From: Deltaproteobacteria bacterium
GTDB lineage: Bacteria > Myxococcota_A > UBA796 > GCA-2862545
DNA length: 42,249 nucleotides
Assembly (NCBI GenBank): GCA_007693595.1
Contig: REDI01000040.1
Coordinates: 1 to 42,249, forward strand
Direction of reading: 5' to 3'
The notes beneath the pieces are model-generated. The model made no database searches. It was not told the DNA's origin and saw only the letters and a list, made by a program, of their open reading frames with translations. Positions 1-42,249 of the stretch are shown piece by piece. The position numbers were made by a program, and so were the translations under genes. Numbering within the stretch: the first letter of the stretch is position 1; every line of letters begins with the position of its first letter.

Positions 1-860
1 CTGGTCGCGGTCGGCGGGCATCAGCTCGGGGCGCCCGTCGAGCTCGCTGAGCAGGTGCCAGGTCGTCTGAACGTCCTGACCCTTGCTCCGTGTGATCGCT
101 GAGAGTCGACTTTCGAGCTCTTTATCATCAGGGCAGAACTCGGTGGAAGCCAACACGCCGCGCGCGCCGCTACCGATCGGGATCATCGACTGTAGCCAGC
201 GCCACGCCTGAACCAAGGTATCACGCCCCCCCTCGTCGGACTCGACGCGGGAACCATCGGCTCGATTATCAACCCGGGATCGCTCGTACTGACCCCCGCC
301 AACCTGAACGAGAGGCGTGTTGACCACGCCCCCGCGCCGTTCAACCTGCTCCGAGGAGTCGCCCGCGGGCTGGAAGGCACTGGAGAAGGCTGGCACCTTG
401 AAGCTCATCAAGGCATCGTACGCCTCCTCACCCTCTGGCGTGGTGAGATCGACCCGATAGCTCACCGACTCGGTGTCGGACGAGCTCTGCTGGGCCGAGA
501 GGGACACCAAGGGACCGGACAAGGTCCCTGACCCATGTGCCCGACTCGAGGACTCGAAGGTCACCAGGAGCCACCGCTCGCACTCGCGCTCGACCTGAAG
601 GGCGACCCCTTCTTCGGCGCCACCTCCACCCCCCACCGATCAGTAGGGGACGCCAGCGGTCGCGCCGACGGCGATCTGGATGGCTCGGCCTTCGCGGAGC
701 GAGGCTGCGTTGACCTCGGCCTGGTTTCGAGGGCTGACCTCGTAGGACCGATCCCGGTCCTCGCCAAAGATCTCGTCGAGGGGCTGCTCGCGGACCTCGC
801 GGTGTGCCTCCCTGGAGTCGCTCTGGAGGGGGCCACCGGCGAGGACCGCAGTGCGGCCTA

Positions 861-943
861 CCGTAGTCGAAGGAACTTCGGTGGTACGACACCGTAGTCG
901 AAGGAACTTCGGTGGTACGACACCGTAGTCGAAGGAACTTCGG
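861..943 (+). repeat. left-end array: three 31-bp-spaced transposon sites
   Basis: Copies start at 861, 892 and 923. Each begins CCGTAGTCGAAGGAACTTCGG without its last base or two shown here as shared core CCGTAGTCG...AACTTCGG, followed in the first two by GTGGTACGACA. The third copy stops after the core. Copies are identical to each other, so this end was recently homogenised or recently duplicated. Confidence 0.85.
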
Positions 944-1034
944 AGGGTGCAGGTGCCCCAGCGCGGCCACCGGCTGAAGATCCGCCTTCGCTCATCTCGA
1001 CCCACGGCCAGCGACCCGTCAGAGCCCTCGAGGT

Positions 1035-1117
1035 CCGAAGTTACGCCGACTATGGTCCCCAGGGTCCGAAGTTACGCCGACTATGGTCCCCAAGGTCCGA
1101 AGTTACGCCGACTACGG
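1035..1117 (-). repeat. right-end array: three 31-bp-spaced sites, inverted relative to the left array
   Basis: Copies at 1035-1055, 1066-1086 and 1097-1117 read CCGAAGTT, then ACGCCG, then ACTAYGG on the plus strand, separated by GTCCCC-type 10-bp linkers. Reverse-complemented they match the left-array core at all but about three or four of 21 positions. The differences lie in the middle, as in a transposase site with two contacted halves. Confidence 0.85.
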
Positions 1118-1293
1118 TGGCCTATGACCGTCTCCGCCCCCCGCTCAGACGCCTCCCAGAGGTCACGCCTCGACGATCCGCCAGCGGCCAGCCACCCCCG
1201 AGCCTCACGACCCCGACCCGCCCTCTGGGCCATCAGGAGGGAATGGCAAGCCATCCCCTCCATGGGTCGGGGCTGTCGACAACCTCTTGTTCG

Positions 1294-1451
1294 TGGGGGC
1301 TTTGCCCGAGCTGGCGACGTGAAGTCGTTGACCTCGACCGTGTCTCCAGTCGGTCAGTCACAGGCCCCTCTGACGGGGAGCCTGGAGGGGTAGATCGAGG
1401 TCTCCCATAGTGGGGACTTTGCCCGAACTGAACGATGGGGACTTCGCCCGA
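1294..1451 (+). repeat. three copies of a TGGGGRCTTYGCCCGA motif in the gene-free stretch before the restriction-modification genes
   Basis: Copies lie at 1294-1309, 1411-1426 and 1436-1451, the last two 25 bp apart. A second short repeat, CTGAACGATGG, occurs at 1428-1438 and 1493-1503. This 1264-1549 stretch has no credible gene. The motif could be a remnant transposon end (IS21-type ends carry such short repeats), or binding sites belonging to the restriction-modification island. I see no inverted partner on the far side of the methyltransferase gene. Confidence 0.55.
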
Positions 1452-1550
1452 GCCTTGACAATACGCTCGGATTTTGGGGATCGCTTACAGCACTGAACGA
1501 TGGCGTTGACTTTTCCAACCGCGACACGCCTACAAAGGAGTTGAGGTCCG

Positions 1551-1583
1551 ATGTGACGCATAGTCCGTGGACGCATCGTCTAC
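1551..1583 (+). promoter_or_regulatory. C-box operator of the restriction-modification controller
   Basis: Two imperfect palindromes, GACGCATAGTC (1555-1565) and GACGCATCGTC (1570-1580), are spaced 15 bp apart with GTG between them and ATGT in front. From memory this closely matches the tandem operator of the Esp1396I/PvuII class of C proteins (GACT-N3-AGTC-like halves around a central GTG). In such systems the left box activates and the right box represses. The position fits, overlapping the expected -35 of a short or leaderless transcript starting just before ATG 1603. Confidence 0.8.
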
Positions 1584-1602
1584 ACCAGGCGATGGTCTCA
1601 GG

Positions 1603-1845
1603 ATGAACAAGGAAGAAGTCCAGCGAGCGTTCGGTCAGCGTGTGCGAGAAGCCCGCCTGACTCTGGGTGTCACTCAGGAGGAGTTGGCGCACCAGGCCGG
1701 GCTTGACCGGACCTACGTGAGCATGGTTGAGCGTGGCGTGCGGAACGTGACGTTGTGGAACATCTATCGCCTCGCTGAAGCACTGAATCTGGACCCTTTC
1801 GTTCTCTTCAAGGAGAGTCCAGATGGCGCTCAAGCCGACGAGTGA
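1603..1845 (+). CDS. restriction-modification controller (C) protein, Xre-type HTH
   Basis: An 80-residue DNA-binding protein that times endonuclease expression after the system enters a new host. Nearly the whole length is a five-helix Xre HTH: RVREARLTLGVTQEELA leads into the recognition region GLDRTYVSMVERG, followed by RNVTLWNIYRLAEALN, the usual C-protein layout. I start it at ATG 1603, because the upstream in-frame GTG at 1567 falls inside the operator itself. No strong Shine-Dalgarno precedes the ATG, which is common for leaderless C transcripts. It overlaps the endonuclease gene by 23 bases, so the two are co-transcribed and coupled. A generic Xre repressor is the alternative, but the adjacent C-boxes and the R and M genes make that unlikely. 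Confidence 0.9.
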   Translation: MNKEEVQRAFGQRVREARLTLGVTQEELAHQAGLDRTYVSMVERGVRNVTLWNIYRLAEALNLDPFVLFKESPDGAQADE

Positions 1846-2872
1846 GCAGCACGCCGCACAGATCGCAGCCGGAATCAGCGGGCGGAATCGAGGTCACAAG
1901 TTCGAGAAGGCACTAACATCGGAGATCAACGAGATGGTGCTGGACCATGTAGCGCCGCCGCCGATCGACCACCCGCACCTGATGACGGGCGACCCCGCAG
2001 CGTTGCTCGTTGGGTTCGTGAAGCGGGAGGAGGGATTCGCCGATGGAACGACGGTGGAGGCCTACTGGTTGGGCGGATTGGCTACCTCTGGCGAGGGCGA
2101 CGAGCTTCGAGACTCGAGTGGTAACCTCGTGACTGGCAGCAAGAGCGACGTGCTGCTTCGATTCACCCTGCCGGACGGCTCGGAAGAGTGGCGTGGCGTG
2201 TCCGTGAAGACCTGCTTCAACGCGACGCCGACGAACGCGCAGTTGTATTGCAGCACCGCTGTCGCGTTCTGCGGGCTCTTGCGGAGTCGAGGGTTGACGG
2301 TGACCGCTGACCAGGAGGTTGCCCTTCGACGGTTCTGCGGGGATCCTGGCTACCGTCCACAGGACACCGGAGACGACGTCGGTCGCTCGTCTACCCCGGA
2401 GAGGTGGTTCTGGGAGGAACTGGCGGAAGAGGCCCGCAACGACTGGGAGCGGCTTTTCACCGAGCATCACAGGGACGTCCTGCTAGCCCTCTTGAAGTAT
2501 GCCTACGAGGGTGATGCCTTTCCGCCCGACTACCTGCTCCACCTGAGGCATAAGGGTGACCCCGCTCCTGTAGCTCTCTACACCATGGACCAGATCGCCG
2601 ACTTGAGCGTTGCCTATGGGTCTTTCTCGACGCGCAACTACAAGGTCCACAAGGGCCGCTACAAGTCCGATCCGCACCAGCATCAGGCCCCACGCTTCGG
2701 TATCGTGCAGTTCCAGCCTCTCGGGAACAAGCAGAACAGAAACCAGCTGCAGTTCAACCTACAGGCGCGGTACTTCGACAAGGTTCCCTACGAGGTTGAG
2801 GAGGACCTTGCCGACGGCAACGCCGCCCAGGGTCCGTCTTCAGCAACTGCTAGTGAGGCAAGTGGGTCTTGA
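1823..2872 (+). CDS. type II restriction endonuclease, PD-(D/E)XK-like
   Basis: A 349-residue protein placed exactly where the endonuclease belongs: downstream of and overlapping the C gene, and convergent with the methyltransferase. Visible signs of the nuclease fold are an N-terminal helix with GHKFEKALTSEIN (Glu28), then SKSDVLLRF (Asp109), a hairpin, and GVSVKT (Lys129). The usual Glu of the ExK pair is Ser127, a variant known in some families. AAGGAG at 1810-1815 sits seven bases before ATG 1823. The C-terminal 40 residues are Gln/Asn- then Ala/Ser-rich. Its 3' end overlaps the methyltransferase 3' end by 23 bases. The recognition sequence cannot be read from the protein. Base composition looks less GC-rich than flanking genes, consistent with transfer. 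Confidence 0.8.
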   Translation: MALKPTSEQHAAQIAAGISGRNRGHKFEKALTSEINEMVLDHVAPPPIDHPHLMTGDPAALLVGFVKREEGFADGTTVEAYWLGGLATSGEGDELRDSSGNLVTGSKSDVLLRFTLPDGSEEWRGVSVKTCFNATPTNAQLYCSTAVAFCGLLRSRGLTVTADQEVALRRFCGDPGYRPQDTGDDVGRSSTPERWFWEELAEEARNDWERLFTEHHRDVLLALLKYAYEGDAFPPDYLLHLRHKGDPAPVALYTMDQIADLSVAYGSFSTRNYKVHKGRYKSDPHQHQAPRFGIVQFQPLGNKQNRNQLQFNLQARYFDKVPYEVEEDLADGNAAQGPSSATASEASGS

Positions 2873-4445
2873 TGTACCCGGCGAGCGCTTCTGCGAGTAC
2901 GGGAGGCACGGCGTTGCCGATCTGCTTCCGAACGGCACCCGTCTTCCCCTTGAGCTGAAAGTCGTCAGGAAAGGACTGGCAGCGCATGGCTTCACGAATC
3001 GTGAGGCTTCGCGTGTTCGTGGGATGCACCGTTCGACATGCCGAGATCATGCCGAAGGTGGTGCCGATAGTGGATGATGGTTCATCCCATCGCAGACGCT
3101 TGTAGGTGGTGTTGTAGCCAGAGGGAGGCCTCAATGCCGGGTCCTCGTTTTCGTGGGCGCTGTGTCCCTCGGGAACCACGCGGAGCATCTGGAGCACGTG
3201 CTCAGGATGCGAGACGGCCCAGTGGTACTCGTCGTCTGGGGCGCGCTCTCCCGACTCAAGCGATGGGAGGTCTCCGGTTGCGTCCCGAAACGACCTCCAC
3301 ACAGGCTTCGAGAAGAGGCCCCTCTGGGTTCCATTGGACCCCACAGGCGAATGGGTTGGAGCAGGGAACCACTTTGAAGGCGGTGCCAAGTCCTGTCGGT
3401 AGCCCAGGAAGAAGACGCGCTCACGACACTGTGGTACGCCGTAGTCGGCTGAGTTGAGGCATGACCACTGCGCGCGGTAGCCGATCTTCTGCAGCTGCTC
3501 GACGATCTCATCGGCGACAAGACCACCACTAGGGTTCTTCATCGAGGTCAGAAGGCGGACGTTCTCGATGAGGATGGCCTTGGGTTGAAGCTGCTCGGCG
3601 ATTTCAAGGTAGCGCATCACCAGGCGATTTCGAGGGTCGTGAACGTCGCGCTTGCCAGCCAAGCTGAAACCTTGGCAGGGTGGACCGCCGATGAGCACCG
3701 CCACTTCACCAAACTCGCGACGCCACTGTGCCACCGTGTCTCGGCTCACTTCCGTCACGTCTGCGCCGAGGCAGACCGACGTGGGGAAGTTGTGGGCGTA
3801 GGACTCGCGTGCGTTTTCGTCGAGTTCGATGAACCCTGCGACATCGAATCCGGCGCGCCTGAAGCCTAGGGACATCCCACCGCAACCAGCGAACATCGCC
3901 AACGCGACGGGCGCTCCTCCATCCTCGTCAGAGCGCCTGAGCGACGGACGCTCGAGGCCGCGTGACCGATTCAGGAACGCGACGTGATCAGCTGGGTGGA
4001 CCTTCTTCCGGCGACGCGCGCGTTTCGGCTTGGGCTCCTGGCCAGCGCTGCGCTTCTCCGCCCAGTTTCGAAGGCGGATGCCCTCGGGAATAGAGCCGGA
4101 CTCCACCTCAGCGATCACGGATGCGATGGCCTTGACATGGCCTGATTGAAGTTGGCGCTTACCAAGTTCATGAGCCGAGATCAGCGCCTGGGTGACGCCG
4201 CTGGAACGAGCCAGGTTCGCCTGACTCATGCCATGGGCCTTTCGCCAAGCTCGCAAGACCTCCCCGTTCCTGGCGACGTCAACCCCCGAAACTGGCTCGG
4301 TGGATGGGCTGGCGGCTGCTCGTGGTCCGTTCATAGATGGCTCCATAGCCTCTCGGTTGGTTTCCGGGTCCGTGCCCGCCGGCTTGGCGAAATCGATTTC
4401 ATCGACCACTCTACCCCCTTCCTCCACGCTGTTTCGGAGCATCAT
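2850..4445 (-). CDS. DNA cytosine-5 methyltransferase with N-terminal HTH
   Basis: A 531-residue enzyme that protects host DNA by making 5-methylcytosine from S-adenosylmethionine. Residues about 61-96 form an Xre-like HTH (VLRAWRKAHGMSQANLA...LISAHELG). The catalytic part spans about 178-531: motif I MFAGCGGMSLGF, motif IV GGPPCQGFS with nucleophile Cys257, motif VI IENVR, motif VIII QCRERVFF and C-terminal motif X GNAVPP. All key residues are present. The target-recognition region is about 350-470. ATG 4445 has no good ribosome site; GTG 4409 follows GGAGGAAGGGGG and may be the true start. M.SsoII/M.EcoRII-type enzymes use such an N-terminal HTH for autorepression, so this gene may be controlled separately from the C-R operon. 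The 113 bases upstream (4446-4558) must hold its promoter. Confidence 0.95.
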   Translation of the reverse strand: MMLRNSVEEGGRVVDEIDFAKPAGTDPETNREAMEPSMNGPRAAASPSTEPVSGVDVARNGEVLRAWRKAHGMSQANLARSSGVTQALISAHELGKRQLQSGHVKAIASVIAEVESGSIPEGIRLRNWAEKRSAGQEPKPKRARRRKKVHPADHVAFLNRSRGLERPSLRRSDEDGGAPVALAMFAGCGGMSLGFRRAGFDVAGFIELDENARESYAHNFPTSVCLGADVTEVSRDTVAQWRREFGEVAVLIGGPPCQGFSLAGKRDVHDPRNRLVMRYLEIAEQLQPKAILIENVRLLTSMKNPSGGLVADEIVEQLQKIGYRAQWSCLNSADYGVPQCRERVFFLGYRQDLAPPSKWFPAPTHSPVGSNGTQRGLFSKPVWRSFRDATGDLPSLESGERAPDDEYHWAVSHPEHVLQMLRVVPEGHSAHENEDPALRPPSGYNTTYKRLRWDEPSSTIGTTFGMISACRTVHPTNTRSLTIREAMRCQSFPDDFQLKGKTGAVRKQIGNAVPPVLAEALAGYIKTHLPH

Positions 4446-4558
4446 CGGGCTTGTGCGGTTTCGCTGTTCGGGCTTAAGCCGTCGATGGCTGTCATCAGCC
4501 GTCCTGTGCGGGTATACTGCCCTCGAAAACCTCCTTGTGATCGGGGCCGTTTCGACTT

Positions 4559-5656
4559 CTAAACATTAAACCGAAAATGCATCACATCCCCATCCTGCAC
4601 CACATACTCCTTGCCCTCCAGCCGCAGCTTGCCCGCCGACTTCAGCCCGGCCTCGCCGCCGCAGGCGATCAGATCGGGGATGGTATACACCTCGGCCCGA
4701 ATAAAGCCCTTCTCAAAGTCGCTGTGGATTACCCCCGCCGCCTGGGGCGCCTTGGTGCCCTCGCGGATCGTCCACGCCCGGATCTCCTTGGGACCCGCCG
4801 TAAAGTAGGTCTGCAGACCCAGCAGCTCGTAGGTGGCGCGGGCGAGGACCGCGAGGCCCGGCTCGGGCAGGCCGAGGTCGTCCAAGAAGGCGGCGCGCTC
4901 TTCGGGGTCTTCGATCTCGGAGATCTCGGACTCGATCTGGGCGCAGATAACCACCACGCCGGCGCCGTCGGCGGCGGCCTTCTCGCGGACGGCCGTGACG
5001 AAGGCGTTGTCTTCGGTCAGGCCGTCCTCGTCGACGTTGCAGACATAGAGGACGGGCTTGCTCGTCAAGAGCTGCATCTCCCGGACGAAGGGGGCCTCGG
5101 CCTCGTCCCAGTCCCCAGCGCGGGCGGGGCGGCCTTCGCTGAGCAGCTCGATGAGGCGGTCGCCGACTTCGACAGACTTCTTGGCCTCGGCGTCGCCAGA
5201 CTTCGCGAGCTTGCGGATCCGCTCCAGGCGCTTCTCGACGCTCGCCAGATCCGCGTAGATCAGCTCGGTCTCGATGGTGTCGATGTCGCGCAGGGGGTCG
5301 ATGTCGCCGTCGACGTGGGTGATGTCGGCGTTCTCGAAGCAGCGCACGACCTGGAGGATGGCGTCGACCGCGCGGATGTGGCCGAGGAACTGGTTGCCGA
5401 GGCCCTCGCCCTTGCTCGCGCCGCGCACAAGGCCCGCGATGTCGAGGATCTCGACCGTGGCGGGCAGGATCTTCTGCGTCTCGATGATGCGGTTGATCTC
5501 GGCGAGACGCGGATCGGGTACGCTGACGATGCCGGTGTTCGGCTCGATGGTGGCGAAGGGATAGTTCGCGGCGAGCGCACCGGCAGCCGTGAGCGCGTTG
5601 AACAGGGTGCTCTTGCCGACGTTGGGCAGTCCGACGATGCCTGCTTGCAGGGCCAT
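4559..5656 (-). CDS. ychF: ribosome-associated GTPase/ATPase YchF (OLA1 family)
   Basis: A 365-residue Obg-family P-loop ATPase linked to ribosomes, translation and oxidative-stress response. The G1 loop VGLPNVGKSTLFN is at residues 8-20, followed by the switch region with DIAGLVRGASKGEGLGNQFLGH, and NVDE stands where other GTPases have NKxD, which explains the family's ATP preference. The TGS domain ends the protein (ARATYELLGLQTYFTAG..., RAWTIREGTKAPQAAG, FRFNV). Length matches the family. GGAGG lies six bases before ATG 5656. The gene is conserved core genome and marks the right boundary of the inserted restriction-modification genes. No other obvious anomaly. Confidence 0.97.
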   Translation of the reverse strand: MALQAGIVGLPNVGKSTLFNALTAAGALAANYPFATIEPNTGIVSVPDPRLAEINRIIETQKILPATVEILDIAGLVRGASKGEGLGNQFLGHIRAVDAILQVVRCFENADITHVDGDIDPLRDIDTIETELIYADLASVEKRLERIRKLAKSGDAEAKKSVEVGDRLIELLSEGRPARAGDWDEAEAPFVREMQLLTSKPVLYVCNVDEDGLTEDNAFVTAVREKAAADGAGVVVICAQIESEISEIEDPEERAAFLDDLGLPEPGLAVLARATYELLGLQTYFTAGPKEIRAWTIREGTKAPQAAGVIHSDFEKGFIRAEVYTIPDLIACGGEAGLKSAGKLRLEGKEYVVQDGDVMHFRFNV

Positions 5657-5766
5657 GCTACTTCCTCCATGGGGCCGAAGGGGATGGCCTCCGGGGAGGC
5701 GGAGCTATCCCCTCGCGAGGCGAGCGCGCCACCCCGCTGGCACTGGGAGCGCTGCGGAAGGCAGGC

Positions 5767-7077
5767 TCAGCGCCGGACCTCGGGCACACAGTGCTCGATG
5801 ATAAGGGGCTCGCTCGCCGAGCTCCAGCTGCGACCCATGCGATCGTTCCACTCGGCGAGGAGGCCGTTGCCCTCACACCGGCCCTCGCAGGGCTCGTCGC
5901 CCAAGCTGAGAGAGTAGCGCAAGACGGCGTCATCATAGCGCGTCGGCAAGACGTAGTTGAAGTCGGGCTCGGCCCCGTCGAGCGAGACGTCCCAGGCGAT
6001 GCGGGTGGACCCATCAGCCAGGGTCGAGACCTGCCCGGGCGGGTTGACGTCGGTCACGTTGAAGCCGGGAGGGACGACCTCGACGACCGAGGTGGTGCCC
6101 GAGCGCTGCCCCAGGTTTCGGACCTCGACCTCGACCGGGCGGCGTTGGCCTGGGCCGGTGAGCTGGACGAGGCTCGACCGCCGACCGACGAGGAAGATGG
6201 GGTGGGCCCGCTCGGTGTCCCAGATGTTGTGCTGGGTCTGGGCCTGACCATCGACGATGTCGATCTGATCGAGGATGCCGCTGCTGTTGAGGTCGGTGCG
6301 GTCGACGACGAGCCCCATCAGCCGGCTCGGCGCGAGCGAGCCGTTGTAGGTATAGTACGAGCCCGCGCGGGTATACTGGTACTGTTCGACACACCACCAC
6401 GCGCGTTGGCCATCGCCGCCAAAGACATCGCGGCGGTACGGGAAGTCGATCGACTGGCCGGGCGGGAGCAGGTGGCCGTCGCGGGGGCCGAAGAGCACGT
6501 CTTGGCTGTCGGGCGAGAAGGCGACCATCCAGGGGTCGAGGCAGATCTCGAGGTCCGAGCTCTCGTTGGTCACGACCACGGACCCGACACCCATCGCCGC
6601 CTGGAAGCTCACGCTTGCGGCGCCGCGATCGAAGGCCTCGGCCAGACCCACACAAGGCACCGGGATGTCGCACTCGGTCACACACTCGGGGTGCTGGATC
6701 TCGATGAGCTCGTTGGCGGGCACCAGCACGGGGGCGTGAAAGAAGTACTCGGCGCCGACCGCGACCAACATGTACTCGCCGGCCGGGATGTCGTTGAGGG
6801 CGTAGTTCCCGTCGGCGTCGGTGAAGGTGCGAGCCACGCCGTAGGCGTGCTCGATCAGGACCTCGATGCCCTCGAGCCCCTCTTCGAAGTCGTGGCAGAT
6901 CTTGCCGTGCAGCCCCCCGAGGGGGGTGTCGGAGGGCCAAGGGGTATCGCTGCCATCGACACCGCCAGGCGCCGGATCGGAGCCGTCGGGATGCTCTGGA
7001 TCATCGAGCGCAGAGAGGTTGTAGTCGGGGCAGCTCGTGAGCATCAGGAAGGGTAGTGCCCAAGAGATCTTGTTCAT
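5767..7077 (-). CDS. lipoprotein with carboxypeptidase-regulatory-like domain
   Basis: A 436-residue predicted outer-envelope lipoprotein. MNKISWALPFLMLTSC gives a signal peptide with lipobox Cys16, followed by a Pro/Asp/Gly-rich linker (to about 55). Residues about 58-110 (LHGKICHDFEEGLEGIEVLIE...YALNDIPAGEYMLVAVG) form a CarboxypepD_reg-like beta sandwich. A Cys-rich segment (ECVTECDIPVPC) and an Ig-like portion (VVVTNESSDLEICLDPWMVAF) follow, then a DUF11-like repeat (VEVEVRNLGQRSGTTSVVEVVPPGFNVTDV). I start at ATG 7077 because the longer frame upstream lacks a signal peptide. It is transcribed divergently from the thioesterase-like gene. Similar multi-sandwich lipoproteins are common on myxobacterial surfaces; substrate and role are unknown. 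Confidence 0.75.
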   Translation of the reverse strand: MNKISWALPFLMLTSCPDYNLSALDDPEHPDGSDPAPGGVDGSDTPWPSDTPLGGLHGKICHDFEEGLEGIEVLIEHAYGVARTFTDADGNYALNDIPAGEYMLVAVGAEYFFHAPVLVPANELIEIQHPECVTECDIPVPCVGLAEAFDRGAASVSFQAAMGVGSVVVTNESSDLEICLDPWMVAFSPDSQDVLFGPRDGHLLPPGQSIDFPYRRDVFGGDGQRAWWCVEQYQYTRAGSYYTYNGSLAPSRLMGLVVDRTDLNSSGILDQIDIVDGQAQTQHNIWDTERAHPIFLVGRRSSLVQLTGPGQRRPVEVEVRNLGQRSGTTSVVEVVPPGFNVTDVNPPGQVSTLADGSTRIAWDVSLDGAEPDFNYVLPTRYDDAVLRYSLSLGDEPCEGRCEGNGLLAEWNDRMGRSWSSASEPLIIEHCVPEVRR

Positions 7078-7106
7078 CGGAGCCTCGGTCGTCGCGTCGG
7101 CATAAC

Positions 7107-7143
7107 AAGGTGCCCGAGATCCCACCCCTTTGTCGAGCACCTT
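7107..7143. repeat. inverted repeat AAGGTGC/GCACCTT in a divergent promoter region
   Basis: AAGGTGC at 7107-7113 and GCACCTT at 7137-7143 are separated by 23 bases, between two divergent genes. It may be an operator or an RNA stem; there is no T-run to suggest a terminator. Confidence 0.35.
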
Positions 7144-7179
7144 TTGGGCTCGTCGGTTAGACAGCCCACGGGAGGAGCG

Positions 7180-7971
7180 TTGCGAACCTTCGACGAGCAG
7201 ATCCTCTGGAGTGCAGATCAAGACGAGTACGTCGGCTCGATATCTCAAGACTGGCTCCAGGGACGCACCGCCTTCGGTGGCGTGATCACCGCCGGCGCGA
7301 CCCGCATCGCACAGCTCGCTGAGCCCGATCGCCCGCTCCGAAGCCTCGAGGCTCGCTTCTTCGAACCCATCGGGCCAGGTTCTTTCACGGCCACCCTCAC
7401 GCCGCTGCGCTCCGGCCGGTCGGTGGCTCATGTGCAGGTCGATCTCTCCCAAGGGGGGCGCCTCTGCTTTCGCGCCACGGCCTGCTTCGCCACCCCGCGC
7501 GTCTCGTCGATCGCCCTCCGAGCCGACTCACCGCCGCCGGCGCCCCCGCCGGCAGACCTCGCGCCGCTGCCGTACATCCCAGGCGTGATGCCCGCGTTCG
7601 TCCAGCACTTCGACATGCGGTTCCTCCAGGGCATGCCCTTCTCGGGCGCGACCGAGCCGGTCCTCGACGGCTGGTGCCGCTTGCGGGGGGGCGGCTCGGG
7701 GCTCCCCGCGCTGATCGCCTTGCTCGACGCCTTCCCGGCGCCCTCGATGGCCCTCCTCAGCGGTCCGACCCCCGCCTCGACGGTTCACTGGACGGCTCAC
7801 CTGCTTCACCCCGATCCCCCGTCTCCCGACGGCTGGTTCCGATACCGGGCTCAGACCCTGGCGGCCGCCGACGGCACCTCCACCTTCGCCGCCACCTTGT
7901 GGGACGAAGCGGGCACCCCGCTGGCGTGGAGCGAGCAGCTCCACGCGGTCTTCGACGCTCCTAGAGCGTAG
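7180..7971 (+). CDS. acyl-CoA thioesterase-like double-hotdog protein
   Basis: A 263-residue protein resembling the TesB/4HBT_3 thioesterases, which hydrolyse acyl-CoA to free acid and CoA. The first hotdog shows WLQGRTAFGGVITAGATRIAQ (the usual 'GG' helix start) and LRSLEARFFEPIGPGSFTATLTPLRSGRSVAHVQVDLSQGG. The second repeats the pattern with PSMALLSGPTPASTVHWTAHLLHP and WFRYRAQTLAAADGTSTFAATLWDEAGTPLAWSEQ. I chose TTG 7180 because GGAGGAG at 7171-7177 lies just before it; an earlier TTG at 7144 has no ribosome site. A long Pro/Ala linker (about residues 122-135) joins the halves. Substrate is unknown and neighbours give no pathway. Confidence 0.7.
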   Translation: MRTFDEQILWSADQDEYVGSISQDWLQGRTAFGGVITAGATRIAQLAEPDRPLRSLEARFFEPIGPGSFTATLTPLRSGRSVAHVQVDLSQGGRLCFRATACFATPRVSSIALRADSPPPAPPPADLAPLPYIPGVMPAFVQHFDMRFLQGMPFSGATEPVLDGWCRLRGGGSGLPALIALLDAFPAPSMALLSGPTPASTVHWTAHLLHPDPPSPDGWFRYRAQTLAAADGTSTFAATLWDEAGTPLAWSEQLHAVFDAPRA

Positions 7972-8002
7972 TTCGAACTTACTTACCGACCACTCTGCCG
8001 AC

Positions 8003-9508
8003 ATGATCCACGACCCTCTCGACGATCTCCGCGCCGATGCGGCCCTCCACTCGACCTGGCCTCTGCTCGAGATCGCGCGGAGCACCGAGGCCGAAGCGCT
8101 GGAGGCGCTCGCGCTGGTGGAAGAGGCGGTCGGTCCCTGTCCCCAGGCGGACCTGCTGGAGCCGTGGGAGCTCGCCGAGGGCTTCCACCTGCGGATCGCG
8201 CTCCCCGGACTCAACCAGGAGCGATGGGGCGCGCTTCGCGCCCAGATCCCCGACGCCGTCCTGCGACCCGGCCCCTCCCCCGGCATGCTCGAGGCGATCG
8301 ACCAGCACGTCGTGCTCCCCGAGGTCCTCGACGTGCAGCCCCTCCCCGCGACCTTGTGGGCGCTCACCGAGGGCGACGGCCTGCGCATCCCCGACCTCAC
8401 CGACGACGATCCGGATCCGATCACCGCCTCGATCGCCAGTGAGCTCGTCGCGGCCGTGCACGGGGTCAGCCCCGAGCTGGTCCAACACCCCGCGGACTGC
8501 GCCTCCTTCGTCCGCCACCGCCCCACGGGTCGTCGCGGTCTACGGATCACCCTGCCTCACGCCGTCCTCGAGGGGCTCGGGGGCCAGGCCCTGCACCAGC
8601 TCCGACTCGACGTGACCCGCGCCATCGGGCAGGTCGTCCTGCGACGGGCCGCCAGCGCGCATCGCCTCGCGCCGAACCTCTCGTGGGACCCACGCTTCGG
8701 CTTCGGTGTGCTGGTCTGGCGCATCGGGGCCTTGGGCTCACGCCTCCCGGGCGACGCCACGCTGCAACATCCCCTTGAGCCTCGCCGTCCCGAGCTGCGC
8801 GAGGCCGTGCGCGCCCTCCTCGGACGGGCGGATCAGCTCGAGATCCAGGTCTGCCCGAGCAGCGACCATGACCGCGCGGCGATGGCCATCGCCGAAGGCG
8901 CTCAGGGGCTTCCGATCCACGGCGGCCCCTCTCGGTGGCTCCGCGCTCCTACGCCGACCTTCTGCCCGACCTGGCGCCTACAGACCCAGGACCTCGACGC
9001 CGTGCTTCCGTGGATCGACGCGCTCCAGAACCACCCCCACGTCGACCGCGCCCGGGTGGTCCCCGTCGCACCCCCAGGGATCGAGGGACTCGATCCCTTC
9101 TTGGAGCCTCGCTGGCAGCGCTTCGGGACCCGTTGGGTCGTCCGATGGCGCGACGCGACCCGCGACCGCGACGCGATGGTGTTGGCGCGACCTCGGGACC
9201 CATCTCCCGAAGATCGTCAGGCTCGCAGCGCGCTGGTCGAGGCGCTCCAGCGTGTCCCCGGACTGCTCTCCGCCGAGCACGCGCCCAGCCCGATCCTCGA
9301 CAGCGCCGGCCGACACGGGCTCCGGATCCGCCTGCCCGCCCAGATGCCGAGCTGGGGGCTGGGCTGGGTCTTAGGGGCCATCGCCACCGCTCCGACCCCC
9401 GCCTTGTCCTCGCTGGTCGACCTCGCGCTCCCCACGACCGGCCCCGAGATCGCGCTATGGTTCGATCACCCGGAAGGCGGAGCCCCCGCTTGGGGGTCTA
9501 TGGGTTGA
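8003..9508 (+). CDS. unrecognised 501-residue protein
   Basis: A cytosolic-looking protein of 501 residues without signal peptide, membrane span or motif I recognise. It is acidic and rich in Arg, Ala, Leu and Pro, with alternating helical and strand-like stretches. Phrases such as GFHLRIALPG, GLRIPDL, GLRITLPHAVLEGL and GLRIRLPAQMPS recur with Gly-x-[RH]-[IL]-[RHT] spacing. This suggests three or four copies of one small domain, each beginning with a strand. ATG 8003 has no clear Shine-Dalgarno; the gap to the thioesterase gene is 31 bases, so the two may share a transcript. Codon use and third-position GC match neighbours, supporting a real gene. Function is unknown. Confidence 0.7.
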   Translation: MIHDPLDDLRADAALHSTWPLLEIARSTEAEALEALALVEEAVGPCPQADLLEPWELAEGFHLRIALPGLNQERWGALRAQIPDAVLRPGPSPGMLEAIDQHVVLPEVLDVQPLPATLWALTEGDGLRIPDLTDDDPDPITASIASELVAAVHGVSPELVQHPADCASFVRHRPTGRRGLRITLPHAVLEGLGGQALHQLRLDVTRAIGQVVLRRAASAHRLAPNLSWDPRFGFGVLVWRIGALGSRLPGDATLQHPLEPRRPELREAVRALLGRADQLEIQVCPSSDHDRAAMAIAEGAQGLPIHGGPSRWLRAPTPTFCPTWRLQTQDLDAVLPWIDALQNHPHVDRARVVPVAPPGIEGLDPFLEPRWQRFGTRWVVRWRDATRDRDAMVLARPRDPSPEDRQARSALVEALQRVPGLLSAEHAPSPILDSAGRHGLRIRLPAQMPSWGLGWVLGAIATAPTPALSSLVDLALPTTGPEIALWFDHPEGGAPAWGSMG

Positions 9509-9556
9509 TGCCCGTCGATCCACCAGCGGCCGCCGGTCCACGCCCATGAGGTCCCC

Positions 9557-10171
9557 ATGCGCCTGTTTCCCCTGCTCCTCCTCCCCCTCGTCGCGGCCGC
9601 CGAGCCCACGACCTACACGCTCGACGGCGGCGAGCTGGTGGTGCTGGTGAAGCCCAGCGAGACGACGCTGATGCGCGGTAGCCACCATGTCCTGCTCACC
9701 CAGAGCTTCAACGGATCGGTCAAAGTCGATCCTCAGGATCCCGCCACGTGCGCGATCGAGGTCCGCTTCAAGGTCGACAGCCTCCAGGTCGACCCGGGCG
9801 ACGCCCGCTCCCGCTACGGACTCGACGGAGAGACGTCGGACAGCAACAAAGAGACCATCAAGAAGAACGCGTTGTCCAAGGGCCAGCTCGACGTCGCAAA
9901 CCATCCCGAGATCTCCTTCAAGAGCTCCTCGTGTAGCAAGCACGACGGCAAGGTCGCGGTCCACGGCGACCTGACCATCCGAGGCGCCTCCCACACCCTC
10001 ACCGTCGACGTCGACCTGAGCGTCGAGGACGAGCGCTTCACCGCCAAGGGCCGCTTCACCGCCAACCACGAAGACTTCGGGTTCAAGCCGTACAGCGCGG
10101 TGCTCGGTGCCCTGAAGAACCACGAGGAGCTGACCTTCGTCGTCGACGTGACCGGCAAGGCGGCCGAGTAG
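9557..10171 (+). CDS. secreted YceI-family lipocalin-like protein
   Basis: A 204-residue periplasmic protein. A signal peptide (MRLFPLLLLPLVAAAEP) is followed by the YceI beta-barrel: YTLDGGELVVLVKP at the start, EVRFKVDSLQVD in the middle, then ATIRGASHTL-type DLTIRGASHTLTVDVDLSV and FTANHEDFGFKPYSAVLGALKNHEELTFVVDV at the end. YceI proteins bind long isoprenoid or lipid molecules in an elongated barrel; some act in stress response or cytochrome-linked processes. Length is normal (about 190-200). GAGGT lies four bases before the ATG. The gene sits 48 bases after its neighbour and 46 before the Tat-exported subunit, but no shared pathway is evident. Confidence 0.85.
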   Translation: MRLFPLLLLPLVAAAEPTTYTLDGGELVVLVKPSETTLMRGSHHVLLTQSFNGSVKVDPQDPATCAIEVRFKVDSLQVDPGDARSRYGLDGETSDSNKETIKKNALSKGQLDVANHPEISFKSSSCSKHDGKVAVHGDLTIRGASHTLTVDVDLSVEDERFTAKGRFTANHEDFGFKPYSAVLGALKNHEELTFVVDVTGKAAE

Positions 10172-10217
10172 CCCGGCTCACCCCCCACCCGGCCCCCGCC
10201 GATGCTAGGCTCTGAGC

Positions 10218-10799
10218 GTGATGCAACGACGGACCGTTCTCAAGCTTGGTCTCGTCGGCGGCGCGCTCGTCGCCGTCGGCGGGATCGGTGTCGCGCTGCT
10301 CCCTTCGGCCCGGATCGAACCGCGTCGCCCCTTACAGGTGCTCGACTCCTGGGAGTTCGCCGTGATCGCCCTCGTGGCGGACCGCATGTTCGAGGGGCCC
10401 GGACTGCCCGCCGCGCGCGACCTCGAGATCGCCGAGGGCGTCGATGCCCTGCTGGCCACGATGCACCCGAGCACCACCGCCGAGGTCCGCCAGGTCCTCG
10501 TCCTCCTCGAGAGCAGCGTCGCGGGGCTCTTCATGCACGGCCGGCTCGGCACCTTCTCCACGAGCAGCCCCGAGGCCCAACGCGCGGTGCTCCGTAGCTG
10601 GGCCTCGTCCCGGTGGACGACCCTGCGCACCGCCTACCGAGCGCTCCACGGTCTCTGTATGGGGGTGGCGTGGTCCAACCCCGCCATGCACGAGATCATG
10701 GGCTACCCAGGACCTCCCCAGGGCCTCAGCGCCCTCGTCGCCTCACCCGGCGAAGCCACGGCGGGCGAGGTCGAACCCGCTGAGCCGGAGGGCCCGTGA
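10218..10799 (+). CDS. Tat-exported small subunit of a GMC dehydrogenase/oxidase
   Basis: A 193-residue protein whose N-terminus, MQRRTVLKLGLVGGALVAVGG, is a twin-arginine signal peptide. The body (LDSWEFAVIALVADRMFEGPGLP...DLEIAEGVDALLATMHP) resembles the gluconate 2-dehydrogenase subunit 3 family, the small companion subunits that carry GMC flavoproteins through the Tat pathway. Its stop overlaps the GTG start of the GMC gene, so the two are translationally coupled. GTG 10218 or ATG 10221 may be the start. The acidic Pro/Glu tail (last 20 residues) is unlike the family core. Assignment rests on Tat signal, size and gene pairing more than on strong motifs. Confidence 0.7.
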   Translation: MMQRRTVLKLGLVGGALVAVGGIGVALLPSARIEPRRPLQVLDSWEFAVIALVADRMFEGPGLPAARDLEIAEGVDALLATMHPSTTAEVRQVLVLLESSVAGLFMHGRLGTFSTSSPEAQRAVLRSWASSRWTTLRTAYRALHGLCMGVAWSNPAMHEIMGYPGPPQGLSALVASPGEATAGEVEPAEPEGP

Positions 10800-12337
10800 G
10801 CGGTCAGATCTTCACCGCCGCCGACGTCACCGCCGATCGCGAGCTGGACTGCGATGTGTGCGTCGTCGGCTCGGGCGCTGGCGGCGCCGTGCTCGCCGCG
10901 GGCCTCGTGGAGCAGGGGCTCAAGGTCATCATGCTCGAGGCAGGACCGCATCGCACCCGCAAAGACTTCACCATGCTCGAGCGCGACTCTAGCCCCGCCC
11001 TTTATCAGGACCGCGGCGCCCGCTCGACCTCCGATCTGGCGATCTCGATCCTCCAGGGCCGGTCGGTTGGGGGCAGCACGACCGTCAACTGGACCTCGTG
11101 CTTTCGCACGCCCGATCGGATCTTGCGGCACTGGCGCGAGGCCCACGGCCTCGAGGCCCTCAGCCCGGACAGCCTGCGCGCGCACTTCGAGGCGATCGAG
11201 GGTCGCCTGAGCATCGGTGAGTGGCCCATCGAGTCGGTCAACCCCAACAACCGCGTGCTGATCGACGGGGCCAAGGCGATCGGCATGACCACCGGCCCCA
11301 TGCGCCGAAACGTCAAGGGCTGCGCCAACAGCGGCTACTGCGGCATGGGCTGCCCGGTAGACGGCAAGCAGGCGATGCACGTCACCTACCTGCACGATGC
11401 GGTCCAGCGGGGCCTGGTCCTGCACGCCGAGTGCGCGGTGCAACACCTCGAGGTCCAAGCCGGGCGCGTCGTGGCGGTCCACGCTCAGATCCACCCCGTC
11501 GACCAAGCCTCCCCCACCGGCGCCAAGGTCACGGTCAGGCCCAAGGTGCTCGCGCTCTCGGCCGGCGCCCTCAACGGCCCCGCCTTGCTGCTGCGATCCG
11601 GCATCAACTGGCAAGGCCGTGTCGGGAAGCGCACCTTCCTCCACCCGGTCATCGCTGTGCTCGGCGAATACGAGCAGCAGATCCACCCCTGGTACGGAGC
11701 CCCCCAGTCGGTCCACAGCCACGACCCCATCGACCGGGGCCCCAACAAGGTTGGCTACTTCCTTGAGGCCGCCCCTGTCCACCCCATGATCGCCGCGACC
11801 TCCGTGCCCCTCTTCGGCGAGGCTCACCTCGCCGTCATGCGGCGGGTGCGTCACTTGAGCGCCCAGATCGCCCTGCACGTCGACGGTCTCCTCCCGCAGG
11901 ACGAGGGCGGCACCGTCACCATCGACGCCGCCGGCCGCATGAGGCTCGACTACCCGGTGCGTCCCTACCTCGTCGAAGCCATGCGCGACGCCCACCTCAC
12001 CCTGGCCCGCGTGCACCTCGCGGCCGGCGCCAAGGTGGTCATGTCGGCCCACGTCGAGCCGGTCGCGCTCACCTCCGAGGCCGACCTCCCCCTGCTCGAG
12101 GCCGCACCCTACGGCGCCCTGGAGCACGTCATCTTCTCCGCCCACCAGATGGGCGGCTGCACGATGGGCTCCGATCCCTCCCGCAGCGTGGTCGACACCC
12201 AACACAAGCTGCGCGGCCTCGACAACCTCTACGTCGTCGACGGTTCCGTCCTGCCCACCTCCCTCGGCGTCAACCCCAGCGAGACGGTCTACGCCCTCGC
12301 CCACCGCGCCCGCCGGTTCGTCGGAGAGGCGGTCTAG
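10796..12337 (+). CDS. GMC-family FAD oxidoreductase, long-chain alcohol oxidase-like
   Basis: A 513-residue flavoprotein that should oxidise an alcohol using FAD. The N-terminal Rossmann motif CVVGSGAGGAVLAAGLVEQG is at about 21-40, with the family GGST motif in RSVGGSTTVNW. NVKGCANSGYCGMGCPVDGKQ places Cys residues typical of the fatty-alcohol-oxidase/GMC subfamily. The C-terminal half has FSAHQMGGCTMG and VVDGSVLPTSLGVNPSETVYALAHR, giving the active-site His and the Asn position. The protein has no signal of its own, so it is probably carried out by the preceding Tat subunit. GTG start in a 4-base overlap. Sugar or sterol oxidation cannot be excluded; the long-chain alcohol reading is an inference. 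Confidence 0.85.
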   Translation: MSGQIFTAADVTADRELDCDVCVVGSGAGGAVLAAGLVEQGLKVIMLEAGPHRTRKDFTMLERDSSPALYQDRGARSTSDLAISILQGRSVGGSTTVNWTSCFRTPDRILRHWREAHGLEALSPDSLRAHFEAIEGRLSIGEWPIESVNPNNRVLIDGAKAIGMTTGPMRRNVKGCANSGYCGMGCPVDGKQAMHVTYLHDAVQRGLVLHAECAVQHLEVQAGRVVAVHAQIHPVDQASPTGAKVTVRPKVLALSAGALNGPALLLRSGINWQGRVGKRTFLHPVIAVLGEYEQQIHPWYGAPQSVHSHDPIDRGPNKVGYFLEAAPVHPMIAATSVPLFGEAHLAVMRRVRHLSAQIALHVDGLLPQDEGGTVTIDAAGRMRLDYPVRPYLVEAMRDAHLTLARVHLAAGAKVVMSAHVEPVALTSEADLPLLEAAPYGALEHVIFSAHQMGGCTMGSDPSRSVVDTQHKLRGLDNLYVVDGSVLPTSLGVNPSETVYALAHRARRFVGEAV

Positions 12338-12450
12338 GGCTCGGCGGAGGCGACGAGATCCCTCCGACGCCACAGGTTCGAGCCCGGCTGCCTGTCCTCC
12401 TCGTCTGAAGCGGGCCTACGCCCCACCGCGCCCATCGAACACCTCGCCCC

Positions 12451-12479
12451 TTGACCCCCTCGCCCGCCGTGTCTACTAC
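12451..12479 (+). promoter_or_regulatory. possible promoter of the GldA-GldFG operon
   Basis: TTGACC at 12451-12456 and TACTAC at 12474-12479 are 17 bases apart, in the 192-base gap before the ATPase gene. The -10 is a weak match. Confidence 0.3.
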
Positions 12480-12481
12480 AG

Positions 12482-12499
12482 CCGACGCCCGGGCGTCGG
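12482..12499. promoter_or_regulatory. perfect 18-bp palindrome before the ABC operon
   Basis: CCGACGCCCGGGCGTCGG equals its own reverse complement and sits three bases after the putative -10 and 31 bases before ATG 12530. It could be an operator bound by a dimeric repressor. There is no loop, so a stable RNA hairpin is less likely. Confidence 0.45.
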
Positions 12500-12529
12500 G
12501 CCCCGGGGAACACGCGGAGGACACTCCTG

Positions 12530-13465
12530 ATGATCGAGATCCGGAACCTCACGCGGCGCTACGGCGCCCTGACCGCGCTCTCAGGCGTCACCGCCGACAT
12601 CCAGCGCGGCGAGGTCGTGGGCTTGCTCGGCCACAACGGCGCGGGCAAGACCACCATGATGAAGGTGCTCACAGGCTACCTGGAGCCGAGCGAAGGGAGC
12701 GTTCGAGTCGGGGGCCTCGATGTCGTCGCCGATCGACGTCAGGTCCAGCGGCGAATCGGCTACCTCCCCGAGAACGCCCCGCTCTACCAGGAACAAGGGG
12801 TCGCGGACTACCTGCTCTCGATGGCGGCCCTACGCGGGGTGCCCCGAGCGGCCCGCGGGCGCGCGGGCGCCGATGCCATCGAGGCGGTCGGCCTCGTCGA
12901 TCGCATGGAGCAGCCGATCGGCACGCTGTCCAAGGGCCTCCGCCAGCGAGTTGGGCTGGCCCAGGCGATCGTTCATCGACCTGATCTCTTGATCCTCGAC
13001 GAGCCGACCAACGGCCTCGATCCCAGCCAGATCGGGGCGATTCGAGCGCTGGTACGCCGCCTGTCTGAGCACAGCACCGTCCTTCTCTCGACCCACATCC
13101 TGCAAGAGGTCGAGGCCGTGTGTGATCGCGTCCTGGTGCTGGTCGGAGGGCGGCTGGTCGCCGACGGCCCCCTGCGCGAGCTGACGCGGACCGCCACCCT
13201 GCGCCTCTCGGTCCTGGGCGATGCTGACGTGGCCGACGCCCTCGAGGGCGTGGCAGGGATCGACACAGCGACCCCCGACGGGCCGGATCCTGAGCTCCCC
13301 GGCTTCTACGCCTGGAGCCTCTCCTGCACCGACGACAGCGAGCTGCCGGCCCCCGCGGTCGCCCGAGCCGTCCAGGGCGCAGGGCTCACCCTCGGCACCC
13401 TCGCCCCAGCCCGGCGCCGCCTCGAAGACGCCTTCGAAGACCTCTCCCGGCAGGTGACGACATGA
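12530..13465 (+). CDS. ABC transporter ATP-binding protein, GldA-like
   Basis: A 311-residue ATPase of an ABC-2 exporter. Walker A GHNGAGKTTMMK is at about 35-46, Q-loop region GYLPENAPLY about 80-89, signature LSKGLRQRVGLAQA about 134-147, Walker B LLILDEPTNGLDP about 154-166, and switch His in LSTHILQE about 188. The last 80 residues form a DUF4162-like tail. GGAGG lies nine bases before the ATG. The stop overlaps the permease start by four bases. The family name GldA comes from Bacteroidetes gliding genes, but this ATPase/GldFG/DUF4340 set is widespread in non-gliding bacteria, so gliding should not be assumed. The transported substrate is unknown. Confidence 0.93.
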   Translation: MIEIRNLTRRYGALTALSGVTADIQRGEVVGLLGHNGAGKTTMMKVLTGYLEPSEGSVRVGGLDVVADRRQVQRRIGYLPENAPLYQEQGVADYLLSMAALRGVPRAARGRAGADAIEAVGLVDRMEQPIGTLSKGLRQRVGLAQAIVHRPDLLILDEPTNGLDPSQIGAIRALVRRLSEHSTVLLSTHILQEVEAVCDRVLVLVGGRLVADGPLRELTRTATLRLSVLGDADVADALEGVAGIDTATPDGPDPELPGFYAWSLSCTDDSELPAPAVARAVQGAGLTLGTLAPARRRLEDAFEDLSRQVTT

Positions 13466-16353
13466 ACCTCCTCACCGAGACGTTCTCAACCGCCACCCGC
13501 GTCGCTGTGCGGGAGCTCAACGCCCGCTTCCGATCTCCGGTTGCCCTCGTCTTTCTCGGGGTCTTCCTGGTGGCGGTCAACCTCGACTTCTTCACCCTCT
13601 CAGGCTTCTTCGCCCGCGGGTTGGCCGATCTGCGGCCCCTGTTCTCCTCGCTGCCGCTGCTCCTCCTCGTGCTGGTGGCAGCGCTGACGATGGGCGGGTG
13701 GGCCGAGGAGCGCAAGCTGGGCACCCTCGAGGTCCTGCTGACCCTGCCGGTACGACCCTGGGGCCTGGTGCTCGGCAAGTGGCTGGCGGGCGTGGCCTTG
13801 GTCGCGCTCGCGCTCGCGCTCACTTGGCCGCTGCCCTTTTTGGTCGGGCTCTTCGGACCCCTCGACTACGGCCCCGTGATCGGAGGGTACCTCGGCGCGC
13901 TCTTGGTGGGCGCCACCTGGGTCGCCATCGGGCTCTGCGTCTCGTCTCGAACCGACAATCAGGTCGTCGCCCTGATCGTCTCGCTGGTCATCGGGGGCGT
14001 CCTGCTGCTCGTGGGCGATCCCCTCTTCACCGGCCTCTTCGGCGGGGAGATCGCCGATGCACTACGCAGCGTCGGGGCAGGCAGCCGTTTCGAGAGCATC
14101 GAGCGGGGCGTGATCGACCTGCGGGACCTGGCCTACTACGCCTCGATCACCCTCGCAGCCCTCGGGATGAACGTCGCCTTCTTGGAGTTGCCTCGTATCG
14201 ACCACCGCACCGCGCTGCCCCGAGCCGCCGCCCGCTGGGGTCAAGCAGGCCTCCTCGCGATGAACGGCGCCCTGCTGCTGCTCTGGCTCTCGCCCCTGCC
14301 CGGTATGCGCCTCGACCTCACCGCGGACCGTGCGTACAGCCTCGCCCCGATCACCAAACAGACCCTCCGCACCCTCGAAGAGCCCCTCTACATCGACGCC
14401 TACCTCTCGGGGCGCACCCACCCCCTCCTCGCCCCGCTCGTGCCGCGCATCCGCGACACCCTGAGCGAGGTGGCGATGATCAGCGGCGGTCGGGTGCACG
14501 TCACCGTCGCCGATCCCGCGACCGACGATGATCTGGCCGCCCAGATCGGCGAGGACTACGGGATCCAGAGCGTGCCCTTCGGGGTCTCCGACCGCCACAG
14601 CCAGAGCGTGGTCAACGCATACTTTCACGTCGTGGTGCGCTACGGAGATCAGCACGAGATCCTCGGCCTCGAGAACCTGGTCGAGATCGACGCGAGCTCC
14701 ACCGGCACCGACATCGACGTGCGCCTCGGCGACCTCGAGTACCTCTTCATGCGCACGATCCGTAAGATCAGCCGCTCCTTCCAGTCGCTCGACGCCCAGC
14801 TCGCCCGCCTCCCCGAAGGCACGACCGCCACGCTCTACGCCACCCCCGACTCCGCCCCTTCTGAGTTTCAAGAGGGAATCCAACACTTTCGAAACCTGGT
14901 CGGCGAGCTGGCCGAGCGGTCCAACGGTCGGCTCACCTTCCAAGAAGTCGCCCCCTCAGGAGGCCAAGTCGACGAGCTCTACCGTGAGCTCGGCCTGCGC
15001 CCGCTGGCCGCTGACATCTTCGGCCAGCAGGTCTTCTACGCGCACCTCGTGATCCGGTCGGGCGACAAGGTCCAGCGCTTGATGACCGGAGCGGACGCCA
15101 GCGAGGGGGATGTGCGACGCAGCGTCGAGGCCGCGATCCGGCGCGCCAGCCCCGGCCAGCTCGTGAGGGTCGGGCTGCTCACCGAGGATCCCGAGGCCCC
15201 ACCGCCCAACCCGAACCTCCCGCCCCAGTTCCAACCTCCGCCCCCGCAGCCGGACTACCAGTCCCTCCAACGCCTCCTGCTCGAGAGCTACGATGTCGAG
15301 CGGGTCGAGCTGGACGATGGCGCAGTGCCCGACCACCTCGACGTGCTCCTGCTCGCCAAGACCGGCACCCTCAGCCCAGAGCAGCAGTGGGCGATCGATC
15401 AGTACCTCATGCGGGGCGGCGCGGTCATCGCCCTGGCGAGCGCCTACGGCGTCGAGGTCCAAGGCGGTATCTCGAGCGTCTTGCTCGACCAAAGCCTGAG
15501 GGATCTCGTGCAGGCCTGGGGGGTCGGGGTGTCCGAGACTCTGGTTCTCGACCCCCAAAACGCCGCCTTCCCGATGCCCGTCCGCGAGCAGCGGGGCGGC
15601 TTCATGATGGAGCGCGTCCAGCTCCTTCCCTACCCCTTCTTCGGAGATATTCGGGGCAAGGGGCTGGCCTCCCATCCCGCCCTGGCCGGGATCAGCAACC
15701 TCACGACCCCCTGGGCAAGCCCGCTACAGCTCGCGGAGGATCTGCCCGACGAGGTCGAGGCCACGGTCCTGGTTCGGAGCTCCGAGCAGTCCTGGCTTCA
15801 GCACACCGGAGAGATCACGCCCGACTTCTCGCGCTGGCCGAACGACGGCTTCGGACGCCCCGCCCAGGAACAGCCCGACGCCTTCCCCCTCGCGGCGGCC
15901 CTGGTCGGGCCGATGCCCTCCGCCTTCGCCGATCGCCCCTCCCCGGTCTGGGAGGCGGACGCCGAGGGAGACCCCGCTGGCCGCACCCTGACCTCGGCAG
16001 CCTCCGATGCTCGCCTGGCGGTGATCGGGACGTCTGAGCTGGTCAGCGACCTCCTGTTGCGAATGGCCGACGGCGTGAGCGGCGAGGTCCATCGAGGCAA
16101 CGTCCAGTTCTTGTTGAACCTGCTCGACTGGGCGGTCGAAGACACCGATCTGCTCGCGATTCGCTCGGCCGGGGTGTTTTCGCGCACCCTCCCCCGCATG
16201 GACGAGGCCTTCCAGACCTCCTGGGAGCTCGCCGCCTATGCCGGCGCCCTGCTCCCCTTGCTGGCGATCGGGACCCTTCCGTGGCTCCTGCGCCGGCGCC
16301 TGCCGCCTGAGCTTCAAGAACTCCGACGCCGCGCGTCGCGCAAGGAGGCATGA
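13462..16353 (+). CDS. fused ABC-2 permease and GldG-type auxiliary protein
   Basis: A 963-residue membrane protein joining two parts that are separate genes (gldF, gldG) elsewhere. Residues about 1-245 are an ABC-2 permease with six hydrophobic spans (for example VALVFLGVFLVAVNLDFFTL, LPLLLLVLVAALTMGGW). EERKLGTLEVLLTLPV is the typical cytoplasmic coupling motif. A further span near 265-285 leads into the GldG/ABC_transp_aux ectodomain (about 290-920), starting MRLDLTADRAYSLAPITKQTLRTL, which is the family hallmark. A Pro-rich linker (about 580-600, PPPNPNLPPQFQPPPPQP) interrupts it. A final span (about 930-950) precedes a basic tail, RRRLPPELQELRRRASRKEA. Starts and stops overlap both neighbours by four bases. 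Confidence 0.92.
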   Translation: MNLLTETFSTATRVAVRELNARFRSPVALVFLGVFLVAVNLDFFTLSGFFARGLADLRPLFSSLPLLLLVLVAALTMGGWAEERKLGTLEVLLTLPVRPWGLVLGKWLAGVALVALALALTWPLPFLVGLFGPLDYGPVIGGYLGALLVGATWVAIGLCVSSRTDNQVVALIVSLVIGGVLLLVGDPLFTGLFGGEIADALRSVGAGSRFESIERGVIDLRDLAYYASITLAALGMNVAFLELPRIDHRTALPRAAARWGQAGLLAMNGALLLLWLSPLPGMRLDLTADRAYSLAPITKQTLRTLEEPLYIDAYLSGRTHPLLAPLVPRIRDTLSEVAMISGGRVHVTVADPATDDDLAAQIGEDYGIQSVPFGVSDRHSQSVVNAYFHVVVRYGDQHEILGLENLVEIDASSTGTDIDVRLGDLEYLFMRTIRKISRSFQSLDAQLARLPEGTTATLYATPDSAPSEFQEGIQHFRNLVGELAERSNGRLTFQEVAPSGGQVDELYRELGLRPLAADIFGQQVFYAHLVIRSGDKVQRLMTGADASEGDVRRSVEAAIRRASPGQLVRVGLLTEDPEAPPPNPNLPPQFQPPPPQPDYQSLQRLLLESYDVERVELDDGAVPDHLDVLLLAKTGTLSPEQQWAIDQYLMRGGAVIALASAYGVEVQGGISSVLLDQSLRDLVQAWGVGVSETLVLDPQNAAFPMPVREQRGGFMMERVQLLPYPFFGDIRGKGLASHPALAGISNLTTPWASPLQLAEDLPDEVEATVLVRSSEQSWLQHTGEITPDFSRWPNDGFGRPAQEQPDAFPLAAALVGPMPSAFADRPSPVWEADAEGDPAGRTLTSAASDARLAVIGTSELVSDLLLRMADGVSGEVHRGNVQFLLNLLDWAVEDTDLLAIRSAGVFSRTLPRMDEAFQTSWELAAYAGALLPLLAIGTLPWLLRRRLPPELQELRRRASRKEA

Positions 16354-17300
16354 TGCAGAGCAACATGATCCTCGGTGGCCTCGCCGCAGCCCAGGCGCTC
16401 GCCGTCATCGGCGTCTGGACCTGGTCGGCTGTCGACACCACCCCCGAGACCATCGACCTGATCCCGATCTCTCCGCTAGCGATCGATGAGATCGCCATCC
16501 TCTCCGATCCCCAGACCGGCGAGCCCGACGTGCGACTGTTCCGTACCGACGACGGCTGGCGGATCGATGGGAGCGATGGGGCGCCCGCCGATCCGGCCAA
16601 GGTCGAAGATCTCCTCGAGAACCTCGGGCAGGAACAAGGGCGTACGCCGGTCGCGACCTCGGCCACCAGCCACGGACAGCTCGGGGTGAGCGACGCCGAC
16701 TTCACCCGACGCGTCCAGCTCACCACGAGCACCGGCGTCACGACCCTCACCCTGGGAAGTGGGCGCAACCCCCACCTGCGCGTCGACGACGATCCCCGGG
16801 TCTGGCGCGCCAAGCACGTCTCGCCTTGGAGCCTGAAGACCCGCGCGGTGGACTGGCTCGATCAGCCCTACCTCGAGATCGACACCGACGCCCTCGAGAC
16901 CTTGAGCCTCCCAACGGATGAGGGGCCGGTCCGGCTGGCTCGAGTCGACGGGCTGTGGCACCTCGATCCGCCCATCGAGGGACTCGCCGTGGAGCAGGAG
17001 CTCGTCGATGGCGCGCTCGGTCAGCTCGCGTCGATCCGCGCCGCCGGGCTGCCCGACGACGTGAACGCGCCGGTGACGGGGCTGTCGGTGTCGTGGTCGG
17101 TCGCCAATGAGGGCCAAAGCCACCTCGGATCCCTTCAGCTCAGCCCCGAGCACGAGGGATGGCACACCCTTCGGGCCAAGGACCGCCCCTTCGCCGTCAC
17201 GGTCCGCGCGGGTATGGTCAACCAGATCACCTCCATCTCTCGCGGAGCGCTTTTGGTACCGGACGAGTCAACGGGCGACACCGAAGGTGAGCTCCCCTGA
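16350..17300 (+). CDS. DUF4340 domain protein of the GldFG operon
   Basis: A 316-residue protein with one N-terminal membrane anchor (MILGGLAAAQALAVIGVWTW) and a long periplasmic part. The DUF4340 pattern is visible: IDEIAILSDPQTGEPDVRLFRTDDGWRI near the start, then ADPAKVEDLLENLGQEQGRTPVATSATSHGQLGVSDADFTRRVQL. Later WRAKHVSPWSLKTRAVDWLDQPYLEID repeats the theme. DUF4340 proteins regularly follow GldFG fusions and probably sit beside the auxiliary ectodomain in the envelope, but their biochemical role is unknown. Translation is coupled to the permease by an ATGA overlap, with AAGGAGG just upstream. The C-terminus is Asp/Glu-rich. Confidence 0.88.
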   Translation: MMQSNMILGGLAAAQALAVIGVWTWSAVDTTPETIDLIPISPLAIDEIAILSDPQTGEPDVRLFRTDDGWRIDGSDGAPADPAKVEDLLENLGQEQGRTPVATSATSHGQLGVSDADFTRRVQLTTSTGVTTLTLGSGRNPHLRVDDDPRVWRAKHVSPWSLKTRAVDWLDQPYLEIDTDALETLSLPTDEGPVRLARVDGLWHLDPPIEGLAVEQELVDGALGQLASIRAAGLPDDVNAPVTGLSVSWSVANEGQSHLGSLQLSPEHEGWHTLRAKDRPFAVTVRAGMVNQITSISRGALLVPDESTGDTEGELP

Positions 17301-17355
17301 CGCCTGTACCGAAGTCTCGGCCGGGTTAGCCTGACGCAACCACGCCGGAGGCCCC

Positions 17356-17811
17356 ATGAGCGCGCCGTTCACCCTTCGCTTCATCCTCGCGGGGGATCTC
17401 CCGCGCGCTGAAGACCTCGCCCCCGCCCTCGAAGAGCGATGGACCGTCGAGCGGCGCGAGGACGGGGTGCTGCTGATCCACGAACAAGGCACGCTTCGTG
17501 CCCGCCTCGACCTCCTGCGCGCAAGCTCCGCCCGAGGCAGATCCACCCTCGCAGCCGTCCGCCGCCGGGCCGAGGCCGCCACCCCGGCCGAAGGTGTGCT
17601 CGAAGCCCTCGAAGCCACCCGCTTCGTCCTCGATGACGCGACCGGGATCGTCCTCGCACAGCCCGAGCTCGACGAGGAAGGTGACCTCGACGACACCCTC
17701 GCTCCCCTCGACGCTGTCTGGGAGCACCTCTTCGAGGCCTTCGGAGGACTCCTGCAGATCGACGGCGAGGGGATCTTTGGTGAGGAAGGTCCTCTGCTGC
17801 TCGAGGCCTGA
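17356..17811 (+). CDS. small acidic protein of unknown function
   Basis: A 151-residue, soluble, acidic protein, with no recognised domain. It begins FTLRFILAGDLPRAEDLAPALEERWTVERREDGVLLIHEQGTLRARLDLL, which looks like a beta-alpha-beta ferredoxin-like fold, and ends with a very acidic segment (LDEEGDLDDTLAPLDAVWEHLFEAFGGLLQID). GGAGG lies four bases before ATG 17356, so it is well translated. It follows the ABC operon by 55 bases and precedes the zinc-ribbon pair by about 100. It may be an immunity- or chaperone-like accessory protein, but nothing proves that. Confidence 0.65.
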   Translation: MSAPFTLRFILAGDLPRAEDLAPALEERWTVERREDGVLLIHEQGTLRARLDLLRASSARGRSTLAAVRRRAEAATPAEGVLEALEATRFVLDDATGIVLAQPELDEEGDLDDTLAPLDAVWEHLFEAFGGLLQIDGEGIFGEEGPLLLEA

Positions 17812-17909
17812 CCGCTCGTCTCGGCTGGAGCCAGCACACGAGGACTCGACCCGCTGGCAGAGCGCGATCCGAGGGCCTGGGGATGATAGACTGCGCCCGA
17901 GAGAAGCCG

Positions 17910-19169
17910 ATGAACACCTTCAGCCTCCCTGACGACTGGCGCCAACTGCCGTCGAAGGTGGACGGGATCCAAGTCTGGGGCCCCTGCGATGGAGCCGACA
18001 AAGACGCCCCCGAGGGGGGGTATCGCTGCGAGAAGTGCGGCGGCGGGATCAGCTTCGAGATCGCGCGTGGGGCAGCGGCCTGCGGGTGGTGTGACCACGT
18101 CGCAGTCACGGCCTCCGACGTGGGTCAGCGTGCGCGTTCCGACGTCTTCTCGGAAGAGACCATCGCCCGCGCCACCCAAGGCTGGGCCCTGCAGCGCAAG
18201 GAGCTGCACTGCGATGGCTGTGGCGTCGATCTGGCCGTCGAGCAAGGCGACCTCGCGACGAGCTGCTCCTTCTGCGGCTCGAACCAGGTCTTGCTCCGAG
18301 AGTCCGCCGTCCAGAGCCTCCGACCCAACGCCATGATCACCTTTCAGTTCGACGAGGAGTGGCTTCCCGCCCGGATCCGCCGCTGGCTCGGCTCCGGCTG
18401 GATCCATCCTTCCAACCTCAGCTCCACCTCCCTCCTCGCAAGCCTCACGCCTATCTACATGCCCTTTTGGACCTTCGAAGCGACGGCACGCACCCGCTGG
18501 AGCGCGTTGGTGGGGACTGTCGAGCGAGGTCGGGGCCGAGACAGCCAGTCCCGAACCTCCTGGAAGCGGCGCAGCGGCACGTTCGACCAGCGGCTCGCTA
18601 ACGTCACCGAGCCGGGCACCCAGCGCCTCCAGCGCAGTCTGGTCCTCCAGATCTGCGACTACGGCTACAATCAGCTCAAGGACTACGACCCCGCTCTGCT
18701 CGCAGGGTGGCGCGCTCAAGCCTACGACATCGGACTCACCGAGGCATGGGACCGGGGCCGACAGCGCATGCGCGAGACCGTCAAGGGGACGGCGCGGAGC
18801 GCAGCCGGCGGCGACAAGGTCCGAGCCTTCCACGTCCAAGCGAACCTCGACGAGGAGCGATGGCGCTACGTCCTGCTACCCGTCTATGTCGGCGCTTATC
18901 GCTATCAGGGGCGCGTCTACAACATCGTGGTCAACGGCCAGACAGGCACGATCGCGGGGCAGCGGCCCGTCGCGTGGTGGAAGGTGTGGGCGGTCAGCGG
19001 CCTCTTCTTCCTTCCTGGGATCTTAACCACCCTGATCAGCCTGCCGCTGCTGTTGCTGGGAGGGGTGGGGCTGCTCGGGCTCTTCTTTGCTCTGATCTTC
19101 TTCATCCTCGCCGGTGCGGGGGCGGCGAGCCTCTTTCGGATGGCCTTCCGGGCCGAGGCGCGCACATGA
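17910..19169 (+). CDS. double zinc-ribbon membrane protein (paralogue 1)
   Basis: A 419-residue protein with two treble-clef zinc ribbons followed by a globular part and a membrane anchor. Ribbon 1 is CEKCGGGISFEI...CGWCDH (about 39-62) and ribbon 2 is CDGCGVDLAVEQ...CSFCGSN (about 102-128). The middle carries LASLTPIYMPFWTFEATARTRWSALVGT and WRYVLLPVYVGAYRYQGRVYNIVVNGQTGTIAGQRPVAWWK. Two hydrophobic spans follow (VWAVSGLFFLPGILTTLISL and LLGGVGLLGLFFALIFFILAG). I chose ATG 17910 rather than the earlier ATG 17883, which adds an unlikely peptide. Its stop overlaps the next gene by four bases. Such proteins are often mis-annotated as helicase-related because of the ribbon; no enzyme motif is visible. 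Confidence 0.75.
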   Translation: MNTFSLPDDWRQLPSKVDGIQVWGPCDGADKDAPEGGYRCEKCGGGISFEIARGAAACGWCDHVAVTASDVGQRARSDVFSEETIARATQGWALQRKELHCDGCGVDLAVEQGDLATSCSFCGSNQVLLRESAVQSLRPNAMITFQFDEEWLPARIRRWLGSGWIHPSNLSSTSLLASLTPIYMPFWTFEATARTRWSALVGTVERGRGRDSQSRTSWKRRSGTFDQRLANVTEPGTQRLQRSLVLQICDYGYNQLKDYDPALLAGWRAQAYDIGLTEAWDRGRQRMRETVKGTARSAAGGDKVRAFHVQANLDEERWRYVLLPVYVGAYRYQGRVYNIVVNGQTGTIAGQRPVAWWKVWAVSGLFFLPGILTTLISLPLLLLGGVGLLGLFFALIFFILAGAGAASLFRMAFRAEART

Positions 19170-20251
19170 GCAAGGCCGACGTCGCGACGCGCTTGATCCC
19201 CGCCTCGGAGCGCCCATTGGGGCTAGCCCCCCTGGCTTGCCCAACGTGCGACCGTTCCTTCCTCGGCCCGGAGCGCGGCCGCCGCTGCCCGGCTTGCGCG
19301 ACCGAGCTGGAGTGCAGCGAGGTGCGACTCCCCGTGCATGACCCCGATGAGCTCGTCCCTCTCCGCGTCGATCGAGAAGAGCTGAGCCGGCGCCTCGACC
19401 TCTTCCACAAGCGAGGCTGGCTGCGGCAGCGCACGAACCCAGCGGACGCCTTGGCCGAGGTGGCGGTGCTCGTCTGGTGGCCCCGCTGGCTCGTCGGCGC
19501 AACCCTACGTTCGGCATGGAGCGCCGAGGTCGGATTCAACTACCAAGCCCAATCCACAGTGGAGTACTATAAGAAAGGTCGCTGGCGGAGCATCGAGTAT
19601 ACCGAGGACCGCGTCCGCTGGGAGCCTCGGGGTGGCACCCTGGATCGTCGCTACGAAGACGTGCAGATCGAAGCCCTATTCCGGGCGAAGGTCCCCTCCG
19701 CCCTGCTGGGACCGGAGCCCGGGGCCGTCCCCTTCACCGCCAGCGGACTGCAACACGGCTTGATCCTGCTCCCCGATCGCGATCCCGACGAGGTCTGGGC
19801 CGACGTGGTGCCCGCCTTCCGCGACCGCGCCACGACCGAGGTCATGACCGCCACCATGAGCGACCATGTGCGCAGCCTGCACCTCGCCCCCACGTTTCAA
19901 GAGGAACGCTGGAACGTGCGCCTGCATCCCTCGTGGTGGATCAAGACCGGGACGTCGAAGAGGCCCCGGATCCTTCTTGTTGACGGGGTCACGGGCAGGG
20001 TCTTCGGCCCGTACTACACCTCGATGGCCCTCGCATGGTGGCTGAGTTTGGGGATCGCCACGGTGGCGTTCGCGGTGCTGGGGCTGACCGTCGTGCTCAT
20101 CCTGGCCGGGATCGTGCTGCCCTTGCTCTGGCTCTTGGTGCCCTTCACAGGATTCGCTTCGATGCTCCTCTTCATCGTAGCGATCCCGCCCCCGATAGCG
20201 GCTTGGTTTCGCAACCGAGGGCAGCGCAAGCTGCTCGCTCAGCTCCCCTGA
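19166..20251 (+). CDS. zinc-ribbon membrane protein (paralogue 2)
   Basis: A 361-residue partner of the preceding protein, starting at ATG 19166 in an ATGA overlap. It has one ribbon (CPTCDRSFLGPERGRRCPAC, about 24-43). The same middle plan follows: VLVWWPRWLVGATLRSAWSAEVG parallels the PFWTFEATARTRWSALVG segment of its neighbour, and WNVRLHPSWWIKTG...PRILLVDGVTGRVFGP parallels WRYVLLPVYVGAY...NIVVNGQTG. Two long hydrophobic spans end the protein before a short basic tail. The pair probably arose by tandem duplication and diverged by losing one ribbon; they may form a complex. The role is unknown. Its last 13 bases overlap the convergent lipoprotein gene. Confidence 0.75.
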   Translation: MSKADVATRLIPASERPLGLAPLACPTCDRSFLGPERGRRCPACATELECSEVRLPVHDPDELVPLRVDREELSRRLDLFHKRGWLRQRTNPADALAEVAVLVWWPRWLVGATLRSAWSAEVGFNYQAQSTVEYYKKGRWRSIEYTEDRVRWEPRGGTLDRRYEDVQIEALFRAKVPSALLGPEPGAVPFTASGLQHGLILLPDRDPDEVWADVVPAFRDRATTEVMTATMSDHVRSLHLAPTFQEERWNVRLHPSWWIKTGTSKRPRILLVDGVTGRVFGPYYTSMALAWWLSLGIATVAFAVLGLTVVLILAGIVLPLLWLLVPFTGFASMLLFIVAIPPPIAAWFRNRGQRKLLAQLP

Positions 20252-20835
20252 AGCTCGGAGTCTTCCACCTCGACCCACTCCGCGCTGACCGCGCCCGCAA
20301 AGTCGAACGGAAGCTCGGGACGAGTCCAAGGGTCGCGATCCGTCTCGTCGCAGGAGTTGACGCAGCAGTCGGGGACCCGCGTGGTGCTCCGACCCTCAAA
20401 GCGCAGCGCGATGCCCTGATCGTCGAAGCGATCGATCCGAACGCGTGCCATCTCGCCCATCTCAAGTGCGCAAGCACGTTCGTAAGGCACCCCGAGGTGG
20501 CAGTGATCCCCGTGGGCCTCGTCGATGATGCAGGTCACCTTGGCAGGCACGAAGCCCGTGACGGCATCGATCCGCAGCGGCGCGCTGCTGCTAGAAGCAG
20601 GAACTTCGCCTTCAATCGTGGCGGTAGTACGCTCCCAGCCGAAGTCTACTCCAGGGACTTGGACGTCGGCCATGATGCGGAAGGTGGTTCCTCGACCGGA
20701 GTCCATGCGGGTCGCCACCCCCTCCGCGCAGACCTCTTGGCCCTCCACCTCTACGCAGAGCTGGTTTCTTCCTACCTCATCTTCACCATAACTCCAGCCA
20801 CAACTCGACGAAAGGAGCAACAGAATCCAGCGCAT
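20239..20835 (-). CDS. Cys-containing lipoprotein of unknown function
   Basis: A 198-residue predicted lipoprotein: MRWILLLLSSSC puts the lipobox Cys at position 12. The mature part has paired cysteines (LCVEVEGQEVC, CIIDEAHGDHCHLG, DCCVNSCDE), probably disulfide-bonded in the envelope, and a beta-rich look. I use ATG 20835, which has GGAG six bases upstream; an ATG at 20847 contains that ribosome site. It is divergent from the His-rich lipoprotein gene, with less than 90 bases between the starts, an AT-rich stretch that must hold both promoters. No family recognised. Confidence 0.65.
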   Translation of the reverse strand: MRWILLLLSSSCGWSYGEDEVGRNQLCVEVEGQEVCAEGVATRMDSGRGTTFRIMADVQVPGVDFGWERTTATIEGEVPASSSSAPLRIDAVTGFVPAKVTCIIDEAHGDHCHLGVPYERACALEMGEMARVRIDRFDDQGIALRFEGRSTTRVPDCCVNSCDETDRDPWTRPELPFDFAGAVSAEWVEVEDSELQGS

Positions 20836-20921
20836 TCGAGTCTCCATTACATTGCCTTTGCTATTGTAACTCCATTGCGTTACCTCGCCACCGCAACGCT
20901 ACTCAACCCATGGAGGACATG

Positions 20922-21347
20922 ATGTCACCAAAGAACCTTCTGATGATCGCGCTACTCTTTCCCGCGTGCGGGGACGGGCTGGGGGGCATCGGAGACCCGT
21001 GCGAGACCGAAGATGACTGCGAAGAGGGCCTGGAGTGCCACCTCCACGGTGGGGTGATGGAGTGCGACGAGCCGCATAGCCACAGCCACAGCCACAGCCA
21101 CAGCCACGGCAGCGACAGCCATAGCCACAGCCACAGCCACAGCCACGGCAGCGACAGCCACACCCACGGTAGCGACAGCCATGGCCACGGTAGTGGAAGC
21201 GGCCACGACAGCGACAGCCATGGTCACGGCAGCGGAAGCGGCCACGACAGCGACAGCCATGGTCACGGCAGCGGAAGCGGCCACGACAGCGACAGCCATG
21301 GTCACGGCAGCGGAAGCGGCCACGACAGCGAAGACACCCACGACTGA
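20922..21347 (+). CDS. His-rich repeat lipoprotein, probable metal binder
   Basis: A 141-residue predicted lipoprotein. MSPKNLLMIALLFPAC gives a lipobox Cys16. Next comes a Cys-rich segment, GDPCETEDDCEEGLECHLHGGVMECDEP, of the type found in many myxobacterial surface proteins. From about residue 51 to the end it is almost only His, Ser, Gly and Asp: first SH dipeptides, then four copies of a 13-residue unit (SHGHGSGSGHDSD). Such tails bind Zn, Ni or Cu in other systems, so metal storage or delivery at the envelope is a reasonable inference. GGAGG at 20912-20916 is five bases before ATG 20922, which is why I prefer it to ATG 20910. The tail is unlikely to fold without metal. Confidence 0.75.
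   Translation: MSPKNLLMIALLFPACGDGLGGIGDPCETEDDCEEGLECHLHGGVMECDEPHSHSHSHSHSHGSDSHSHSHSHSHGSDSHTHGSDSHGHGSGSGHDSDSHGHGSGSGHDSDSHGHGSGSGHDSDSHGHGSGSGHDSEDTHD
21177..21332 (+). repeat. 39-bp tandem repeat, four copies, inside the His-rich lipoprotein gene
   Basis: Four in-frame 39-bp units encode the 13-residue His/Gly/Ser/Asp repeat. The last three are nearly identical at the DNA level (CATGGTCACGGCAGCGGAAG...), pointing to recent slippage. A CACAGC microsatellite precedes them at about 21070-21150. Confidence 0.85.
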
Positions 21348-21377
21348 GCCGAGGCCCGGGCGGGCCTAGAGTCTGCT

Positions 21378-21857
21378 CTATCGGGGCGAAGGCACCTTGG
21401 CGGAGTACCGAACCAAGGCACACCTGACTTGGTCTCGGGCCTGGCGGGCCATGACACCCACCCGTTTAGGGGGGAGTCCGAGCCGGACCGCCACCTGGGC
21501 GGAGCGTACATCTCGCACCTCGAGCTGCTTGAGCACCGTGACCAGATCCGCGTCGAGCTCTTCGAGCAGTGCGCTCACGATCTCAGAGGCCAGATCGCGA
21601 GGCTCTTCTTCGGAGATGATGCCCTGGAGCGACGGAGCAGCGGGCGGCGTGAGCCCGAGCCGACGGCAGAGCACAGCCACCGAGCGCTGGAGCAAGCTCT
21701 CGATCCAGGTCGTGAGCCGCTCTGACGGCGGCTCGCTCTGAGCGAGCGCCTCGTGGAGAGCCCCTCGAACGGCAGAGTCGGGAAGCTCGGGGGCCCGCAA
21801 GCGACCACGCACTTCGTCGACCAGGATCCGAATCGCGGGATGTAAGGGTGAGGGCAT
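21378..21857 (-). CDS. sigma-70 region 4-like HTH protein, function unknown
   Basis: A 159-residue soluble protein. The last 50 residues (LDADLVTVLKQLEVRDVRSAQVAVRLGLPPKRVGVMARQARDQVRCALVRY) look like a sigma-70 region 4 HTH, where 'LGLPPKRVGVMARQARDQVR' matches the usual recognition helix spacing. The N-terminal 100 residues are helical and show no region 2, so it is not a normal sigma factor; it may be an adaptor or a degenerate ECF. I start at ATG 21857; a longer frame to 21893 lacks support. It is divergent from purE with 77 bases between the starts. Assignment is low confidence beyond the HTH resemblance. Confidence 0.55.
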   Translation of the reverse strand: MPSPLHPAIRILVDEVRGRLRAPELPDSAVRGALHEALAQSEPPSERLTTWIESLLQRSVAVLCRRLGLTPPAAPSLQGIISEEEPRDLASEIVSALLEELDADLVTVLKQLEVRDVRSAQVAVRLGLPPKRVGVMARQARDQVRCALVRYSAKVPSPR

Positions 21858-21934
21858 GCAGACTCCGCGAGCGGCCGAGTCGCGAGCCGCCACACCACTA
21901 GGTTATCGCATCGATCCCAAGGGAGGCGAGCACG

Positions 21935-22438
21935 ATGGACCCGGTTGTGAGCATCATCATGGGGAGCGACTCCGATTGGCAGACGCTCCGGCACGCCGCG
22001 GCCGCGCTAAATCGGGCAAATGTGCCTTTCGAGCGGCGCGTGATCAGCGCACACCGCACCCCCGAGCGCATGGTCGAGTTCGCCAAGCACGCGGAACAAC
22101 GCGGGCTGAGGGTCATCATCGCGGGCGCTGGTGGAGCGGCCCACCTGCCGGGCATGGTCGCCTCGCTCACCGCGCTCCCCGTGCTCGGGGTGCCGGTCCG
22201 CTCCCGCGCGCTCTCGGGAATCGACAGCCTGCTGTCTATTGTTCAGATGCCCGGTGGCGTGCCGACCGCCACCTTCTCTATCGGCGAGAGTGGAGCCATC
22301 AACGCTGCGATCTTCGCGATCAGGATCCTCGCCCTGCACGACGAGCGGCTGCGTGCGCACCTCGACGAGCTCACCGCCGAGAACGCGCAAAAGGCGAACC
22401 TCGGCGACGAGCGCGTGCGCGCGGATCCCCTGAAATGA
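21935..22438 (+). CDS. purE: N5-carboxyaminoimidazole ribonucleotide mutase
   Basis: A 167-residue class I PurE that moves the carboxyl group of N5-CAIR to give CAIR in purine synthesis. SDSDW (11-15), SAHRTPE (38-44) with the catalytic His, and [12 protein letters not shown] (63-74) are all present, followed by the GVP, QMPGGVP and N-A-A elements ([11 protein letters not shown]). GGGAGG lies before ATG 21935. Its stop overlaps the purK start by four bases, the normal coupling with its substrate-supplying partner. Nothing odd in length or motifs. Confidence 0.97.
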
Positions 22439-23619
22439 GGGTCGGGATCCTCGGCGGAGGCCAGCTGGGGTGTATGCTCGCCGAGAGCCTGCTCACCCTC
22501 GGGGCTCAGGTGCGCTTCTTCGAGCCCTCTCCCCTGGCGCCCGCGCTCGCGCGCTACGCCGGGACGACCTGCGCGCCTTTCAACGACACGACCGCCCTGT
22601 CGGCGTTCTTCTCGGCCTGCGACGTGGTGACCTACGAGTCCGAGAACGTACCCCTCGAGCCCTTGCGAGCCCTCGGCGAGCTGGGCCAAAAGCTCCGGCC
22701 CGGCCTCGACGTGCTCAGGATCTCCCAGGATCGCGCCGAGGAGAAGACCTTCTTCACCAAAAACCGTCTCCCTTGTGCCCGAACCCTGATCCTCGACAAG
22801 ATCGGCGACCTCCCCGCCGCCGCATCCGACATGGGCTTCCCCTTCGTCCTGAAGACCGCGCGAGGCGGCTACGACGGCAAGGGTCAGTGGAAGGTCCGAG
22901 GGCTAGCCGAGCTCGGTGGACTGGCCCCCCTTCGCCAAGGAGCGCCCGGCAGGTTTGTGATCGAAGAGCTGGTCGACCTCCGGGCCGAAGTGAGCGTCAT
23001 CGTCGGCCGCAAGCCGACCGCCCAAGGCGACGCGGTCTCGCTCTTTCCCGTCTTCGAGAACCATCACCACGACCACATCCTGGATCTCACCCAGATCCCC
23101 GCCCACCTCTCGGAGCGCCAGCGCGCCTTACTGTGCGCGCTGGCGATCAAGACCGCGCGCGATCTCGACCTCGAAGGCCTGCTCACGATCGAGTTCTTCC
23201 TCTCAGACCGTCCAGGCGCCGGCACGTCGGTTGAGAGCGATGGCCTACACATTCGCATCAACGAGCTGGCTCCTCGGCCACACAACTCGGGTCACCTCAC
23301 CCGAAAGGCCTGCACGATCTCGCAGTTCGACCAGCTCGCCCGACTGCTGGTCGGACTACCTCCCGCGACGCCCCACTTGCACGAAGGCGGCTGGGCGATG
23401 GCGCAGCTCCTCGGCAAGGTCTGGGGTTCTCGTAAGCACCTCGACCTCAGCACCCTGGTCGATCACCCGGCCGTCGTCGAGGTCATGGACTACGGAAAGA
23501 CCGAGGTCCGGCCCGCCCGCAAGATGGGCCACCTCATCGCCATGGGGGCCAACGCCGACGAGGCGGTGGACTTCGCCTTGCGCGCCCGCCATCAGTTGAC
23601 AGGATCGCTCCTCTCCTAG
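22435..23619 (+). CDS. purK: N5-carboxyaminoimidazole ribonucleotide synthase
   Basis: A 394-residue ATP-grasp enzyme making N5-CAIR from AIR, ATP and bicarbonate. [12 protein letters not shown] is at 4-15, followed by the ATP-grasp core ([33 protein letters not shown]) and the metal/substrate end [13 protein letters not shown]. The family C-terminal block ([21 protein letters not shown]) is present. The start ATG 22435 overlaps the purE stop. Length is normal (about 360-400). Confidence 0.97.
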
Positions 23620-23685
23620 CTTGACTCGGCGCTTGAACATAGACTGGGGTAGCGCACTTCCAGAAGCGTAAGATAAGCTACACCC

Positions 23686-24624
23686 ATGCGAGGCCTACCC
23701 CTCATCTCCTTCTTCGTCTGGGCATGTGCTCCGGCGCCCGAGACGGGCGATCTCTTCTTTGTGGCGGTCGGCTCCCACGATGTCGAACCACAGAGCGTCA
23801 CCGCCGCCATCGAGAGCTACTACTTCCTCGCTTGTGGCGACGTGAGCGTGACCGAAGTCCTGGTGGGCTACCGCCTGAACCTGCTTCAGCCCGAGCCCAT
23901 GCCCGTGCCCGTCGACCTCTACTGCACCCTCGGCGTAGAGCTCGCCCGAGATCCGCTGACCGGCTCCCTGCGGATCGCAGGCCAGCTCAACGATGGGCGC
24001 GAGTTTCGCGTCGCGATGGATCCAGGCCTGGTCACGCGGGAGCGTGAGATCCCTTACCAGGTCCACACCAAGGGGATCTTGGCCCTGGACTTCGATCTGT
24101 TGTTCGAGCCCGCCGACATCGCGGAGCTCCAGGCCATGCCCGAGCCGATCGACCTGCCCACCGACGATCCCCTCTCGGTCAGCCTCGCCCGACGGGTGGG
24201 CGACGCGCTGGTCTTTCTGGACTCTCCCGAGGTCGCATCTCAGACCTATGTCGAGTTCTGGCCCCCCTTCGACTTCTCGGTCTCCGCCGACATCCGGGTC
24301 GAGGGTTGTGGACGGAACGCCCCCTTGGTGGTGGTCAACCCGCGCTCCGACCCCCATGACGATCCGCAAGACAGCGACGACACGACCGTTCCGAGCGACT
24401 CCACTCCGAGCGATGCCACCCCGAGCGACCCCACCGCGGGCTCGGATCCCGACGCGCGGCCACCCCGCCGACAGAGCGACGGATGTGGCTGCGCGGGGGA
24501 GTCTGGATGCGGATCGGGAGGATGCCGCGGGGGCTGCAACCCCGACTGTGCCACCCTACCGCTCGCGCCTGCAGGTTGGGCGGCCTTCTTGGGCTTCCTG
24601 ATCTTGAGGCGACGACAGCCCTAA
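23686..24624 (+). CDS. surface protein with both a lipobox and a Cys-rich MYXO-CTERM-like tail
   Basis: A 312-residue exported protein. MRGLPLISFFVWAC ends in a possible lipobox Cys14. The middle is a beta-rich domain with three or four Cys. From about 225 a low-complexity linker of Asp/Ser/Thr/Pro repeats (SDSTPSDATPSDPTAGSDPDA) leads to a tail with a Cys/Gly cluster (CGCAGESGCGSGGCRGGCNPDC), a hydrophobic stretch (PAGWAAFLGFLIL) and RRR. This is the plan of MYXO-CTERM proteins, whose tail is removed by a rhombosortase-like or related sorting system. The GC-rich promoter region is short; no -35/-10 is clear. The domain has no recognised family. It is convergent with the GLUG lipoprotein, 20 bases apart. 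Confidence 0.7.
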   Translation: MRGLPLISFFVWACAPAPETGDLFFVAVGSHDVEPQSVTAAIESYYFLACGDVSVTEVLVGYRLNLLQPEPMPVPVDLYCTLGVELARDPLTGSLRIAGQLNDGREFRVAMDPGLVTREREIPYQVHTKGILALDFDLLFEPADIAELQAMPEPIDLPTDDPLSVSLARRVGDALVFLDSPEVASQTYVEFWPPFDFSVSADIRVEGCGRNAPLVVVNPRSDPHDDPQDSDDTTVPSDSTPSDATPSDPTAGSDPDARPPRRQSDGCGCAGESGCGSGGCRGGCNPDCATLPLAPAGWAAFLGFLILRRRQP

Positions 24625-24644
24625 GGACGAGAGCCCCGCCCGCC

Positions 24645-26888
24645 CTACAGGTCGTGGGTCGGGTAGTCCCCGTCCGAGAGAAGCCACGGCGGGCTCGACC
24701 ATCCCGCGAAGGTCGAGGCATCGTGCATCTGTGCGGTGGTCCGGCCGACGGCACCCGCGACGCCACCGATCGACTGACGAGTGGACTCGGTGTCCCAGAA
24801 GGTCCGAGTCGCGGAGATACCCCCAGCCCCGAACGAGACCACGCCCCGAGCGGGGTGGCTCGACGTGCCTCCCAAGATCTCGCCCGAGGCGAAGGAGTCG
24901 ATGATCGAGACCGCGACGACACTCCAGCCCTCGGCGATGATTCCTGCGGTGATGTCGGTGCCCCTGAGCGTCGCGGTGACCGCACAGTTGGAGATCTCCG
25001 CGCGCGCCGTCGCTGTCGCCACCACCCCACCGACCCGTGAGCCGTTAGACTCGATCCGTCCGTGGGTACGGCACACATCGAGGGTGCCAGAGAGCTGCGA
25101 GACGATGCCGCCGACCTTCCACGCCGTGTTGCTGATCAGAAACTCGCCGTCGAACTCGAGGTCATATCCCTCGCCACCGATACCGCCGGCCACCCCACCA
25201 AGAAAGCCGATGTCGGAGCCCGAGGTATCGCTGCGGAGCGTGCCCTCGAAGCGGGAGTGTTCGATGCGGGTGCCCGGGCGGACCCCGGCGACGATCCCAC
25301 CCATGCTGCGCTGACCGACGACCTCGCCGCTCACCTCGACCCCCGAGATCAGCGCCCCGGAGCCCTCGGTCGTGGTGACGACCACCGCCCCGACCGACCG
25401 ACGGGCTCGAACGAAGACATCGTAGAACCCGATCTCGCGAATGTAGCCCTCGAGCTCGTCGATAAAGCCCTGTCGCTCGCCGCTCGGCCGATCGATGCTG
25501 AGGTTGAACACCGCGTGACCCGCCCCATCGATCCCACCCGAGAGGTTGGGGATCGGATGCCACACCCGCCCGTCGAGGTCTATGTCGTTGGTGAGCTGAA
25601 AGTGGCAATGGGATGCCGTTCGCACCGCATCGAGGGCGTCGGCGGTGGACACGAGGTACGGCCTCTCGGGCGCCCCGAGCCCGCCCGACCAGTGACCGGG
25701 ATCGGGGGCACAGTGATCCCCGGTAGAGACCGTGACCTCGACGGGTGGCGCGTCGTCTTCGCCATCGGTCGCGACGACCCGGCAGGTCCAGACCTGCTCC
25801 CCGATGACCTCGGTGCCTGCGACGGTGCTGGTGAGGTCGCCGTCGATGGCGCTCGTGAAGGGCGCACCATCGAGGAACCACGAGAAGGTGTAGGTCACCT
25901 CATCGCCAGGATCGACATCGACGCTCTCGACGAGGATGGAACAGGTCAGCTCTTCGCCTTCGTCGGGGACGGAGGGCGTTATCGTGATTTCTGGGGACGT
26001 AGGCGGGCTGTTGAGGATGGGAAGATCGGCGCTCTGCACCGGGTCGCCATCATCGAAGCCGTCGTTGGGAGTCATGACGACGTGCACCACCTGATGCTTC
26101 AGGAAGTGGCTCCCCTCAAGCGTATCGGAGGAGCCCTCTTGGACCGAGCTCCCGTCCACGAACCACTCGTAGCGGGTGGTGACCGGATCGTTATCGAAGT
26201 CGTCGAGGTCGACCGGCGTGGCGGTGAGCAGCGAGTCGGTAAAGGCAGGGTCGGGCGAGAGCAGCACGTCGTCCGCGGAGGGCGGCGCGTTGCCGACCTC
26301 GGTCGTAAGCACCACCAACTCCCCGCGATCGTCCCCGTCATGCGGAGTGATGGTGACCTCCCAGACCTGGCCTCGGGCCGTGCCTTCGGCGGGGATGTAG
26401 GGCTCGGAGTACGGCATGAGCAGGCCATCTCGACGCCACTGAAAGCCGAGGGTGACCTCGTCGTCGTCGGCGTCGGTCACGGTGATGACCGGCTCCAGCG
26501 GGTCCCGAGACGTCACGGGGTCTACCGACCAGTGAGCCTCGGCCACGGGAGGGCTGTTCAGCACCACGACCTGCGCCCGCGCCTCGGGCCCCTCGAGGTC
26601 GTTGTTGAACGGCACCACGCGAACCTGCCAGACCTCGTGCTTGGTCGTGAGCTCCGCTGGGACCACCGGGCCGGTGACCTGCGGTTCAACCACCTCGTCG
26701 CGAAGCCAAGTATAGACGTACGTATACGTCTCTCGCTGGTTCCGAACGACCGCGGTGAGCTCGTCGAGGGTGACGGGCTCTCCGGGCTCGATGTGAACAG
26801 CAGGGGCGTCGCGAGGAGGTTGGAGGGTGAGCCCCGTCTCGCTGCAGCCAGAGGTCGCGAGGAGGACGAGGAGGAGGGGCGCGCGCAT
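24645..26888 (-). CDS. large lipoprotein with Ig/PKD-like repeats and a GLUG-type repeat domain
   Basis: A 747-residue surface lipoprotein: MRAPLLLVLLATSGC sets Cys15. The N-terminal half has four beta-sandwich repeats of about 90 residues. Joins read NSPPVAEA, NAPPSADD and NSPPTSPE. Each has a closing block such as WEVTITPHDGDD, VHVVMTPNDGFDD, WTCRVVATDGEDD, a PKD/Ig-like pattern. From about 390 begins the repeat part (YLVSTADALDAV...FQLTNDIDLDGRVWHPIPNLSGGIDGAGHAVFNLSI), with repeated G-x-[IV]-V-[SA]-x2 strands ending in WSSPPWLLSDGDYPTHDL, a GLUG-type right-handed solenoid as in bacterial adhesins. GGAG lies five bases before ATG 26888. It is the last gene of a long minus-strand run. Confidence 0.8.
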   Translation of the reverse strand: MRAPLLLVLLATSGCSETGLTLQPPRDAPAVHIEPGEPVTLDELTAVVRNQRETYTYVYTWLRDEVVEPQVTGPVVPAELTTKHEVWQVRVVPFNNDLEGPEARAQVVVLNSPPVAEAHWSVDPVTSRDPLEPVITVTDADDDEVTLGFQWRRDGLLMPYSEPYIPAEGTARGQVWEVTITPHDGDDRGELVVLTTEVGNAPPSADDVLLSPDPAFTDSLLTATPVDLDDFDNDPVTTRYEWFVDGSSVQEGSSDTLEGSHFLKHQVVHVVMTPNDGFDDGDPVQSADLPILNSPPTSPEITITPSVPDEGEELTCSILVESVDVDPGDEVTYTFSWFLDGAPFTSAIDGDLTSTVAGTEVIGEQVWTCRVVATDGEDDAPPVEVTVSTGDHCAPDPGHWSGGLGAPERPYLVSTADALDAVRTASHCHFQLTNDIDLDGRVWHPIPNLSGGIDGAGHAVFNLSIDRPSGERQGFIDELEGYIREIGFYDVFVRARRSVGAVVVTTTEGSGALISGVEVSGEVVGQRSMGGIVAGVRPGTRIEHSRFEGTLRSDTSGSDIGFLGGVAGGIGGEGYDLEFDGEFLISNTAWKVGGIVSQLSGTLDVCRTHGRIESNGSRVGGVVATATARAEISNCAVTATLRGTDITAGIIAEGWSVVAVSIIDSFASGEILGGTSSHPARGVVSFGAGGISATRTFWDTESTRQSIGGVAGAVGRTTAQMHDASTFAGWSSPPWLLSDGDYPTHDL

Positions 26889-26949
26889 GAAGGCTCCATG
26901 ACTTGCGTCGACAATGCGCGCTGCGGTGCCCACCGTCAAGTGAAACCCA

Positions 26950-28527
26950 TCACGAGGCCGGAGAAGCCGGAGGACACGACAGCGACTGCCACACTCGGCT
27001 GAGTCCACTCAAGGTCGCCTTGCGAATAACGATGACCTCGTCGCTGAAGGCCTCCACGCCGGCCGCGCCCCTCGGACCGACCACGACGGTCACGACACGA
27101 ACATCGCGCGCTTCGCGCTCCCTTCGGACCGACTCGACCACCGTGGGCAAGGCCGCCGCCTGACCATCGGTCAGCACCAGAACGTCAGCGTGGCGAAAGG
27201 ACTCGGTGGCAACCAGCTCCAGGGCGCGAAGGAGAGGCCCGTCGAAGTCGGTGCCACCGTCGAAGGTCAGGGCCAGCGCATCCAGCAGTCCGTCGACGGC
27301 CGCGCGGCCCCGCCGCAAGTGCCGCTCGAAGCGCTGGCCCCGACCGCCAAACAAGAGGAGGTGCAGCTCACGCCCCTGCCGTAGGACGCGGCGAGCCACG
27401 GCGAGCAGGAGGGCCTTGGCGACCCACTCCGGCTCCCCCTTCATGCTGGCCGAAGCATCGATACAGGCGATAACCGGCCCGCGGCTGGTTCGGGTCGCGC
27501 TCCCGTCGAGGCCCCGCCCAGAAAGCTCCAGGCTGATCAGCCGACGCTCCGCCCATCGCGCGTAGAAGAGGTCCTCGGTCTCGGGGCTGGCGAGCAGACC
27601 CAGCTCGGAGGGGAGCGCCCGCGCAACCTCGCCCGAGGCCGAGACGCCGACCACCTCCTCGCCACCGCCATGTTCGAGCCCACGACGCGCCACCTCGGCC
27701 TCGGCGCGGCCGAGGGTATCCGCCAGCTCGACGATCTGGGGAGACCGCTCCAACAGCGCTGCCAACCGGGGAAGGTCGCGGTTCACGCGCCGCTGGAGCG
27801 CACCCGGCGACAGCGACCATCCCAGACCGGGCAGCGCGCTCTGGAGCGCTTGCAGGAGGGTCGATGTCTGGAGGACGACGTCCCCCGCCAGTCCCACCAC
27901 CCGCTCGATCCGCGCAGCCCCGTCCGCTCCTTCAAGCAGGGCGTGAAGCGCCCCAGCCTGTTCGAGGACGTCCGTCGCCTCGGGCGACGACGTAGGGGCC
28001 TCGTGCTCCTCGGGGCGCGGCTCCGAGGACTCCGGCTCGCCCCCCTCACGCTCGGTCGAGGAGGAGCGCTCGGGCTCCGGCGCAGAGGGCTCCGGCGCAG
28101 AGGGCTCCGGCGCAGAGGGCTCCGGCGCAGAGGGCTCCGGCGCAGAGGGCTCCGGCGCAGAGGGCTCCGGCGCAGAGGGCTCCGGCGCAGAGGGCTCCTG
28201 CGACGGCGACTCCAGCTGTGGATCGCGGGATGGCGCGGCGCTCTCACGCTCCTCGATCATCGAGAGCCAAAGCGAGACGGCCGCGCGGACCGCAGCCTGG
28301 ATCGCGAGCGCGGGGCGCTGCTGACACACCGCGCGGACCGGCGCGAGCTCCAGCGCAGCGACCCGCACCACCACCGAAGCCAAGGCGCCAAGCTCCGAGC
28401 GGTCCGCACCCAGAAACCAGCGCGCGAGGTCCTCAGCAAAGACCTCGGCCTGACGCTGCTCTGTCGACGTACGACCCAGACCTTCGAGGTCAGGGTGGTC
28501 GCGCAGCTCGAGCTCAGGTGAGAGCAC
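26950..28527 (-). CDS. VWA-domain protein, ViaA-like partner of the adjacent AAA+ ATPase
   Basis: A 525-residue cytosolic protein. The C-terminal von Willebrand A domain (about 345-525) has a complete MIDAS: DASASM at 357-362, the Thr-type residue in FDGGTDFDGPL, and LVLTDGQ. Residues 112-151 are eight PSAPE copies, forming a stiff Pro/Glu linker, then a Glu/Ser-rich stretch. The region 180-330 is helical, like the ViaA middle. In E. coli RavA-ViaA the VWA protein serves as adaptor for a MoxR AAA+ ATPase; here the same pair occurs, and this GTG start overlaps the ATPase stop by 14 bases. The ViaA role (fumarate reductase/complex I maturation) may not transfer. Confidence 0.85.
   Translation of the reverse strand: MLSPELELRDHPDLEGLGRTSTEQRQAEVFAEDLARWFLGADRSELGALASVVVRVAALELAPVRAVCQQRPALAIQAAVRAAVSLWLSMIEERESAAPSRDPQLESPSQEPSAPEPSAPEPSAPEPSAPEPSAPEPSAPEPSAPEPSAPEPERSSSTEREGGEPESSEPRPEEHEAPTSSPEATDVLEQAGALHALLEGADGAARIERVVGLAGDVVLQTSTLLQALQSALPGLGWSLSPGALQRRVNRDLPRLAALLERSPQIVELADTLGRAEAEVARRGLEHGGGEEVVGVSASGEVARALPSELGLLASPETEDLFYARWAERRLISLELSGRGLDGSATRTSRGPVIACIDASASMKGEPEWVAKALLLAVARRVLRQGRELHLLLFGGRGQRFERHLRRGRAAVDGLLDALALTFDGGTDFDGPLLRALELVATESFRHADVLVLTDGQAAALPTVVESVRREREARDVRVVTVVVGPRGAAGVEAFSDEVIVIRKATLSGLSRVWQSLSCPPASPAS
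28073..28192 (-). repeat. eight perfect 15-bp minisatellite units inside the VWA gene
   Basis: GGCTCCGGCGCAGAG is repeated eight times without change on the plus strand; on the coding strand it specifies PSAPE. Perfect copies suggest recent expansion and likely length variation between strains. Confidence 0.9.
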
Positions 28528-30607
28528 GCACGGGATCCGGGTGTGGGATGACGGTCGTTCCGAGGATCCGGCTCAGCTCCGGCAGGGCGGCGTCGACCAC
28601 GCGCCGTTGCTTGGTGCTGAGCCCTGCCAGCAGAGGAGCCCAGGCGCGCTCTTGGGCGATCAAATCGAGCCAGTCCTCGACGCGAAGCTCGAGGGTGCAG
28701 GCGCTCGACGGCGCGACCGAGGGGAGCTGCCGCCACTGGCGGTACGCGAGGCCGATGGAGCCGATCTCGCCTATCGTGAAGACCGCGTCGAGGTGTTCGG
28801 CTCGCAAGCGCTCCTCGAGGGGCAGCAGGCCGATCAGATCCCGCGCCAGAGCCTCGGGGGTCGACAGCCGGGCGGCGTAGGACTCGACGGCTTGGAGGAT
28901 CCGCGCCATGGCCTTGGCAGCGCGCAGATACGGGAGCACGATCTGCGTGGGTAGCTCACGGATCCACAGCCGATCGCCGTGCTCCGACATCGCGCGCTCC
29001 CGCGCCGCCGTGAGGGAGGCGACCCCGACCGCATGATGGGCCCGAAGCCGGGCGACGCTCCGCTGCCGAAGCGCGAGGCGGGGGCGCCAGCCCGAGGGGG
29101 GATCTCCCAGGGGGACCGGATCGTCGCGGGTGGGCGCCACCCGGTCGGCTGCGAGCAGAGCCCACTGGGCTTGGAGGGACTCGTGGGGCGCCAGGCTGAG
29201 CTCGACCCATCGAGGCCCCGAAACCCCTGGTCCCCCCGCTTCGATGACGTCGAGCACCGACTCCTGGATCTCGCCCGAGCGCTCGGGATCGGCCGACAGA
29301 CAGTTCGTGAGCAGCAACAGGTCTACCGGGCCCACCTGAGCGCGACCCTCGCTCGCTGCCGCGACACGAAGGAGGTGCACCGCTTGGCGCCAGCGACGGT
29401 CCGAGACCTGCCACTCGCCCCGCTGCCCCCGCTCCCACAGGGCCACGAGGGCCGAGGCGACCCGATCCGGCACCAACACCCTGCTCGCTTGATCACGGAG
29501 CTCCCGGACCTCGTCGAGCGTCAGGCGATCTGGGGGATCGAGGTCGACCTGACCGACGCGTCCGACCGCGACCTTGAGGAAGCCCTCGGCCTGGGACACC
29601 GGCGGCACCATCACCCGCACGAGGAAGCGATCGAAGAGCGCCTCGAGGCCCGCGCCTGCCTCGGGCAGCTCGTTGGAGGCCCCGATCAAGCCCAGCAGCG
29701 GAACCGGATCCCGGTGCTGACCGTGGTGAAAGACCCGCTCGTTGACCAGAGTGAGCAGGCTGTTGAGGATGGCGGAGTTTGCCTTGAAGATCTCGTCGAG
29801 GAAGGCCACGTGAGCTCTCGGGAGGAAGCCCTGGGTGAGCCGACGATAGTCTTCGTTCTTGAGGCCGGGGATGCTGACCGGGCCGAAGAGCTCATCGGGG
29901 TGGGTGAACCGAGAGAGCAGGTACTCGAAGTACGAAGCGCCATCGAAGACCTGGCAGAGCGACCGCGCGAGCAGGCTCTTGGCCGTGCCCGGCGGTCCGA
30001 GCAACAGCGCATGCTGACCCGCCAGCAGCGCGAGCAGCACCGCCCGCGCCTGAGGCCCCCGCTCGACCAGGGCGTGATCGAGGGCCTCGAGGATACGCCG
30101 GAGCTTGTGGGTGATCGGAGGGAGGGGCCGCTCGTCGGGTCGGAGCTCAAACGATGGGGGCGCGCCCGAGAGCCAGGCGCGCGCGGCGGCCTCGTCAGCG
30201 GTCTCGCGAGCCAGGGCCCGCGGATGGGCGCGGGCCAGCCGGGAGAGTTCCTGGAGCCAACGATCTCGGGCCTCGGCCTGCTCGGAGAGCACCTCGCGGA
30301 CCTCGGCCCACGCCCCCACCCTCGCGGCCAGATCTTGGAGGTGGACCCCAGGATGGACGTCGAGGGTACCATCGGGGCGGAGCCGCGCTACCCCGGTTCG
30401 GGTGACGAGTCCGACAAGACCCAGCGCCCGCGCCCGCCCCAGCCCCATCGAGGCGCGGGCCCAGCGCGCATAGTGGTCCACCGAGAGCGGTTCTTCACGC
30501 GAGAGCTCGATCAAGCCCGACAGCGCCTCGATCACGGAGGAGGGATCGGGAGGCAACAGCGCCGCCCCGTCCACCCGTGTCACCCCATCGACCTCGGTCC
30601 ACCGCAT
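28514..30607 (-). CDS. MoxR-family AAA+ ATPase, RavA-like
   Basis: A 697-residue ATPase, longer than typical MoxR (about 320) and RavA (about 500). An extra N-terminal part of about 170 residues looks helical. The AAA+ core follows: Walker A GPPGTAKS (204-211), Walker B VAFLDEI (267-273), and the family hallmark region ANSAILNSLLTLVNERVFHHG. Sensor GASNELPEAGAGLEALFDRFLVRV and a C-terminal region of about 300 residues complete it. I use ATG 30607 with AGGGG upstream rather than GTG 30616. Overlap with the VWA gene indicates a stable pair. The C-terminal and N-terminal extensions are not recognised; substrate unknown. Confidence 0.9.
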   Translation of the reverse strand: MRWTEVDGVTRVDGAALLPPDPSSVIEALSGLIELSREEPLSVDHYARWARASMGLGRARALGLVGLVTRTGVARLRPDGTLDVHPGVHLQDLAARVGAWAEVREVLSEQAEARDRWLQELSRLARAHPRALARETADEAAARAWLSGAPPSFELRPDERPLPPITHKLRRILEALDHALVERGPQARAVLLALLAGQHALLLGPPGTAKSLLARSLCQVFDGASYFEYLLSRFTHPDELFGPVSIPGLKNEDYRRLTQGFLPRAHVAFLDEIFKANSAILNSLLTLVNERVFHHGQHRDPVPLLGLIGASNELPEAGAGLEALFDRFLVRVMVPPVSQAEGFLKVAVGRVGQVDLDPPDRLTLDEVRELRDQASRVLVPDRVASALVALWERGQRGEWQVSDRRWRQAVHLLRVAAASEGRAQVGPVDLLLLTNCLSADPERSGEIQESVLDVIEAGGPGVSGPRWVELSLAPHESLQAQWALLAADRVAPTRDDPVPLGDPPSGWRPRLALRQRSVARLRAHHAVGVASLTAARERAMSEHGDRLWIRELPTQIVLPYLRAAKAMARILQAVESYAARLSTPEALARDLIGLLPLEERLRAEHLDAVFTIGEIGSIGLAYRQWRQLPSVAPSSACTLELRVEDWLDLIAQERAWAPLLAGLSTKQRRVVDAALPELSRILGTTVIPHPDPVRALT

Positions 30608-30675
30608 CGCGCACACCCCTGGCTACCTGCCGGATCATCCCAACGCCCCTATCGTACTCGCGGGTCGCCTGACAC

Positions 30676-31515
30676 CTACTCCGGCAGGTCGACGCGGGTG
30701 CCCCCTTCCTCGAGTTGGGCGCGCACCTCGTCGGTGCAGGGGGTGAAGCTGCGGTAGTCGATGGTCTGAGCGCCCGAAAAGGTCATGCCGAGCACGGTCG
30801 CGTCTGCCTTGACCGCTTCGCTCGCCGGGAAGGCGACGCCTTCGACGATCTGGCCGCGCACCTTGACCGAGGTCGAGGTGATCTTGGCGCGAGGAAAGGT
30901 CTGGGTCTTCCAGGACTCGGGGAACTCGATCTCGAGAGCATCAGGCACATCCCCCCCGTTTGGGAAGCGGACACGAACCGTGGCTTCGGGCGGGTTTCGC
31001 CCGGCGCCGACCTCGAGGCCTCGGTGATAGACGACCGCCTGCGCCGTGTCTTCCCAGGTGGCCCACGAGACCTCGACGTCGCCTCCGACATCGTCGAGGA
31101 CGGTCCGGATGAGGTTGACCGCTTCGCCGCTGCCCGAGGGCTCGGAGCTTCGGGACCTGCGAGAGTCGCGGCGAACCGACTCATCGACCCGACCGAGCAT
31201 CGGCACCACGCGAAGGGCGTCGGGGTAGACGTGACGGCTCGCGCCCTTCTTCTTGCGCTGGACCTCGCCGAGTGAGATCGCGGAGAACCCGGTCCAGATG
31301 CCATCGAAGAGCCGACCCACGATCACCGAGTCGCCGCGATTGAAGCCGTACTTACCAAGGTCCCAGGCCCAGGTGGCGCGCCCGACGACCTCCCAACAGC
31401 CCGGAGGCCCATCGAGCAGGGTGTCGGCCCCCTCGGCCCAGAGGTCGACGTTCTCGAGGTCGACATGAGCCGGGGTGTTAGCGAAGGCGAGAGCGGAGAG
31501 CAGGTAGAGCAGCAT
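30676..31515 (-). CDS. exported protein of unknown function
   Basis: A 279-residue protein with a signal peptide, MLLYLLSALAFANTPAHVDLEN, and no lipobox, so it is probably periplasmic. An Arg/Ser-rich segment (VDESVRRDSRRSRSSEPSGSGEAVN) divides two parts. The second is beta-rich, ending CTDEVRAQLEEGG. I start at ATG 31515, since the longer frame upstream adds a non-signal peptide. It begins 10 bases after the next lipoprotein gene on the same strand and may be in its operon. A paralogue or family is not evident. Confidence 0.65.
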   Translation of the reverse strand: MLLYLLSALAFANTPAHVDLENVDLWAEGADTLLDGPPGCWEVVGRATWAWDLGKYGFNRGDSVIVGRLFDGIWTGFSAISLGEVQRKKKGASRHVYPDALRVVPMLGRVDESVRRDSRRSRSSEPSGSGEAVNLIRTVLDDVGGDVEVSWATWEDTAQAVVYHRGLEVGAGRNPPEATVRVRFPNGGDVPDALEIEFPESWKTQTFPRAKITSTSVKVRGQIVEGVAFPASEAVKADATVLGMTFSGAQTIDYRSFTPCTDEVRAQLEEGGTRVDLPE

Positions 31516-31525
31516 CGAGAGGACC

Positions 31526-32455
31526 TCAGGGCGGGACAAGGTAGGTGGCATAAGCGGCGTCGAAGACGATCCCAACCCGTGAAGCATCCGGGGCGGCCGA
31601 CAGGCCGCGGACGATCCAGTCGAGGTGCAGCCGCTCGCGCTCCGATCCGTCGAGATCTGCGAGCACCAGAGCCGACCCTACGCCCGACCGCTCCGCCCAG
31701 AGGACGCCCCGGCCAGGGAGCGCAACCGAGGCAAAGACCTCGGCCTCGACCTGCCAGCGCCGCTCCAACGTCTCGGGATCGATCGCGAAGACCATGCCTT
31801 CATAACCCGCATGGGCGATGACTTGGTCCGTGGCGTCGTCGTAGCTGACCCCATCGGCGACCTCGGCGACCCGCTGGACCGCTCCTTCTCGAGCGTGCCA
31901 GAGGCCTCCCCGCCCCAGAGCCAAGAAGGCGCCACGCTCTCGCGCCACCACCGGCACCCGGCTCGGACAGGCCACGTCGAAGGGGTGGCTGATCTCGGCC
32001 TCGACGAAACGGACCCAGCAAGACTCGTTTCCGTCTGCCACGGCCACGACGGGCTCGCCGAGCACGAAGGCCCCGCCGCGAACCCCGCCGATGGGCCAGG
32101 GCTCGAGGAAGCCCCCCACCCCCCACAGGACCAGACGAAGGTCGACGGTGGTTCCCACGAGGTAAGCCTCTCCGTTGGCGCCGATCTCGCCATCGAGGAC
32201 CCAGGCAGCAGGACCGCTGGACACGATCAAAGACTCGAGCTCGTGAGTCTGATGGTCGATGCGCAGGAGCTCCGGGCCATGACCCAACCCTGAGCTGACG
32301 ACCCCGACCGCCTGACCACGAGGCGCAAAGGGCAGCGCCCCTTCAAAGACGAGCTGCTCTCCGTCGGGGAAGCTCGGGTCGTGCCCGATGATCGGACCGG
32401 GCGGCGCCGCGGGGCGCCCGCAGCCGACGAGGATCGCAAAGATGAGCGCACGCAT
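31526..32455 (-). CDS. lipoprotein with a probable beta-propeller fold
   Basis: A 309-residue lipoprotein with MRALIFAILVGC (Cys12). The mature part consists of repeated four-strand units about 40-45 residues long (ELLRIDHQTHELESLIVSSG, GANGEAYLVGTTVDLRLVLWGVGG, VFAIDPETLERRWQVEAEVFASVALP, ALVLADLDGSERERLHLDWIVRGLS), as in WD40/PQQ-like propellers. No catalytic motif stands out. It precedes the exported protein by 10 bases and follows a zinc-ribbon gene by 58, so it likely belongs to a short envelope operon. ATG 32455 is used; an upstream TTG would add two residues only. Confidence 0.7.
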   Translation of the reverse strand: MRALIFAILVGCGRPAAPPGPIIGHDPSFPDGEQLVFEGALPFAPRGQAVGVVSSGLGHGPELLRIDHQTHELESLIVSSGPAAWVLDGEIGANGEAYLVGTTVDLRLVLWGVGGFLEPWPIGGVRGGAFVLGEPVVAVADGNESCWVRFVEAEISHPFDVACPSRVPVVARERGAFLALGRGGLWHAREGAVQRVAEVADGVSYDDATDQVIAHAGYEGMVFAIDPETLERRWQVEAEVFASVALPGRGVLWAERSGVGSALVLADLDGSERERLHLDWIVRGLSAAPDASRVGIVFDAAYATYLVPP

Positions 32456-32513
32456 GCCCAAAACCTAGCCCGGCGGGCGAGCCCTGCCTGTCACCGCTCG
32501 TCGAATCAGCCAC

Positions 32514-33089
32514 TCACGACGTGGGCGGCCACAGAGCGTTGAGCGACTCTTCCTGGCCTGGAACGTAGACCACCCGCACCGGCTCACCCCGCTCCCGCAG
32601 CGCGTCGAGGTGGTCCCAGGACAAGCACTGGCCCTCGAAGCGCCCCCGCGGCGTCTTGAAGCCATAGGCCAGCTTCCAGGGATGCTCCCCATTGAAGGTC
32701 GTAGAGGTGTCCTGACGTACGAAGAGCAGGGTGCCCTCCGCGACCTCTCCGTTCTGAAGCGCGGTGATCTTGCGTTCAGCCGATCGCCACCCGAAGTAGA
32801 TCATGGGGAGGCCGATCAGGGGAAAGATCAGGGTCCAGCAAAAAGGAAGGCAAAAGATGAGGCCGATGATCATCAGCACGTTGCCGGTGAGCCGCTTGCG
32901 CCAAAGGTAGGCCTTGGGCAAGGTGCGCGGCGCGGGCGGGGGCATGGGGAGCTGCACCTGCCTGGCCTCAAGTCCGTGGCTCGCCGCGACCGAGACGGGC
33001 AACGCTGGCAGCGGCCCGCCACACGACCGGCAGCTCTCTTCGTCAAACTTTGCGGTCCCACGTCCGCACCAGCTACAAGATCGCTTCAT
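32514..33089 (-). CDS. zinc-ribbon membrane protein with DUF3592-like domain
   Basis: A 191-residue protein. An N-terminal zinc ribbon (CSWCGRGTAKFDEESCRSCGG, about 5-25) is followed by a Pro-rich linker and two adjacent hydrophobic spans (NVLMIIGLIFCLPFCWTLIF and the LIGLPMIYFGW part). The C-terminal region (GTLLFVRQDTSTTFNGEHPWKLAYGF...LRERGEPVRVVYVPGQEESLNALWPP) matches the DUF3592 pattern: strand, aromatic 'Y', and a conserved YxPxxP-like end. Function is unknown. It starts 9 bases after the epimerase gene ends, so the two genes are probably co-transcribed. Confidence 0.7.
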   Translation of the reverse strand: MKRSCSWCGRGTAKFDEESCRSCGGPLPALPVSVAASHGLEARQVQLPMPPPAPRTLPKAYLWRKRLTGNVLMIIGLIFCLPFCWTLIFPLIGLPMIYFGWRSAERKITALQNGEVAEGTLLFVRQDTSTTFNGEHPWKLAYGFKTPRGRFEGQCLSWDHLDALRERGEPVRVVYVPGQEESLNALWPPTS

Positions 33090-33098
33090 GGCGTCACT

Positions 33099-34049
33099 TT
33101 ACGCCACCGGATCGGCCCTCGCTGCCCGAATGGCCTGAAGGGTCAGTAACAGCCCTTCTCGCCTCGATACCTTCGGGGCCCAGCCCAAGAGGTCCTGGGC
33201 GCGGCGGATGTCGGGTCGGCGCACGGCGGGGTCCCCTTCGGGCAGGGGCGCGGTACGCACCCCTAGAGGAGCTCCCACGAGAGAAATCACCTCTTCCGCG
33301 AGCTGCCGGATGCTGACCTCATCGGGGTTGCCGAGGTTCACGGGACACTCCAGAGAAGGCGCGAAGAGGGCCCGCACCATCCCTTCAATGAGGTCGTCGA
33401 CGTAGCAGAACGATCGCGTCTGGGTGCCGTCCCCGTGGACCACCAGCGCCTCCCCGTTCAGTGCTGCCCTGAGAAAGTTCGGGATGACGCGCCCATCGTC
33501 GAGCCGCATCCGGGGCCCATAGGTATTGAAGATCCGAACGATCCGGGCATCGACCCCATGGACCCGGCGCCAGACCATCGCCGCGGACTCGGCGAAGCGC
33601 TTGGCCTCGTCATAGACACCGCGCAGCGACGTCGGATCCACGTTGCCACGGTAGTCTTCGCGCTGGGGATGGACGAGGGGATCCCCGTAGATCTCACTCG
33701 TCGACGCGAGCAGGAAGCGCGCCCCCTTCTGCCTAGCCAACTCCAGGGCGTGTCGGGTGCCGTCCGCCCCCGCGGCGAGGATCTGGACCTGCATGGCGTC
33801 GAAGTCCATCGGGCTGGCGGGTGAGGCCAGATGAAGGATCGCTTCGACGGGCCCCTCGACCCAGAGCCCTCGCGAGACGTCCTGAAGCTGAAGCGAGAAC
33901 TTCGGCTCGCGCTGGAGCGGGCGGAGGTTGATGGGTGCGCCCGTGCTGAGGTTGTCCATTCCGAGCACCGAGTGGCCCTCCGCGACGAGCCGCTCACACA
34001 GGTGAGAACCTAAGAATCCAGCGCTCCCCGTGACGATGATGCGCGACAT
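33099..34049 (-). CDS. UDP-glucuronate decarboxylase-like (UDP-xylose synthase) epimerase
   Basis: A 316-residue short-chain extended dehydrogenase. The NAD motif GSAGFLGSHL is at 8-17, the family block STSEIYGDPLVHPQREDYRGNVDP at about 121-144, the catalytic Tyr-x3-Lys in YDEAK (about 152), and RIFNTYGPRMRLDDGRVIPNF downstream. GDGTQTRSFCYVDDLIEGM completes the UXS pattern. This enzyme class makes UDP-xylose from UDP-glucuronate for envelope polysaccharide. Usual UXS has GxRSCYDEGKR; here the start of that block differs (SLRGVYDEAKR), so a different NDP-sugar is possible. The first ATG of the longer frame (34175) lacks the fold start, so I use 34049. Confidence 0.85.
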   Translation of the reverse strand: MSRIIVTGSAGFLGSHLCERLVAEGHSVLGMDNLSTGAPINLRPLQREPKFSLQLQDVSRGLWVEGPVEAILHLASPASPMDFDAMQVQILAAGADGTRHALELARQKGARFLLASTSEIYGDPLVHPQREDYRGNVDPTSLRGVYDEAKRFAESAAMVWRRVHGVDARIVRIFNTYGPRMRLDDGRVIPNFLRAALNGEALVVHGDGTQTRSFCYVDDLIEGMVRALFAPSLECPVNLGNPDEVSIRQLAEEVISLVGAPLGVRTAPLPEGDPAVRRPDIRRAQDLLGWAPKVSRREGLLLTLQAIRAARADPVA

Positions 34050-34147
34050 GCAGGGCTCCAAACGATCGAGGCAAGCCCCCATAGCTCGACCCCACGGTAG
34101 CGCCGCCAGGAGGCCCCTCGACACCCGATCGTGAGCCTCGATGAGAA

Positions 34148-34182
34148 AGCATGATTTCTCCTCTTTTCTATCCAATCATGCT
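34148..34182. promoter_or_regulatory. 9-bp inverted repeat in the alkB/epimerase divergent promoter region
   Basis: AGCATGATT (34148-34156) and AATCATGCT (34174-34182) are perfect complements, 17 bases apart, in an AT-rich patch between divergent genes 34049 and 34246. A regulator site is the likely use; no T-run follows. A weak TTGCCG at 34191-34196 lies just downstream as a possible -35 for alkB. The remaining 196 bases of the gap show nothing else. Confidence 0.45.
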
Positions 34183-34245
34183 CAAAAAACTTGCCGAGCG
34201 GCCAGTTTTCGCATAACGATCGTAATGTAACCTGATGGAGGCTCT

Positions 34246-35259
34246 ATGACCCCGGTCGCTTACCTCGCCGCTCTCGTGCCTGGGCTGCTGGCCCTTTCGG
34301 GCCTCTGGCTCGATGGACTCTTCGCTTGGGCCACCCCCCTCTTCGTCTTCGGCGCGGTCCCGATCCTCGATCAGGTCCTCCCCAGACAGCGCCAGGCCCA
34401 TCCCCGCGATCGAAGCCGGGCAGAGCGCTGGCTCACCGACGCCCTACTCTTCGCCACGGTACCCCTCCAGATCTTGGCCCTGCTCGCCCTGCTGTGGCGA
34501 GCCCCCGGTATGGACCCGGTGGCTTGGCTGGGCAACACGCTCAGCGTGGGGATCCTGCTCGGCGTCTACGGACTGAACGTGGGCCACGAGCTCGGACACC
34601 GGCGTGGGCGACTCGGTCGACGCACAGCGATCCTGCTGATGTCCAGTAGCTTATACGGCCACTTCTGGATCGAGCACAACCTTGGGCACCACACCCACGT
34701 CGCCACCCCGAGAGATCCCGCCAGCGCGGGTCGGGGTCAGATCCTCTACCCCTTCTGGATCCGCTCGATCGTGGGGGGAGCCCGCTCGGCCTACACGCTC
34801 GCGCCGCGGTTCGTGCTCGGGTGTTGGCTGGGCCAAGCCCTCGCCCTCGGGGTCGTCTTCTGGTGGTTCGGCCCCCTGGCGGGGCTGACCTGGCTCACGG
34901 CGGCGACCGTAGGGATCTTGCTCCTCGAGACGGTCAACTTCGTCGAGCACTACGGGCTGCGCCGCGACACGCTACCCGACGGACGCTACGAGCGCGTGAA
35001 GCCCCGTCATTCCTGGAACGCCGAGCATTTGGCCGGGCGGAGCCTGCTCTTCGATCTGCCGCGCCACTCCGACCATCACGCCAACCCCCAGCGCCCTTGC
35101 ACCTCGCTGCGCTACGTCGACGAGGCCCCGCAGCTTCCGCTTGGCTACCCCGCCATGATCCTACTCGCCCTGGTCCCACCGCTCTTTCAGCGGATGGTTC
35201 ACCCCGAGCTGGACCGTGCGCTGGCTGCGGAGCCCCCACCTCTCGTTCCATCACGTTAA
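34246..35259 (+). CDS. alkB: alkane 1-monooxygenase, AlkB family
   Basis: A 337-residue membrane di-iron hydroxylase that oxidises n-alkanes or similar chains to the primary alcohol with O2 and rubredoxin electrons. All histidine boxes are present: HELGH (114-118), EHNLGHH (143-149), NFVEHYGL (231-238) and LPRHSDHH (271-278), plus RYERVKPRHSWNA. Hydrophobic spans cover most of the rest (for example residues 1-45, 65-85, 95-112, 195-230). Length is shorter than classic AlkB (about 400) but the N-terminus is intact. GGAGG lies four bases before the ATG. A rubredoxin and its reductase are not in the window. It shares a transcript with the TetR gene, 24 bases on. Confidence 0.93.
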   Translation: MTPVAYLAALVPGLLALSGLWLDGLFAWATPLFVFGAVPILDQVLPRQRQAHPRDRSRAERWLTDALLFATVPLQILALLALLWRAPGMDPVAWLGNTLSVGILLGVYGLNVGHELGHRRGRLGRRTAILLMSSSLYGHFWIEHNLGHHTHVATPRDPASAGRGQILYPFWIRSIVGGARSAYTLAPRFVLGCWLGQALALGVVFWWFGPLAGLTWLTAATVGILLLETVNFVEHYGLRRDTLPDGRYERVKPRHSWNAEHLAGRSLLFDLPRHSDHHANPQRPCTSLRYVDEAPQLPLGYPAMILLALVPPLFQRMVHPELDRALAAEPPPLVPSR

Positions 35260-35283
35260 GCGCCCTATACCCAGGGAGCCCCC

Positions 35284-35889
35284 ATGCCCCGCATCGTCGA
35301 CCACGAGGCCCGTCGAGAAGAGCTTCTCGACCGAGCCTTTGAGCTGTTCGCCTTACGCGGCTACGCCGCGGTGTCCATGCGCGACCTCGCCCGGAGCATC
35401 GACGCGACGACGGGCACGCTCTACCATTACTTCCCGAGCAAAGATGATATCTTCGAGGCTTTGGTCCGCCGACGCGCCGAGGCCGACCTGCGCGAAGCGA
35501 CCAAGGATCTCTCACCCGACGCCACCCCCGCCGAGCAGCTCGCTGCCTTCACCACGTTCTACGTCAACCGGCTCGACGGCCTGCAAGACACACTCCGAGT
35601 CGTGCTCGACTTCAAACAGCAGCGTCCTCCGGGCGAGGCCCACGAGTTCATCGTCGCCGCCTTCGAGGCCTACCGCGCCCCCCTCCGCGCCGTCTTCGGC
35701 GAAGAGCTTGGCACCGTGGGCCTCAGCTTGCTCATCGGCCTCCTGACCCAGCGCATGCTCGACCCAGACGCCGTCGACGTGGTCCGCCACTTTCGGGCCA
35801 TGGCCGAGTGGCTCCCCCAAGACGCGCCTCCGCTGCCGAGCGCTCCGGTCGAGAAGACCCAAAACGAGGGCAAAGAAGAGGTCGACTGA
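35284..35889 (+). CDS. TetR-family transcriptional regulator
   Basis: A 201-residue dimeric repressor-type protein. The HTH is at about 28-55: GYAAVSMRDLARSIDATTGTLYHYFPSKDDIFEAL, the textbook TetR pattern. The C-terminal part (about 75-180) is a helical ligand pocket; the tail is acidic. GGGAG is five bases before the ATG. Downstream of alkB and convergent with an acyl-CoA dehydrogenase, it is the obvious candidate to bind the 18-bp palindrome at the dehydrogenase promoter and sense acyl-CoA, as FadR does in Bacillus, but this is inference. Confidence 0.88.
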   Translation: MPRIVDHEARREELLDRAFELFALRGYAAVSMRDLARSIDATTGTLYHYFPSKDDIFEALVRRRAEADLREATKDLSPDATPAEQLAAFTTFYVNRLDGLQDTLRVVLDFKQQRPPGEAHEFIVAAFEAYRAPLRAVFGEELGTVGLSLLIGLLTQRMLDPDAVDVVRHFRAMAEWLPQDAPPLPSAPVEKTQNEGKEEVD

Positions 35890-35897
35890 GCCTTGGG

Positions 35898-35915
35898 CCG
35901 ACCTGGAGCGGTCGG
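35898..35915. terminator. possible hairpin between convergent genes
   Basis: CCGACC (35898-35903) and GGTCGG (35910-35915) can pair with a 6-base loop in the 39-base gap between the TetR gene and the convergent dehydrogenase gene. There is no U-tract on either strand, so it is at best a weak terminator. Confidence 0.3.
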
Positions 35916-35928
35916 GGGGCAGCGGCGC

Positions 35929-37794
35929 CTACTTCGCGGCCGCCACCTCTTGATCGACCGGGGTGTCGCGGCTGGTGATTGGCGCGTCTCCCTCGACCCA
36001 TCGCTGGCTGCCGTCGAGGACGGAGAGGCCGAGCTTGACCTTGGCGACGTCGTCGTTCTTCCACAGGGCCAGGAAGCGCTCGTCGACGATCCGGCGGGCG
36101 TTGTGGCAGTGGAGATCTGCGATCTGTAGGACCTCGGCCGCATTGGACGAGCCCTCGCGCGAGAGCTTGTGGGCGCGCGCCACCACTGCGGTCATCACGA
36201 GCAGCTCCATCGCGATGTCGACCGCGCGGAAGAGGAAGGCCTGCTTCTTCTCGAGACCCGCCTGGAACCGGACCATGCCGTGGAAGACCGAGCGGGCGAG
36301 CTTGCGACTGCGACGCTCCGCGAAGCGCAGGTGCTTGGCGAGCGCCCCGAACTCCCCGTAGCGCAGGCCCGTGCCGAGGCCGATCCAGGTGCTCGGATAC
36401 CACCAAGAGTAGAACCCGATCATCTTGGGGAGCGCCTTGAGTCGCTCGCCGAAGGTCTTGGCGTAGAGGAAGTCCTTGCCGATCTCGAGGTGCTTGTCGA
36501 GGGCCTCGCGCGCCATGAAGAGGTGCATGATCTCGCTGGAGCCTTCGAAGATCCGGTTGATTCGACTATCGCGAAGGGCGCGTTCGATGCCCATGGGGGC
36601 GTCGCCGCGGGAGCGGAGCGAGAGCTCGGTCTCGTAGCCACGCCCGCCGCGGATCTGCAGGGCATCATCGAGAAGATACCAGTTACGAACCGTACAATAC
36701 TCCTTGGCCGCCGAGGCTTCGAGGCGGATGTCGTAGCCTTCACGCATGGCGAGCTCGTTGGCCAGATGCGACATGCTCTCGATCGCGAAGGTGGTGGCCG
36801 CAAGATCGGCGAGCTTGTGGGTGATGGCTTCGTGCTTGCCGACCGGCGCGCCCCACTGAACCCGCTCGGCGGCGAAGGTGCGCGCTTGGCCGAGGGCGTT
36901 GCGGGACGACGCGGCACAGGCTGCGGGAAGCGAGAGTCGGCCGGTATTAAGCGTGGTGAGCGCGATCCGGAGCCCCGATCCTTCTTTGCTGAGGAGGTTC
37001 TCTTTGGGGACCTTGACGTTGTCGAACTTGATGACGCCGTTCTCGAGGGCTCGCAGGCCCATGAAGCGGCAGCGATGCTCCACCGAGATCCCCGGGGAGT
37101 TGGCTTCGACCACGAAGGCCGAGATGCGCTTGGTGTCGGGATGCCGCGCCATGACCACGAAGAGCTCGGCGATGGTACCGTTGGTGATCCAGAGCTTGGT
37201 GCCGTTGATGACGTAGTCGCCGTTCTCGTCGCGATCGGCCATGGTCGCGAGGCGGGCCGGGTCCGATCCGACGTCGGGCTCGGTGAGGGCGAAGGCGCTG
37301 ATCGCCCCCTTCGCGCAGCGAGGCAGCCACTTCTGCTTCTGCTCCTCGGTGCCGAAGGTGAGGACCGGGTTCGGCACACCGATGGACTGGGCCGCTGACA
37401 GCAAGGCGATGAGGTTGCCGTCGTAGTAGGCGACGAGCTCGAGCGCCTTGGCGTACTCGTGGAGTCGGAAGCCCTTGCCGCCGTAGGTGGTGGGGATCTT
37501 CATGCCGAACGCGCCGAGATCGCGCAGCCCTTGGATGACGTCGTCGGGGATCTTGCCGTCGGCGTCGATCTGCGCCCCGTCGACGCGGGCGTCGAGGAAG
37601 TCCTTGAGGTCGGCGTAGAACTGCTTGAAGTCATCGCTGAAGGGCGTGGTCGTCCAAGGGGCCACCCAGTCGACATGCAGACGGCCGAGGAAGATCTCTT
37701 TCATGACGGAGCGCCCCGCCCAAGACGCGTCACGGGAAGACTCGGCGAGCTCGCGGGCCTCGTCGGCCGAAGCATTGTGAACCTTATTAGACAT
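35929..37794 (-). CDS. acyl-CoA dehydrogenase, long form (VLCAD/ACAD9-like)
   Basis: A 621-residue FAD enzyme of fatty-acid beta-oxidation. Family landmarks: FALTEPDVGSDPA (about 168-180), ITNGTIAELFVVMAR (203-217), IKFDNVKVPKENLL and ALQIRGGRGYETE. RINRIFEGSSEI carries catalytic Glu417. The extra 170-residue C-terminal domain (including the amphipathic helical region) is what sets VLCAD/ACAD9 apart from short enzymes, and suits long substrates. I start at ATG 37794, since GGAGG lies five bases upstream; the longer frame (37836) would run through the operator palindrome. It lies convergent with the TetR gene, and an electron-transfer flavoprotein is not in the window. Confidence 0.93.
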   Translation of the reverse strand: MSNKVHNASADEARELAESSRDASWAGRSVMKEIFLGRLHVDWVAPWTTTPFSDDFKQFYADLKDFLDARVDGAQIDADGKIPDDVIQGLRDLGAFGMKIPTTYGGKGFRLHEYAKALELVAYYDGNLIALLSAAQSIGVPNPVLTFGTEEQKQKWLPRCAKGAISAFALTEPDVGSDPARLATMADRDENGDYVINGTKLWITNGTIAELFVVMARHPDTKRISAFVVEANSPGISVEHRCRFMGLRALENGVIKFDNVKVPKENLLSKEGSGLRIALTTLNTGRLSLPAACAASSRNALGQARTFAAERVQWGAPVGKHEAITHKLADLAATTFAIESMSHLANELAMREGYDIRLEASAAKEYCTVRNWYLLDDALQIRGGRGYETELSLRSRGDAPMGIERALRDSRINRIFEGSSEIMHLFMAREALDKHLEIGKDFLYAKTFGERLKALPKMIGFYSWWYPSTWIGLGTGLRYGEFGALAKHLRFAERRSRKLARSVFHGMVRFQAGLEKKQAFLFRAVDIAMELLVMTAVVARAHKLSREGSSNAAEVLQIADLHCHNARRIVDERFLALWKNDDVAKVKLGLSVLDGSQRWVEGDAPITSRDTPVDQEVAAAK

Positions 37795-37821
37795 AGGGCC
37801 TCCGTTGGGAACGTATCGCAA

Positions 37822-37839
37822 TGAATGAATACTCATTCA
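37822..37839. promoter_or_regulatory. FadR-type operator at the acyl-CoA dehydrogenase promoter
   Basis: TGAATGAATACTCATTCA is a 7-bp perfect inverted repeat around four bases, and it fits, from memory, the Bacillus subtilis FadR (YsiA, TetR family) consensus TGAATGANTANTCATTCA at every fixed position. It lies 28 bases before the dehydrogenase start codon, in the right place to repress. The rest of the gap to the deaminase gene (37840-38031) shows only a GC-rich hairpin (GCCCCT/AGGGGC) without a T-run and no clear promoter. Confidence 0.75.
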
Positions 37840-38031
37840 GTCTTCTAAGCATAATCCCCTCAGGCCCCTTCGGCGAGGGGCTCCGCAACGATCCGGTGCG
37901 CCCGCTCACGGCGCTGGGCAGGTCCCGGCGCGTCCCTTATCCCCCACGCAGACTTCGAGACCAAGGCGTCCAGGCGCACCCCGGTCACACGACGATCCTC
38001 ACTGACTATTCTTTATTCTCAAGGCACACCG

Positions 38032-38511
38032 ATGTCCGAGCTCTCCCCCATCGACCGGCGCCACCTCGACCGTGCCATCGGCCTCGCCCTCCAGGCGGAA
38101 GCCGACGGGAACCTTCCGGTCGGCGCCGTGATCGCTGCCGGTGACACCGTCTTCGCTGAGGCGAAGAACCGGGTCCTACGCCCACGCCTGAACCCAGGCG
38201 GCCACGCCGAGACCCTGGCCCTCCGTCAGGTCGAGCCGGAAGCGTGGCAATACGCCGCCGAGATGACCTGCTACACCACGCTTGAGCCCTGCATCATGTG
38301 CACCGGGAGCCTGCTCCTGCACGGGATCCGGCGGGTGGTGTTCGGCGCCTTCGACGTGGACGGAGGCGGACGCTTCGTCCTGCCTCATCTCCCCCCCTAC
38401 TACGCGCCGGGCACGATGTCGTGGATCGGTCCCGCCGCGCCCGCGCGCTGCGACCCGCTCTACCACCGCGTGCTGGAGCACTTTGAGCGACTGCCCTTCG
38501 GCGGGCCTTGA
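38032..38511 (+). CDS. nucleoside deaminase (CMP/dCMP/guanine deaminase fold)
   Basis: A 159-residue zinc hydrolase of the cytidine-deaminase superfamily. The motifs are HAE (His58, Glu60) and PCIMC (Cys87, Cys90), with GNLPVGAVI before them. This matches TadA/guanine-deaminase types, but the C-terminal half (DGGGRFVLPHLPPYYAPGTMSWIGPAAP) is unlike TadA, so tRNA adenosine deamination is uncertain. It starts at ATG 38032, with a poor ribosome site. The gene ends 6 bases before mutH, which is convergent. Confidence 0.85.
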   Translation: MSELSPIDRRHLDRAIGLALQAEADGNLPVGAVIAAGDTVFAEAKNRVLRPRLNPGGHAETLALRQVEPEAWQYAAEMTCYTTLEPCIMCTGSLLLHGIRRVVFGAFDVDGGGRFVLPHLPPYYAPGTMSWIGPAAPARCDPLYHRVLEHFERLPFGGP

Positions 38512-38517
38512 ACCCCC

Positions 38518-39180
38518 TCAGCGGGCGGCCAGGTGCCGACGGAGCATCGCGCGGGTGAACGACGTCCTAAGGTAGAAGCCGCGCGGGTTGACCTGAGCCC
38601 ACTCCCCTTCTTCGTCGAGCATCCACGTCAGCTCCTTGCTGCTCGCGGCTTTGGGCCGGAGCTGGAGCGCGCGACCGCGCCGCGCCTCGAGCTGCCACGT
38701 CTCCCCCAGGTGGATGGCCTCGGCGATGGACTCCCAGTCCGCGCGGAGCTGAGCCTCTTCCTCGGGACTGGGCCGCCAGAGGACCGGCGCGCCGATCCTT
38801 CGGTCTTGGAGCGCGGGCGCGGTGACGATGGGGATCCAGAGCACGCGAGAGAGCTTCTGCCGAACCCAGCACGCGTCCCACGTGCGCGCCATGGAGCCAT
38901 CCAGGGGCGCGATGCACACATACGTGGACTCGGTGGGCTTGCCCTCGCGATCGACGGGAAGGGTCTTGAGCTCGACCCCCAAGTGGGGGAAGTCTTGCTC
39001 GGCGCGGGAGCCGGCGGTCGCGCCCAGGTGCGCCTCGAGAAGCGTGCCGATCCAGCCCTTGTGTCGGCGGAGATCAGGTGGCACGTCGAGTCCCTCCTGG
39101 GAGGCGAGCCAGCCCAGCGTCCGGCCGGCGAGCGCCTCGGCTCGGGCGAGAAGCTCCTGCACCGTCTGGGGGGGACGCAC
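38518..39180 (-). CDS. mutH: DNA mismatch repair endonuclease MutH
   Basis: A 220-residue nicking endonuclease close to E. coli MutH in length (229). The active-site region is intact: LLEAHLGATAGSRAEQDFPHLGVELKTLP includes Glu49, Asp63, Glu70 and Lys72 of the PD-(D/E)XK fold, and the helix before it (KGWIGTLLEAHLG) matches the family. In gamma-proteobacteria MutH cuts the unmethylated strand at hemi-methylated GATC when activated by MutL. Neither mutS, mutL nor dam is in the window. GTG is the start. MutH outside gamma-proteobacteria is uncommon, so horizontal transfer, or a restriction-like use, is possible. Confidence 0.9.
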   Translation of the reverse strand: MRPPQTVQELLARAEALAGRTLGWLASQEGLDVPPDLRRHKGWIGTLLEAHLGATAGSRAEQDFPHLGVELKTLPVDREGKPTESTYVCIAPLDGSMARTWDACWVRQKLSRVLWIPIVTAPALQDRRIGAPVLWRPSPEEEAQLRADWESIAEAIHLGETWQLEARRGRALQLRPKAASSKELTWMLDEEGEWAQVNPRGFYLRTSFTRAMLRRHLAAR

Positions 39181-39284
39181 CCGTACACCTCCGAACGCCT
39201 CGGGCCCTGCTCGACAGCACCCCGTCGGCGCAATCCGCCGCGCGTGAGACAGCGTTAACCCCCCATGGTCACCCTGGAGCCTCG

Positions 39285-40703
39285 ATGCGCACCGCCTTGC
39301 TCTCCCTCCTCCTCGCGTGCTCTTCCGGTCGCGAACGACCCGAACGCGCCGAGCCGCTCCAGCTCGAAGTGCGGCTCCCCAACGCCAGGCGGGCGGTCCA
39401 GACCCACCTCGGGACCTACGTTTGGCCCACCTCCCTACCCCCCGAGGACCTGACCCAGGACGATCCGCTCTGCCGATGGTGGCACGGGGCGCGGGGACAG
39501 ATCCCCCTGGCCCACGCGGGCCTGCGCGAAGGCCAGATGCGCTGGGCCGTCCTCTCGATCACGCCCGACGCGCTCTCGTTCGGCGACTCCAAGGTCCTGA
39601 CCCTGGACCGAGGCCACCCCGACCCCGCCGAGGTGGTGGGTGGAAGGCTCCCCAAGCTCTCCGAGGCCCTGGTAGATGCACGTGAGCACCTCGACGCCTG
39701 GTACGAAGTCTGCGGCAAGGTCTATCGGGATCGCCCCCTCCTCGCGGCCGACGCCGACGTCCCGGTCCAGACCGTCGGGCTGGTCTTGCAGACCGCCTCA
39801 GACCTCCGCTTCCCTCGGGTCGCCGCGCTGGTTCGCGACCCCTCGCCCGGCGAGCGTCGCACCATGGACCCCGACGATCCGGGGCACCTCGCCGTCGTTC
39901 GACAGCGCGGCGAGCAGCTCGAGCTCTTCTCGGCGGACGGAACGCGCCGCCGAGCAGGCCCCATCCGCGAGATGCAGGCGCTCCTCGGCGGGGTGATGGG
40001 CGGGGAGCGTTACGGGTGCACCCTCGTGATCGGGGAAGGTCAGACCCGCTGGGAAGAGCTGGCCGCGACCCTCGACACCTCGCAGGCCTTCCGAGCGCAC
40101 AGCAGCTTCGTCCTCTTCGAACCCCGGAGCGACGGCCTTGAGCCTCCCCCCGATCGTCCCGGCACCCCGCGAGAGCTGCTCAGCACCGACCGCCGCGCCT
40201 CCGTCCTGTGGATCGAGCTCCCGAGTGTCCAATGGCGCGATGTCGACCGTGTGGACTGCGGCGACATCGTCCACGGTCCTCTCGGGCGCGAGGCACCGCT
40301 CCCCGTCGCCCTTCGGGCCGCGCTCGACCACCACGGCGACGAGATCCCCGCCAAACCCCACCTCCCCTCAGGGCTTCGGGCCGAAACGCCCATCAGCTTG
40401 CGGGTGGTTGGCCCTGCCGAGCTCGGCAGCGCTGAGGAGCCCGTCCCTCCCCTCGCCCCCTTTCTCGCCCGCGCCAAGACCTGCGCGAACGAGGCTAGCG
40501 CTCGACCGGAGAGCCCGTCCGAGGTGGCCATGGGCTTCGAGATCGGCCCGAACGGCCAGACCTTCGACCGCTACACCGCCTCCCTCGAGCCCGACGACGC
40601 GATCCACGCCTGCCTCACTCAGGCCTTCGACGCGCTCGAGGCCTTCCCCGCCCTGGACGAGGGGCGGTATGCCTCGGTGGTGATCGGGCTCAAGGTGCGC
40701 TGA
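39285..40703 (+). CDS. lipoprotein with an AgmX/TonB-like C-terminal domain
   Basis: A 472-residue lipoprotein: MRTALLSLLLAC puts Cys12. The middle (about 40-400) is mixed alpha/beta, with no recognised family. The last 60 residues, VAMGFEIGPNGQTFDRYTASLEPDDAIHACLTQAFDALEAFPALDEGRYASVVIGLKVR, follow the pattern of the AgmX/PglI or TonB-like C-terminal domain (F-x-I-x-x-x-G, helix with C-x4-5-AF, FP, then G-x6-V). That domain is common in myxobacterial envelope proteins. GGAG lies before ATG 39285, and the longer upstream frame is rejected. Its 3' end overlaps hemY's by 14 bases (convergent). Confidence 0.7.
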   Translation: MRTALLSLLLACSSGRERPERAEPLQLEVRLPNARRAVQTHLGTYVWPTSLPPEDLTQDDPLCRWWHGARGQIPLAHAGLREGQMRWAVLSITPDALSFGDSKVLTLDRGHPDPAEVVGGRLPKLSEALVDAREHLDAWYEVCGKVYRDRPLLAADADVPVQTVGLVLQTASDLRFPRVAALVRDPSPGERRTMDPDDPGHLAVVRQRGEQLELFSADGTRRRAGPIREMQALLGGVMGGERYGCTLVIGEGQTRWEELAATLDTSQAFRAHSSFVLFEPRSDGLEPPPDRPGTPRELLSTDRRASVLWIELPSVQWRDVDRVDCGDIVHGPLGREAPLPVALRAALDHHGDEIPAKPHLPSGLRAETPISLRVVGPAELGSAEEPVPPLAPFLARAKTCANEASARPESPSEVAMGFEIGPNGQTFDRYTASLEPDDAIHACLTQAFDALEAFPALDEGRYASVVIGLKVR

Positions 40704-42024
40704 TCTTCGCGGCGAGCGCACGGGCGGCGTCGAGACCCTGCGAGAGCCCGATCCCACGGTAGCCCCATCCGAGGAGGTGAATGTCGGTCGCGGCGCGATC
40801 GAGCTGGCGCATGATGCGGCTGTGGCCCAGGCCATATTGGGGGATCCCGGGTAAGTGCCGCGCAACCTGCACCCAGCTCGGGTCGGGGGTGGGGCCCTGG
40901 ACCTGACGCACGACGCGCAGCGCGTGCGAGCGGAGCGCACGATCGGATAGGCGCGGAAGATCGGGGGCCCGCGCTCCCCCAACTAAGACACGGATCAGAT
41001 CCCAGCCGGGGGCGAGGTGGGGAAAGGTACTGCTGACCCAGATCGCACCCAGGGCGTCAAAGCGCTCCCGAGACGGGATGAGGAAACCGAACCCCTGCTG
41101 CGAGGGGCCTTCACCGCGCGGCCACGCGAGGTGAACGGCCGCGACAGGCGCCGCGCCAATGGTGGCGAGCGACGGGGCCCACACCGGGTGGATCCGTGCC
41201 GCAACCCAAGATGGAACCGCTAAAATCACCTGATCTGCGCGCGCCATGCCGAAGGGGCCGACGACACGAAGCCCACCATCGAGCCGCTCGATCCCTGTCA
41301 CCTCGGCGTTCAGACGCACCACGCCCCCGAGGCTCTCGTGCAAGGCGCGCGTAAGGGTCTGGACGCCACGCTCGAAGGTGAAGGTGGTGCGCGGAAGCCA
41401 GTCGGGCCGGGGCGAGCGGGGCGTCCGCATCATGCCGATCACCACGCTGCCGTGCTCCCGCTCTGCTGCGACCATGCCTGGGAAGGCGGCCTCGGCCTCC
41501 ATGCGATGCGCATCACCCGCGTAGATCCCCGCGACAAAGGCATCGATCATGGGGTAGGCCGCCCCTGGGCCGAGCCGGCGAGCGACGAACTCGGCGACAC
41601 TCTCGGGCGCCGCGCCCAGCCCACTCTGCCCAGCTTGGGCTTCCGAAGCAGGGATCAACGGCTCCAGGGCGGCCCGCACAAGGTCCCGCGCTCGAAAGGC
41701 AGACGGACGGAGCAGATCCCCGGGCCCGGAGGGCACGGGACGCAGCCGTCCACCCATCAGGAGGTAGCGGCGCCGCGCAGCGCGCGAGGGGCCCGCGACT
41801 TGCGCGATCAGTCCCAACGCCGAGACGAGCTCCGCGGTGGCGCTCCCCGCAGACCGCAAGGACTGAGGGCCCTGCTCGACGAGAGCCCCTTCGTGCTGCA
41901 GCGTCTTCACCACGCCACCCACGCGCCCCGACGCTTCGAGCACCACCACATCGACACCAGCTCGACGCAAGTGCCAAGCGACGGTCATCCCGACGACTCC
42001 AGCACCGACCACAGCGACCTTCAT
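40690..42024 (-). CDS. hemY: protoporphyrinogen oxidase
   Basis: A 444-residue FAD enzyme that converts protoporphyrinogen IX (or coproporphyrinogen III) to the porphyrin in heme synthesis. GAGVVGMTVAWHLRRAGVDVVVLEASGRVGG at 7-37 is the FAD motif, followed by VEQGPQSLR. The closing FAD block is IHLLGWGYRGIGLSQGLDAARALA. Oxygen-dependent PPOX, not the flavodoxin-type HemG. GGAGGG lies three bases before the ATG. The upstream neighbour is a 52-residue membrane protein, 51 bases away, on the same strand. Confidence 0.92.
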   Translation of the reverse strand: MKVAVVGAGVVGMTVAWHLRRAGVDVVVLEASGRVGGVVKTLQHEGALVEQGPQSLRSAGSATAELVSALGLIAQVAGPSRAARRRYLLMGGRLRPVPSGPGDLLRPSAFRARDLVRAALEPLIPASEAQAGQSGLGAAPESVAEFVARRLGPGAAYPMIDAFVAGIYAGDAHRMEAEAAFPGMVAAEREHGSVVIGMMRTPRSPRPDWLPRTTFTFERGVQTLTRALHESLGGVVRLNAEVTGIERLDGGLRVVGPFGMARADQVILAVPSWVAARIHPVWAPSLATIGAAPVAAVHLAWPRGEGPSQQGFGFLIPSRERFDALGAIWVSSTFPHLAPGWDLIRVLVGGARAPDLPRLSDRALRSHALRVVRQVQGPTPDPSWVQVARHLPGIPQYGLGHSRIMRQLDRAATDIHLLGWGYRGIGLSQGLDAARALAAKISAP

Positions 42025-42075
42025 GCACCCTCCAAGGCCGTGGGGGCTCTGTCGATCCGCGCGAAGCCGAAGCGC

Positions 42076-42234
42076 TCAGCGCGCCTCGATGGAGGCACCA
42101 TCGGCGTCGTCCATGAAGGCCATCGTGGCGATGGCGCCCACCGCGAGGAACCCGACCGCGAGCAGCAGAAACCCGGTGAGGAGCCAGTTCGTGGAGGGGG
42201 TCTCTTCGGTGGAGACGGTGAGGGATCGAGCCAT
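42076..42234 (-). CDS. 52-residue single-span membrane protein, unknown
   Basis: A short open frame, MARSLTVSTEETPSTNWLLT..., then GFLLLAVGFLAVGAIATMAFM as one transmembrane helix, ending DDADGASIEAR. GGAG lies before ATG 42234 and the stop is at 42076-42078. The pattern of a short soluble N-terminus, one span and acidic tail suggests a real small membrane protein; it sits upstream of hemY in the same direction and may be co-transcribed. Codon use fits a real gene. No family recognised. It is missed by size-cut gene callers. Confidence 0.6.
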   Translation of the reverse strand: MARSLTVSTEETPSTNWLLTGFLLLAVGFLAVGAIATMAFMDDADGASIEAR

Positions 42235-42249
42235 GGGGGAGCTCCAGGG

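Follow-up and report, generated by a model that had tools for sequence, protein, structure and literature searches.

The window analysed here, i.e., the whole stretch of 42,249 nucleotides of DNA, belongs to a Myxococcota draft genome (4.9 Mb in 97 contigs). It encodes a His-rich lipoprotein (HLp) that stands alone, apart from any transporter gene, and is separated by a 74-bp gap, in which a putative operator sits, from a divergent gene for a second lipoprotein (Table 1). An alternative in-frame ATG for HLp lies at 20919, and a ribosome-binding-like sequence is found 5' of both possible starts. A scan of the HLp locus for sigma-70 promoters and terminators found none.

Table 1. Coordinates of the features at the HLp locus (positions in the window)
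Feature	Position	Strand	Basis and remarks
Divergent lipoprotein gene, 202 aa (lipobox LSSSC; motif AHGDHCH)	20239..20847	-	Shares the putative operator with HLp
Putative Zur-type operator TATTGTAACTCCATTGCGTTA	20862..20882	.	39 bp before HLp, 14 bp before the divergent gene; matrices from relatives
Ribosome-binding-like GGAGG	20912..20916	+	Sequence
HLp gene (His-rich lipoprotein)	20922..21347	+	141 aa plus stop; ORF listing, relatives
HLp signal peptide MSPKNLLMIALLFPA	20922..20966	+	Sequence, family alignments; lipobox LFPAC
HLp four-Cys mini-domain (C27, C33, C39, C48), CH motif GLECH	20985..21071	+	Alignments, structure prediction
HLp His/Ser/Gly/Asp tail	21072..21344	+	Composition; predicted disordered, block pLDDT 45-67
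First HLp repeat array, HSHSHSHSHGSDS type	21078..21167	+	Tandem Repeats Finder: period 39 bp, 2.3 copies, 94%
Second HLp repeat array, HDSDSHGHGSGSG type	21164..21331	+	Tandem Repeats Finder: period 39 bp, 4.3 copies, 96%, score 301

The protein, its tail and its repeats

An earlier note on this DNA had described a His-rich lipoprotein whose last 90 residues are almost only His, Ser, Gly and Asp, and the open reading frame, the lipobox and the composition of the tail all bear this out. The lipoprotein signal can be read from the predicted signal peptide, which runs into the lipobox LFPAC, and from its conservation, in the sense that the lipidation-site Cys16 (codon 20967-20969) is invariant in 12 of 12 aligned family members and A15 is kept in at least 90%. 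Residues 21-50, around the four Cys, are predicted to be ordered (pLDDT about 90), unlike the rest of the model. From Pro51 onwards the tail comprises 91 residues, namely 30 Ser, 26 His, 19 Gly, 12 Asp and only 4 others, and the mature protein as a whole contains 28 His in 126 residues, with 15 HxH motifs, which suggests that HLp may bind zinc. Searches against Pfam gave no family above the cut-off (the sole match, Nodulin_late, falls below it), those against NCBIfam no usable match, and those against the PDB sequences none at E up to 10.

The same note had called attention to near-identical 39-bp DNA repeats, and two period-39 arrays are indeed present in the tail, with three consecutive units identical over 39/39 positions. 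Since 39 bp correspond to 13 codons, the gain or loss of copies would keep the frame, and slippage is plausible given such identical in-frame repeats; the copy number as assembled is uncertain, since the assembly is a draft broken into 97 contigs. Among the family members compared, the length and composition of the tail are very different between species, which fits fast change and falls short of demonstrating slippage. The antisense ORFs that run across the repeat are taken as by-products of it.

Elsewhere in the window, two 31-bp tandem arrays (860-943 and 1031-1118, with 2.7 and 2.8 copies) lie near genes (1567-4445) for an HTH protein, a 349-aa protein that matches no Pfam family and a C5 cytosine methylase carrying an HTH of its own; these probably constitute a restriction-modification system with a control gene. 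On the minus strand, 26950-30616 encodes a bpMoxR ATPase and a VWA/CoxE protein, a system of the MoxR-vWA type, and a 15-bp repeat of 8.7 copies (28072-28202) encodes a Pro/Glu/Ser/Ala run in the VWA protein.

Relatives of HLp and their gene neighbourhoods

Distant relatives of HLp occur in other genomes of the Myxococcota. With the protein as query, matches were obtained in 8 of 58 related genomes, its own included (E up to 0.001). Profile searches matched 15 of 63 genomes at the order level (E up to 0.001), 13 of 71 at the class level (1e-5) and 21 of 377 at the phylum level (1e-6; at most 16 candidates scored per genome), the weakest profile matches including generic four-Cys lipoproteins without a His tail. 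The same-genus genome G001 gave no HLp match in either the protein or the profile searches. A pattern-based contig search from the single protein found no HLp; querying with the alignment led to 7 loci. Two contigs of one genome (G029:C29 and C51) are apparently identical in sequence, and the HLp tables include them as a single entry.

In the 12 aligned members M1, C16, G24, C27, D32, C33, L37 and C39 are invariant and A15, G21 and H40 nearly so, and the family signature behind the lipobox is C-x4-DC-x3-L-x-CH (C..DC..GLECH). The HLp of the window carries it, so that its family membership, too, can be read from the alignment. The CH of GLECH is kept in 10 of the 11 other aligned members, and all 11 have His in the mature part, with 3 to 11 residues (5-18%) versus 28 (22%) in the window. 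Most of the eleven are rich in Asp/Glu instead, with shorter tails of His/Glu/Asp; as the tails of the relatives are short and acidic-His, the extreme Ser/Gly/His tail is peculiar to the source genome among those examined. In two distant homologues (L112, on G362:C71, and L120, on G364:C18) DVH replaces the CH motif, and the fourth Cys is followed by EPHGHG or EPHDHG, a point in which they are closer to the HLp of the window; in neither does the 3 kb scanned contain an operator site of 18 bits. In a further relative (L027, from G006, HLp start near 4426) a TAG occurs shortly past the lipobox on a low-coverage contig, reflecting either a pseudogene or a sequencing error.

An all-against-all BLASTP of the ORFs of the window and of 11 relatives' loci identified a TonB-dependent receptor, a second His-rich lipoprotein and a Fur-family regulator (PF01475) as recurring partners of HLp, with CobW, MerC and a flavoprotein gene also present in these loci. 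The receptor of L030 has the PF07715, PF00593 and PF03544 domains, with an N-terminal TonB_C domain, and resembles ZnuD at 65 bits, far under the model cut-off of 950 and with other receptor models scoring higher. The second lipoprotein of the relatives has an N-terminal DHDHHDHEHE run and belongs to no Pfam family. The relatives' TonB receptor, used as query in a search without a positive control, gave no match in the source genome.

In the other 376 genomes (at most 8 candidates scored per genome) the divergent lipoprotein of the window has one clear homologue, in G014 (34% identity, with AHGDHCH), and a third, weak match (G214) contains stops. The G014 homologue is likewise divergent from HLp with an operator between both genes, and the gaps on the divergent gene and HLp sides of this operator are 10 bp and 41 bp, versus 14 bp and 39 bp in the window. 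This common layout is a strong sign that the predicted operator of the window is real, and it makes the divergent lipoprotein a candidate second zinc protein. The structure prediction of the divergent lipoprotein was too poor for a fold search (mean pLDDT 45.6).

A putative Zur-type operator and a candidate regulon

The earlier note had proposed looking for a Zur or NikR site nearby, and a putative Zur-type operator does precede HLp. The pattern GCAA-N5-TTGC was derived by eye from two HLp upstream regions (L003 and L007). Its exact form is found in 7 of the 11 relatives' loci scanned, with 9 sites in total. Among these are sites before TonB receptors (L030, L034 and L036) and sites in the gap that separates HLp from a neighbouring gene, which is a TonB receptor in L033, MerC in L028 and a divergent lipoprotein in L031. 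The window has 7 places in its 42 kb that fit the pattern with one mismatch, and one of them, at 20866, is inside TATTGTAACTCCATTGCGTTA (20862-20882). A degenerate pattern was written after seeing the window site, and its 0 mismatches there therefore carry no weight. Two matrices do not include the window site. With that of the 9 relatives' sites, whose left-out training sites score 23.4-33.5 bits, the window site reaches 23.2 bits and ranks first of 42,229 positions (next, 6.7 bits), a score that one in 20,000 dinucleotide-shuffled versions of the 74-bp gap attained. With a second matrix, built from 12 sites not directly before HLp, it is again first, at 24.4 bits (next, 10.9); these 12 were chosen from 20 hand-picked regions, and one of them comes from L121, a locus with an HLp gene of its own.

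Sites of 20 bits or more lie within 300 bp of 6 of 11 HLp genes (the window, L033, L028, L031, L032 and L121). Two others (L034 and L030) have no near site but are placed behind a same-direction TonB receptor that has one, and L029 shows the same gene order on a contig that begins inside the receptor. The remaining two (L035 and L036) have neither an operator within 300 bp nor an operator-bearing receptor leading into them. An HLp from outside the class (L110) has an operator just before it; that locus had been grouped with the background ones in error. The proposed regulation of HLp is supported by sequence.

What else would such an operator control? Over 14 genomes the pattern gave 109 strand matches versus 27 for the reversed control, where palindromes can count on both strands, and 20 regions were hand-picked from these matches. 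Behind the operator they contain CobW genes (L136 by Pfam; L121 and L137 by eye), TonB receptors (L124, L126 and L128 by Pfam, the last from the same-genus genome; L131 and L140 by eye), MerC (L123 and L131), the second lipoprotein (L123 and L129, by eye), a Fur-family gene (L140) and DUF1826 (L122); in L121 a second HLp stands behind the operator with CobW adjoining. Five regions (L125, L133, L134, L135 and L138) have no recognisable metal gene behind the site. Inspection by eye points to an ABC ATPase in L139 and to a frame resembling a P-type ATPase in L132, so not every match is a zinc site. The ABC ATPase gene of L139 (2856-3581, minus strand; G071) looks similar to one in L110 (1-513, minus strand; G364), both directly behind the operator, and they recall the Zur-regulated ABC-2 system of Caulobacter. 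In addition, similar-looking proteins of about 155 aa without a Pfam family lie near the operator in two genomes (L122:172-645 and L130:1840-2307, both on the minus strand), in L122 with the DUF1826 gene on the other side, and they are candidates for a zinc-starvation family.

In the source genome the degenerate pattern, with up to 3 mismatches, gave 10 matches at 7 places versus 3 for the reversed control, and the operator is shared with genes of known zinc-related kinds. Apart from the window site, those with high scores are as follows: one lies 12 bp before the start of a CobW GTPase (C42:4081, 26.1 bits), another between a TonB receptor and a lipoprotein plus ZIP-like gene (C69:17105, 25.4 bits; the ZIP match is under the Pfam cut-off, 22 v. 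35.1 bits), and a third about 180 bp upstream of a flavoprotein (C64:12788, 28.7 bits). The matches in C33, C53 and C61, with 3 mismatches each, were disregarded, being probably noise. In the C69 locus (L076:2197-6198 of G000) the TonB receptor has a His-containing N-terminal stretch and is divergent from the lipoprotein, of about 270 aa, and the ZIP-like gene; with the operator between them, this is a probable zinc uptake locus of the source genome. A similar-looking lipoprotein is found behind an operator in the same-genus genome (L127). A ZnuA-like gene of the source genome was considered as a further target and rejected, as no operator was found for it; its product is a ZnuA-family protein (L077:3802-5994, minus strand, on G000:C8; PF01297, 93 bits), and it adjoins, by eye, a MacB/FtsX-type permease, an odd pairing.

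As for the regulator, the source genome encodes two Fur-family proteins. One of them, G000:C89:53696, is of the subfamily found in the relatives, being 36-46% identical to six of their regulators, five of which are encoded in HLp loci and the sixth by a gene preceded by an operator; its identity to the second Fur protein of the source genome is 28%. Its PF01475 match scores 53 bits, and its best solved match is Fur, with the Zur structures lower; for the regulator of L030 the best match, a weak one, is 3mwm, described as a putative metal uptake regulation protein. Since the source protein resembles the solved Fur proteins more closely than the solved Zur ones, the metal it senses is one that we infer.

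Zinc, the proposed role and known systems

Which metal would this switch respond to? In PMC545781 (Rodionov et al. 2004), the ZUR box predicted upstream of znuABC-zur in two genomes of Desulfovibrio is ATGCAACNNNGTTGCAT. Several operator sites found here differ from this consensus, itself a prediction, at 0 to 2 positions. The window site has 4 mismatches in 14 against this strict consensus, and three other places in the window are equally good; the zinc-operator proposal for the window site rests on the matrix of the clade and not on the Desulfovibrio consensus. The partner genes have also been linked to Zur elsewhere: COG0523 GTPases, ZIP and DUF1826 in the available parts of PMC2770081 and PMC5786701 (where MerC is not seen as a zinc gene), and TonB receptors plus a CobW-domain protein in Caulobacter, in that of PMC4176598. 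Zinc is the most likely metal, because the operator type matches the Desulfovibrio ZUR prediction and the partners are Zur-linked elsewhere. The metal role attributed to the lipoprotein in the earlier note is in this way well supported, for zinc in particular, by the putative Zur-type operator and the neighbouring genes, evidence that is independent of the amino-acid composition.

We consider it likely, on these grounds, that HLp is a zinc-binding envelope lipoprotein induced by zinc starvation. When zinc is plentiful, a Fur-family regulator (with G000:C89:53696, of the subfamily encoded near HLp in the relatives, as the best candidate) would sit on the operator and keep HLp and the divergent lipoprotein off; when zinc is low, both would be made, lipidated and placed in the envelope. 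The His residues of the flexible tail would hold zinc loosely and pass it to an uptake path formed by the TonB receptor and ZIP-like protein of C69 and the CobW-type GTPase of C42, and the 39-bp repeats would let the number of these sites rise or fall in frame. It is the binding, the location and the delivery of zinc that we infer in this scheme.

The tail could instead act as a zinc buffer or sponge with a storing or protecting role, outside any import path, and be made at low zinc since spare envelope sites then stop zinc from diffusing away. The isolation of the window HLp from transporter genes and its 26-His tail without a predicted ordered site are in line with this, yet the HLp of the relatives adjoins TonB receptors and CobW genes, which points to uptake, and a protein that did nothing but soak up zinc would, if made under a starvation operator, work against uptake; we regard the sponge as a rather unlikely alternative. 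Somewhat less likely still would be that the regulator and HLp serve nickel, cobalt, copper or iron, sensed by a Fur-family protein. The Streptomyces Nur nickel box is TTGCAA-N5-TTGCAA, nickel and copper are bound well by His-rich tails, and the source Fur-like protein, with Fur as its best solved match, is not recognisably Zur. Against another metal, the operator is of the type predicted for ZUR before Desulfovibrio znuABC (PMC545781, in its available part), and the partners, i.e., ZIP, CobW (with some similarity to ZigA), the receptor (with some similarity to ZnuD) and DUF1826, are the zinc set of the available text of PMC2770081 and PMC5786701. It would be even more surprising if the tail were neutral low-complexity sequence, an (HS/SGHD)n made by slippage without selected metal binding: its repeats are identical at the DNA level, disorder is predicted and the mature parts of the relatives manage with 3 to 11 His, but His is found in the mature part of all 11 other members, the CH of GLECH is kept in 10 and the expression seems tied to a metal operator.

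The role in zinc starvation that we favour can be extended, speculatively and with considerable doubt, to a lipoprotein in which in-frame 39-bp slippage would set how many zinc sites there are. It would then be a metal buffer of adjustable capacity, controlled by a Zur-type switch and accompanied by the divergent lipoprotein that shares its operator. If this were true, the envelope zinc capacity would differ among strains of one species. More generally, a candidate Myxococcota zinc regulon is now testable, comprising the operator, the regulator subfamily, the TonB receptor, MerC, CobW, the ZIP-like protein, DUF1826 and two lipoprotein families, and a likely role is given to the HLp family, which has no Pfam match above the cut-off.

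With regard to known systems, no described Myxococcota zinc regulon was found in the available text of the literature searched. The Zur regulons of Caulobacter, Francisella and the gamma- and beta-proteobacteria have the same partners (TonB receptors, COG0523 GTPases, ZIP and DUF1826) behind a Zur palindrome, according to the available parts of PMC4176598, PMC5786701 and PMC2770081, whose regulon descriptions, in those parts, contain neither HLp nor the second His-rich lipoprotein; they differ in the operator, which is here of the type predicted in Desulfovibrio (PMC545781, in its available part). Membership of HLp in the Pht, ZinT or ZnuA families was rejected, as their Pfam domains are absent and there is no PDB match. 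ZrgA and ZnuA-type proteins are likewise extracytoplasmic zinc proteins, ZrgA serving zinc acquisition as far as the available text goes, but they are folded solute-binding proteins of ABC importers, a domain that HLp does not have. The nearest functional parallel is PhtD/AdcAII, where a His-rich protein located outside the cytoplasm shares an operon with a zinc uptake protein: according to PMC3842936, PhtD scavenges zinc and passes it to AdcAII. The Pht proteins are, however, streptococcal surface proteins with folded HxxHxH units, whereas in HLp, a lipoprotein, a four-Cys mini-domain is followed by an (HS/HG)n tail predicted to be disordered. Our verdict is that the HLp family is new but of an already known kind, within a zinc-type Myxococcota regulon.
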